NCBI GenBank assembly: GCA_012840385.1
Contig: DULK01000021.1
Span: 1-43,421, forward strand
DNA from: Syntrophomonadaceae bacterium
GTDB taxonomy: Bacteria; Bacillota; DSM-12270; Thermacetogeniales; Thermacetogeniaceae
Reading direction: 5' to 3'
DNA length: 43,421 nucleotides
Shown here in pieces: positions 1 through 43,421 of the stretch. Every line of letters begins with the position of its first letter. Positions within the stretch are counted from its first letter, which is position 1. Made by a program: the position numbers and the translations under genes. The notes below the pieces were generated by a model. The model was not told where the DNA came from and ran no database searches. It saw only the letters and a program-made list of their open reading frames with translations.

Positions 1-657
1 GTCCTGGAATTCGTCTACAAGGATGTATTTAAACTGGTCTTGATACTTGCTGCGGATCCGCGCATCTTCTTTGAGCATTTGGTAGCACCAAAGCAGCATA
101 TCGTCGAAATCCAGCTTGCGCTCCTGCTGCTTTGCCTGCTCGTAAAGGCGATACACTTGCCGGAGTCGCTCTTCCATGAAAGCTGGGGCACCCAGGAGAT
201 CCAGCGGCATCTCTGGCGTGATCAGGTTATTTTTTTGCCAGGAGATGAAGCCCAACATATGTGAGATATCCATGTCCAGGTTTATGTCATCAAGAATTTT
301 CTTGATCGTTCTTTTCTGCCAGCCTTCCTGGGCAGGCTCAAAAGCAGGTTGACTTGACGCCCGCCATTCATCGCGGAGAATCCGGTAGCAGATAGAATGA
401 AAGGTACCTACATTCAAGTCCTCAAGTGCAGCATCACCGATCAGCGGCTGCAATCGCTCCTGCATCTCTCCGGCTGCTTTCCTAGTGAAGGTTACGGCCA
501 GGATGTTCTGCGCCGGGATTCCCCGCTCAACCAGGTTGGCCACCCGGTAGGTGAGAACCCGGGTTTTGCCACTACCGGCGCCGGCCACCACGCAGCAGGG
601 GCCGTCCATATGTTCAACAGCTTCACGCTGTTGGCTATTCAAACTACTCAGATCCAC
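1..657 (-). CDS. UvrD/PcrA-like SF1 DNA helicase, N-terminal part
   Basis: ATP-dependent 3'-5' superfamily 1A helicase. The visible 219 residues hold the N-terminal motifs in order: a Q motif (LNSQQREAV), Walker A (AGAGSGKT), motif Ia (AVTFTRKAAGEM), the VGTFHS block, and motif II (ILVDEFQD) at the window edge. The C-terminal half lies outside the window. The GTG start at 657 follows AGGAGG with a 7-nt spacer, and the gene overlaps the stop of the preceding small gene by 14 bp, so it belongs to the leftward early operon. The role in element replication or repair is inferred from the neighbouring nuclease and putative annealing protein. It is unlikely to be the host's main PcrA because of this context. 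Confidence 0.88.
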   Translation of the reverse strand, partial: MDLSSLNSQQREAVEHMDGPCCVVAGAGSGKTRVLTYRVANLVERGIPAQNILAVTFTRKAAGEMQERLQPLIGDAALEDLNVGTFHSICYRILRDEWRASSQPAFEPAQEGWQKRTIKKILDDINLDMDISHMLGFISWQKNNLITPEMPLDLLGAPAFMEERLRQVYRLYEQAKQQERKLDFDDMLLWCYQMLKEDARIRSKYQDQFKYILVDEFQD

Positions 658-937
658 GGTTACACCTCCTCTTCCAGGGAAACTCCCTCTCGGGATGATA
701 AAATCTTGTTTTTATGCCGTCCCGGCTGATCTCGATATAATCCTCTGTTACATCAGTGATGGTATCCTCTGGTCTCAAACAGGCCGCCAGGCCGGGACGG
801 TTTTCTATTCCCCTGATATTCCAGAATTTCTGCTCCCACAGGAGTTCCGGGGACCACCCTAGACTTATTGCGTCCAGGGCGATCCGCCGGATCTCGGCCT
901 CGACTTCGGGTTTAAGCTGTTTGCTCTGTTTGTTCAT
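644..937 (-). CDS. Small hypothetical protein of the early operon
   Basis: About 97 residues, hydrophilic and mixed-charge, with no membrane segment and no motif I recognise. The middle contains WSPELLWEQKFWN. It overlaps the end of the upstream putative annealing gene and the start of the helicase gene, so it is probably translated as part of the same leftward operon. The start is uncertain. An ATG at 937 has no good ribosome site, whereas a TTG at 952 lies four bases after AGGA and would add five residues. The function is unknown, and a helicase or recombination accessory role is only a guess from position. Confidence 0.6.
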   Translation of the reverse strand: MNKQSKQLKPEVEAEIRRIALDAISLGWSPELLWEQKFWNIRGIENRPGLAACLRPEDTITDVTEDYIEISRDGIKTRFYHPEREFPWKRRCNRGSE

Positions 938-1889
938 TGCGTCGCTTTGCAAGGATTCCTAAAAATTTGTTGGCATCGGCCTGGGTCTTAAGAACGTCCT
1001 TCATGCTTAATACCAGGGTTCCGAAAACCTCAGCTGCGATGTTGTGAGCCTCATTTTCGTCATATCCAAGGTTTTTCACCGAGGCCCAGAAATTAGTCCA
1101 ATTTATCTCATCTGAATTCTTCCCTTTTGGTCGAGGTGTTTCGGTTTGAGCCTGGCCGTTTCCATTCTGATGATTGTTGTTGCCCTTCTTGGCCTCGATG
1201 ACCTTGCTGGCTTCTTCACGGAGGAGTTCGTCGAGGTTGGCCAGATCGTGCCCGATTATTTCAGAAATCTCGGCAAGCATATCTTCTTCGGTGACTCCTT
1301 TGAAAAGCATCCGGATGTAATTCTTCTGCTTGGTGCTGGCCAGTTCGGGAGGCATAAAATCTTCAACATCCTGAGTAAACATCCGTGAAGCGCCGGTCGC
1401 TTTTAGAACACCGTCTACAAAAGCCCGTTTCATCGCCATTTTTACAAGGGTGTTCTGTTCACCAGCTGGATCTGGATTCTCAAACTTTACACCATCATCT
1501 TCTTTGGATTTGCGATAGCGATATTTGGGCTCTTTGCTATTGGCAGCACCAATACCATAGCAGAGAAGAATTCCTGTCTCTCTGTGATAAATAGGCACGC
1601 CGATTGTGTAACTAAATACTCCGTTTTGAAAATCCTCTTGACAGCTGATCATCTCAGGTTTACCCTGCGACAAATGGAATACTTGAGCTAACAGTTCTGC
1701 TCCGGCTTTAAGCAAAGTGGGCTTGTCAGTTCCGGGTACCCGATCGCAATCAACCCCCGGCACTAAAAGTTCTTTAAAAAGCTTGTCGAGCGCAACCCTG
1801 GCTTGCTTTGCCTTGTTTATCTCCGCCTCCATATTTACGGGAAGTATATCCATCACGGTCGGCATAGGAGTTTGCTGTTCAATCGACAT
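912..1889 (-). CDS. Phage recombination-associated protein, possible single-strand annealing protein
   Basis: A 325-residue protein. The N-terminal two thirds carry a pattern I associate with an uncharacterised phage/plasmid family: VPGTDKPTLLKAGAELLAQ near residue 60, then SKEPKYRYR, then KMAMKRAFVDGVLKATGAS followed by FTQD. The C-terminal third has an Asn/Gln-rich linker and a small helical tail. The ATG at 1889 follows AAGGAGGG at 8 nt. An upstream in-frame start at 1961 would overlap the nuclease gene and lacks such a site. The position right after a RecB/Cas4-like nuclease matches exonuclease-annealase pairs such as Red or RecE/RecT. The annealing role is inferred from context, not from a recognised RecT, Erf or Rad52 motif. 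Confidence 0.6.
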   Translation of the reverse strand: MSIEQQTPMPTVMDILPVNMEAEINKAKQARVALDKLFKELLVPGVDCDRVPGTDKPTLLKAGAELLAQVFHLSQGKPEMISCQEDFQNGVFSYTIGVPIYHRETGILLCYGIGAANSKEPKYRYRKSKEDDGVKFENPDPAGEQNTLVKMAMKRAFVDGVLKATGASRMFTQDVEDFMPPELASTKQKNYIRMLFKGVTEEDMLAEISEIIGHDLANLDELLREEASKVIEAKKGNNNHQNGNGQAQTETPRPKGKNSDEINWTNFWASVKNLGYDENEAHNIAAEVFGTLVLSMKDVLKTQADANKFLGILAKRRNEQTEQTA

Positions 1890-1909
1890 CCTTGTTTCCC
1901 TCCTTAAAA

Positions 1910-2665
1910 TTAAAATTCTTTCTGGCAGTGCTGCCAGTATTGACAGTTCTTTTCGCTGCACATAAACGAAGTAGGGTTCGGGTAAAAATTCCCGGCGCTG
2001 ATTGCCCCTGCAACACGCCCGATCAGCCGCAGGAGCCGGTCAATATCCTCCTGAGTTCTGGCCGCCTGAAGTTGTACGTATTTCGGTGTCTTTGTGTTGA
2101 CCAGGTAATCCAACTTAACGCCGGCAGGCTCGCAGCCGTAATTGATTTGATAAGCCAGATAATAGGTGGTAAGCTGTAGGCTCTTGGATGCTTCATCCTC
2201 GGATGGGGTCCGGGCGGCGGTCTTGGTGTCCCGGATATAACCCTCACTATCGATCAGGTCGATGAAACCCAACAGAGAGTAATCAACATTCTCAAATTCA
2301 ACCTCAACCCGAAGCTCCACCGCAGCCGGCATTACCGTCGGAGCTACCTCCTGATGATAGAGGGTTGCCAGGGCAATGGCTTCGTCCTTCGCCTTGCCCG
2401 GATCATCCTCTCCCCAGTCCGTGAGCGGGGCCTGGCGGTCGAATTCGGTAGCGGTGATGTCCCGGATAAAGTCCAGTGGCAGATCCACGCCGCTCTGCAT
2501 CTTCTGTTTGTAATTTTGCTCAATGGCCGAATGGACCACCTTACCCACGGTAAAGCTCTTGTTCGGCGGCGCCGTGATGCCCTTGACATATTTGAGGCAG
2601 TATTGCGCCGGGCACCTAAGATAGGATTGAATCTGTGAAATGCTTATATATGATTTGGGTAACAT
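1910..2665 (-). CDS. PD-(D/E)XK nuclease, RecB/Cas4-like with Fe-S cysteines
   Basis: A 251-residue exonuclease of the RecB/AddB/Cas4 class. It starts with ISISQIQSYLRCP (Cys18), has His45 (VVHSAIE), the metal-binding core Asp136 ... Asp146-x-Lys148 (GFIDLID ... RDTKTA), and the Gln164/Tyr168 motif (QLTTYYLA). The C-terminus contributes Cys236, Cys241 and Cys247, which with Cys18 fit the four-cysteine iron-sulfur fastener of the AddB/Cas4 group. The ATG at 2665 overlaps the upstream stop as TAATG. The gene precedes the putative annealing protein, so the pair may recombine element DNA ends. No CRISPR array or cas gene is nearby, so it should not be called Cas4. Confidence 0.85.
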   Translation of the reverse strand: MLPKSYISISQIQSYLRCPAQYCLKYVKGITAPPNKSFTVGKVVHSAIEQNYKQKMQSGVDLPLDFIRDITATEFDRQAPLTDWGEDDPGKAKDEAIALATLYHQEVAPTVMPAAVELRVEVEFENVDYSLLGFIDLIDSEGYIRDTKTAARTPSEDEASKSLQLTTYYLAYQINYGCEPAGVKLDYLVNTKTPKYVQLQAARTQEDIDRLLRLIGRVAGAISAGNFYPNPTSFMCSEKNCQYWQHCQKEF

Positions 2666-2910
2666 TAGATCTGGAACACCCCCTCGGCGCCAGACTCAAG
2701 CCAGCGCTCGAGACGACTAAAGGCATTAAATACATCTTCCTTGGTTGATTCTAATAATAGATAAGTGGTTTCTCCGTCTTCGCAGTTAAGCTGGTATAAA
2801 TCTTTTTCGCCTTTGCACTTAACAACATAAAATGTATTGACATGCGCAGAATTTAAGATATAGCCATCTGGGAATGAAAATGTAGGTTCATCAATTTTAA
2901 TCCAGCCCAC
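2665..2910 (-). CDS. Small hypothetical protein
   Basis: An 81-residue soluble protein of unknown function. The sequence suggests a small beta-rich fold (FPDGYILNSAHVNTFYVVKC, ETTYLLLES) followed by a helix with two tryptophans in the last 20 residues. GTG at 2910 follows AAGGAGG at 7 nt, a strong site. Its stop overlaps the nuclease start (TAATG), implying translational coupling and a shared operon. I do not recognise a family. Confidence 0.72.
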   Translation of the reverse strand: MGWIKIDEPTFSFPDGYILNSAHVNTFYVVKCKGEKDLYQLNCEDGETTYLLLESTKEDVFNAFSRLERWLESGAEGVFQI

Positions 2911-2927
2911 CTTTAGACCTCCTTATT

Positions 2928-2965
2928 GGCCGCCCCGGGGCACCACCAGCCTGGGCGGGGCGGCC
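2928..2965. other. Strong GC-rich inverted repeat between early genes
   Basis: A perfect 9-bp stem, GGCCGCCCC with GGGGCGGCC, encloses 20 nt. It lies a few bases before the ribosome site of the 81-residue gene on the leftward strand. No U tract follows it in either direction. It may be an attenuator or an RNA processing/stability hairpin, and a simple terminator is less likely. Confidence 0.5.
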
Positions 2966-3023
2966 TTGATTAACTGCTTTCAACCTGTTAAACTTAGTAC
3001 AAGCATTCGGTTTTTCTTTACTG

Positions 3024-3044
3024 GCGGCTTTGGCCGCTCTTTTT
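3024..3044 (+). terminator. Possible rightward intrinsic terminator antisense to the early operon
   Basis: GCGGC-TTTG-GCCGC is followed by TCTTTTT when read rightward. No rightward gene precedes it, so it would only stop antisense transcription. The hairpin lies just beyond the stop of the 61-residue gene and could act as a simple RNA structure on the leftward strand. Confidence 0.35.
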
Positions 3045-3228
3045 ATGCCCAATCGAAATTTTGACAGTCTACAGAATCTCTTACTTCGAAACACCGTTCG
3101 GCGTTTCGGCATTCTTCGCAGGATATAAAATCCGCCAGATCTGCTTCACTCTTTTCCATCAGGTACTGTCCAAAACTCTCGACCTCAGATTCAATTTTTG
3201 TCTGGTTCATCCACGGAACCCATGCCAT
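3043..3228 (-). CDS. Small cysteine-containing hypothetical protein
   Basis: A 61-residue acidic protein with four cysteines in the C-terminal half (SCEECRNAERC ... DC), suggesting metal binding. Two upstream in-frame starts exist (GTG 3237, ATG 3234), but GGAAGGTG lies six bases before the ATG at 3228, so that start is preferred. It is part of the leftward run of tiny early genes. The family is not recognised. A regulatory or host-takeover role is possible but unsupported. Confidence 0.6.
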   Translation of the reverse strand: MAWVPWMNQTKIESEVESFGQYLMEKSEADLADFISCEECRNAERCFEVRDSVDCQNFDWA

Positions 3229-3328
3229 TTTCATCACCTTCCAGTTTTTTATTGCAGGCTAGGCGGGCCGACCAACCGACCCCTGCTATGAAGTTTTTAA
3301 GCGGATATTTCCTCTTGGCACCACCACC

Positions 3329-3466
3329 TTATCTAACTCCCCCATTGATCCGCATCAACTTCATCGTCCTGCTTTTATCCTTGTCATCATCTTTGCAGGC
3401 CAGCGGCAGCATCACGGCAAAGATTAGAATCGCAAGACCGATGAAGAACATGCCCCAATAGTTCAT
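3329..3466 (-). CDS. Small single-pass membrane protein
   Basis: A 45-residue protein with one hydrophobic segment covering residues 4-23, ending in PLACK, then a charged tail (DDDKDKSR). ATG at 3466 follows AGGGGG at a good distance. The cysteine at the end of the hydrophobic segment is in LPLAC context, so a lipoprotein is possible. It sits 11 bp downstream of the 55-residue gene in the early operon. The function is unknown. Confidence 0.55.
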   Translation of the reverse strand: MNYWGMFFIGLAILIFAVMLPLACKDDDKDKSRTMKLMRINGGVR

Positions 3467-3477
3467 TCGCATCCCCC

Positions 3478-3645
3478 TTAAGCCGCATTTCTGGGACCGT
3501 AGTTTCGCACCTGCGCTTTCCGCAATGCATTCTGGATCTCAAATTGGTGAGTCTCGATTCTCCAACCACGCATGGCGCATTTGCGCAATTCCGGCAAAGC
3601 ATAACCTAAAAACCCTCGCACCTTGCCCTTGTATCCGATTTTCAC
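3478..3645 (-). CDS. Small basic hypothetical protein
   Basis: A 55-residue, arginine/lysine-rich protein (MKIGYKGKVRGFLGYALPEL at the N-terminus, reading the GTG as Met). The GTG at 3645 follows AAGGAGG at 8-9 nt and overlaps the stop of the upstream XRE gene as GTGA, a classic coupled junction. That junction is the main evidence that it is real. It may bind nucleic acid given its charge, but no family is recognised. Confidence 0.58.
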   Translation of the reverse strand: MKIGYKGKVRGFLGYALPELRKCAMRGWRIETHQFEIQNALRKAQVRNYGPRNAA

Positions 3646-3899
3646 GCCGCATCCCTCCTTTTCAGCTTGATTTTCAACCTAGTTTCTCTCCCCAAGCTCC
3701 TGCCAATAGTGCATATTTCGGAGCAGTACCATTCGGCCAACGTGCAGCAGTGATAAGCTTCAGTCATTCTCAAAACTGTATCCGGCATGGGAACCGTTTT
3801 GCCTTTCTCATAGCGCCATAGTGTGCGGGGGGAGCAGGGAATCTTGCTCGCTGCCTCTTCGATTGACATCCCTGTCGTCAATCTTGCCAGTCGGTACAT
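3642..3899 (-). CDS. XRE-family helix-turn-helix protein
   Basis: An 85-residue DNA-binding protein. A Cro/CI-type HTH spans roughly residues 3-50: LARLTTGMSIEEAA, then IPCSPRTLWRYEKGKTVP as turn and recognition helix. A Cys-rich tail follows (HCCTLAEWYCSEIC), a tail type I associate with clostridial phage XRE proteins. AAAGGAGG sits three bases before ATG 3905 and nine before ATG 3899, so the latter is preferred. It is probably an early regulator of the element. Its stop overlaps the next gene by 4 bp. Confidence 0.75.
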   Translation of the reverse strand: MYRLARLTTGMSIEEAASKIPCSPRTLWRYEKGKTVPMPDTVLRMTEAYHCCTLAEWYCSEICTIGRSLGRETRLKIKLKRRDAA

Positions 3900-4062
3900 T
3901 GCCATTTGCCTCCTTTCCTTGAAAAAATAGACCTTGAGATTCGGCAGCTTTAATCGCCATCTCAAAAAGATATTTTGCTGCCAGGTCAAATGCGTCATCG
4001 TTTGAAACCATGACCTGGCGGGAGAGCGTATTGCCGTTACGGTCGTGGAGATACTTGATCAT
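3808..4062 (-). CDS. Hypothetical protein overlapping the XRE gene
   Basis: An 84-residue frame. The first 50 or so residues look protein-like (MIKYLHDRNGNTLSRQVMVS, then DDAFDLAAKYLFEMAIKAAE). The last 30 residues overlap the start of the XRE gene in another frame and look less natural. AGGTGGTG precedes ATG 4062. The 92-bp overlap is long for two real phage genes, so the true C-terminus may be shorter through a lost stop or an indel. The function is unknown. Confidence 0.5.
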   Translation of the reverse strand: MIKYLHDRNGNTLSRQVMVSNDDAFDLAAKYLFEMAIKAAESQGLFFQGKEANGNVPTGKIDDRDVNRRGSEQDSLLPPHTMAL

Positions 4063-4101
4063 GGGATCACCACCTTGAAACAAAACACCGGTAGCCGGAG
4101 A

Positions 4102-4317
4102 TCAGTGATCTTCGGTACCGGTTTTATCAATGGGATAAATATCAATTTTAAGCCCTAATGCTGTACAAACCTTTGTAATAGTATCTTCATTCCAACGACG
4201 GCGTCCATTTACTAAATCGGCGCAATATGGATAACTGATGCCGGACATTCGGGCTAAATCCGCAATTTTAAGATTTTTTTGCTGTAAGGTTTTATTTACA
4301 ATTGCGCCAAAATCCAT
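4102..4317 (-). CDS. XRE-family regulator, Cro-like first gene of the leftward operon
   Basis: A 71-residue Cro/CI-type HTH protein. The HTH covers about residues 14-50 with recognition region SGISYPYCADLVNGRRRWNE. The ATG at 4317 lies six bases after AGGTG. It is the first gene transcribed leftward from the switch region. Its recognition helix and the following RRRxNEDxIxKxC segment closely match the divergent repressor at 4531, so both may bind the same operators, as Cro and CI do. An operator lies between the -35 and -10 boxes of its own promoter, which predicts repression at that promoter. Confidence 0.85.
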   Translation of the reverse strand: MDFGAIVNKTLQQKNLKIADLARMSGISYPYCADLVNGRRRWNEDTITKVCTALGLKIDIYPIDKTGTEDH

Positions 4318-4339
4318 TGTTATCACCTGCCCTACTTCT

Positions 4340-4367
4340 ATTTTAGGCTATTTGCCTTAACTATCAA
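4340..4367 (-). promoter_or_regulatory. Leftward early promoter
   Basis: On the minus strand, TTGATA (4362-4367) and TAAAAT (4340-4345) are separated by 16 bp. The spacer is largely filled by the palindromic operator AGGCAAATAGCCT. This is the expected layout for repressor occlusion of RNA polymerase. It drives the Cro-like gene and probably the whole early operon. Confidence 0.7.
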
Positions 4368-4470
4368 TAACTGAATTAGGCTATAAGCCCGCATCTCAGG
4401 CAGTATAAGCCGAATATTTCATAAATCAGGCATATTGCATAAAATTACTTTAATTTTAGGCTTATTGCTA
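4345..4470. promoter_or_regulatory. Array of five operator-like sites in the divergent switch
   Basis: Five related sites start at 4345, 4378, 4398, 4428 and 4458: AGGCTATTTGCCT, AGGCTATAAGCCC, AGGCAGTATAAGCC, AGGCATATTGCAT and AGGCTTATTGCTA. The consensus is AGGC-N5-GCc/t, a short palindrome; the third has a 7-bp spacer. The distances (33, 20, 30, 30 bp) are near multiples of a helical turn, so the sites could face one side of the DNA. They are probably bound by the two flanking XRE proteins. Confidence 0.7.
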
Positions 4471-4472
4471 AT

Positions 4473-4499
4473 TGCATAAAAAAAATAATTTGGTAAACT
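4473..4499 (+). promoter_or_regulatory. Putative rightward lysogeny promoter
   Basis: TTGCAT (4473-4478), then TAAACT (4494-4499) preceded by TG at 4491-4492, an extended -10. The 15-bp spacer is short, so the call is tentative. The last operator ends just upstream at 4470, a position compatible with either activation or partial occlusion. Confidence 0.4.
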
Positions 4500-4530
4500 T
4501 TAATATGCGGATAGCCGAGGAGGGATTTAA

Positions 4531-4878
4531 TTGTCCCGAATTAGAGAATTAAGGAAAAGGTATAATATCAGCGCTGAAGAACTAGCAGAAAAATTAAATA
4601 TATCTGTTCCATATTTGTACGATATTGAAAACAAACGAAGACGATTAAATGAAGATTTAATAAATAAGCTCTGTATGATATTTGAGGTTTCTGCTGATTA
4701 TTTACTTGGTTTAACTGACGAACCACATTCTAATTCTATAGGGAAAGACCAGGATGTTTGGCCTCACAGCGATGAAGATCCACTTAAAGATCTTCCAGAA
4801 GAAGCAAGACAGTCGGTGATGGAATTTATAGAGTACGTAAAGGCAAAATACCGGAACAATAAAAAGAAAGGAGATTAA
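4531..4878 (+). CDS. XRE-family repressor, CI-like
   Basis: A 115-residue repressor. The HTH covers residues 3-60: RELRKRYNISAEELAEKLN, then ISVPYLYDIENKRRRLNED as turn and recognition helix, then SADYLLGLTDEP, typical of clostridial phage repressors. The C-terminal half is acidic then basic and lacks a LexA-type peptidase, so induction may depend on the ImmA-like protease encoded next. The TTG start at 4531 follows GAGGAGGG at 6 nt. It is the first gene of the rightward lysogeny module and faces the Cro-like gene across the operator array. Confidence 0.88.
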   Translation: MSRIRELRKRYNISAEELAEKLNISVPYLYDIENKRRRLNEDLINKLCMIFEVSADYLLGLTDEPHSNSIGKDQDVWPHSDEDPLKDLPEEARQSVMEFIEYVKAKYRNNKKKGD

Positions 4879-4879
4879 A

Positions 4880-5314
4880 TTGCTTCTCAAGCTTCTGAGA
4901 TTCGCAGAGAAGCAAGGAATAATTGTTGATTATTGGGAATTCGCTCCTCCTATACGTGCTGTATACCTCCCTGGAGACCCACCTGTAATTGGCCTGGACA
5001 AGCACCTCACCCGCTCTGAATTACGCACCTACCTTGCCGAAGAAATCAGCCATCACCTTGTCTCGGTCGGTAACGGTATCATTCAACCCCATTACTCCTA
5101 CAGAGAAAAGCTTTATGTTTCGTCATTAGAATATAGAGCAAGAAAACTAGCCGTAAATTGGCTCCTTCCTGACAAAGAGTTTATTCAAGCCATGAAAAAA
5201 GGCTTAGCAATATGGGAATTAGCAGAATTGTTTGATGTAACGGAAGATGCAGTTAAATTCAAAATGAACCTTATAAGATTAAAAACCGCCCTTGAAGGCG
5301 GTTTTGGTGCTTAA
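4880..5314 (+). CDS. ImmA/IrrE-family metallopeptidase
   Basis: A 144-residue M78 (DUF955) zinc peptidase. The active-site region is LAEEISHHL (residues 52-60), the phage variant of the HExxH helix seen in ImmA-like proteins, and a downstream EYRARKLAVNWLLP supplies the family's second conserved block. The TTG start at 4880 follows AAAGGAGA and lies one base after the repressor stop. In ICEBs1 and related systems ImmA cleaves the neighbouring repressor during induction, and the same role here is inferred from gene order. An intrinsic terminator overlaps the last codons. Confidence 0.85.
   Translation: MLLKLLRFAEKQGIIVDYWEFAPPIRAVYLPGDPPVIGLDKHLTRSELRTYLAEEISHHLVSVGNGIIQPHYSYREKLYVSSLEYRARKLAVNWLLPDKEFIQAMKKGLAIWELAELFDVTEDAVKFKMNLIRLKTALEGGFGA
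5282..5305 (+). terminator. Intrinsic terminator overlapping the 3' end of the immA-like gene
   Basis: AAAACCGCC-CTTGAA-GGCGGTTTT forms a 9-bp stem whose arms include the A and T runs. It lies inside the last ten codons of the peptidase gene. It probably ends the repressor-protease transcript and may be bidirectional. Confidence 0.65.
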
Positions 5315-5361
5315 TAGGGGGTTCGACAAATTATGACTAAAAACGACAGGGGGGTGATAAA

Positions 5362-5628
5362 TTGGTTAAACAGAAAATTGCCATCCTACTATGCGTACTA
5401 TTTCTTTTCTCTGCTCTCACCACAGGCTGCCATTCCAAAACTTCTACCTCGCAACCGCTTCAACAGTCGGAATATCAATTTGTTGGGAGCATTCACAGCA
5501 ATAAATATCATTATCCGACATGCGAATGGGCGCAAAAAATAAAACCGGAAAACAGGATCTGGTTTAAAGATAAAGCCGATGCTCGGGCGCAAGGATATGT
5601 CCCTTGCAAAGTTTGTTCGCCACCGTAA
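5362..5628 (+). CDS. Lipoprotein with Ada-like metal-binding domain
   Basis: An 88-residue secreted lipoprotein. The signal peptide is hydrophobic over residues 6-19 and ends in the lipobox LTTGC (Cys23). The mature part has YHYPTCEWAQKI, IWFKDKADARAQGY and VPCKVC, the pattern of the Ada-type zinc-binding fold that also ends some secreted nucleases; here it stands alone. The TTG start at 5362 follows GGGGGTGAT. A lipoprotein between repressor and integrase genes is a candidate lysogenic-conversion or superinfection-exclusion factor, but this is inference from position only. Confidence 0.72.
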   Translation: MVKQKIAILLCVLFLFSALTTGCHSKTSTSQPLQQSEYQFVGSIHSNKYHYPTCEWAQKIKPENRIWFKDKADARAQGYVPCKVCSPP

Positions 5629-5645
5629 AGGAGAGGATATTCGTT

Positions 5646-6122
5646 ATGAAAGCTAAAGACATTCTTGTTGGCAGTGGATACCTATTTGGGGGAGCCGTTT
5701 TTGGAGTCATTCAACTTATTTTATATATCATCGGAGTTATATTGCATTTGTGGACAATTTTCATAGCTTTTGCCTATGGCGGTATTGTCGCAGCAGCGAT
5801 TAGTCTTGTTTTTCCAGTCCTGGCTCAAATCTATTGGGGTCTTAAAGCGTGGTCTTTTACTGGTACTATACTAAACACATACACCTTTAGCTTAATCATT
5901 TACTTAGGGATCTGGATATTGTTAAGCCTCGGAGGCATGGCAATATGCTTTTTTAGTGAGTGCTTACAAAAGAAAAAAAGTAAAAGCATTAGCTTGAGCA
6001 ACATCGACGAATCGACTATTTACGATCTCGAATCGGAATATAATTACAAGCAATTACCAATTGACACTGACCAGCGCCGTCAACAAATCAAGGGAATTTC
6101 TAAGCGATATATTTCTAAATAA
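5646..6122 (+). CDS. Hypothetical membrane protein
   Basis: A 158-residue protein with three or four hydrophobic segments (about residues 8-35, 38-62 and 83-107), then a charged cytoplasmic-type tail with KKKSKS and acidic patches. The ATG at 5646 follows AAAGGAGAGG. It lies between the lipoprotein and recombinase genes and ends 40 bp before the recombinase start. I recognise no family. Superinfection exclusion is a common role for such genes in lysogeny modules but is not shown by sequence. Confidence 0.65.
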   Translation: MKAKDILVGSGYLFGGAVFGVIQLILYIIGVILHLWTIFIAFAYGGIVAAAISLVFPVLAQIYWGLKAWSFTGTILNTYTFSLIIYLGIWILLSLGGMAICFFSECLQKKKSKSISLSNIDESTIYDLESEYNYKQLPIDTDQRRQQIKGISKRYISK

Positions 6123-6162
6123 ATGTGAAATCATTTCAACAAATAGAAAGGAAAGATATTCA

Positions 6163-7854
6163 ATGGTCTACCGCGCCGCAATCTACGCCCGATTCTCTTC
6201 CGACAACCAGCGGGATGAGTCCATCGACGCCCAGGTCCGCCTCTGCAAGGAATATATCCAGCGCTGCGGCTATGCCCTGGTTAAAATCTATGCCGACGAA
6301 GCCCTCTCCGGCCGGACCGACCAGCGTCCTCAATTCCAGCAGATGCTCACGGACGCCAAGGCAGGGCTTTTTGATGTAGTCGTTACGGACAAAGTTGACA
6401 GGTTCGCCCGTGATAAATGCGACAGCGCCGTCCATAAAAGATACCTGCGGAAGAAATGCGGGGTCCGGGTTGAATATGCCTCACAGCGGATTGACGAAAC
6501 ACCGGAGGGCATGATGCTGGAAAGCGTCCTGGAGAGCCTGGCAGAGTATTACTCCATGAACCTGGCCCGGGAGACGATGAAAGGATTGACGGAAAACGCC
6601 CTCCGGGGCTGGCACACCGGGGGAATACCGCCTTTTGGCCTCAAGGTGGTCACCAAAATCGTGGACGGCAAAGAAGTCAAAACTTACGATATCGAACCGG
6701 ACCAGGCCGGGGTTGTGCGGCGCATCTTCGAGATCTATGATGCCGGGGGAACCTACGGGGACATCCAGGCGGCCACCAAGGAGGATATGATCCGGCTGCG
6801 TGGCCGCCCCCTCTCTAAAAACTCTATTCACGATATTCTCCGCAACGAGAAATATACGGGAACCTTTGTTTACCAGAAAGGCACAAAAAAAGAACACAGG
6901 CACACACGGGCTGACATAATCCGGGTTCCGAATGCTTTCCCGGCGATAGTGCCCCGGGAACTGTGGGAAAGGGTGCAGGCCAGGATGGACGAAAGAAAAC
7001 TGAACCCAGGAGAACGAACACAGAATAAAGCCAAGCGGATTTTTCTTCTAACGGGTATAATCTACTGCGGCAAATGCGGAGCTGCTATGGTTGGAAACGG
7101 TGGACGGGGTAGAACTAAGAAGAGGTACTCCTACTATGCCTGCAACGCAAGGCAGAGGTCAAAAGAATGCGATTTAAAAACCATCCGGGCTGATCTGGTG
7201 GAACAGATGGTTCTTGATGACATACAGCGGGAAATCTTTTCTCCGGAAGGAAAGTCGAGGCTCCGGGAGAAATTTAAAGCGTACCTGGCCGAACGCCCCA
7301 AAAAAATCAAAGAGCAGATTGAGCATATTAAGCGGGAGATCGCCGGCCTGGACAGAAAAATAAACAACATCATCACTGCTGTTGAGGACGGCCGGGGGAG
7401 CCCAGCCCTGCTTGAGCGGCTGAGTCTGTATGAGGAGCGAAGGGAATCCCTCCGATCGGAACTCCATAATTACGAGGCCAAAGAAGAGACATCCGTCTCT
7501 CTCGAAGAGGTTGAAATGCTCTTACAAAAGGCAGAAAATGAGATGCAGGAAAAGAGCAACCCCCAGAAGCTAAAGCAGCTTATTCGGTTGTTTGTAGAGC
7601 GGGTTATTGTCTATGATGACGGCGTAGAAATCATACTAAAAATAAAACCACCTTCACCTACTGGAGAAGATGGTTCTGATACAACTGGTAGCCCTAACGG
7701 GACTCGAACCCGTGTCTCCACCTTGAGAGGGTGGTGTCCTGGACCGCTAGACGATAGGGCCTTTTTGGCTGCGGGACTAGGATTCGAACCTAGGCTAGAT
7801 GATCCAGAGTCACCTGTGCTACCACTACACCATCCCGCAATTGTTTTTCGATAA
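6163..7854 (+). CDS. Large serine recombinase (integrase); C-terminus extends through host tRNA genes
   Basis: Site-specific recombinase of the resolvase/large serine type. The catalytic domain starts IYARFSSDNQ with nucleophile Ser12, followed by the expected Arg-rich blocks (DKVDRFARD, then EYYSMNLARET). The recombinase DNA-binding domain covers about 160-280. The zinc ribbon has CGKCG ... YYAC ... C near 305-345, followed by a coiled coil about 375-470. ATG 6163 follows AAAGGAAAG. Conventional sequence ends near residue 500. The last 55 or so codons are the antisense of tRNA-Glu and tRNA-Gln, a translation (GTRTRVSTLRG, GLGFEPR) typical of reversed tRNA genes. The true C-terminus in the excised element therefore probably differs. 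Confidence 0.9.
   Translation: MVYRAAIYARFSSDNQRDESIDAQVRLCKEYIQRCGYALVKIYADEALSGRTDQRPQFQQMLTDAKAGLFDVVVTDKVDRFARDKCDSAVHKRYLRKKCGVRVEYASQRIDETPEGMMLESVLESLAEYYSMNLARETMKGLTENALRGWHTGGIPPFGLKVVTKIVDGKEVKTYDIEPDQAGVVRRIFEIYDAGGTYGDIQAATKEDMIRLRGRPLSKNSIHDILRNEKYTGTFVYQKGTKKEHRHTRADIIRVPNAFPAIVPRELWERVQARMDERKLNPGERTQNKAKRIFLLTGIIYCGKCGAAMVGNGGRGRTKKRYSYYACNARQRSKECDLKTIRADLVEQMVLDDIQREIFSPEGKSRLREKFKAYLAERPKKIKEQIEHIKREIAGLDRKINNIITAVEDGRGSPALLERLSLYEERRESLRSELHNYEAKEETSVSLEEVEMLLQKAENEMQEKSNPQKLKQLIRLFVERVIVYDDGVEIILKIKPPSPTGEDGSDTTGSPNGTRTRVSTLRGWCPGPLDDRAFLAAGLGFEPRLDDPESPVLPLHHPAIVFR
7637..7673 (-). terminator. Intrinsic terminator of the tRNA transcript
   Basis: On the minus strand CCATCTTC and GAAGGTGG form an 8-bp stem (one G-U pair) around a 10-nt loop, followed by TTTTATTTTT. 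It starts 13 nt after the CCA of tRNA-Glu. It lies inside the recombinase reading frame. Confidence 0.75.
7637..7690. other. Candidate integration junction at the tRNA-Glu 3' end
   Basis: The recombinase frame has no stop before host tRNA sequence, so the junction must lie at or just before the tRNA-Glu 3' end (7686). Because the tRNA terminator (7637-7673) could be host DNA, the core could be as far left as that hairpin. The partner attachment site is outside the window, so no direct repeat can be checked. Confidence 0.4.
7686..7761 (-). tRNA. tRNA-Glu (anticodon CTC)
   Basis: A 76-nt cloverleaf with CCA encoded. The acceptor arms GGCCCTA and TAGGGCT pair, with one G-U at the first position. 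The anticodon stem CCACC/GGTGG encloses loop CTCTCAA, giving anticodon CTC, which reads GAG. The T arm has GGTTCGAGTCC. It lies 4 nt after tRNA-Gln and probably shares its transcript. Confidence 0.93.
7766..7839 (-). tRNA. tRNA-Gln (anticodon CTG)
   Basis: A 74-nt cloverleaf with CCA encoded and discriminator G. The acceptor is TGCGGGA with TCCCGCA, giving the weak U1-A72 pair usual for tRNA-Gln. The anticodon stem GGTGA/TCATC encloses CTCTGGA, giving anticodon CTG, which reads CAG. It lies just downstream of gltX on the same strand and has its own promoter. Confidence 0.93.
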
Positions 7855-7856
7855 AA

Positions 7857-7885
7857 GTATAATACCGTTTGACCGCTTTCGTCAA
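7857..7885 (-). promoter_or_regulatory. Promoter of the tRNA-Gln/tRNA-Glu pair
   Basis: On the minus strand TTGACG (7880-7885), a 17-bp spacer and TTATAC (7857-7862). It begins 11 bp after the gltX stop. Transcription would start near 7850, about ten bases before tRNA-Gln. The tRNAs can thus be made independently of gltX. Confidence 0.72.
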
Positions 7886-7896
7886 GAGACCCTCTC

Positions 7897-9372
7897 TCAG
7901 GAGGACTGCAAATTCCTGATATATTTCACAGCTCTTTCAAGCCTCTCGAGCGTTCTTTCCTTTCCCAGTATGACCATAATGTCGAAGAGGCCGGGGCCCA
8001 TCGTCCTTCCGGACAGCGCCAGACGGGTTGGGTGAATAATGTCCCCCGCTTTGACACCGAGTTCTTCGCTTAAATTACGATAGGCTTCCTCGGTCGTCTC
8101 CAGATCAAAGGTCTCAAGTCCGGCAAGCCGCTGCCCGGCTGCCTGGAGGAGGTTCGCCACTCCCTCTTTCTGAAAGTGCTTTCTGACACCCTTTTCCTCA
8201 TAGGTAAAATTGCTGTCGAAGAAATAATCGGAGGCCTCTGCAATCTCGGCCAGTGTCTTCACTCGCGTACGGACCACTTCCACAACTTTACGAATATAAA
8301 CCATCAAATCCTCCGGAATTTCCTCAGGCACCAATCCCTTCTTTTGGAGGAAAGGAATCGCCATTTCGACCGCCCGGTCCAGGTCGATCTCGTTTAGGTA
8401 GTGGCCGTTGATCCAGGTCAATTTTTTAGTATCGTAAATGGCGGCGGTTTTCCCGACCCTTTCCAGGGAGAACTGGCGCACCAGTTCGGACAGGGACAGG
8501 ATCTCCTCTTCGCCCTCCGGGGACCACCCGAGGAGCGCCAGGTAGTTGATGAGGGCATCCGGAAGATATCCCTGATCCCGAAACTCCTCCACCGACGTGG
8601 CCCCGTGGCGCTTGCTGAGCTTGCTGCGGTCAGGCGCCAGGATCATAGGGACATGGGCGAAAACGGGAAGCGGCTTCTCCAGTGCCTGGAACACCAGTAT
8701 CTGGCGCGGTGTATTCGAAAGGTGCTCCTCGGCCCTGATGATATGGGTTATCTGCATCTCCGCGTCATCGACCACCGAAGCAAAGTTATAGGCCGGTATC
8801 CCGTTTGATTTTACTATGATGAAATCGTCCAGAACCTCGTTGGCAAAGGCAACGTCCCCCCTGAAAAAGTCGTGGACCACCGTTTCCCCCGTATCCGGGA
8901 TGCGGAGCCTGAGGGCAGGCCTGCGCCCCTCCTGCTCTAATTTGATTCTATCCTTTTGAGACAGGTGACGGCAGCGGCCGTCGTAGCGCGGCGCTCTTCC
9001 TTCCTCCATCGCCTGCTTCCGGCGTTCTGCCAGTTCCTCCGGGGTACAGTAGCACGGATATGCCAGTCCTTTCTCCACTAATTCCCGGGCAGCCTTTTCG
9101 TATAGTTTAAGTCGCTCCGACTGGGCATAGGGCGCGTGAGGACCCCCTACCTCGGGCCCCTCGTCCCAGTCCAGTCCTAACCAGCGGAGCGCGGAGAGTA
9201 TCCGGCGCTTTGACTCCTCCGTGGAACGGGCAAAGTCGGTATCATCAATGCGAAGTATAAAGGTACCGCCGTTGCGGCGGGCAAAGAGCCAGTTAAATAA
9301 GGCGGTCCGGGCGCCCCCGATGTGCAGGTTTCCTGTCGGGCTGGGTGCGAAACGCACGCGGATATGGTTCAC
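7897..9372 (-). CDS. gltX: Glutamyl-tRNA synthetase
   Basis: Class I aminoacyl-tRNA synthetase, 491 residues, the usual length. The HIGH motif is in PTGNLHIGGARTALFNWLFA near residue 12, and the KMSKS-like loop is DRSKLSKRHG near 250. The C-terminal anticodon-binding helical domain is complete. GTG 9372 follows AAGGAGG at 8 nt. In most Firmicutes GluRS is non-discriminating: it charges tRNA-Glu and mischarges tRNA-Gln, and GatCAB then amidates Glu-tRNA-Gln. The two tRNA genes directly downstream on the same strand are exactly the two expected substrates. Whether this copy is non-discriminating cannot be settled by eye. Confidence 0.97.
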   Translation of the reverse strand: MNHIRVRFAPSPTGNLHIGGARTALFNWLFARRNGGTFILRIDDTDFARSTEESKRRILSALRWLGLDWDEGPEVGGPHAPYAQSERLKLYEKAARELVEKGLAYPCYCTPEELAERRKQAMEEGRAPRYDGRCRHLSQKDRIKLEQEGRRPALRLRIPDTGETVVHDFFRGDVAFANEVLDDFIIVKSNGIPAYNFASVVDDAEMQITHIIRAEEHLSNTPRQILVFQALEKPLPVFAHVPMILAPDRSKLSKRHGATSVEEFRDQGYLPDALINYLALLGWSPEGEEEILSLSELVRQFSLERVGKTAAIYDTKKLTWINGHYLNEIDLDRAVEMAIPFLQKKGLVPEEIPEDLMVYIRKVVEVVRTRVKTLAEIAEASDYFFDSNFTYEEKGVRKHFQKEGVANLLQAAGQRLAGLETFDLETTEEAYRNLSEELGVKAGDIIHPTRLALSGRTMGPGLFDIMVILGKERTLERLERAVKYIRNLQSS

Positions 9373-9407
9373 AGTCCATTCCTCCTTCTGACGATGACCC
9401 GTTCTTT

Positions 9408-9416
9408 AATATACCA
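9408..9416 (-). promoter_or_regulatory. Extended -10 element upstream of gltX
   Basis: On the minus strand TGGTATATT (TG, one base, TATATT) lies about 35 nt before the gltX GTG. The -35 region is poor, which is usual for extended -10 promoters. No T-box specifier structure is apparent in this short leader. Confidence 0.5.
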
Positions 9417-9533
9417 CAGACGCAGGTAAAAGGATACCCAGATTCCACCTCTGTTTTGTAACTCCTGGATAATGAATTTAAAACTCCTGACGGCACAAAC
9501 TAATAAAAAGAGTTAACAAGGAGAGTAATACTG

Positions 9534-9830
9534 ATGGACAAACAATGGAAGGCCAATGTGTACGAAAACAATCGGGGAGTTTTTGCCGTTTTTCCGGAAC
9601 TTTGCAAGGGATGCGGATTGTGTATTGAGAAGTGCCCCACCCATGTCATTGAGTGGTCTCAGGAACTGGCCTTCAATGGCTATCCCACGGTGGAACCGCG
9701 GATTAAAGGCTGCATTGTCTGCGGCACCTGTCAGACGGTCTGCCCGGACGCGGCCATTGCCATCTACCGGCACGACGGAAAGAATCCTCCGGCGGGTGAA
9801 CCCAGAACGACTGCGGCCCCTTCCAGGTAA
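9534..9830 (+). CDS. 2[4Fe-4S] ferredoxin, 2-oxoacid oxidoreductase delta-subunit type
   Basis: A 98-residue electron carrier with two [4Fe-4S] motifs: CKGCGLCIEKCP (residues 24-35) and CIVCGTCQTVCP (about 63-74). The Cys spacing and the FPELCKGCG lead-in match the delta subunits of 2-oxoacid:ferredoxin oxidoreductases (KorD/VorD type). No alpha, beta or gamma subunit gene is adjacent, so a free ferredoxin serving another enzyme is equally possible. ATG 9534 follows AAGGAGAG. The last 20 residues are Pro/Ala-rich and probably disordered. It is divergent from gltX and convergent with cobO. Confidence 0.88.
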   Translation: MDKQWKANVYENNRGVFAVFPELCKGCGLCIEKCPTHVIEWSQELAFNGYPTVEPRIKGCIVCGTCQTVCPDAAIAIYRHDGKNPPAGEPRTTAAPSR

Positions 9831-9890
9831 AAGAGAAGAACACGAAAGTGATGTGGCGCAGGTCCCGCTTTTTTACCTACGGATATAACA

Positions 9891-10433
9891 CTACAGTTCG
9901 ATCCCTTTGCGGGCCGGTATTCCCTTGTCGTAATAATGTTTTATCTCCCGCATCTCGGTGACAAGGTCGGCCAGTTCCACAATTTCCTGCGGTGCGTTTC
10001 GCCCGGTGAGAATCAATTCTACATGCTCGGGCTTGTTTCTGATCAAATCACAGACCTTTTCAACAGCCAGCAGCTTGTTATGAAGCACAGCCATAATCTC
10101 ATCGAGAATCAAGATGTCGCATTTCCCTTCTGCCAGCAGCCTTTTGGCGAATTCGAACCCGGTTTCGACCTCCTGCTTCAGTTCCCGTTTTTCCTCATCG
10201 GACAAGGTCCAGAAAAAGCCGCGGTTCTTCTCAAACCTGAAGATCTGAAAATCCGGCTCAACCTTTTTCACGGAATTGAGTTCCCCGGTACTGCTCCCTT
10301 TGAGAAACTGGATCATGCAGACTTTCAAGCCGCGCCCAATGGAACGAAAAGCCTGTCCGAGAGCTGCCGTTGTCTTCCCCTTTCCGTCACCGGTATAGAC
10401 CTGAACCAATCCCTTCTCCAGTTTGGGGCCCAT
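9891..10433 (-). CDS. cobO: Cob(I)yrinic acid a,c-diamide adenosyltransferase
   Basis: A 180-residue BtuR/CobA/CobO-family corrinoid adenosyltransferase, which transfers the 5'-deoxyadenosyl group of ATP to Co(I) corrinoids. The P-loop TGDGKGKTTAALG lies at residues 15-27, followed by the family blocks CMIQFLKG, the Walker-B-like DILILDEI and LILTGRNAP. The length matches the family. ATG 10433 follows GGGAGG. No other cobalamin gene is adjacent. It may serve salvage and supply corrinoid enzymes elsewhere in the genome. Confidence 0.93.
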   Translation of the reverse strand: MGPKLEKGLVQVYTGDGKGKTTAALGQAFRSIGRGLKVCMIQFLKGSSTGELNSVKKVEPDFQIFRFEKNRGFFWTLSDEEKRELKQEVETGFEFAKRLLAEGKCDILILDEIMAVLHNKLLAVEKVCDLIRNKPEHVELILTGRNAPQEIVELADLVTEMREIKHYYDKGIPARKGIEL

Positions 10434-10472
10434 GGCCTGCCTCCCATCTCAAGTCAAAGTTTCAGCATATTT

Positions 10473-10478
10473 ATTATA
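10473..10478 (-). promoter_or_regulatory. -10 box upstream of cobO
   Basis: A consensus TATAAT on the minus strand about 40 nt before the cobO start. A TTGCAA lies only 12 bp further upstream, too close for a standard -35, so the -35 is unclear. No B12 riboswitch structure is evident in the 40-nt leader. Confidence 0.4.
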
Positions 10479-10548
10479 GCTTAAATTGTCTTGCAAATGG
10501 TTAAACCAACGGCAATATAAAAAAGCTGCCACAACCACCCTGGCCCGC

Positions 10549-10577
10549 TTTACGGATGTGCTTCGATCGTTTACATT
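10549..10577 (+). promoter_or_regulatory. Promoter of the yjbQ-family gene
   Basis: TTTACG (10549-10554), a 17-bp spacer and TACATT (10572-10577), ending 38 nt before the start codon. Both boxes deviate modestly from consensus. Confidence 0.45.
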
Positions 10578-10615
10578 AAAACTGATGGAATGTTTCAGGC
10601 AAGGAGTGATTGTAA

Positions 10616-11023
10616 ATGTCCGAAATCATCGAGTTGACCGTCAAAACCAACCGGCGTGAAGAAATGATCGAGATCACAGGAGTTATTCAAAAAGCACTTC
10701 AGGAAAAGGGGGTCGCAAACGGAATATGTCACATCTTTGTCCCTCACACCACCTGCGGATTGACCATCAACGAACACGCCGACCCGGACGTTGTCCATGA
10801 CATCATCGCGACCCTTGATAAAATGGTGCCCTTCGAAGGGAATTACAGGCATATGGAGGGAAACTCACCGGCCCACGTGAAGGCCTCCCTGGTGGGAAGT
10901 TCGCAGACGGTCATGATTGCGGGAGGAAAGCTTTGCCTGGGTACATGGCAGGGGATCTTCCTGTGTGAATTTGACGGACCCCGGCAGCGCCGGGTCTGGC
11001 TAAAGATTATGTCTGATGCTTAA
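10616..11023 (+). CDS. YjbQ (UPF0047) family protein
   Basis: A 135-residue single-domain protein of the widespread YjbQ/UPF0047 family. The conserved blocks are present: FVPHTTCGLTINEHADPDV (residues 42-60), HMEGNSPAHVKASLVGSS, and GTWQGIFLCEFDGPRQRRV near the C-terminus. His and Asp residues in these blocks form the putative metal or phosphate site. Some members are annotated as secondary thiamine-phosphate synthases because of weak activity, but the physiological role is unclear. ATG 10616 follows AAGGAG. It appears to be a single-gene unit. Confidence 0.92.
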   Translation: MSEIIELTVKTNRREEMIEITGVIQKALQEKGVANGICHIFVPHTTCGLTINEHADPDVVHDIIATLDKMVPFEGNYRHMEGNSPAHVKASLVGSSQTVMIAGGKLCLGTWQGIFLCEFDGPRQRRVWLKIMSDA

Positions 11024-11129
11024 CGAGCATTGTTGAGCAGTGTTTACATCTTGTCTAAAAACATACCGGCTTATGCGGCCACTTTGCGCAACCGAATCGG
11101 AATCACGGAACCGGTTTTGGTAAAAGCAG

Positions 11130-12395
11130 TTACTGCAGAAGAGACGTATCCTCCTCCCGGTTGTTGAGACTGTCGAACAGCTTCAGGTAGTTCAGGATAT
11201 TGGTGGTAATCAGGAAGTTCCGACGCACCTTCTCCCTACCTGCCTCACCCATCTCCTCCGCCAGGGTGGCATTCCGTAAAAGTGTCAGCACCTTATCCGC
11301 ACACTCCTCCACCGTATCCACCAGGTACCCGTTAATGCCGTCGTCGATCTGGTACCTTATTCCGCCGACATTCCCCCCCACCACCGGGATCCCCTTCCAG
11401 AGTCCTTCGGAGACCGTCAGCCCGAACCCCTCCCTGAGAGATTTCTGGACGATGACATTGGATACCGTCTGAAAGGCATTCACTTCCAGGCTGGTAACCC
11501 TGTTCATGTTGGTCACCACCTTTATATCATAATCCTCCCCGGCCTTTCTCAAGGTCCTGTAGAGGTAGTCCCACCCCTCGGGGTCATCGGTGGCCATGGA
11601 ACCCACCAGCGCCAGCTGGACACTGGGAAAGTCCTTCTTAACGATCCGGTAGGCATCGATCACTCCCAGAGGGTCCTTCCAGGGGTCAAATCTGGAAATC
11701 TGGGTGACCAGCGGCCGATTGATATCCACTCCGAACCGGCTGACGATATCCTCCGCTTCTTCCCGCTCCAGAGGTATGTTCTTAAGGCTGAGGGGGTCGA
11801 TGGCGGGGGTGAAAAAAGTAAGATTGGGCAGAAACTGGTTCTCCTTAACAAATTCTTGCATGGTGAAGATACAGGCGTCATAATCCTTAATGTACTGGTA
11901 GAGAAAATCCCAGGAATCCGGTTCGGGAGTGGAGGTATCGATGTGGCAGCGCCAGATCCATTTCGCCCGGCCGCCGTCATTTCGGTAACGGATCAAGGCC
12001 GCCGGCTGGGGGTCATGAACCACGACGAAATCATAGCCCCAGTCCTTTAGGTCAGAAGCGTTGCGCTCGTTATACCTCCGGTAGACCTCCCTTGCTTCAG
12101 GGGTCAGGACACCTTCCTGCCCCTGCAGGCAGTTGTGGAGAGTTTTGGTCACGGTGAAGAATTCATCGTCCCCCTCCATCACCCACCAATCCATTTCCAC
12201 CCCCATGTCCCTGGACAGGGGAACCAGGGAATGGAGGATTTCGGAAACACCGCCGCCGTAAGACGTGGCGTTGACCATGGCAACCCTCTTTCCGCTCAAC
12301 CTTTTAACAAAGTACTCCAGCTGCAGGGCGGTTTCCATATCCACCAGTTCCAGGTAATCCTCGTATCTCTTCGGTTCCGTTTTTACCAGTTCCAC
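11130..12395 (-). CDS. treT: Trehalose synthase of the glycosyltransferase type (TreT)
   Basis: A 421-residue GT4 (GT-B fold) retaining glycosyltransferase. TreT joins ADP- or UDP-glucose and glucose to form trehalose, as described for Thermococcus and other thermophiles. Landmarks are GGGVSEILHSLVPL near residue 47, VVHDPQPAAL near 125, the nucleotide-sugar domain with ISRFDPWKDP near 233, and the GT4 Glu motif KSLREGFGLTVSEGLWKG near 320. The length matches the family. GTG 12395 follows GGGGG at 8 nt. It is divergent from treZ across an 87-bp intergenic space, suggesting joint control of trehalose metabolism. Confidence 0.9.
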   Translation of the reverse strand: MELVKTEPKRYEDYLELVDMETALQLEYFVKRLSGKRVAMVNATSYGGGVSEILHSLVPLSRDMGVEMDWWVMEGDDEFFTVTKTLHNCLQGQEGVLTPEAREVYRRYNERNASDLKDWGYDFVVVHDPQPAALIRYRNDGGRAKWIWRCHIDTSTPEPDSWDFLYQYIKDYDACIFTMQEFVKENQFLPNLTFFTPAIDPLSLKNIPLEREEAEDIVSRFGVDINRPLVTQISRFDPWKDPLGVIDAYRIVKKDFPSVQLALVGSMATDDPEGWDYLYRTLRKAGEDYDIKVVTNMNRVTSLEVNAFQTVSNVIVQKSLREGFGLTVSEGLWKGIPVVGGNVGGIRYQIDDGINGYLVDTVEECADKVLTLLRNATLAEEMGEAGREKVRRNFLITTNILNYLKLFDSLNNREEDTSLLQ

Positions 12396-12482
12396 CGGTT
12401 GATCCCCCTTCTATTATTTTTTCTGATAATGGTTATACTTATCCCAGGATAAAACCCCTGTTTAAGAAAGGACATTAATATC

Positions 12483-14267
12483 ATGTTCAAAATGGGTGCC
12501 GATATAACCGAAAGCGGCGAGGTTTCCTTCAGGGTGTTTGCCTACAACAGGAAAAGGGTCAGCCTGGTTGTCAAAAGGGAGGGCCGCGAAGAGGTTATTC
12601 CCATGTGCCGGGAAGGAGAACACATCTACAGCAGGGTGCTGGAGGGGGCAGGCCCCGGTCTTTTATACAAGTTCCGGCTGGATGACGATGGGGACTTCCC
12701 CGACCCCTACTCCCACTTCCAGCCGGAAGGGGTGCACGGCTTCTCCCAGGTAGTCGACCACAGGGCCTACAGATGGCAGGATGACCAGTGGACCGGGAAA
12801 AACCTGGAGGACCTGATCATCATGGAGATCCATGTCGGAACCTTTTCACCAGAAGGAACCTTTAAAGGCATCGTGGACCGTCTCGATTATCTTGAGGAGC
12901 TGGGAGTCAACGCCATTGAGCTTATGCCCGTCGTCCAGACCCCGGGAAGATGGAACTGGGGTTACGATGGCGCAAACCTGTTTAGCGTCAACCGCAACTA
13001 CGGTTCACCGGAGGATTTAAAGCACCTGGTCGATTCCTGCCACCGGAAGCAGATAGCCGTAATCCTGGATGTGGTCTACAACCACTTCGGGCCCGAGGGG
13101 AACTACCTCCCGGTCTACGGCCCCTACCTCACCGACAAGCATAAAACACCCTGGGGGCCGGCGGTCAACTACGATGACCGCTACAGCGAGTACACCAGAA
13201 AAATGGTCCTGGACAACATCCGCTACTGGCTGGACCTCTATCATATAGACGGCCTGCGGCTTGATGCCGTACACGCCATCAAGGACAACAGCCCGATCCA
13301 TATCCTGCAGGAGATCGCCCTGACCACCCGAAACCTGGCCCTGGAACAGAACCGCCGCAAGTTCATCATCGCCGAAAGTGATGAGAACAACTCCCGCCTG
13401 ATCAACCCTCTGGATAAAGGAGGGTACGGAATGGACGCCCAGTGGATGGATGATTTTCACCACTGCATCCATACAATTTTAACCGGTGAACACCAGGGTT
13501 ACTACATGGACTACGGGCGGCCGGAGGATCTGGAAAAAGTCTTTAAGAACTACCTGTACACAGGACAGTATTCCCGCTACTGGGGTAGAAACAGGGGAAC
13601 CGACGGCTCCCGGAACCCGGGGAAGCAGTTCGTAGTGGCCATTCAGAACCATGACCAGGTGGGCAACAGGGTCTACGGTGACCGGCTGGCAACCCTGGTG
13701 GACTTCCCTTTTCTCAAGGCCGCCGCCGGCCTGGTGTTCTTCTCGGCCTATGTCCCCCTGATCTTTATGGGGGAGGAATACGGAGAGAGAAACCCCTTCC
13801 TCTTCTTCACCGACTACCGGGACCCCGATTTAAAGAAGAACGTTTCCCGGGGAAGGAAGGAAGAATTCCGGAAATTCGGGTGGAAGGATGTTCCCGACCC
13901 CCAGGACCCCGAAACCTTTTACCGTTCCAGGCTCACCCCCCCGGAGCTGTGGGAAGAGGAAAACCGGCAACTCTTCCGTTTCTACCGGGATCTGATCAGA
14001 CTGCGGCTCTCCCACCCAGTGCTCAGGGAACTTGATAAACACCACCTGGAGGTGAAGGTGAACGGCACCAACCTTTTGGTGGAGGCTACCAGGTGGAAGG
14101 GGCGGTTAAAGCTCACCGGCCTGTTCAACCTGGGAGATCAGGTGATCCCCCTCGATGGTTATCCGGGGAAACAGATCTTCAATTCGGACTGGAGGGTCTA
14201 TGGAGGCGATCAGGATGGGAACAGCCGGTTTTTAAAGAAGGGGCAGGTGGTGATCCTGGAATCCTAG
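12483..14267 (+). CDS. treZ: Malto-oligosyltrehalose trehalohydrolase (TreZ)
   Basis: A 594-residue GH13 enzyme that releases trehalose from maltooligosyl-trehalose. An N-terminal beta domain (1-95) precedes the (beta/alpha)8 barrel. The catalytic triad is visible: Asp261 in DGLRLDAVHAI, Glu298 in FIIAESDEN, and Asp391 in QNHDQVGNR. The LIIMEIHVGTFSPEGTF and WNWGYDGANLFS blocks are typical of TreZ. ATG 12483 follows AAAGGA. The usual partner TreY, which makes the substrate, is not in the window. The convergent GH57 gene overlaps it by four bases, with both stops inside one CTAG. Confidence 0.92.
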   Translation: MFKMGADITESGEVSFRVFAYNRKRVSLVVKREGREEVIPMCREGEHIYSRVLEGAGPGLLYKFRLDDDGDFPDPYSHFQPEGVHGFSQVVDHRAYRWQDDQWTGKNLEDLIIMEIHVGTFSPEGTFKGIVDRLDYLEELGVNAIELMPVVQTPGRWNWGYDGANLFSVNRNYGSPEDLKHLVDSCHRKQIAVILDVVYNHFGPEGNYLPVYGPYLTDKHKTPWGPAVNYDDRYSEYTRKMVLDNIRYWLDLYHIDGLRLDAVHAIKDNSPIHILQEIALTTRNLALEQNRRKFIIAESDENNSRLINPLDKGGYGMDAQWMDDFHHCIHTILTGEHQGYYMDYGRPEDLEKVFKNYLYTGQYSRYWGRNRGTDGSRNPGKQFVVAIQNHDQVGNRVYGDRLATLVDFPFLKAAAGLVFFSAYVPLIFMGEEYGERNPFLFFTDYRDPDLKKNVSRGRKEEFRKFGWKDVPDPQDPETFYRSRLTPPELWEEENRQLFRFYRDLIRLRLSHPVLRELDKHHLEVKVNGTNLLVEATRWKGRLKLTGLFNLGDQVIPLDGYPGKQIFNSDWRVYGGDQDGNSRFLKKGQVVILES

Positions 14268-16174
14268 CGGACCCCCACCGGCTCCGCCTTGAAGTACTCC
14301 TCCACCTGCCTGCCGTCCATCGAGTCGATCCTGTCGATCATCTCCGGGAACAGCGGTGGGTAGATGTTGTACAGGTAATGGTACATCTTATCCACCAGAA
14401 AGTCGGCGTTCCCACTTTCCGCCCAGATTCTTTGAATTTTATCGGTTGCCATATAAACCGCCTGGGAGTACTCCTGCAGGAGCCTCAGGAAGCTGTAGAG
14501 GTCATGGTGTGCCCTCCGGTGGACCAGGTACAGCTCTCTTGCCTTTTCCATGGCCACCCTTTTCCATTTCTCTATTTCCGGGAACAGGGCATAGGCACCG
14601 GAGAGGTCCACCTCCTGCTCCCGGGCCAGTTCTTCCAGGCCATAACGCAAATAGGCCACCCTGTTGTCGATGAAAACACGCAGGGTCTCACAGAGCCCCA
14701 CAAAATTCCGGGGATCGATCTCCTTCAGGTCCCGGCTCAACAGAGCGGGGGTATGTTCCTCAAGCCTGCGCAGCAGAACAGAACAGAGCAGGTACCCCTT
14801 AAGGCAGGGCCGCTTCTGTCTTCCCTCCGTCGGCACCCAACCCCAGTTACAGGCTCTTTTCATCAATCTCAGATAGAGAACCGCCTGAGAGTCAAGGCTC
14901 TCCCGGGCCAGGTCGTAACCGGTTTCCCCGAGCCGCTCCACACTGACCGGAACGTCGACCGAGATCCCGAAGTTGTCCAGAAGGGTGTCGAAGATACCGC
15001 AGTAATACTTCCCGTTTTCCCAGAAAACCAGGGGATGGCGATAAAGCCCCGTCTTATGGATGTCGTAACGGCGGGTGGTCACCCCCAGGGGCGGGTAATG
15101 GCCGTCGGCCCTGAGCACCAGCCTGATCTCCGGAACCCAGCAGATCTGATGAAATTTGACTTCCGGGAGCTTGTCCACTCCGTCGGGAATGACTACCTCC
15201 TCCAGGTACTGGTCCGGAGTTACAAAGTGCACCCGGTAGTCCCGTTCCTCCTGGAGCAGTTTCTTCCAGGAATGTTCCATGATCTGTAGCGCAACATCCC
15301 CAAAATCCATCAACTCCAGGTCCTGGATGTATACCAGCACTCCCCGGTCGGGGGCCTTCTCCAGTTCCCGGTGCAGGACCCCCAGATAAAGCTCTACCCC
15401 TTCTTCAAAGCTGATGGGGAAACTCTCCCGTTCCCCTTTCTGGTACTCGTTGTCGAACACCGGAAAATCCCCCAGAAGATACCCCTGGCTTTTCACCTCA
15501 TCCCTCTTCATCCTGGTAATGGGACGCCAGATCTCCTGGGAGATAGGAAAGTTACGGGGCAGGGCAATGATGTTCCTCCGGCCTGCCCTGATCAGAAAGG
15601 GTTTGTATGTATAGTCCCCTTCCCCTATCAATTCGAAAGGAACCTTGTCTTCCCTCAGGTGGGGGAAGATCACGTAGTCAATATTCGCCTTTTCTATAGC
15701 CTCCAGCTTATCGTAGCTCAGGGAGGCCTCTGTGGGGAAGAGACCGTTGTACCGGGGATACGGCACGCCCATATGGTTGTGCAGGTACTCCCGGTTCCAG
15801 ACAATCTCCTGGGTGATTTCTTCAGGACGGAGCAGAGATACATGGGTATGATGGGCATGCCCGTAGATAGGGTAGAACCTCCCCCTCCGGTAATCTTTTA
15901 TCAACCTCTCAAAGGTCTCAGGTACTACCTGCTTTAACTGAACCAGAAGCTCATTGGTAAACTCCACACAGAGGGGAACATCCAGGCTGTCGCCGAACCG
16001 GCTGCACAGGGCGTAGATATCCCGCCCCTCCTCCCGCCTTTTCTTGATATAGTTGGTCTCCATCATGGATACCTTCATCGGGTTGTCCTCCTCCAGGTAG
16101 GACAGCAGGGTCTCCGGGAGATCCCAGAGCAGCTCATGGGCATGGAAGGCCAGAATCACATAGACATCTTTCAT
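14264..16174 (-). CDS. Glycoside hydrolase family 57 protein
   Basis: A 636-residue GH57-like protein acting on alpha-glucans. Motif 1 is FHAHELLW (residues 10-17), motif 2 is IYGHAHHTH near 105, the nucleophile region is GLFPTEASLS (Glu149), and the acid region is YIQDLELMD (Asp285). These deviate from the classical HQP and P-E-x-x forms, so amylase, 4-alpha-glucanotransferase or branching activity cannot be chosen by eye. The C-terminal third is helical, as in GH57 branching enzymes. AGGAGG lies 7 nt before ATG 16174; the GTG at 16180 is too close to it. The gene follows the GH13 gene in one leftward unit. Confidence 0.82.
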   Translation of the reverse strand: MKDVYVILAFHAHELLWDLPETLLSYLEEDNPMKVSMMETNYIKKRREEGRDIYALCSRFGDSLDVPLCVEFTNELLVQLKQVVPETFERLIKDYRRGRFYPIYGHAHHTHVSLLRPEEITQEIVWNREYLHNHMGVPYPRYNGLFPTEASLSYDKLEAIEKANIDYVIFPHLREDKVPFELIGEGDYTYKPFLIRAGRRNIIALPRNFPISQEIWRPITRMKRDEVKSQGYLLGDFPVFDNEYQKGERESFPISFEEGVELYLGVLHRELEKAPDRGVLVYIQDLELMDFGDVALQIMEHSWKKLLQEERDYRVHFVTPDQYLEEVVIPDGVDKLPEVKFHQICWVPEIRLVLRADGHYPPLGVTTRRYDIHKTGLYRHPLVFWENGKYYCGIFDTLLDNFGISVDVPVSVERLGETGYDLARESLDSQAVLYLRLMKRACNWGWVPTEGRQKRPCLKGYLLCSVLLRRLEEHTPALLSRDLKEIDPRNFVGLCETLRVFIDNRVAYLRYGLEELAREQEVDLSGAYALFPEIEKWKRVAMEKARELYLVHRRAHHDLYSFLRLLQEYSQAVYMATDKIQRIWAESGNADFLVDKMYHYLYNIYPPLFPEMIDRIDSMDGRQVEEYFKAEPVGVR

Positions 16175-16189
16175 GATCACACCTCCTGT

Positions 16190-18430
16190 TTAGTGTAATT
16201 GTTCCGGAACGTACTTGTAGATAAAACCGCTGTAAGGGGGAAGGATGAACTCCGGAAAGATCCCGCCATCGAGGAGGATGCTGTCCGGGTCCTGCGGATC
16301 TTTGGTGCCTCCCGGCGGCAGGTCGTTGACGTTATCTATATCCGCCAGTTTTACCCACCGACCCGGTGTATGGAAATCTACCTCCACAGCAACGTCGTGG
16401 TTCTCAAAACTCAGCATCACCAGCATTCGTTCCTGCGGCGCCCCGTTGTCATATACCCTCCACCCGATCACTCTCTTATCCTTACCTCTCTTTTCTCCCA
16501 GCCAGGGGCCGAGGACCCAGGCGAACTTGCCCTCGTCGATGGGGTTATAACCGCTCAGCTTCAGCCCTTCGTACCGTTTGCGGAGATGGATCAGCCCTCG
16601 GGTCCAGTTGTAAAAGCGGTTGGTGGCTTCCGAATATTTGACCCACTCTACCTTGATCCTGTTCCTTTCCCTTTCAATGCCGAATTCCTGCCCCATATAG
16701 ATCATGGGTTGCCCCACGGCCACCATTGTGGCCATTAAACCGAGCCGGGCCTTACGGTCCTTGAGCACCGGATCCGTAATGCCGTTGGTAGCCACTTCAA
16801 ACTGCACGCTGTTCTCATCATGGTTCTCACAGAAGTTGACGGTGTTGTTGGTGTGGGCGGCATAACTGTCCTTGCTGAAGTAGAAGGGAACACCCAGATT
16901 CTCCACACCGTTCCCTACCCCTTCGAACACCCCCTCCCGGAGCAGGGCCTTGATCTTGTCATGGAAGATATTCGACCACTGGGCATATCCGTTGTAGCCC
17001 TCCAGGTTGATATCCTGCTCGTTGGGGAGGTTTTCGGCAATCAGGATGGCATCCGGCTTGAACCCCGTATCCTTGATCTCGTGGGCGAGCCGGTGCAGCA
17101 GCTTATGGTTTAGGAAATAGCTGTGGGTGGCATCGAAGCGGAAGCCGTCGATGTGGTACTCCTTGATCAGCATTTTGCAGGCATCGATGAGCATGTTGTC
17201 CACCTCGTCCGTCCCGGTGGCCACCCTGTTCCCCCACATGGTCTTCCCGTCGAAGTAGAAACCGCCGTCCCCGGAGCCGTCGTCGATCAGGTTCCACAGA
17301 GGGTTGAAGTCGTTGGAGGTATGGTTGAAGACCTGGTCGGTGATCACCGCCAGCCCGTGCCGGTGGGCCTCGTTGACCATCTCCCGGAAATCATCGGGGG
17401 TACCGAAATCCTTTTCAACAGCCATAAAGGTGCACGGTTCATAGCCCAGGCCGCGCTTCATAGGAACCTCCGCCGTAGGCATTAAGGCCAGGGCTGTAAC
17501 CCCCAGCTTTTCGAAATACCCCTCCTTGATGCGTTGGGTCACCCCCTTGAAGGTCCCCTGGATCTCCTCAGGTATATCCGGGTCGTTATCGGTAAAACCG
17601 TAGATGTTCAGCTCGTACAAAATCAGGTCCTTAACGGGCGGAGTTTTCCAGTCCTGATCGGTCCACCGGAATTTTGTAGGGTCAACCACTACAGAGTTCC
17701 GATACCTGTAGTCATCGCTGTAGAGCCTGGTATAAGGGTCCGGAACATAGCGTTCTATATCCGTGGACCCACCCTGAACATAAAACTTGTACTCGATGGG
17801 GTACTCCAGGACCGGCGGGTCGATCCGCACCAGCCAGATGTTCGGCTGGTAGTAAAAGCCGCGGTAGAGCCCCATTTCGATAAACTGTTCCTCCTTGGGA
17901 TAGGGATGCCCGGGACACTGCCAGTCGTTAAAATTCCCCACCAGGTAGACCCGGGCCGCCCGGGGGTGAAAGAAGCCGAAGAGAATCGACCCGTCGGTGA
18001 GAATGTTCGCCCCAAGCATGGAGGGCATCCCCAGCCCGGAAACATCGGTGGTGGGGAAATAATAATTTTTTTCAGGAATCAGGTGTTTTATGCGACGGTA
18101 GTAATCCCTGACATTGCCGCGGGGTTCCGCCGGACGGACATTGTAGACATTATGCCTGTTGGCCATGGTCCAGATCTCCGCCCCCAGGCATTTGTGGAAG
18201 GTCCTGTTAAACCGTTGCTCCTCCCACCGCACCTTTTCTCCCTTGCCGTCCTTAAAGATAAAATGAAAATCGCTCCGGTTATAGTAGAGGTCGAAATAAA
18301 CCCCGAAGTCGTCCCTTCCAGAGGGGACAATCTCCTTTTCCTGAGTGGCCCCGTCGCTCACCCATACCCACATTACCGGTTCGCGAAAACCGTTCTTGTT
18401 GTCATAATGAATCCTGACCTTGTGTCGCAT
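16190..18430 (-). CDS. GH13 alpha-amylase/branching-enzyme family protein with N-terminal carbohydrate-binding domains
   Basis: A 746-residue intracellular-type glucan enzyme with no signal peptide. Residues 1-95 resemble a starch-binding domain of the CBM25/41 sort (VRIHYDNKNG, VMWVWVSDG). Residues 140-250 resemble CBM48 (RAARVYLVGNFNDWQCPGHP). The GH13 barrel follows, with Asp433 (DGFRFDATHS), Glu466 (LIAENLPN) and Asp538 (ENHDEN). The domain order fits branching enzymes or debranching-like amylases. ATG 18430 follows GGTAGGTAG. Nine bases separate it from the GH57 gene. With treT and treZ it forms a glycogen/maltodextrin-to-trehalose locus. Confidence 0.85.
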   Translation of the reverse strand: MRHKVRIHYDNKNGFREPVMWVWVSDGATQEKEIVPSGRDDFGVYFDLYYNRSDFHFIFKDGKGEKVRWEEQRFNRTFHKCLGAEIWTMANRHNVYNVRPAEPRGNVRDYYRRIKHLIPEKNYYFPTTDVSGLGMPSMLGANILTDGSILFGFFHPRAARVYLVGNFNDWQCPGHPYPKEEQFIEMGLYRGFYYQPNIWLVRIDPPVLEYPIEYKFYVQGGSTDIERYVPDPYTRLYSDDYRYRNSVVVDPTKFRWTDQDWKTPPVKDLILYELNIYGFTDNDPDIPEEIQGTFKGVTQRIKEGYFEKLGVTALALMPTAEVPMKRGLGYEPCTFMAVEKDFGTPDDFREMVNEAHRHGLAVITDQVFNHTSNDFNPLWNLIDDGSGDGGFYFDGKTMWGNRVATGTDEVDNMLIDACKMLIKEYHIDGFRFDATHSYFLNHKLLHRLAHEIKDTGFKPDAILIAENLPNEQDINLEGYNGYAQWSNIFHDKIKALLREGVFEGVGNGVENLGVPFYFSKDSYAAHTNNTVNFCENHDENSVQFEVATNGITDPVLKDRKARLGLMATMVAVGQPMIYMGQEFGIERERNRIKVEWVKYSEATNRFYNWTRGLIHLRKRYEGLKLSGYNPIDEGKFAWVLGPWLGEKRGKDKRVIGWRVYDNGAPQERMLVMLSFENHDVAVEVDFHTPGRWVKLADIDNVNDLPPGGTKDPQDPDSILLDGGIFPEFILPPYSGFIYKYVPEQLH

Positions 18431-18522
18431 CTCTACCTACCTTTCTTCTTTTTAAGGTTTTCCGCAGCGATTTTCTTTTATTCAGAATTTATCAAGGCCG
18501 CCGGCCACAGGCGGTCTCGGGC

Positions 18523-18884
18523 TTATCCGAATACCACATCCACGTATTCGGTGCGGGGGTACCCCTCCGGGTCGCACTGGAAGGCATAACAAATAAAATC
18601 GCCGACGCTGTCGAACAATGCCCCATCGCCGGTTCTTATAACCACTTTTTCCCGACTGTTGTAACAAAAGGTCTCCGGTTCCCCTGAGATCGGGATGGCA
18701 GAAAAAAGGAGTTCCTCTTTGTCCGTGTTCTCCAGGTAGTCCTGCAGCTCTTCCGGTTTCCTAAAGTGGGCGGAGCCGCCTCCAGGTCAAAGTAATCTCT
18801 GTCCGGTTTGCGGTCTGCTGCTCTGTCATCGGCAGGTTGCCTATCCACGATGATCCCTCCTGCCCTTAGAATATCCAGTTTCAT
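18523..18884 (-). pseudogene. Unknown gene with a frameshift
   Basis: Two reading frames on the same strand form one protein-like sequence of about 120 residues. The N-terminal part (MKLDILRAGGIIVDRQ ... RDYFDL) shifts near 18787 into GGGSAHFRKPEELQDYLENT ... and ends TEYVDVVFG before TAA at 18523-18525. One missing base in the CTGGAGG region would restore the frame. The second part looks natural (EKVVIRTGDGALFDSVGD, then ICYAFQCD). It could be a real mutation or an assembly error. I recognise no family. It lies 92 bp upstream of the GH13 gene on the same strand. Confidence 0.6.
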
Positions 18885-18989
18885 GTTGGAACAATCCTGG
18901 TATGCTTCCCTTCCAGATGTTAGAATGAAGATAAAACTTCAGAATAACAATATTAGAAAAAAACCATCTTTTATGGGGGGAATGATGAA

Positions 18990-19511
18990 GTGACCAAGGA
19001 TGTTATAGACGCCATTAAGGAGAGAACGAGCATACGCAGGTTTAAACCCGACCCGGTGCCCCAGGCAACCATCGGACGCCTGCTCGACGCCGCACGGCTC
19101 GCCCCCAGCGCCGGCAACATGCAGCCCTGGTTCTTTGTGGTTGTCATGAACGAAGATCTGCGCCGGCAGCTGGCAAAAGCCGCCAGGCAACCTTTTATTG
19201 CAGAAGCGCCGGTATGCATTGTGGTATGTGCGGAGCCGGAGCGCTCGGCCTCCCGGTATGGCCGGCGCGGCAGGGAGCTTTACTGCATCCAGGACACTGC
19301 CGCAGCAATCGAGAACATCCTGCTGGCGGCCACCGGTTACGGCCTGGGTGCCTGCTGGGTTGGAGCATTCGATGAAGAGGAAGCGGCCAGAATTTTAGAG
19401 CTGGAACCAGGTCTCAGGCCCGTTGCGCTTATTCCCATCGGCTACCCGGACCAGGAAAGAAAAGCTGTGCCGCGCCGCCCCCTGGATGAAGTGGTTCGGG
19501 TAATTAACTGA
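18990..19511 (+). CDS. Nitroreductase-family flavoprotein
   Basis: A 173-residue FMN-dependent oxidoreductase. The N-terminal TSIRRFKPDPVP motif (residues 13-24) and LDAARLAPSAGNMQPWFFVV (32-51) bind FMN phosphate and shape the active site. GLGACWVGAFDEEEAARIL and PVALIPIGYPD complete the fold. The length is typical of the minimal class. GTG 18990 follows GGGGGGAATG. The substrate cannot be inferred, as the family includes enone, quinone and nitro reductases. The P1-peptidase gene follows 43 bp downstream, perhaps co-transcribed. Confidence 0.92.
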   Translation: MTKDVIDAIKERTSIRRFKPDPVPQATIGRLLDAARLAPSAGNMQPWFFVVVMNEDLRRQLAKAARQPFIAEAPVCIVVCAEPERSASRYGRRGRELYCIQDTAAAIENILLAATGYGLGACWVGAFDEEEAARILELEPGLRPVALIPIGYPDQERKAVPRRPLDEVVRVIN

Positions 19512-19554
19512 TTCGGTCAAAAAACCCGATATAGTGTCTTGGAGGAGGCTTTTG

Positions 19555-20541
19555 ATGAAGGAGATCGAGTTTACAGACATCGAAGGGATAAAGGTCGGCC
19601 ATGCACAAAACACGGAGGCCGCCACCGGTTGCACCGTGGTTTTATGCGAGGAGGGCGCGGCTGCCGGTGTCGACGTAAGGGGCGGGGCGCCGGGAACCAG
19701 GGAGACAGATCTGCTAAACCCCGTTAATTTGGTGGAAAAAATACATGCGGTCATCCTTTGCGGCGGGAGCGCATTCGGCCTTGATGCCGCATCCGGCGTC
19801 ATGCAGTATCTTGAGGAAAGAGGTATCGGTTTCGACGTGCAGGTTACGAAAGTGCCGATCGTCTGCGGAGCGGTGTTGTTTGACCTGGCGATAGGCGATC
19901 ACAGAGTCAGACCGGATAAAGAGATGGGGTATCAAGCCTGCCTGAATGCAACCAACAGGGAATGCCCCGAAGGAAATGTCGGCGCCGGAACGGGGGCTAC
20001 CGTCGGAAAGATACTGGGCATGGAAAGGGCAATGAAAGGAGGGCTCGGTGCCTGCTGCTTTCAAGTGGGAGAGTTGAAGGTAGGGGCATTGGTGGCGGTT
20101 AACTGTATGGGGGATGTCATAGAACCGGCAACCGGAGAAATATTGGCCGGTGCCTTGAGTGATGACGGAAGAACCTTCGCCGACACCGAACATGTGATGA
20201 TGCTGGAGTACGCAAAGCAGAAAAACTATTTCGGTGGGAATACAACACTGGGAGTAGTGGCCACCAACGGCACTTTCAATAAAGCGCAGATGAACAAGGT
20301 GGCATCGATGGCCCACAACGGGTTGGGGAGGACCATAAGGCCGGCTCATTCCATGGTCGACGGCGATACCATCTTTGCGCTGGCCACCGGAAGGGTTGAG
20401 GCGGACCTCAACGTCGCAGGCCTGTTAGCCGCCAGGGCCGTTGAAAGGGCAGTCGTAAGGGCAGTTAAACAGGCTTCATCTCTTCATGGTTTCATGGCCT
20501 ATAAAGACTTACAAGAATATAAAAAACTTGACCCGTTTTGA
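19555..20541 (+). CDS. P1 family peptidase (DmpA/S58-like)
   Basis: A 328-residue N-terminal-nucleophile (DmpA/BapA-type) aminopeptidase homologue. Recognisable blocks are IEGIKVGHAQNTEAATGCTV near the N-terminus, VDVRGGAPGTRETDLL, LCGGSAFGLDAASGVMQYLE, GAGTGATVGKI, and TTLGVVATNGTFNKAQ, which contains the expected autocleavage and nucleophile region before a Thr/Asn-rich loop. ATG 19555 follows GGAGGAGG; an upstream start at 19534 would place the ribosome site inside the frame. It is presumably a cytoplasmic peptidase for beta-amino or amide substrates; the true substrate is unknown. Confidence 0.9.
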   Translation: MKEIEFTDIEGIKVGHAQNTEAATGCTVVLCEEGAAAGVDVRGGAPGTRETDLLNPVNLVEKIHAVILCGGSAFGLDAASGVMQYLEERGIGFDVQVTKVPIVCGAVLFDLAIGDHRVRPDKEMGYQACLNATNRECPEGNVGAGTGATVGKILGMERAMKGGLGACCFQVGELKVGALVAVNCMGDVIEPATGEILAGALSDDGRTFADTEHVMMLEYAKQKNYFGGNTTLGVVATNGTFNKAQMNKVASMAHNGLGRTIRPAHSMVDGDTIFALATGRVEADLNVAGLLAARAVERAVVRAVKQASSLHGFMAYKDLQEYKKLDPF

Positions 20542-20587
20542 GAACGAAAAGGAAGCGCAGTTCTTCTCAACATACCGTCTTTAAAAA

Positions 20588-22006
20588 TTATAAAAATGCC
20601 TGAGCGACCACATAAAGGATAGCACATAGCACGGTAATTATTGCCGCATATGGAAGGATTGTTTGCATGTGCTCCACTATTGGAACATCTGTTACAGTAG
20701 CAGTTAAAACAGGGTTTTCTCCGAGGGGGGATACACTGTCCCCAATTGAACCCCCAGCCAGCACCGCCCCGATCACCAAATGGGGGGTGGTACCGGAAGC
20801 TACCGCAAGAGGTAAAGCAAGGGGCATTATTAACCCCCAGGTGGCCCAGGATGAACCAATGAAGTATGACGTAAGACCCCCAATTAAAAAAATTGCTGCG
20901 GGAATGAACAGCCGCGGCATCATGGTCCCGAAGGTTTTTGAAACAAAATCAATGAATCCCAGGTCCTGGGTAACATTTGACAGAGACCAACTCAGTATCA
21001 ACAAGATGATTGGTGGTACGAGCCCGCTGCCGCCGTTCAAGAAATGATTTTCTAATTCCACGGCGGGTATCTTTTGCAGTATGTAAAAAAATGCAGTAAT
21101 GATTATGGTGATAAAGGTCGCAATAAAAATTGCCCTGGCAAACTCGGCATTCATGACAGCCTGGAAGAATGCTCTCCCGTTGCCTCTCCCCGTCCACCAA
21201 AAAAGTAAGAAGAACAGGGAAATTATTAAAATGGCCGGTAAAAGCAAGTTCAAAGCCCTTGGTTTCGCCATCTCCTCGAACTGCCGCCGTTCATAGACCC
21301 TGCGTACGCTGTGCGCGATGTTTGTTATTTTCAAGCCTTTGCCGATCCTAAACTTTCCAAAGCCAAGCCCAAAATAGATAACCAGGAAACTTAAGAGGAC
21401 CATGCCGATGGAGAAAAAGTTGAACGGAAGGCTTTTTAAATACAGTTCATAACCGGAACCCGCAATACCCGCCTTTCTCATTGCTTCGGTTATAACTCCA
21501 GTAATATAACCGACATAGGTTGTTGCTACCGGAATTAACACCACCAGTTGTGATGATGTGATATTGATCACCATAGCCAGCTTTTCTTTTGATCCCTTTA
21601 CTTTTTCTAAAAGAGGTCTGCAAATCGCTCCCGTAGCAACAGCATGAAAGCAACAATCCATAAAGGTCACCAGAGAAAATATCCAAACAGACAACAGAAC
21701 CCCCTTTTCATCCTTGACAAATTTTTCTGCGAAAACGGAAAAACCTTTGATACCTCCGGCTAGTTTAATGATCTCAACGAGGGATCCAAAAAGGTACAAA
21801 AACAACACTATATACGCATTTTCACGGGTTGCCAGCGAACTGACAATGTAGTCGGTCGCCCTTATTACACCCGTAAAGATCCCTTTGGATACAAGCATGC
21901 TCCCCGCCAACAGGCCCAATGTCAGGGATGGAATTACCCTTTTTGTAGCAAAGGCTATTGCCAAGGTGACAAGGGGCGGCACCAGGGACAGACAAGTGTA
22001 ATCCAA
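20588..22006 (-). CDS. NhaC-family Na+/H+ antiporter
   Basis: A 472-residue polytopic membrane protein with about 11-12 hydrophobic segments. The family signature around FMDCCFHAVATGAICRPL and the C-terminal SSWATWGLIMPLALPLA plus GGSIGDSVSPLGENPVL blocks are typical of NhaC and related exchangers. Substrates in the family include Na+/H+ and malate/lactate exchange, so the precise couple is uncertain. The TTG start at 22006 follows AGGGGG at 8 nt. It stands alone and is convergent with the P1-peptidase gene. Confidence 0.88.
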   Translation of the reverse strand: MDYTCLSLVPPLVTLAIAFATKRVIPSLTLGLLAGSMLVSKGIFTGVIRATDYIVSSLATRENAYIVLFLYLFGSLVEIIKLAGGIKGFSVFAEKFVKDEKGVLLSVWIFSLVTFMDCCFHAVATGAICRPLLEKVKGSKEKLAMVINITSSQLVVLIPVATTYVGYITGVITEAMRKAGIAGSGYELYLKSLPFNFFSIGMVLLSFLVIYFGLGFGKFRIGKGLKITNIAHSVRRVYERRQFEEMAKPRALNLLLPAILIISLFFLLFWWTGRGNGRAFFQAVMNAEFARAIFIATFITIIITAFFYILQKIPAVELENHFLNGGSGLVPPIILLILSWSLSNVTQDLGFIDFVSKTFGTMMPRLFIPAAIFLIGGLTSYFIGSSWATWGLIMPLALPLAVASGTTPHLVIGAVLAGGSIGDSVSPLGENPVLTATVTDVPIVEHMQTILPYAAIITVLCAILYVVAQAFL

Positions 22007-22080
22007 TCAGATATCCCCCTTTGACGGTTTTATACTCCCGTTATTTTTTATGCTTCTGCGTTCCGGTTAGCTACAATAGG

Positions 22081-22124
22081 AAAAAGAAAAAACCTTAGAA
22101 ACATCCCTTATCGGGTTCCTAAGG
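22081..22124 (-). terminator. Intrinsic terminator after minC
   Basis: On the minus strand CCTTAGGAAC...GTTTCTAAGG (one mismatch), with a further inner pairing, is followed directly by TTTTTTCTTTTT. It lies about 115 bp past the minC stop and just before nhaC. Confidence 0.7.
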
Positions 22125-22238
22125 CCTTCTATTTGTATTTGAGTCTGCTTCTTGCATAAGAGTACCAAAAAGAATAACGCTCATTGACCCCATTGCGTCA
22201 AAAACAAGACGGTCTAGCGTCAAAACCTACTTTTTAAC

Positions 22239-22907
22239 TTACGTGATATTCGTCAATATGTTTTTACCGGAGTTGTATTCTTCGATGACAATTCTTTTAT
22301 CAATGACATAAGCGATTTCGGGCTTCTGAGGCATCACCGGGGATTGTTCCGGTGAACAGGCAATATAATGGGCAATCCGCAACTGTGATGGTGCGAGCTG
22401 AAGTGCAATGATAAAGGCCCTTTCATTTCCTCCGATTCCGGCATGGGCTACCCCCCGTAGCGCCCCCCAAACAATGATGTTTTCCCGGGCAGAAATCTCT
22501 CCTCCCGGATGGACATCTCCCATAAGAACGATGCTCCCCGGGTAGTAAAGGCTCTGGCCGGATCGAATCGTTCTCTTAACCATTAAAGCTTTACCTTTTT
22601 CTGCTTCCAACTTATGGGAAGGCGACTTTTTGACTTTCGAAACATCCCCAGTCTTATGGCCATTTAGAATAACATTCTTGAGTTGAATATTCCTTGCAGA
22701 TAATATTTCTTTTAGAGAAGCCAGTTGCCCGGCAGACAAGGCCTCCCTCGCTCCGATATCGACGTTAACAAATGTATTTTTCAGGAAACTCGTAGAGGAT
22801 AATTTCGTTTTTAATTGATTAAGTATTTCCTGGAAATCGGGTTCGGAATCATTCAGGATCAGGGTAACACCGTTACGAAGTCCTTTTATGGTAATTAAGT
22901 CGCTCAC
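22239..22907 (-). CDS. minC: Septum site-determining protein MinC
   Basis: A 222-residue FtsZ assembly inhibitor. The N-terminal domain starts near SDLITIKGLRNGVTLIL. The C-terminal beta-helix domain is clear: RTIRSGQSLYYPGSIVLMGD, VHPGGEISARENIIVWGALR, GVAHAGIGGNERAFIIALQL, then PSQLRIAHYIACSPE. A long in-frame upstream extension exists to 23024, but GAAGGG sits nine bases before GTG 22907, and MinC homologues usually begin at this point. No minD or minE is adjacent, unusual for Firmicutes where minC and minD are normally paired. Confidence 0.88.
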   Translation of the reverse strand: MSDLITIKGLRNGVTLILNDSEPDFQEILNQLKTKLSSTSFLKNTFVNVDIGAREALSAGQLASLKEILSARNIQLKNVILNGHKTGDVSKVKKSPSHKLEAEKGKALMVKRTIRSGQSLYYPGSIVLMGDVHPGGEISARENIIVWGALRGVAHAGIGGNERAFIIALQLAPSQLRIAHYIACSPEQSPVMPQKPEIAYVIDKRIVIEEYNSGKNILTNIT

Positions 22908-23140
22908 AAGGATCATCCCTTCAACGGGTCTCGGCATTAACAACGTGACACTTTTTGATATTTTGATGTAAGCTAAAAACACATTTCGACAAAAATCAAG
23001 TAAAACCTTCCGTTCACCGATCACATCGGTGGCAAATAAAATCGAAAAATCGGAGAACCGGGATCCAGATTTTTATTTTGTAAGAGTCTAAAGCCATGCC
23101 TCGTAAATAAAATGAAAACCAAAAAAGAGGAGTGGCCGTA

Positions 23141-23791
23141 TTGTATAAAAAACTAATTTTAGCTTTGGTACTAGCGATGTTTTTCTTGGGCGTAACCTGC
23201 TCCGGCGTTTGGGCAGACACCGGCGTGATATTTCCCGATATACAAAATCACTGGGCTGCCCGGCAAATTAAATCGGTATGCGCGCAGGGTATTATGCACG
23301 GAACCGGCAACGGTTTGTTTGTACCCGACCGGGCGATAACAAGAGCAGAGTTGGCCGTGTGTCTTTATAACACCTTCAAACTGGATACAGGGGACAAACA
23401 ATTTATCAAGGCCCCATCGCTTGAAGACTACTACGATGATGCAAAACCCGGTAAATGGTACAGCGACGCCGTTCTGATGTGTGCCGTCAACGATATCTTT
23501 ACCGTCAACGGCCGGAGTTTCAAACCAGGTGACCCTGTAACCCGCATTGAGGCTGCCCAGGCAATAGAGAAATGCTTTACTGCCAAAAAGATACCGGTCG
23601 TCACCATTATGCTCTGGCCTGTTTATAAAGATCTGTCTGATGACGAGACGACAAAAGTTGTCTTTGTCAGCAATACCGGCATCATGAAGGGATATAACGG
23701 CTTTTTCCGCCCGTACGAAAAAATGACCAGGGCAGAAATGGCCTGCGCCCTCGAACGCACGGTTTCGATAATTAAACAATACAATTATTAA
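23141..23791 (+). CDS. Secreted protein with three S-layer homology (SLH) motifs
   Basis: A 216-residue exported protein. The signal peptide ends near SGVWA. The rest is three SLH-type repeats: FPDIQNHWAARQIKSVCAQG with ITRAELAVCLYN; YYDDAKPGKWYSDAVLMCAV with VTRIEAAQAIEK; and YKDLSDDETTKVVFVSNTGI with MTRAEMACALER. It has no other domain, so it may be an SLH-only cell-wall protein binding pyruvylated secondary polymer. GAGGAG lies 8 nt before TTG 23141; the GTG at 23132 abuts it. The GH18 gene follows in the same direction. Confidence 0.85.
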   Translation: MYKKLILALVLAMFFLGVTCSGVWADTGVIFPDIQNHWAARQIKSVCAQGIMHGTGNGLFVPDRAITRAELAVCLYNTFKLDTGDKQFIKAPSLEDYYDDAKPGKWYSDAVLMCAVNDIFTVNGRSFKPGDPVTRIEAAQAIEKCFTAKKIPVVTIMLWPVYKDLSDDETTKVVFVSNTGIMKGYNGFFRPYEKMTRAEMACALERTVSIIKQYNY

Positions 23792-23843
23792 ACAGGTAAG
23801 CAGCGTACGAAAAGAAATTGGAGAAATTGGAGGAAGCCGGAGA

Positions 23844-25229
23844 ATGAACTGGAGGAGAAAAACTGTTGGTCTTTTTCTTGTAGTCATGTTTCTTTTATTT
23901 TGCGTCATTACCGTTGCTCAACCGGCGGGGGCACAAGCCGTCACTCCGGGGGTGACCCTGAACGGGCAAAGGGTATATTTCCCGGATGTCCAGCCGGTAA
24001 ATGTTAACGGGCGCGTTCTGGTGCCGATACGGTTTATCGCCGAATCACCCGCCTTTGGCGCGGTGGTGACTTTTGAGCAGTCAACCTGCAAAGTTACCGT
24101 TACGCGGGGTTCTCAAACGGTCGTTTTTCAGCCTGACAGCCGTAACGTCTACGTCAACGGTAAACTTTTCACGCTGGATGTTGCACCCATCTTAAAATCG
24201 GGGCGCACCCTGGTGCCTCTGCGCTTCCTGAGCGAAACCTTCGGTGCCACCGTCAACTGGGATGCCTCAAGAAACATGGTTTTGATCGAACTGAAGAACG
24301 GCGGGCAGAAGATAGTCCTGGGCTATTACTTCGTTGGGGCCTATGACGAGATGCTGGCACAGCACGGCAACCTGACCGACGTAGCCTTTCACTGGTACAG
24401 GGCTGATGAAACCGGAAGCCTGACACAGGCATACGAAATCCAAAATTCCCGGCGTGCGGTGGAAGCCGCCCAGAAGAGCAACCTGAGGACGCAGGCAGGT
24501 GTCGCTCTGTTTGACCGGCAGAAACTCCATCTTCTGCTGAACAGCAAGGAGGCACGCAGCAGCTTAATAGGGAGTATTGTCGATCTTGTGCGCAGGGAAA
24601 AATTCCAGGCCGTCAACCTGGACTTCGAGTCCGTTGCACCTGAAGACAGGGATGCCTATAACACCTTTTTAGCAGAGCTTTCCCAGGCATTGAAGCAATC
24701 CCAAACCGGCCTGATGGTGGCGGTGCCCGCCAAGGAACGGGAGGTGTCATGGCTTGCCGCCTACGATTACGGTGAAATAGCCAGATACGCCGACCAGATA
24801 GTGGTTATGGCCTATGATCAGCATTACCGGACGGGAACCCCCGGCCCCATCGCACCCCTTGACTGGGTCGGCCGGGTTATTTCCTATGCCAAACAGCAGG
24901 TTCCGGCAGGCAAGATCATTCTGGGGCTCGGTATTTACGGCTATGACTGGCCGGAGGGACAGCCCGCCAAATCCTTGAGCTACCAGGAAGCTGAAAACCT
25001 TGCCGCCTCCCGGAATGTTAAGGTGCAGTGGGACCCCGTCGCCTGCCTCCCCCACTTCACTTACAGTGATGAAAACGGAACCGTTCACCAGGTCTGGTAC
25101 GAGAACCGTTACAGCCTGAAGGCCAAGCTGGACCTGGCAGCAAACCAGGGGCTGGCCGGAGTCTCAATCTGGCGCCTCGGTATGGGCTTCCCGGAATTCT
25201 GGAATGACCTTGCGGTATACAAAAATTAA
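23844..25229 (+). CDS. Exported stalk-domain GH18 protein, YaaH-like hydrolase
   Basis: A 461-residue exported protein. Signal peptide about residues 1-31 (AQPAGAQA cleavage area). Residues 33-150 form the copper-amine-oxidase N-terminal-like stalk domain common in clostridial envelope proteins, with paired VLVPIRFIAE and TLVPLRFLSE repeats. Residues 155-458 are a GH18 barrel: VLGYYFVGAYD, VNLDFESVAPED with the catalytic Glu, VVMAYDQHY, LGLGIYGYDWPEG and GVSIWRLGMG. This class includes spore-cortex N-acetylglucosaminidases such as YaaH. ATG 23844 follows GGAGGAAG. Peptidoglycan as substrate is inferred from the family. Confidence 0.88.
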   Translation: MNWRRKTVGLFLVVMFLLFCVITVAQPAGAQAVTPGVTLNGQRVYFPDVQPVNVNGRVLVPIRFIAESPAFGAVVTFEQSTCKVTVTRGSQTVVFQPDSRNVYVNGKLFTLDVAPILKSGRTLVPLRFLSETFGATVNWDASRNMVLIELKNGGQKIVLGYYFVGAYDEMLAQHGNLTDVAFHWYRADETGSLTQAYEIQNSRRAVEAAQKSNLRTQAGVALFDRQKLHLLLNSKEARSSLIGSIVDLVRREKFQAVNLDFESVAPEDRDAYNTFLAELSQALKQSQTGLMVAVPAKEREVSWLAAYDYGEIARYADQIVVMAYDQHYRTGTPGPIAPLDWVGRVISYAKQQVPAGKIILGLGIYGYDWPEGQPAKSLSYQEAENLAASRNVKVQWDPVACLPHFTYSDENGTVHQVWYENRYSLKAKLDLAANQGLAGVSIWRLGMGFPEFWNDLAVYKN

Positions 25230-25230
25230 C

Positions 25231-25289
25231 GGGGGCACTCTGACACAGAATTTCCTTGCCAACCTCTTGGCAACCTTTGGAGTGCGCCC
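25231..25289. other. Nested inverted repeats after the GH18 gene
   Basis: An outer stem pairs 25231-25240 (GGGGGCACTC) with 25280-25289 (GAGTGCGCCC) at 9 of 10 positions. Inside it, TTGCCAA-CCTC-TTGGCAA (25256-25273) is a perfect 7-bp hairpin. On the minus strand a short T-rich run follows, but rightward no clear U tract does. It may be a terminator variant or a structured RNA. Confidence 0.45.
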
Positions 25290-25345
25290 TGCAGGCTTTG
25301 GCCTTTATTTACAGCTCCTTCTTCCCAACACCGGTTTAGACGAGG

Positions 25346-25351
25346 TATAAT
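25346..25351 (+). promoter_or_regulatory. -10 box upstream of the Cys-containing unknown gene
   Basis: A consensus TATAAT lies 39 nt before the ATG at 25391. No convincing -35 is present at 16-18 bp upstream. Confidence 0.35.
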
Positions 25352-25390
25352 AAGAACAAATGTTCTGTTGCGGGAAGGGGTTTCATACAA

Positions 25391-25747
25391 ATGGCCGACT
25401 ATAACAACATCTGGCACGGCCACCGCATCATATTACCGGAAGCCAGAGAAAAGGATACGAAACGCTGCGCTGACTGCCGGTTCTTTATTGAGATTCAGGG
25501 AAAAGAAGAAAATCGTTTCGGCTGCGTTCAGGGAATCGAGAAGTACGGAAAGCTATACAAAAGAGTTCCCGAGAGAATACACGTAATGGAGATTTTAAGG
25601 GTGCAGGGCAGCGAAGGATTGCAGGCAATACTGGATAGAGGTGATCCGGAGAAACAGGCCTGCGGAATGTTTTTGCCGAGGCTAAGTAATAAAAGAGTCT
25701 TTGATAGTTCATTCAATCGAGCATCAAAAACTTTTAAAAACCCATGA
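25391..25747 (+). CDS. Conserved-looking hypothetical protein with CxxC motif
   Basis: A 118-residue soluble protein. The N-terminus reads NIWHGHRIILPEAREK, followed by CADCRFFIEIQGKEENRFGC (residues 27-46) and a later Cys near 91 (KQACGMFLP). Four cysteines in CxxC...C...C spacing suggest a small metal site. The middle (ERIHVMEILRVQGSEGLQAI) is probably helical. ATG 25391 follows GGAAGGGG. The LPE-R-E start faintly recalls YolD-like proteins, but the remainder does not, so I leave it unnamed. It is a single gene, convergent with the chemosensory operon. Confidence 0.75.
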   Translation: MADYNNIWHGHRIILPEAREKDTKRCADCRFFIEIQGKEENRFGCVQGIEKYGKLYKRVPERIHVMEILRVQGSEGLQAILDRGDPEKQACGMFLPRLSNKRVFDSSFNRASKTFKNP

Positions 25748-25827
25748 TGAGCTTTCATTCCTCACGGGAAGAACTCCTGTTTCATCAAACGGCGGGGGTG
25801 CAATTTTTTACTCCCCGCAGTAGGGAT

Positions 25828-26202
25828 CTATATTTTCACCACCTTGCGGATCACGGCAATGAGCTGCTCCGGCTGGAATGGCTTGACTATCCAGCCTGTT
25901 GCTCCTGCTCTCTTACCTTCTTCCTTCTTTTCCGCTTGGGACTCTGTTGTCAGCATCAATATCGGCGTAAAGCGGTAGGCGGGATTGGAGCGCACTGCCC
26001 TGATCAATCCTATCCCGTCGAGCCTCGGCATGTTCAGATCGGTAATTAAAAGATGAAATCTCTCTGCAGCCATATCTATCTTTTTCAGGGCGTCCTCCCC
26101 GTCGGCGGCCAACTCGACCTCATAACCGGCCTGCTCAAGCACCATTCTGACACTTGCGCGGACCGTCGCCGAATCGTCCACTGCCAGAACCCTCTTTGCC
26201 AT
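25828..26202 (-). CDS. CheY-like single-domain response regulator, last gene of the chemosensory operon
   Basis: A 124-residue receiver domain. The acidic pair is Asp9/Asp10 (AVDDSATVR), the phosphoacceptor is Asp55 (LLITDLNMPRLDG), and the switch Thr and Lys are in MLTTES and IVKPF. The ATG at 26202 follows GGAGGG at 7 nt; the frame upstream overlaps the preceding gene. With no output domain it must act by protein contact. Its immediate upstream neighbour has a CheZ-like motif and may dephosphorylate it. The other operon CheY (29956) differs in sequence, so they may serve separate outputs or one may be a phosphate sink. Confidence 0.9.
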   Translation of the reverse strand: MAKRVLAVDDSATVRASVRMVLEQAGYEVELAADGEDALKKIDMAAERFHLLITDLNMPRLDGIGLIRAVRSNPAYRFTPILMLTTESQAEKKEEGKRAGATGWIVKPFQPEQLIAVIRKVVKI

Positions 26203-26218
26203 ACTTATTCCCTCCATA

Positions 26219-27388
26219 TTAAAACAACTCCACATTCTCTCCAAGCTCTTCATAAACCCTGCCGACTCTTCTCTCGTCAAGGCACTTCTGACCGGTCGTT
26301 AATTCGTGGTGTAACCTCTCAGCACGCATCGTGTATTTCCTCTTGAATCCTTCGAACAGGCGCCGGTCCACTGCCTTCATCCCGCCCTTATTAAGATTGT
26401 CCAACACCCCGTCCAGCTCGCTCCTGACATCCTGCAAGATACTCAATGCGTTGCGGATCTTCTGGTAGGAGATATCCTGGAACTGCAGAGCGTCTACTAT
26501 CTTGCCAAGGCTCTCCAGAATACTGTCTATCTCCTCGCCCGAACCTTTAAGCCCTGCGACAATGTCGCCGGTCCTCACCTCCAGCTGAGCAAGATACTCG
26601 CCGAGCAACCTGTCGGAGTCCTCGCAAAGATGAGCGGCATTTTCCGCCTTTGCGGAAATCTCGGAAGCAAACTGCCTGAGCTTTTCCTCTACCATTCCCG
26701 CCGTCTCGTCAATTGCCTTGACGGAGTCACCGATCATTCCGCTCAGCTTCATGACTTCGCCCGCTATCACACCCAACCCGCACCCCATCTCTCCAAGGTG
26801 CGCCGCTTCGATCTCGGCATTGATGGCGACCAGGTTCGTTTGGCGCAGTATACCCCTGATGCGTTCCGCTATGCTGCGAAACCTGTCCGCCTGAATCCCT
26901 TGCATCATTTCCAGGTAGGAATCCCCGCTGGCAATAAACTCCGCTACTGCCGACCTGCTGGAATCAACCAGCGCCCGGGCTGTCCTGCGAGCTTCGTCTA
27001 CAAGGCCTGCAGATCCTGTCTCCTGCCCCGATGCCAGTTCACCAATGGTCTTCTGCAGCCTCCTCAAGCCGGCGTTCGCCCTCTCCACCATCTCGCCGAC
27101 AGCCGCCGCCCACCTCTCCCCGGCCTCTCCGGCCTCACGGTGCGCTTCCCCGATCACGGACTCGACGAGGCTCAGGGCGTCCCTGAATGTTGTGAAAAAC
27201 TCGCGGGCCTCTGCAGGGTTCACCTTGATCACATCTTCCTCCGTTGCAACATCAGGCCTGCCAGGAGCTCCAGGTTCTTCTCCGGAAGTATCTTCTTTCC
27301 CCATTTCATGCTTTTTTCTTCTGTAGAGAAGAACAAAGCCGATACCTGCTACAAAGCCCAGACAAAAACATGCAATGGCAACTAGCAC
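26219..27388 (-). CDS. Membrane MCP-like protein with CheZ-like motif
   Basis: A 389-residue protein: one N-terminal membrane segment (residues 2-22), an acidic linker, then a long helical region. Residues 183-212 (QTNLVAINAEIEAAHLGE, then GVIAGEV) are a diverged MCP signalling tip. Residues 300-311 read ALQFQDISYQKI, matching the CheZ active-site pattern FQDLTxQxI with Asp305 and Gln309 in the DxxxQ spacing. The end (EELGENVELF) is acidic. There is no periplasmic sensor. The GTG start overlaps the STAS stop by 7 bp. The CheY gene follows by 16 bp, so a role in CheY-P turnover is inferred. Earlier annotation pipelines would probably call it a chemoreceptor. Confidence 0.8.
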   Translation of the reverse strand: MLVAIACFCLGFVAGIGFVLLYRRKKHEMGKEDTSGEEPGAPGRPDVATEEDVIKVNPAEAREFFTTFRDALSLVESVIGEAHREAGEAGERWAAAVGEMVERANAGLRRLQKTIGELASGQETGSAGLVDEARRTARALVDSSRSAVAEFIASGDSYLEMMQGIQADRFRSIAERIRGILRQTNLVAINAEIEAAHLGEMGCGLGVIAGEVMKLSGMIGDSVKAIDETAGMVEEKLRQFASEISAKAENAAHLCEDSDRLLGEYLAQLEVRTGDIVAGLKGSGEEIDSILESLGKIVDALQFQDISYQKIRNALSILQDVRSELDGVLDNLNKGGMKAVDRRLFEGFKRKYTMRAERLHHELTTGQKCLDERRVGRVYEELGENVELF

Positions 27389-27645
27389 TTAAGCACCCCC
27401 ATCGCTCCCAGGATGCTGCGCAGTTCTTCCTGTACCGGAGGATCTAAAGAGACATCTGCTACCTCGCGTATAAAGCAGAGAAGCAACTGGACAATGCTGA
27501 GATCTATGCCTTCCAGATCTCGCAGGTCTATCGAGGGGCCGGTCTCCGCCTTGAGTTCGATCAGGGCCTGCTTCAACTCCCACGAATCTTCTATGCTGAG
27601 GCTACCTTCAAGCAACAAAACGCTGCCTTTCCTGGTGATCGTCAC
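27382..27645 (-). CDS. STAS-domain protein
   Basis: An 87-residue STAS (anti-sigma-factor-antagonist-like) domain. VLLLEGSLSIEDSWELKQAL is the first strand-helix unit, and IDLRDLEGIDLSIVQLLLCF contains the loop where Ser/Thr phosphorylation occurs in SpoIIAA; here the usual DSS/DTA is replaced by IDLS, so the Ser may or may not be the site. The GTG start overlaps the cheA stop as GTGA, and the 3' end overlaps the next gene. A partner-switch or scaffold function within the signalling array is inferred. No anti-sigma kinase gene is nearby. Confidence 0.82.
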   Translation of the reverse strand: MTITRKGSVLLLEGSLSIEDSWELKQALIELKAETGPSIDLRDLEGIDLSIVQLLLCFIREVADVSLDPPVQEELRSILGAMGVLKC

Positions 27646-29963
27646 TGCATGACACCTCCTGAGACCAAACTCCTGGGATTCAAAACAAGGAGTATGCTAC
27701 CGTCGGAGAGAATGGAAGCACCGGTGTAAAGCTCGATGTTCCCCATATCACCAGGCAACGGTTTTAAGAGAATCTCCACTTCTCTTTCTAGAGCATCAAC
27801 GGCTACCCCGCTGCCTGAACGCAGGATGACGACGCTGTGGGAGTCGCCACCTGTAGCGGGCTCGTAACCCAGGACATTCCTCAGATGGGTTACTGCGACC
27901 ACCCTCCCCCTGAGGTAGAGCCCCTCTCTCTTACCCAGGCCGTGCAGGTCGTCACTCCCGGCACGAACTACCTCCTGCACATCTTCCATAGGGATTCCGT
28001 ACCTGGAATCACCACAGCGTACCACCAGAACCCGTGTTGTGGCAACTGTGAGGGGGAGTTCCAGGCGGACTGTCAAGCCGGTGCCGGGGGAGTTCTTCAG
28101 CTGCACGCTTCCCCCCAGGCTCTCAACGGTATCCCTGACGACGTCCATCCCCACGCCGCGGCCGGATAACTCGCTGACCTCCTTTTTTGTGGAAAAACCG
28201 GGTTCGAAAATGAGCTGTACCGCTTCATCGTCCGGGATTAGTGAGGCTTTATCAGGAGTGATCACTCCTTTTTCTACAGCGTTTTCCTTTACTCTGACAG
28301 GATCGATTCCTCTCCCATCATCCTCCACCTCGATGAAAACAGTGTGACCGTCCTGCCCTGCACGCATGGCAAGTGTCCCCTCCGGGTCCTTCCCGGCCGC
28401 AGACCTTTCTTCAGGCGGTTCCAGCCCATGGTCAAGGGAGTTGCGGACGATGTGCAGCAGCGGCTCGTATACCCTTTCCAGAACCGTTTTGTCGATTCTG
28501 GTTTCTTCACCCTCGATGAGGAGCCTGACCTTCTTGCCCAGGTCCTTGCTGACATCCCTTACAAAGCGAGGAAATCGCCGGAAGATCTGGGATGCGGGTA
28601 TGAGCCGCAGGCCCATAACCATGTCCTGCAGCTCGCGGCTGATCTGCTCAAGCAACTGGTACTTCTCCTTAAGCTCCCGCGCCGCCTCGGGTATTCCCCA
28701 GTAGACCTCCAGCTTCCGTACAAGGTATGGGATGCTGTTTTTGGCAACGGTCAGTTCGCCTGAGAGCTCGAAAAGCCTTTCAAGCTGGCTCTCCTCGATT
28801 CGAATGAATTTCCTTCCGCCTGTGTCCGGTGATGCCCCTGAAGGGCTGTGTCCGCTGACTGCGACATTTCCGGGAGTAAACGCCACACCCGCCTTCTCGC
28901 TCCCTGCTCCTGCAGACATCCTCTCACCTCCCGCAAGCGCCGCCTCGAGCATATTGACAGCTTCGTTGAAGCAGCGCCAGTCGGGATCAGGCTCCCCCAG
29001 CCGCCTGTCCAGGATATCCTGCTCCCCGACAGCGCCGGTTATGAGTGAGAGCACCCTTTCCAGAGAAGGCGCGGCAGTAGCGCGCCCCTTGTTCTGTTCG
29101 ATGTAAATCTTCTGCTGGCGCAGGATCTCCTTGAGTATCCCTGTGTCGTAAGACAGCGGTCTCTCCCCCGCCCAAAGCGAAGTGAGATCTTCTTTTTTCA
29201 GCTCGCAGATCAGGATCTGGTTGCTGGCAGGGTCGAGAAATTCCACGGTCTCCCTTAGCTCGGACAGCATCCCCGGAGGAGCCAGCAGGTAGATCTCAAA
29301 CCACACCCAGACGCGCTCCGGGTCCAGTTCTTCAAGGGAAGGAAGGCTCTCGCTGTGGCAGACGAAGGAAACTACATCTCCAAGCCTGAGGATTTCACAC
29401 ACGATCACCAGCGGGTCCTGCCCTGTATAAAAAATCTCCGGATCAAATTTCAGGACAACCTGGTAAACGCTCATTCCTTCCCTTTCCGAGGCTTTCAGGA
29501 TCTCTGCCCTGGCATCCGCGGAAAGCCTGGAAAGATAGTCGTTGCCGGAATCTTCCTGCGGCCCTACATTAGAGACAGTGTTGTGTCCGGCACCGCGCAG
29601 GGCGCCAAGGGCTGCCAGCACCTCGACATGCCTCGCGGGGTCCGCCTGCATGCCGGAGGCAAGCAGGGCTACAAGCTCTCTGACATAGTCGAATCCCTGG
29701 AAAAGAAGGTCCGCCAGGTTGCTGGTGAAGGGCATCCTGCCGGCCAGGACGTTTTCCAGTGCCTCTTCAAGCAGATGGGTGACTTCAGAAATCTCTGCGG
29801 CTCCGACAAGTCCGGCTGCCCCCTTCAGGGTGTGGGCGCTCCGGAAGAGGTCCCTGATTGCGTCGCCGTTCCCTGGTTCCCTTTCCAAAACAAGGGCGGC
29901 CCTGTCCAAATTTTCAAGCAGTCCTTCGGCCTCTTCGAGAAATCCGGCCAGCAGTTCATCCAT
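27642..29963 (-). CDS. cheA: Chemotaxis histidine kinase CheA
   Basis: A 773-residue kinase. P1 HPt domain: phosphoacceptor His44 in FRSAHTLKGAAG. Residues about 140-270 form a divergent P2-like response-regulator-binding region, followed by a Ser/Gly-rich linker. P3 dimerisation starts at RIEESQLERLFELSGELTVA. P4 ATPase: N box HIVRNSLDHGLEPPEER, G1 VEDDGRGID, G2 SGRGVGMDVV. P5 CheW-like: VLVVRCGDSRYGIPMEDVQE to the end. All catalytic elements are present, so an active kinase is expected. It overlaps the preceding cheY by 8 bp and the STAS gene by 4 bp. Inputs are presumably the soluble MCP through the triple CheW. Confidence 0.95.
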   Translation of the reverse strand: MDELLAGFLEEAEGLLENLDRAALVLEREPGNGDAIRDLFRSAHTLKGAAGLVGAAEISEVTHLLEEALENVLAGRMPFTSNLADLLFQGFDYVRELVALLASGMQADPARHVEVLAALGALRGAGHNTVSNVGPQEDSGNDYLSRLSADARAEILKASEREGMSVYQVVLKFDPEIFYTGQDPLVIVCEILRLGDVVSFVCHSESLPSLEELDPERVWVWFEIYLLAPPGMLSELRETVEFLDPASNQILICELKKEDLTSLWAGERPLSYDTGILKEILRQQKIYIEQNKGRATAAPSLERVLSLITGAVGEQDILDRRLGEPDPDWRCFNEAVNMLEAALAGGERMSAGAGSEKAGVAFTPGNVAVSGHSPSGASPDTGGRKFIRIEESQLERLFELSGELTVAKNSIPYLVRKLEVYWGIPEAARELKEKYQLLEQISRELQDMVMGLRLIPASQIFRRFPRFVRDVSKDLGKKVRLLIEGEETRIDKTVLERVYEPLLHIVRNSLDHGLEPPEERSAAGKDPEGTLAMRAGQDGHTVFIEVEDDGRGIDPVRVKENAVEKGVITPDKASLIPDDEAVQLIFEPGFSTKKEVSELSGRGVGMDVVRDTVESLGGSVQLKNSPGTGLTVRLELPLTVATTRVLVVRCGDSRYGIPMEDVQEVVRAGSDDLHGLGKREGLYLRGRVVAVTHLRNVLGYEPATGGDSHSVVILRSGSGVAVDALEREVEILLKPLPGDMGNIELYTGASILSDGSILLVLNPRSLVSGGVMQ

Positions 29964-30339
29964 TGCTTCCGACCTCCCCCGTCAGTATGCGGCAGACCTC
30001 CAGCAGCAGCTTCGGAGGTACCGGCTTAACGAGGTGAAGATTTGCTCCTGTCGCCAGGCTTTGCACAATATCATCAGTACTCGACTCGGACGATACGACA
30101 ATCGCCGGAATGACCTGCAGTTCAGGGCGCTCCCGGATCTCCTTGAGGAAATCGATCCCGGTCACACCCGTCATGTTGATGTCCACCAGGAAAAGGTCGA
30201 TATTATGCTGCAGAGAAATTTCGATTGCCTCGCATCCGTTTTCCGCTTCCTCAAGTTCAAATCCGGCGGCTTCAAGCACCTTCCGATAATAGGCGCGCAC
30301 GGTCTGGGAATCGTCGACGACAAGAATTTTCTTCGCCAT
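29956..30339 (-). CDS. CheY-like response regulator
   Basis: A 127-residue receiver domain with Asp9/Asp10, phosphoacceptor Asp53 (LFLVDINMTGVTG), the switch Ser in VVSSES and Lys in LVKPVPP. The residue after the phospho-Asp loop differs from the other CheY of the operon (MTGVTG versus MPRLDG). It overlaps cheA by 8 bp, the tightest link, making it the most likely direct target of CheA. ATG 30339 follows GAGGATG. No output domain is present. Confidence 0.9.
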   Translation of the reverse strand: MAKKILVVDDSQTVRAYYRKVLEAAGFELEEAENGCEAIEISLQHNIDLFLVDINMTGVTGIDFLKEIRERPELQVIPAIVVSSESSTDDIVQSLATGANLHLVKPVPPKLLLEVCRILTGEVGSNG

Positions 30340-30348
30340 AAATCATCC

Positions 30349-31176
30349 TCATTTCTGATAAATAATAGCATTGTTGAATTTGCGCACCCTGAAGACCGGA
30401 GAGATCCTGCTCATGGACTCCGAATGGCCGAGAAAAATAAAGCCTTTTGGCAGCAGGGATTCATAAAAATAAAGGGCTACCTCGCGTCTTCCCATGTCAT
30501 CGAAGTAGATCAGTACATTGCGGCAGAAGATGGCGTGGAAATCACGCATACCACTCATCTGCTGGCGGTCTTTGAGATTTACCTGGTAGAAGCGCACCTT
30601 CTCCTTGAGACAGGCATCTACCCCGTACCTGCCACCTGTTCTGGTGAAATATCTGTTAAGGTACACCTCGGGCACATCACGCACTGATCGCTCATCGTAT
30701 ACCCCGAGGCGTGCCTTCAAGAGCACCTCGCTGTTGATATCCGTGGCATGCACCTCGAAGTCCGCACCATCCTCTCCCAGCATCTCCAGCAGTATAATTG
30801 CCAGGGTGTAAGCCTCTTCTCCCGTTGAACATCCCGCCGACCAGACCCGCAAGGGCCCCATGCCTGCATTGGCGATAATTTCAGGGAGGGCCTCCTCGGC
30901 GAAGCACTTGAGCTGTTCGTATTCCCTGAAAAAATAAGTCTCGTTTACGGTGAGGCGGTTGAGCAGTATCTGGAGCTCCCGTCCCGAGAGATCACCTTGC
31001 AGGTACTGGAAGTATCTCCGGAAACTTTCAAGTTTCGTTGCACGCATGCGATCACAAATGCGCTTCTCCACATAGTAGCGCTTCTTATCATCGTAAGAGA
31101 GACCGGTTTTATTTCTGATGAAATCGGTTAGAAGGGTATATTCTTCATTTGAAATATTGATTGCTGTCTCGTTCAT
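30349..31176 (-). CDS. cheR: Chemoreceptor methyltransferase CheR
   Basis: A 275-residue S-adenosylmethionine-dependent glutamate methyltransferase. The N-terminal helical domain (SNEEYTLLTDFIRNKTG, RRYFQYLQ) precedes the SAM-binding core RVWSAGCSTGEEAYTLAIIL, EVHATDINSEVL and the catalytic-side block FHAIFCRNVLIYFD. An upstream TTG at 31194 overlaps the HEAT gene and lacks a good ribosome site; GGAG lies 12 nt before ATG 31176, which I prefer. It methylates the receptor adaptation region, presumably of the double-tip MCP in this operon. Confidence 0.94.
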   Translation of the reverse strand: MNETAINISNEEYTLLTDFIRNKTGLSYDDKKRYYVEKRICDRMRATKLESFRRYFQYLQGDLSGRELQILLNRLTVNETYFFREYEQLKCFAEEALPEIIANAGMGPLRVWSAGCSTGEEAYTLAIILLEMLGEDGADFEVHATDINSEVLLKARLGVYDERSVRDVPEVYLNRYFTRTGGRYGVDACLKEKVRFYQVNLKDRQQMSGMRDFHAIFCRNVLIYFDDMGRREVALYFYESLLPKGFIFLGHSESMSRISPVFRVRKFNNAIIYQK

Positions 31177-31180
31177 AAAT

Positions 31181-31759
31181 TCAGCCAGCTCCAATCTTCA
31201 CCAGCGCTTCTTCCACCACAAAATTAAGGAAGGGGTCTGAAAAGCGCTGGCACGCCAGTTTAAGGGCTTCCACATCCTCCCTCGAACCGCCCTTTTCACC
31301 CAGATATTCGGCAGCGCTACCTACAACATTCACATCAATATCATTTAGCACAACCTCGCGAAGCAGAAGCGTTGCGGATGATAACTCTCCTCTGCCAAGC
31401 GCCCTTACTGCCAGCTGGCGCACATCTGGATCAGGGTCACCCAGGAGACCGGAAATCACTCTTTCCGCAGCCTCACCGATTATCTGTAAAATCTCGCTGG
31501 CAGCATTTCTAACAAATGCATCACTGTGCCTGAGCAGCCTGGCGACCTCCTCTGCTACTGCTTCGGTGCCGATGCGGATGAGGGATATGATGCAGGCCTC
31601 CTGCACTGTGCGGCTCGTATCACTCTCAAGGACCTCCACCAGGATCGGTATGACGTCGGGGTGATCGAGGCTGCCCAATTTCAGTACAGTTCCTAGTCTC
31701 TCCTCCTCATCCGTATTCCTGAGCATTCTCCTCATCTCACTGATTTCAAGGTCTCCCAT
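31181..31759 (-). CDS. HEAT-repeat protein
   Basis: A 192-residue all-helical repeat protein. About five HEAT-like units are visible, e.g. LKLGSLDHPDVIPILVEVLE, TVQEACIISLIRIGTEAVAE, AFVRNAASEILQIIGEAAER, PDVRQLAVRALGRGELSSAT. It is likely a scaffold that binds another operon product. ATG 31759 follows GGAGG at 9 nt and overlaps the cheB stop by 14 bp, so it is co-translated between cheB and cheR. HEAT or PBS-lyase repeat proteins occur in some non-flagellar chemosensory systems; the partner here is unknown. Confidence 0.85.
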   Translation of the reverse strand: MGDLEISEMRRMLRNTDEEERLGTVLKLGSLDHPDVIPILVEVLESDTSRTVQEACIISLIRIGTEAVAEEVARLLRHSDAFVRNAASEILQIIGEAAERVISGLLGDPDPDVRQLAVRALGRGELSSATLLLREVVLNDIDVNVVGSAAEYLGEKGGSREDVEALKLACQRFSDPFLNFVVEEALVKIGAG

Positions 31760-32843
31760 TTCTATTTCCCTCCACTGCCCTGATGATCAAGGGTGCTATA
31801 TCGTAAGCCGGCGCCAGAACGTCCGCTCCGCCGCGCTGCCAAAGCTCTCCCGGCATCCCCCAGACCACTGCGGTTTCCTCGCTCTCGGCTATGGTGTAAC
31901 CGCCGCCTTTCCTAACTTGGGCCATCTCATCAACGCCGTCATCCCCCATGCCTGTGAGCATCACTCCCACGATCTGGCTGTCTCTCAGATGCTGGCGCAG
32001 GCTCCTGAGGGTGACGGAGACGGACGGTATGTAGAGGACATCACCCGGGTCCCTGGAAAGTCGCAGGACCAGCCTTTTGTCAATTGGCCGCCGGGCGAAC
32101 TTCAGGTGATACCCTCCTCGAGCGACGGTTACCGTGCCTTTTTCCAGAGGAACACCGTCAGCCGCCTCCCGCACCCGGAGGGCGCAGTACGCATCCAGGC
32201 GCTCTGCAAAGCACTTCGTAAAGCCTTCCGGCATGTGCTGGACAACAATCACGGGAGCCGGGAAGCTACCCGGAAGCGCTGGCAGTATACCCTCCAGCGT
32301 CCTGGGGCCCCCGGTCGAAACACCGATGATCACGACCCTATCGAGGGATTGATCAAAAGGAGCGGGCCGTGAAACGGCTGTCTTTTTAACAACTGCCGGG
32401 TGGGCAGCCTTCCCCCGGCCGAGCATAATTTTCAGCTTAGCCCTGGCCGCCGCCTTTACCTTTATCCTGATCTCGCTGCTGACCCGATCAAGGTTCAAGG
32501 AAACTGTTCCTTCCGGTTTTGCAATGCAGTCAACCGCACCCAACTCGAGAGCCTCGAATGTGGTCAAAGCTCCTCGATGGGTGAGGGATGAGACAACGAC
32601 AACTGCGCACGGGGAGGTGTGCATGATGTACTGGAGAGCCGTGAGGCCGTCCATCTTCGGCATGTTCAGATCTAGCGTGATAACATCGGGCTTCAGGGCA
32701 AGGTTCTTTTCGACGGCCTCCTCCCCGTCCCGGGCCATTTCCACAACCTCTATAGCCGGATCTTCTTCCAGGATTTTTTTCAGGTACTTTCGCATGAGTG
32801 CGGAGTCGTCAACTACCAGCACCTTGATCCGCTTCGCTGCCAA
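31746..32843 (-). CDS. cheB: Receptor methylesterase/deamidase CheB
   Basis: A 365-residue protein. The receiver domain (1-120) has Asp12/Asp13 and phosphoacceptor Asp58 (VITLDLNMPKMDG). A 45-residue linker leads to the esterase domain with catalytic Ser176 (GVSTGGPRT), His203 (QHMPEGFT) and Asp302 (TGMGDDG). All are intact. Phosphorylated CheB removes methyl groups from receptors, opposing CheR. It overlaps the triple-CheW gene by 35 bp, an unusually long overlap, and is probably translationally coupled. Confidence 0.95.
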   Translation of the reverse strand: MAAKRIKVLVVDDSALMRKYLKKILEEDPAIEVVEMARDGEEAVEKNLALKPDVITLDLNMPKMDGLTALQYIMHTSPCAVVVVSSLTHRGALTTFEALELGAVDCIAKPEGTVSLNLDRVSSEIRIKVKAAARAKLKIMLGRGKAAHPAVVKKTAVSRPAPFDQSLDRVVIIGVSTGGPRTLEGILPALPGSFPAPVIVVQHMPEGFTKCFAERLDAYCALRVREAADGVPLEKGTVTVARGGYHLKFARRPIDKRLVLRLSRDPGDVLYIPSVSVTLRSLRQHLRDSQIVGVMLTGMGDDGVDEMAQVRKGGGYTIAESEETAVVWGMPGELWQRGGADVLAPAYDIAPLIIRAVEGNRNGRP

Positions 32844-34290
32844 GATCTCTCAACTCATCCCTTTCCTTTTTGCTGAGAAGCCGCATGAAGTCCAGCAGGA
32901 TCAGGATACGTTCCCCCTTACGTACCTTTCCGATCCCGCTCAGGAAACCGGTCTCGTCCGCTTCCAGAAAAATTTCCGGAATCTGATCCACATCCCGCCG
33001 GGAAAGCTTAAGGACCTCCCTGACGGCATCCACGACAAGACCGGTCCTGGTGCTATCGATGTCGACGACGATTATTCTGCTGGATTCATTTCTGCCGCTT
33101 GTTTCCAGCCCGAATCGTTTTCTCAAATCCACGACCGGGGTTACCTGACCCCGGATATTGACCACTCCTTCAACGAACTCGGGCGCCCGGGGGACTGCAA
33201 AAATCCTGGGAACTCTGATGATCTCCTGTACCTGCGCTATTGGAGCACCGTATTCCTCTCCGGCCAGCATAAATGTAACGTACTGATCGTCTTCATCACC
33301 TGTATCAGTATGCTTGTCCATGCTTACTTCCCCGGTATCTTCTGTGAAAAGAACTTCGTAGTCGGATTCATTAAACAGACGCCTGGCGTCGAGGATTTTG
33401 ACAAGTCTCTCACTGCTTAAATTGCAGATCCCGCTGATAAAACCCGTTCCATTCGACTTGAGCATGGGCGGAACCGGTTCGATGCATTCCCTGGATACCC
33501 TTAGGACCTCCGATACTCCGTCAACTGCAAAGCCAGCAGTAATACGCCCGATATCGGTCGTGATATTTACCACGACTACCCGGCAGCGATCATCCAAGAC
33601 TTCCCCGTCGAGACCGAGCAAGCTGCCCAGGCGCACCAGCGGCAGGAGCCTCCCCCTCAACGTTGCCAGCCCTTCGCAGTAATACGGAGCGCCCGGTATC
33701 TTGCTGATGGATTCGGGGAGGTGAACAATCTCCTGAACGTCCATGATGTCAAGGGCGTATTCTTCGCTTCCAACGCGGAAGCTGACAAGCTGGCGTTCCC
33801 CTTCCTTCTCTTCGGCCTTGTCCTGAACCCTTTTCTCCACTGTACGGGAACCTTGACCTGGCTTCTTCTGGATGCGGGGAAACAGCTTCGCCGTGCTTAC
33901 GACCAGGACCAGCTCGCCGTCGCCCGTTTTCGCCACCGCATCCACAAACTCACCCTGTCCGGTTTCTTTTTTCTCGATATCACCGGAGGAAACGGTAACG
34001 ACATCTGACACGCGGTCTACGATGAAACCGAGTTTCCTGCCGCCGTAGTCGATGATAATGACCCGGCTGGATTCGTCGAATTCCCTGCGCTCAAGGCCAA
34101 AGCGCAGCCTGCCGTTGACCACTGTGAGGATTGTGCCCCGCAGGTTGGCCAGCCCCTCTACGTATGGGGGAGCCAGCGGCGCCCTGGTCAGTTCCGGCAT
34201 CCGGATGATCTCCTGGACAAGGTCAATGTCTATTCCGTACTTCTCCTTTCCAAGATAGAAGGAAACAAACTGCTTTGTGTCATTGGCCAT
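32809..34290 (-). CDS. Triple CheW-domain adaptor protein
   Basis: A 493-residue protein made of three CheW domains in tandem, about 7-145, 168-315 and 336-480. Each has the repeated pattern, e.g. YGIDIDLVQEIIRMPELTRA, YALDIMDVQEIVHLPESISK and YGAPIAQVQEIIRVPRIFAV, followed by EGLANLRG, EGLATLRG and EGVVNIRG. Linkers are charged. Normal CheW is one domain of about 150 residues that couples receptors to CheA, so this fusion could cross-link several CheA or MCP units. GGGGGG lies six bases before ATG 34290; GTG 34293 is too close. It is the second gene of the operon. Confidence 0.92.
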   Translation of the reverse strand: MANDTKQFVSFYLGKEKYGIDIDLVQEIIRMPELTRAPLAPPYVEGLANLRGTILTVVNGRLRFGLERREFDESSRVIIIDYGGRKLGFIVDRVSDVVTVSSGDIEKKETGQGEFVDAVAKTGDGELVLVVSTAKLFPRIQKKPGQGSRTVEKRVQDKAEEKEGERQLVSFRVGSEEYALDIMDVQEIVHLPESISKIPGAPYYCEGLATLRGRLLPLVRLGSLLGLDGEVLDDRCRVVVVNITTDIGRITAGFAVDGVSEVLRVSRECIEPVPPMLKSNGTGFISGICNLSSERLVKILDARRLFNESDYEVLFTEDTGEVSMDKHTDTGDEDDQYVTFMLAGEEYGAPIAQVQEIIRVPRIFAVPRAPEFVEGVVNIRGQVTPVVDLRKRFGLETSGRNESSRIIVVDIDSTRTGLVVDAVREVLKLSRRDVDQIPEIFLEADETGFLSGIGKVRKGERILILLDFMRLLSKKERDELRDLGSEADQGAGS

Positions 34291-34302
34291 CACCGACCCC
34301 CC

Positions 34303-36240
34303 CTAAAGCTGCTGCAGTTCGTCCGCCATGGCGGCTATCTCTTCGATCGCCCGCGCCAGTTCTTCTGCTCCGGCCGCCTGCTGCCGCGCCGCCGCCGACG
34401 CCTCTTCCGTAGCCGACGCAGCCTCCTGGGCGGCTGTGGCGATCTGCTCCACTCCCTTGCGTGCCTGGGTGAGGGCTGCCGCTATTTGAGCAGCATTGTT
34501 GGATACCTCCTGGGCGCTGTCCAGCACCTGGGCCATGTCCTGTTCGATGCTCTTGAGGTCCTCGGTAATCTTGCGGGCCTTCTCCACTTCATCCCTGGTG
34601 GACTCCCCAACGGACTCCACGTCTTTCAGGACCACCTGTACCTGATCCTGAATAGATTTCACCAGGTCCTTGATCTGTTCGGCGTTTTTGGCGCTGTCCT
34701 GGGCAAGGTTGCGTATGTCCGAAGCAACAACGGCAAAGCCTTTGCCGTATTCCCCGGCCCGTGCGGCTTCTATTGCCCCGCTTACAGCAAGCATGTTGGT
34801 CTGAATGCCGACATTGACAATCGTGTCAACGATCTTGTCGATCTGGCGTGCCCTCTTCTCCAGTTGCCTGATATTTTGGACGTTTTGAATGTTGACCTGG
34901 AGAGCGGAATTGATGCCTGAAATCAACTCGTCGACATTCGACTTATTGCGGGCGAGGAGGTCCGACAGGGCCTTGACCCGCTCCAGGGAGGCATTCGCCT
35001 TCTCCATGATGACATTGGCTCCCTTTTCAAGCTGCCCTGCAGCAGTCGAGGAATTTTCCGCAGCTTTCGCCTGCTGCTCAGCACCCTGGGAGACTTGTTC
35101 GAGTGCCGACATGATTTGCTGCGCCGACCGGTTCATTTCCTCGATGGCAGCCGAGAGTTCCTCCGCTGCCGCCGCAAGTCCTTCCGCCGATTTCTGGACA
35201 TCGGTAGAGGACCGCAGCACGTCGGCCATCTCCGCAAGCTCGGCGGCGCTTGTGGAGATCTGCTCCAGTGCCTCGGTCTGCTGCTCTACCGAGGCTAGCA
35301 CCTCCTGTGCTGCCTGCGCCTGCTCCTGTGCCGTCCTGGCAATCTGGGCCGAACCCTCACGAAACGACTCTGCAGCCACCGTTGATTCCTGCGACAGCTT
35401 TTCGATCTCCCGGGAGCCGTCCACCACGCCGGCCATGTCCCGAGCTATCACGACCAGGTCGGCAGTGACGGTCTTTCCCTTCTCCACCTCCTGCCGGGCT
35501 GTTTCCGCCGCCTTGTTGATCTCCTCGGCTATGGACCGCACCTCGTTCTGGATAATCCCCACCAGGTCCCTGATGTCGTTCGCCGCCTTCTCAGACGTCT
35601 CTGCCAGCGTACGCACCTCGTCCGCCACCACTGCAAACCCCTTGCCGTGTTCCCCCGCACGGGCGGCTTCGATGGCTGCATTCAGTGCAAGGAGGTTGGT
35701 CTGGTCGGCTATGTTTACAACTGTCGATACAATGCCGCCGATGTTCTCGGCCATCTTTTCCAGTTCCCCTACGAGCCGGGCGGATTCGGCGTTTTTGTCC
35801 GCTGCGGCATTGACCCCCTGGATCATCCCCTCAATCTCCCCGGAATTGACCCTGACAAGGTCCTGGATTGCGATTCCTTTTTCCAGGGAGAGCTTCGCCG
35901 CTTCGGCCGCATTCCTGACATTTCCCAGTATTTGTGTGATTGCCGCCAGTGACTCCTCGGAGGCTCCTCCTGCCTGCTGGGCGCCGGATGCTATCTGGTC
36001 CATGGCCGACTTTAGTTCCTCACAGGCGCTGGATGCCTCCTGCACTTGCGAAGAGAGTTCGTCCGTGGCAGCAGCGATGCGCTCGGCTATCTGCTGCTGC
36101 TTGGCGTAGGTACGCGCCTGCCTCCGCTCCGCCTCCAGTTTCCTCCGATCAACTTGTTCCCTGGCTGCCACTTCCGATTTCGACTCTCCTTTTCCCGCAC
36201 CGCGCGACGGTGGTGTAGCCAGTTTCTTCTCAACTGCCAT
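34303..36240 (-). CDS. Soluble methyl-accepting protein with two signalling tips
   Basis: A 645-residue coiled-coil protein without membrane segment, signal peptide or recognisable sensor domain. Two full MCP hairpin tips lie 300 residues apart: [20 protein letters not shown] near 177-196, and [20 protein letters not shown] near 477-496, each followed by GKGFAVVA. Flanking heptads contain several Gln/Glu-rich candidate methylation sites (e.g. [16 protein letters not shown]). It appears to be a tandem duplication of an MCP signalling module. GGAGGT lies six bases before ATG 36240; ATG 36246 abuts it. It is the first gene of the chemosensory operon. Ligand sensing may be through a partner protein. 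Confidence 0.9.
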
Positions 36241-36270
36241 GCTCATACCTCCATTATTTATTTTTAAATT

Positions 36271-36286
36271 ACGGCAAAAATGCCGT
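36271..36286 (-). promoter_or_regulatory. Leader hairpin upstream of the chemosensory operon
   Basis: ACGGCA-AAAA-TGCCGT is a perfect 6-bp hairpin about 30 nt before the MCP start. In the leftward direction it is followed by AATTTAAAAATAAAT, so it could be a weak attenuator or an mRNA 5' stabiliser. No clear promoter was found. Confidence 0.4.
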
Positions 36287-36545
36287 TATTTAATTCGATT
36301 GCAACGAATCTGCGAAATGCAAAGATTTCATAACAGCCTTCCGAAATAAAAATAATTAGCGGAAAGCTTAGAATATCGTGTGATATTAATGTTAGAATGG
36401 GAAAAACAGATGAGAAGATACTCTGCCCAACGGCAGCAGAAGCTCAGGAAGAGTTAAGTAGGCGTGAGAATAAATCGAGGAGGTAATATACATAAAAATA
36501 ACAAGTTACATAAATACCATTTTATGGTTTCGTTGTTAGAATATA

Positions 36546-36556
36546 CCCCCCCCCCC
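36546..36556. repeat. Poly-C tract of 11
   Basis: Eleven consecutive C residues within otherwise AT-rich sequence. Tracts of this type slip during replication and are also frequent sites of sequencing error. No gene reads through it in any convincing frame. Confidence 0.8.
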
Positions 36557-36762
36557 TTGGGCTACTTTGGTATCTCTGTAATATAATGTCACTTTGCTCG
36601 CCTCCTTAACCTCATCATTTCTTAGGATTATTTATCTTTGACATAATATACTTAATTCCTTCTCAATACCCAAAATTTTGATCAATTTTTTTATAAAAAA
36701 TTAGCCTATTGTCTTATTACTGAAACATCACATTGTCTCCGTTTTTGGAATGCCCGGACAAA

Positions 36763-36982
36763 TTAATCCACAAACCCTTCCCATGCAATTGACACCTCAT
36801 ACGACTGGGCGACCATCTGCAGTTGATGCCCATGCCCTGCATTGTGGCAATCATGTCCTTGAAGCGGCAGAACTCCTACGATGCAGCGTCCACGATAAAG
36901 TTCACCCTTACAGGATTTAGTCCAGGCCTATGTCGCTCGTAGAGGTCAGTTCACGGACGGCTTTGCTCTGAAAGACTTTCAC
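36763..36982 (-). pseudogene. Decayed gene fragment of unknown family
   Basis: Leftward translation gives protein-like pieces in changing frames: VKVFQSKAVRELTSTSDIGL then a stop; VNFIVDAAS then a stop; EFCRFKDMIATMQGMGINC; and after a one-base shift MVAQSYEVSIAWEGFVD before TAA at 36763-36765. At least two stops and two frameshifts are needed to join them. The base composition is richer in G+C than its surroundings. I do not recognise the family. Confidence 0.5.
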
Positions 36983-37176
36983 CCTGTACCCAGACCGGCG
37001 ATGATGTTTCCCTGCCGGATTTTTCCGGCTCGAAAATCGCTATTCCTGCTTTCCTACGGGTTTACACAGACGTCAGAAAAAGAGAAAATTATATGTATAC
37101 GTGGTCATGAAAGATCAACCGCGTTAAAGAGTAATTAACATAAAAAAGCAGCAAACAAAACATGGAGGTAAATTTT

Positions 37177-37419
37177 ATGAGTAATACTGAATTGAATGCT
37201 CAGCAGGGATTCACAATCCGGTGGTTTAAAGTCATCTGCAATTCTTGCGGCTGGAGTTGGTTTGAAAGCGAACAGGTGAAAAAAAGCCCTTATTTTTATT
37301 GCCCCAAATGCCTGAGCAAAATAAAAAATTCGGATAGAAAGCCAAACAGGGTTGCGAAAAAGGCCGACATTATCTCATTAAAAAAATATTTTGACCAGAT
37401 AAGGCTGGATTCTTTTTAG
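37177..37419 (+). CDS. Small zinc-ribbon protein
   Basis: An 80-residue protein with a compact CxxC...CxxC zinc ribbon: ICNSCGWSW (about residues 17-25) and YCPKCLSKI (about 43-51). The remaining tail is basic then helical (ADIISLKKYFDQIRLDSF). GGAGG lies 8 nt before ATG 37177; the upstream ATG at 37162 overlaps that site. It is convergent with the two-component locus. DNA, RNA or protein binding cannot be distinguished. Confidence 0.75.
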   Translation: MSNTELNAQQGFTIRWFKVICNSCGWSWFESEQVKKSPYFYCPKCLSKIKNSDRKPNRVAKKADIISLKKYFDQIRLDSF

Positions 37420-37456
37420 GACTTCCCTTTGAGAAACCGGGTGTGGGCGACCTCAG

Positions 37457-38332
37457 TTACTCAGTGGATTCGACCTCTCGAAGAATGCTTTTTACATACT
37501 CTCTCATCTCCGGGATGCGGTTTTCCTGGAGAAGGGCCAAGAGGATCTGGATATGGTTGATGAAGTCGTGGCGCTGCGCCCGGATCGCATTAACGCGGTC
37601 CTCCATCTCAAGGGCCGCCTTTTCCTGGGCCTGAATGAATGCTTCCCGGCCAGCATATTGAAATGTTCTCCAAAGAGAATACAGGCTTACTGCTACAGCT
37701 AAAGCAACAAGGAGGTAGGCAATGGTCACCGGACTCGTAGCATCCATCCGAAAATGCGGGTTTCCCATATCTTCCGCAATCACTATGTAAAGAAGCAATA
37801 ACTGAACAAAGGGGATGGCCAGTAAGCCGGCTTTTAGTTTAAAATAACTGACTTCCCGGAAAATACACCAGCCTCTCCGGTACCCAATATAAATCAGCAG
37901 GAGGTAAACCGGAACAAAGGTCCAGGGATAAAGGAGTTGTAAGGTATGCGAGGTATAGAATTCCGCCGGCGAAATGTGAAAGGCATATAGAAAGACAATC
38001 CAGGCTATTAAGTCTGCTGGAAGTGTCACTACGATGTGAAAAACGATAAGAGCCGCAAAGGAACGGGCGGTACGGAATCCTAACCCCCACTTAAAACCGG
38101 CGAACAAAATCAATTCGTTTAAGACAGCGCGTAGTGCCTGTGGTAGATAGAAAGTAAAAGTCCATAGGATGGATTCCAGTATAACCAGCAAAAAGGTTAT
38201 TCTTCTGTTCTTCCAAATATCATACCCCACCAGCATCAGGGTAAAGGGCCACAAAACCGCAGTACTCAATAACACAGTAAGGAATCTTACCAATACATCG
38301 ATGAGACTTGGATCCGCCAAATCAAATACCAC
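37457..38332 (-). CDS. Membrane protein with Spo0B-type phosphoacceptor domain but no kinase domain
   Basis: A 291-residue protein. About seven hydrophobic segments (roughly 14-35, 45-65, 70-82, 92-118, 132-150, 165-186, 200-222) precede a helical domain with RAQRHDFINHIQILLALLQ, the Spo0B/CitA/AgrC-type dimerisation and His-phosphotransfer helix with His255. The frame then stops after REVESTE, where a HATPase domain would normally begin; no ATPase remnant lies downstream. It is last in a three-gene unit with a LytTR regulator and a kinase-like protein that lacks the matching His. It may be a membrane phosphotransfer protein phosphorylated in trans. GTG 38332 is the start given; a TTG four codons later has a better-placed AGGTGG. 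Confidence 0.8.
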   Translation of the reverse strand: MVFDLADPSLIDVLVRFLTVLLSTAVLWPFTLMLVGYDIWKNRRITFLLVILESILWTFTFYLPQALRAVLNELILFAGFKWGLGFRTARSFAALIVFHIVVTLPADLIAWIVFLYAFHISPAEFYTSHTLQLLYPWTFVPVYLLLIYIGYRRGWCIFREVSYFKLKAGLLAIPFVQLLLLYIVIAEDMGNPHFRMDATSPVTIAYLLVALAVAVSLYSLWRTFQYAGREAFIQAQEKAALEMEDRVNAIRAQRHDFINHIQILLALLQENRIPEMREYVKSILREVESTE

Positions 38333-38484
38333 CTGCGCGCTTCTCGCATTTACGTGATCCTCTATTATTCAAGGTCAACTGTAATGTATCTATAGAGATT
38401 GGCATCTGATCTGACTCCTCTTTGCAGGAGCAATCGCTTGAGCGCCGTAGCTTAGAACCAGATTAGGGACGGCCCTATCCATTA

Positions 38485-39249
38485 TTACTTGCTAAGTTTG
38501 TTCAGCAAGCTGCAGAACTCCTCAAACTTCTCCCGGCGCATCGTGACCTTCTCGGAGTAGCTGTAGAAACTAACCTCGTAGCTCCTGTCCGCGTAGGGTG
38601 TTATTCGCTCGACCATCCGGGTGTTAATGATAAAGCTTTTGTGGCAGCGGAAAAATTCAGGTTCCGACAGGGATTTCTCCAGGTCGGCCAGGGAATGCGG
38701 TGTTTCGTACCGGCCCCGCGTGGTGTGAATGATGGACTTCTTGCCCTGCTTTTCAATGAAAAAGATGGTGCTTTTGTTTATCAGGATTGCCCCGTGACCC
38801 AGCTTAAGCAGCAGCCGGTCTTGACTGCCATCTCTTGTGACGGAGTTGTTGATTCCCCGGTGTGCAGCGGCGAAATGGCTGAACCGCTTCAGCTTCGCTA
38901 ACGCTTTAGCCAGCCTGTCGCGGGTGACAGGTTTCGTGATAAAGTCGGTGGCATCGAGATTAAAGGCCTCAACGGCATACCTGGGGTATGCACTTATAAA
39001 AACTACGAACAGGTTTGGAAATTCCTGCTGCAAAGTATAAACCACCGACAGCCCATCCAGGCCGGGCATTTGTATATCTACGAACAGGGCATCAGGTTTC
39101 TCTTCCCTGGCGAGCGTCAGAAGCTCTTCACCATTTAAGGCAATTCCTATTACTTCTACTTCTTCAAACGAACTCAGGTAGCTTTTGACCAGATTGCAGA
39201 TGGGTTCATCGTCATCGGCAACGATAACTCTGAAACAGGTGGTGGACAT
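38485..39249 (-). CDS. LytTR-family response regulator
   Basis: A 254-residue regulator. The receiver domain (6-125) has acidic Asp12-Asp14, phosphoacceptor Asp58 (ALFVDIQMPGLDG), the switch Ser in VFISAYPRY and Lys in ITKPVTR. The LytTR DNA-binding domain (about 145-250) has IFFIEKQGKKSIIHTTRGRY, the LEKSLSEPEFFRCHKSFIIN block and ITPYADRSYEVSF, as in AgrA, LytR and VirR. It is the middle gene between the two incomplete kinase-like genes. Its targets are unknown. AgrA-type regulators bind paired direct repeats upstream of their genes; none was identified here. Confidence 0.93.
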   Translation of the reverse strand: MSTTCFRVIVADDDEPICNLVKSYLSSFEEVEVIGIALNGEELLTLAREEKPDALFVDIQMPGLDGLSVVYTLQQEFPNLFVVFISAYPRYAVEAFNLDATDFITKPVTRDRLAKALAKLKRFSHFAAAHRGINNSVTRDGSQDRLLLKLGHGAILINKSTIFFIEKQGKKSIIHTTRGRYETPHSLADLEKSLSEPEFFRCHKSFIINTRMVERITPYADRSYEVSFYSYSEKVTMRREKFEEFCSLLNKLSK

Positions 39250-39298
39250 CTGTTATGCCCTCCAAACTTCCCGGAAACCCATTTTATGATTGGCCCCC

Positions 39299-40312
39299 TT
39301 AATACTTTGCAGGGATCATTACCGTGAATCTGGTTCCATTCGTCTTATCTGACGAGACCCCGACTATGCCTGACAATTCTTCAGTCAAAGTCTTAACTAT
39401 GTGGAGCCCCAAACCGCTGTGCCCTTCTCCCTTTTGGGTATACCCCGTCTCAAAAATCAGTCCTAATTCTTCTTCGGGGATAACAGGCCCCCTGTTGCAG
39501 ACCTCCAACTGCAGCAAGGGTCCGGTCCGGAAGAGCCTGACAGATACAGTTTTCTGGTACTCCTCCCCGGAAAGGACGGCGTCAAAAGCGTTGTCGATGA
39601 GGTTGCCCATGATCCTGGCCAGGGCAGGTGAATCCTGGCCCAGCCTGGCCAGAGAAACATCGATGTCGATATCCAGCCGGATTCTGCGAATATCAGCTTC
39701 GGCCAGCTTGCTTTTAAGAAGAGCGCCGATGATGGGGTTGTCGACCTGGATAATGTCGTTAAGACGGGTGACTTTATTGGAAACACATTCCAGGTAATCT
39801 CTCAGTTCGCTGATCCGCCCGCCATCCAATAAGTCTGAGATCCGGTCTACGTGTTCAAGGAAGCCCCGGTTCTGAAAGTCCATCGCCTGGATAATCTTCT
39901 GTTTGTGTTCCGCCATGGCCTCCTTGATGGCCAGATCCGCTTCTCGACGAGAAACAGCTATCAGCCTCCGGCCCACCAATACGCTCAATACTATGCTTAG
40001 CGCAAGGGAGCCAAAAATGATCACCTGCTTCAAAATGCTTTCGCTGACTGCAGGAGTGTTAGAAACAAAAACCAGGAACGCCGCCAGCAGCAAGACAAAC
40101 TGGATGGCTGCGAGCAGGAGAGGGGTACTCCTTTGTAATGGCGCTAATTTCTTGACAATTTGCATACCAGAAGTATTCTGCACAGCCGAAAAAAATCCTT
40201 CTTGTTCCAAAAAACCGGGTATTGACACCAAAATCCCGTAATTATGGGCGTCAAATATGGCTGTTAAGAACATCCGGCTAACCAGAAAGCAAAAGACCCT
40301 TTCTGCTGCCAT
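39299..40312 (-). CDS. GHKL histidine-kinase-like protein lacking the phosphoacceptor His
   Basis: Up to 337 residues. Two membrane segments (about 64-84 and 94-114) precede a dimerisation-type helix, QNRGFLEHVDRISDLLDGGR, which aligns with QRHDFINHIQILLALL of the 37457 gene and has Arg149 where His is expected. The ATPase domain is complete: N box MGNLIDNAFDAV, a divergent G1 (VCNRGPVIPEEEL), FETGYTQKG, and G2 GHSGLGLHIVK. The start is doubtful: ATG 40312 lacks a ribosome site, and a GTG near 40177 is possible. It is first of the three-gene unit. A mobile-element end lies about 70 bp upstream. It is probably the ATP-binding partner of a two-protein kinase. Confidence 0.82.
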   Translation of the reverse strand: MAAERVFCFLVSRMFLTAIFDAHNYGILVSIPGFLEQEGFFSAVQNTSGMQIVKKLAPLQRSTPLLLAAIQFVLLLAAFLVFVSNTPAVSESILKQVIIFGSLALSIVLSVLVGRRLIAVSRREADLAIKEAMAEHKQKIIQAMDFQNRGFLEHVDRISDLLDGGRISELRDYLECVSNKVTRLNDIIQVDNPIIGALLKSKLAEADIRRIRLDIDIDVSLARLGQDSPALARIMGNLIDNAFDAVLSGEEYQKTVSVRLFRTGPLLQLEVCNRGPVIPEEELGLIFETGYTQKGEGHSGLGLHIVKTLTEELSGIVGVSSDKTNGTRFTVMIPAKY

Positions 40313-40426
40313 CAGGAAGTAATTATGCGGTTAGGCGGCCCGATGGCTAACCATAACAAAAAACCTCCCACACATACAATGGTTGTGAATTTCTCCAGTA
40401 ACCCCTCCGAAACCGGGAGGATCTTG

Positions 40427-40436
40427 TCAAAATAAA
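40427..40436 (+). repeat. Left-end repeat, putative transposase-binding site
   Basis: TCAAAATAAA at the left end of the element, present in the opposite orientation twice at the right end. It lies 43 bp inside the proposed left terminus. Confidence 0.45.
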
Positions 40437-40518
40437 TTTCTTTGTGAGAGAGATGTTGCCTCTTTATTGTGCTAAAATTATGGCACATTTTTTATCACTT
40501 CCAGGGAGGCAACTTGCT

Positions 40519-41040
40519 TTGCAGATCATGCATGACTTTGGGGTATCACCTTTAGAGTACAGCAAGAGGGAAGAAAATAACAACTTCCCCGTCATCGATT
40601 TCTGTCCCATGTGCCACGCCAAAGGCACCCTGAAGAAACATGGTTTTTACTCAAGATACGCTCTGCCCTTTAAGAAAGAACTGCGGATTGTTATCAGGAG
40701 ATTCAAGTGCTCCTGCTGCAAGAAAACAATCTCTGTCCTGCCCTCTTTCCTCCTCCCTCACTATCAACACACTGTGGGTTTCATCCTGGGATGCTTGAAA
40801 GGCCATTTTATCTTGAGGAAGCTCAAGGCGTACTACCAGAAGGTCCAGTTCTACAGGAGGCGGTTTCTCAAGAACCTGAAGGCAGTGGAGATGTTTTTTA
40901 GGGACCCGGGCTTAAGGGATCAGTTCCCGGAACCCCATCAAGAGAAGGCCATAAAGCTGCTGAAAATGATCGGGGCTTGCGCCTCGGCCTTCTCCCAAAG
41001 GTTCTTCAGTCATTTTCGTCACAGCTTTATGGCACTTTAA
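40519..41040 (+). CDS. DUF6431-like zinc-ribbon protein of the transposable element
   Basis: A 173-residue basic protein. The N-terminal zinc ribbon is FCPMCHAKGTLKKHGFYSRY followed by RRFKCSCCKKTISVLPSF, an arrangement like the DNA-binding head of some transposases but without a catalytic domain. The C-terminal half is helical and rich in Lys/Arg. GGGAGG lies nine bases before TTG 40519. Frames open from 40444 (GTG, then ATGs at 40453 and 40480) could give a longer product, but with poor ribosome sites. I associate such proteins with neighbouring DDE transposase and AAA genes, and the same order occurs here. Its role in transposition is unknown. Confidence 0.7.
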   Translation: MQIMHDFGVSPLEYSKREENNNFPVIDFCPMCHAKGTLKKHGFYSRYALPFKKELRIVIRRFKCSCCKKTISVLPSFLLPHYQHTVGFILGCLKGHFILRKLKAYYQKVQFYRRRFLKNLKAVEMFFRDPGLRDQFPEPHQEKAIKLLKMIGACASAFSQRFFSHFRHSFMAL

Positions 41041-41174
41041 TTTTACTATTCCTCCGGGCCTAATGGGAAGAACTTTTTAAACACAGAGCTTTTGCATGGA
41101 ACCTTTCCACTTGATTTTAGACTGTTACGTGTGGCCAAACGGCATCAAAACTCATGATTCAGGAGGAAGATTCC

Positions 41175-42435
41175 ATGGACGAAAAGGAAAGAGAGAAGGT
41201 AGCGCTGTTTCGCTTTGGCCTGATTGCCCCTATCCTGCAGGGGCAGGTGACCAACATCCGGGAGTATCTGGCCGAAGTAGCCGACAGGGTGCACCAGGTC
41301 CCCCACTATGGGCCTGAAGGAGTACGCTCCCAAAACCATCGAGTGCTGGGTGAGGGATTACCGGAGGGAGGGGTTTGAAGGGCTCAAGCCGAAAGCCCGT
41401 TCCGACAGGGGGCAGAGCAGGAAGATCCCGCCAGAACTGCAGGAGAGGCTGCTTTCTCTGAGGAAGGAGCAACCCGGTATCCCGGTCTCGGTCTTTTACG
41501 ATCAGCTGATCGCCAAAGGGGTCATTCTGCCCTGTGATTTCTCCTACTCCTCAGTCTACCGGTTTTTGAAAAGGCAGGACCTGGTGAGGGGGGAAATCCG
41601 CAGGGAACCGGAGCGCAAGAGGTTTGCCTACGACACCGTCAACATGCTCTGGCAGGGGGACGTGTCCTACGGCCCCTACCTCAAGCTGAACGGCAGGAAG
41701 GTGCAGGCCTTCCTCTTTGCCTTTATCGACGACTGCTCGCGCCTCATCCCTTTTGCCCGGTTCTGCCTTTCGGAGAAATACGATTCGTTGAAGATAGTCT
41801 TCAAGGAGGCTCTTCTGCGCCGGGGGATACCCAGGATGGTTTACGTGGACAATGGGAAGATCTACCACTCCGACCAGTTCCATGTGGTCTGCGCCTCTTT
41901 AGGTATCGCCCTCATCCACACCAGGCCGTACGATGCCCAAGCCAAGGGGAAAATCGAGAGGTTCTTTTTAACGGTAAAACAGCGCTTCTACTCCCGGCTG
42001 GAACCGGACGACCTCTCCTCTCTTGAATCCCTGAACCGGGCCTTCTGGGAGTGGCTGGAGACGGATTACCACCGGAGTGTACACACTGCTCTGGGTATGA
42101 GTCCCCTGGACAAGTTCCTGTCCCAGGCAAGCCAGGTCAGAATGGTGGAGGACCCCGCTTCCTTGGAGCAGTTGTTCCTGCAGCGGGAGAGGCGCACCGT
42201 GAAGCACGACGGCACCATCTCCCTCAACAAGCGGCTCTTCGAGGTGCCGCCCCAGTTCATCGGGCAGAAGATAGAAGTCCGCTTCGACCCTGAGAATCCC
42301 GGGAGGGTGTTCGTCTTTGCCGGCGGTGTCATGGTGGCCGAGGCGAAGCCGGTCAACCTGGCCGACAACGCCCGGGTGAAAAGAGACCGGTCCCTCTCTT
42401 TCGCCAGGATGCTGGATGAGGAGGGGAAAGGGTGA
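41175..42435 (+). pseudogene. DDE (Mu/TnsB-like) transposase, frameshifted
   Basis: Two frames form one transposase of about 420 residues. The first starts at ATG 41175 (AGGAGG at 8 nt) and reads MDEKEREKVALFRFGLIAPI ... ADRVHQVP. At a CCCCC run (41300-41304) the frame must lose one base to continue as TMGLKEYAPKTIECWVRDYR, the usual helix-turn-helix. The rve catalytic core follows: Asp in QGDVSYG, Asp in VYVDNGKIY and Glu in GKIERFF, then the C-terminal beta domain. The catalytic triad is intact. The downstream frame alone, starting at ATG 41308, lacks the N-terminal 45 residues. The ATPase start overlaps its stop (TGATG). Confidence 0.82.
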
Positions 42436-43235
42436 TGTACCGGGCGTTTTATTCCCTGTCAGGGGAGCCTTTCTCGAAGGGGATCGCACCGGAGGATTAC
42501 TTCCCTTCGAGAAACTGGTCGGAGGCGAAGGCCAGGCTGCAGTACCTTGTGAGAGCAAGGGGAATCGGTGTCCTGGTGGGGGAGCCGGGGTCGGGAAAGA
42601 CCTTTGCCCTGCGCTCCCTTGCGGCAGGGTTGAACCCGGCCCTGTACAGGGTGATCTACCTCCCACTGTCTACCGGAACGGTGATGGATTTTTACCGGGG
42701 GCTGGCCGGCGGGCTGGGTGAATAGCCCAAATTCCGCAAGATCGACCTCTTCGAGCAGATCCAGCGCTCTGTGCTCAACCTCTTTCAGGAGAGAAGGATC
42801 ACTCCCGTCTTCATCCTAGATGAAATGCACCTGGCTTCACCCAAGTTCCTGCTGGATTTGAGCCTGCTCTTCAATTTCTCGATGGATTCGCTGAACCCGT
42901 TTGTCTTCGTTCTCTGCGGGCTGCCGTTCCTGCTGAACCGCCTGGGCTTAAGCCAGACGCAGTCCCTCGCCCAGCGGGTGGTGATGCGCTACAAGATGGA
43001 GCCTCTGGAGAGGGATGAGGTCAAGGGTTACATTGAACACCACCTGAAGCTGGCGGGAGCCAATCATCCCCTGTTCACCGATTCGGCTGTCGAGGCTATC
43101 GCTTCCAACTCCCGGGGCTGGCCGAGAATGGTGAACAATCTCGCCGGCACCGCTCTTATGCTTGGCGCTCAGCTCAAGGTTTGCCCTGTGAATGAGGATA
43201 TCGTCAGACAGGCTGCTGGTGAGCTGGGGTTCTGA
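42435..43235 (+). pseudogene. AAA ATPase of the transposable element (TniB/ExeA-like), interrupted by TAG
   Basis: A 266-codon frame holding one in-frame TAG at 42723-42725. The first part has the FSLSGEPFSKGI-type start typical of ExeA/TniB proteins and Walker A GEPGSGKTFALRSL. After the TAG the same frame continues PKFRKIDLFEQIQRSVLNLF, Walker B VFILDEMHLASP, the sensor block LCGLPFLLNRLG, the Arg-finger region LAQRVVMRYKMEPL and the C-terminal helical bundle. Only one base (GAG or CAG to TAG) need have changed. The partner ATPase normally selects targets and activates the transposase, so the element is probably immobile without help in trans. Confidence 0.82.
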
Positions 43236-43252
43236 TGATACTGTTGTTCAGG

Positions 43253-43285
43253 AAGGGCTGAGGTGTGAATCTCAGCCCTTTTTTG
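43253..43285 (+). terminator. Intrinsic terminator after the ATPase gene
   Basis: AAGGGCTGAG-GTGTGAAT-CTCAGCCCTT is a perfect 10-bp stem followed by TTTT. It ends the element's transcript 18 bp after the ATPase stop. Confidence 0.88.
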
Positions 43286-43334
43286 CTATCCAAAAGATTG
43301 TGACAATTTGATAACCCGGCTCTCGATGAACTGT

Positions 43335-43412
43335 TTTATTTTGAAAATTTACCTTATTTTTTCGAATTAACTGGCTGGTTTAGTTTGCAAAATAGTGGTA
43401 AGTTTATTTTGA
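43335..43412 (-). repeat. Right-end repeats, putative transposase-binding sites
   Basis: TTTATTTTGA occurs at 43335-43344 and 43403-43412, 68 bp apart. Both are inverted relative to the left-end copy. Paired sites at an end are usual for TnsB-type transposases. Confidence 0.5.
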
Positions 43413-43421
43413 AAAATCACA

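Follow-up and report, generated by a model that had tools for sequence, protein, structure and literature searches.

Histidine kinases in which the phospho-acceptor histidine and the ATPase are located on different proteins have been described in a few bacteria. In Rhodobacter sphaeroides, neither CheA3 nor CheA4 autophosphorylates alone, and the acceptor protein is also a phosphatase (PMC3591291). In Mycobacterium tuberculosis, a two-component system consists of three proteins, Rv0600c, Rv0601c and TcrA (Shrivastava 2007, cited in PMC10017428; PMC9274095). Their three linked genes encode the ATP-binding kinase half, the His-bearing kinase half and the response regulator, and Rv0600c/Rv0601c is one HisKA-type kinase that was divided between two neighbouring genes in a single lineage. 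Outside chemotaxis, natural split kinases were suspected mainly from domain counts, with 1,556 HisKA proteins lacking a HATPase domain (PMC3591291). Among membrane receptor kinases, trans-phosphorylation takes place between the protomers of AgrC (PMC6066662, citing George Cisar 2009). We found no description of a split receptor of the AgrC/SPOB_a type in the open-access literature searched; subscription papers were outside this search.

The window, i.e., the whole stretch of 43,421 nucleotides of a Syntrophomonadaceae bacterium analysed here, contains three genes that were proposed from sequence alone to encode a complementary split kinase. The original prediction described a protein with the motif RHDFINH (His255) but no ATPase domain, a second protein with a complete ATPase domain but Arg149 (NRGFLEH) instead of the histidine, and a LytTR regulator between both. 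Pfam scan and alignment confirmed the description of the first protein, the other two also held, and all three open reading frames were found in place, with only the start of P0002 being corrected:

P0001, 37457..38332, minus strand: AgrC-like receptor; about seven transmembrane helices precede a complete DHp (SPOB_a) hairpin that contains His255
P0003, 38485..39249, minus strand: response regulator with receiver domain and LytTR DNA-binding domain
P0002, 39299..40165, minus strand: two transmembrane helices, DHp-like hairpin with Arg149 and intact GHKL ATPase domain

The Pfam scan detected SPOB_a at residues 242–289 of P0001 (E 1e-11) and no recognisable HATPase domain in this ORF. The HDxxN signature is present, and the protein ends 36 residues after the phospho-acceptor His255, coinciding with the end of the DHp hairpin. 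In the AlphaFold model the terminal DHp hairpin was confident (second helix 273–290) and there was no CA domain; comparing the model to the PDB by Foldseek gave nothing meaningful (best E 0.27), and the P0001 profile had zero matches among PDB chains. In P0002, HATPase_c was found at residues 227–335 (E 3e-18) and SPOB_a only marginally (E 0.16). All ATP boxes were present (N box NLIDNA, G1 NRGPVI, F box, G2 SGLGL), and P0002 reads QNRGFLEH where C30, a canonical paralogue in the same genome, reads QRHDFLNH; Arg149 (Arg100 in the short form of the protein) occupies the aligned histidine position. The CA fold of the AlphaFold model matched solved kinases, among them DivL, and the profile of the ATPase family matched AgrC (PDB 6e52, E 8.6e-10). 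The first ~49 residues of the 337-aa ORF as called (39299–40312) are doubtful because the near-identical copy in genome G011 is frame-broken there and the family starts near Met50, giving a length of 286–288 aa. These residues are therefore probably non-coding, with the true start near Met50. The regulator P0003 is intact.

The arrangement recurs in about 12 genomes, two of them Thermacetogeniaceae-like and ten Desulfotomaculia-like, across which orthologue identity falls to about 45–50% for the ATPase protein and 25–30% for the receptor. A locus search with P0001 revealed a Pelotomaculum MAG contig encoding a 52%-identical ATPase partner (QNEHF), then a receptor fragment with RHDFINH that also ends after the DHp; a second receptor there is cut off by the contig end. 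Profile searches added G286, G452, G454, G455, G405, G406, G407, G409 and G467; G286 contains the regulator, the His-less ATPase and two receptors, the genome of the host G452 is complete, and the partner in G467 is truncated by the contig end. In 11 genomes one contig contains both ATPase and receptor, the G409 locus is interrupted by a contig end, and an orthologue of P0003 was found within the cluster in G011, G286, G452, G454, G455, G405, G406, G407 and G409. The ATPase orthologues scored above 320 bits, and the next matches, nearly all ordinary kinases that have the His, at or below about 200.

In each of the 11 readable ATPase orthologues the N, G1, F and G2 boxes were recognisable, the N/T at position +4 was absent, and the His column contained another residue (R, R, E, Q, Q, Q, Q, R, T, R and E; Arg and Gln four times each, Glu twice, Thr once). 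All 11 readable receptors kept RHDF[IN]N (H, D at +1, N at +4) and ended 31–42 residues after the histidine. Related kinases matched 136 times with a gap at this position in five, and His was found in 118 of the 131 with a residue; the non-His residues belonged to the 11 split-system orthologues, to a Tyr in G316 and to one apparent misalignment. The complementarity first seen as His and Arg is conserved in about 12 genomes, the substitute being Arg, Glu, Gln or Thr, and no readable orthologue of P0001 or P0002 was a full kinase. Chance and a sequencing error truncating P0001 are ruled out, as the same end was found in the 11 readable receptors and the paired defects recur together. Its recurrence in about a dozen related bacteria suggests that the split is a genuine mode of signalling and not the result of gene damage. 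Using a profile search for the ATPase orthologue in 398 phylum-wide genomes and in a one-class sample of 113 genomes, only G000, G011 and G286 among the 398 were identified as carriers; the system therefore is rare and concentrated in one class.

Comparing the window to its relatives suggested that the three genes moved as a unit:

three-gene block, 37483..40381, no strand assigned, 2.9 kb: 94.9% nucleotide identity to G011 (L063 12435-15363)
edge of co-linearity with the sister genome G001, 37420..37421, no strand assigned

Beyond this block no homology between the window and G011 was detectable; it stops within the last codons of P0001, and the DNA just 3' of P0001 is unrelated between both. 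The sister genome G001 matches the window at 27561–37420 with 97–98% identity, and the cassette is absent there. A block common to the window and G011 without flanking homology, and missing from the site in G001, therefore most likely was acquired horizontally. The upstream edge of the cassette in the window interrupts a terminator hairpin, which G011 has in complete form. As the transposase-like element abutting the cassette replaced the upstream terminator arm, the expression of the cassette in the window is uncertain. Read by eye, a three-gene element on the plus strand (40444–43235) abuts the upstream edge, with a short zinc-finger-like ORF, an integrase-like transposase and an AAA ATPase. 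The cassette also adjoins genes at 32809–36246 that encode, judged by eye, a three-repeat CheW-like protein and a soluble methyl-accepting-type protein, and a different MCP is encoded after the ATPase gene of G405 and G407. No neighbour gene was constant across lineages; an HD-domain protein was found in one genus and an MCP in another. G001 contains a frame-broken remnant of P0001 fused to an IS3-type transposase tail (L064 8715-9681, G001:C9), in G489 a broken receptor fragment and the regulator remain and the ATPase is lost, and the linked receptor of G407 is in two frames; the split system therefore is also being lost.

Such remnants raise the question whether the locus is merely a decaying AgrC-like one, with P0001 as a truncated pseudogene and P0002 as a dying kinase. 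The end of the G011 homology in the last codons of P0001, the broken copies in G001 and G489, and a dN/dS of 0.58 for P0002 between the window and G011 would support this. The latter value rests on few changes (24 non-synonymous, 13 synonymous) and indicates weaker constraint than elsewhere. However, P0001 and P0003 both showed 0.26 in the same comparison, and among close Desulfotomaculia-type relatives the receptors had a dN/dS of 0.15–0.29, the ATPase 0.15–0.23 and the regulator about 0.2. Both the receptor and the ATPase family are under purifying selection, and the short receptors therefore are maintained genes and not debris. With dN/dS well below 1 in most comparisons, frames open in almost all copies, and the same end point and residue pattern in about 12 genomes at 25–50% identity, decay is very unlikely and for the family largely refuted.

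P0002 might alternatively be a pseudokinase of the DivL type, in which the histidine is replaced and the CA domain serves allosteric sensing. Loss of the histidine with an intact CA domain is the pattern of DivL too, DivL was among the structural matches, a repurposed kinase has been described (PMC4211667), and the genome has a canonical kinase of the P0002 family (C30). Nevertheless, the ATP boxes of P0002 are intact, and this reading leaves unexplained that the domain retained in P0002 is consistently the very one missing from its linked partner, and that no further kinase of this family with both parts occurs at the locus. We therefore consider it unlikely.

Even less probable is that P0001 acts as a membrane Spo0B, a phosphotransferase connecting P0003 to a receiver protein from an unlinked gene, with P0002 in a regulatory role. 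P0001 does terminate after the SPOB_a hairpin, and small SPOB_a-only proteins exist at the Spo0B locus in Negativicutes. However, Desulfotomaculia-type genomes contain a separate Spo0B-sized SPOB_a protein (180–205 aa), and G489 has lost P0002 and has a broken receptor too. That P0001 is Spo0B itself is ruled out by this separate gene; P0001 is also a membrane protein and not located at the rpmA-obgE locus. Two points refine the original prediction: this separate Spo0B-sized gene, and the homology of both proteins as halves of an AgrC-like kinase. The SPOB_a-only proteins of Negativicutes are 76–108 aa long and contain RHDFINH (L120 5902-6210, also L094, L110, L117 and L121); the L120 gene occupies the Spo0B position between rpmA and obgE and looks like a Spo0B reduced to its helical hairpin. 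An identity as an agr locus was likewise rejected, as the cluster is without agrB, and AgrB was found elsewhere in 9 of 11 genomes. We also observed two-TM kinases of about 290 aa with intact His adjoining agrB (G011:C13:124198-125610 and G286:C12:53341-54722), an agr arrangement without the usual multi-pass sensor.

In a profile–profile comparison, the receptor and ATPase families matched over 119 columns (probability 98.2%, E 5.5e-14) covering the last two transmembrane helices, the linker and the DHp. Being homologous over this region, both halves probably descend from one AgrC-like kinase, a conclusion drawn from this profile match. Among the full-length relatives of the two families are AgrC-like kinases of about 450 aa, one of which, in G141, is encoded next to an AgrB-like gene and the gene of a LytTR regulator. 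The simplest history, which we infer, would be duplication of an AgrC-like kinase followed by complementary loss. G316 (G316:C1, L245 5025-7702) encodes two neighbouring AgrC-like kinases of full length whose defects are reciprocal: in one, Tyr replaces His and the ATPase is intact; in the other, His is kept and the N and G2 boxes are degenerate. This pair may represent an intermediate towards such a split, or an apparently independent instance of it.

In G286, G452 and G406, one ATPase partner is accompanied by two receptors. Within the pairs of G286 and G452 the sensors are 40–45% identical with synonymous sites near saturation, whereas the DHp domains are 87–88% identical (dS 0.2–0.5). The DHp therefore was homogenised, or the sensors were exchanged, as expected if the DHp must fit one shared partner. 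The G406 pair does not show this pattern (DHp 47%). Two receptor pieces at the contig ends C12 and C16 of G407 could possibly form one unlinked receptor, although the join is inferred. A bolder reading is that one His-less ATPase subunit serves several exchangeable receptors, each consisting of sensor and DHp; the evidence leaves this finely balanced. Whether the receptors duplicate, swap sensors and decay around an ATPase that stays single-copy, with the DHp kept homogeneous, might equally be answered either way. By analogy, such a system would resemble cytokine receptors, several of which share one JAK.

Taken together, the data support the proposed complementary split kinase, and P0001 and P0002 are likely two obligate complementary membrane subunits of a split AgrC-like kinase; heterodimer and phosphotransfer are inferred, without biochemistry. 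In this model, the multi-pass N-terminal domain of P0001 would sense a signal, with both ligand and sensing being inferred. P0002, which retains only the final two transmembrane helices, a DHp hairpin without the histidine and a putatively working ATPase, would pair with P0001 via the homologous TM/DHp regions as in an AgrC homodimer. Its ATPase would phosphorylate His255 of P0001 in trans, and P0001~P would hand the phosphoryl group to P0003; both steps remain inferred. Given trans-phosphorylation in AgrC, a mixed P0001/P0002 dimer needs no new chemistry. The HE/DxxN/T motif has been linked to phosphatase activity in the acceptor protein (PMC3591291). The receptors kept this HDxxN motif and P0002 lost it, and unpaired P0001 may dephosphorylate P0003, an activity that is inferred as well. 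A model in PMC3591291 allows ultrasensitivity or bistability in the output of a bifunctional kinase that is split; for P0001/P0002 this is a prediction of that model and not a result of this study. The system makes testable whether an obligate heteromer can evolve from a homodimeric receptor kinase, whether splitting leads to the predicted ultrasensitivity or bistability, and whether several receptors can be served by one catalytic subunit. It is also a warning, as annotation pipelines would call both proteins defective kinases.

The CheA3/CheA4 precedent named in the original prediction is valid, since here too acceptor histidine and ATPase are located on separate proteins, each without the function of the other. 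It is not the sole one: CheA3/CheA4 are soluble chemotaxis kinases with an HPt-type P1 domain, neither membrane receptors nor of the SPOB_a/AgrC type, and they miss whole domains, while P0002 keeps its hairpin and lost only the motif residues. In Synechocystis, Hik36/Hik43 (PMC7656254) likewise split a kinase into HPt and catalytic proteins that meet one response regulator, but they are of the CheA/PilL type and their genes are unlinked. Spo0B of Bacillus shares the SPOB_a helical hairpin with the phospho-acceptor histidine; Spo0B is soluble, with a degenerate ATPase-like domain. Rv0600c/Rv0601c/TcrA is a closer precedent than CheA3/CheA4; unlike Rv0600c/Rv0601c, however, the P0001 and P0002 families overlap in TM and DHp, another residue replaces the histidine, and the number of receptors has grown around a single ATPase. 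AgrC/AgrA shares the receptor topology, the SPOB_a-type DHp, the GHKL ATPase, the LytTR regulator and trans-phosphorylation between protomers. Yet AgrC (HPK10) combines sensor, SPOB_a-type DHp and GHKL ATPase in a single chain, forms homodimers and is linked to agrB, whereas P0001/P0002 are two non-equivalent subunits with sensor and ATPase on different chains. Split kinases as such are already known; what is new is the AgrC/SPOB_a-type membrane-receptor form, a conserved, gene-linked and reciprocal split among membrane receptor kinases.
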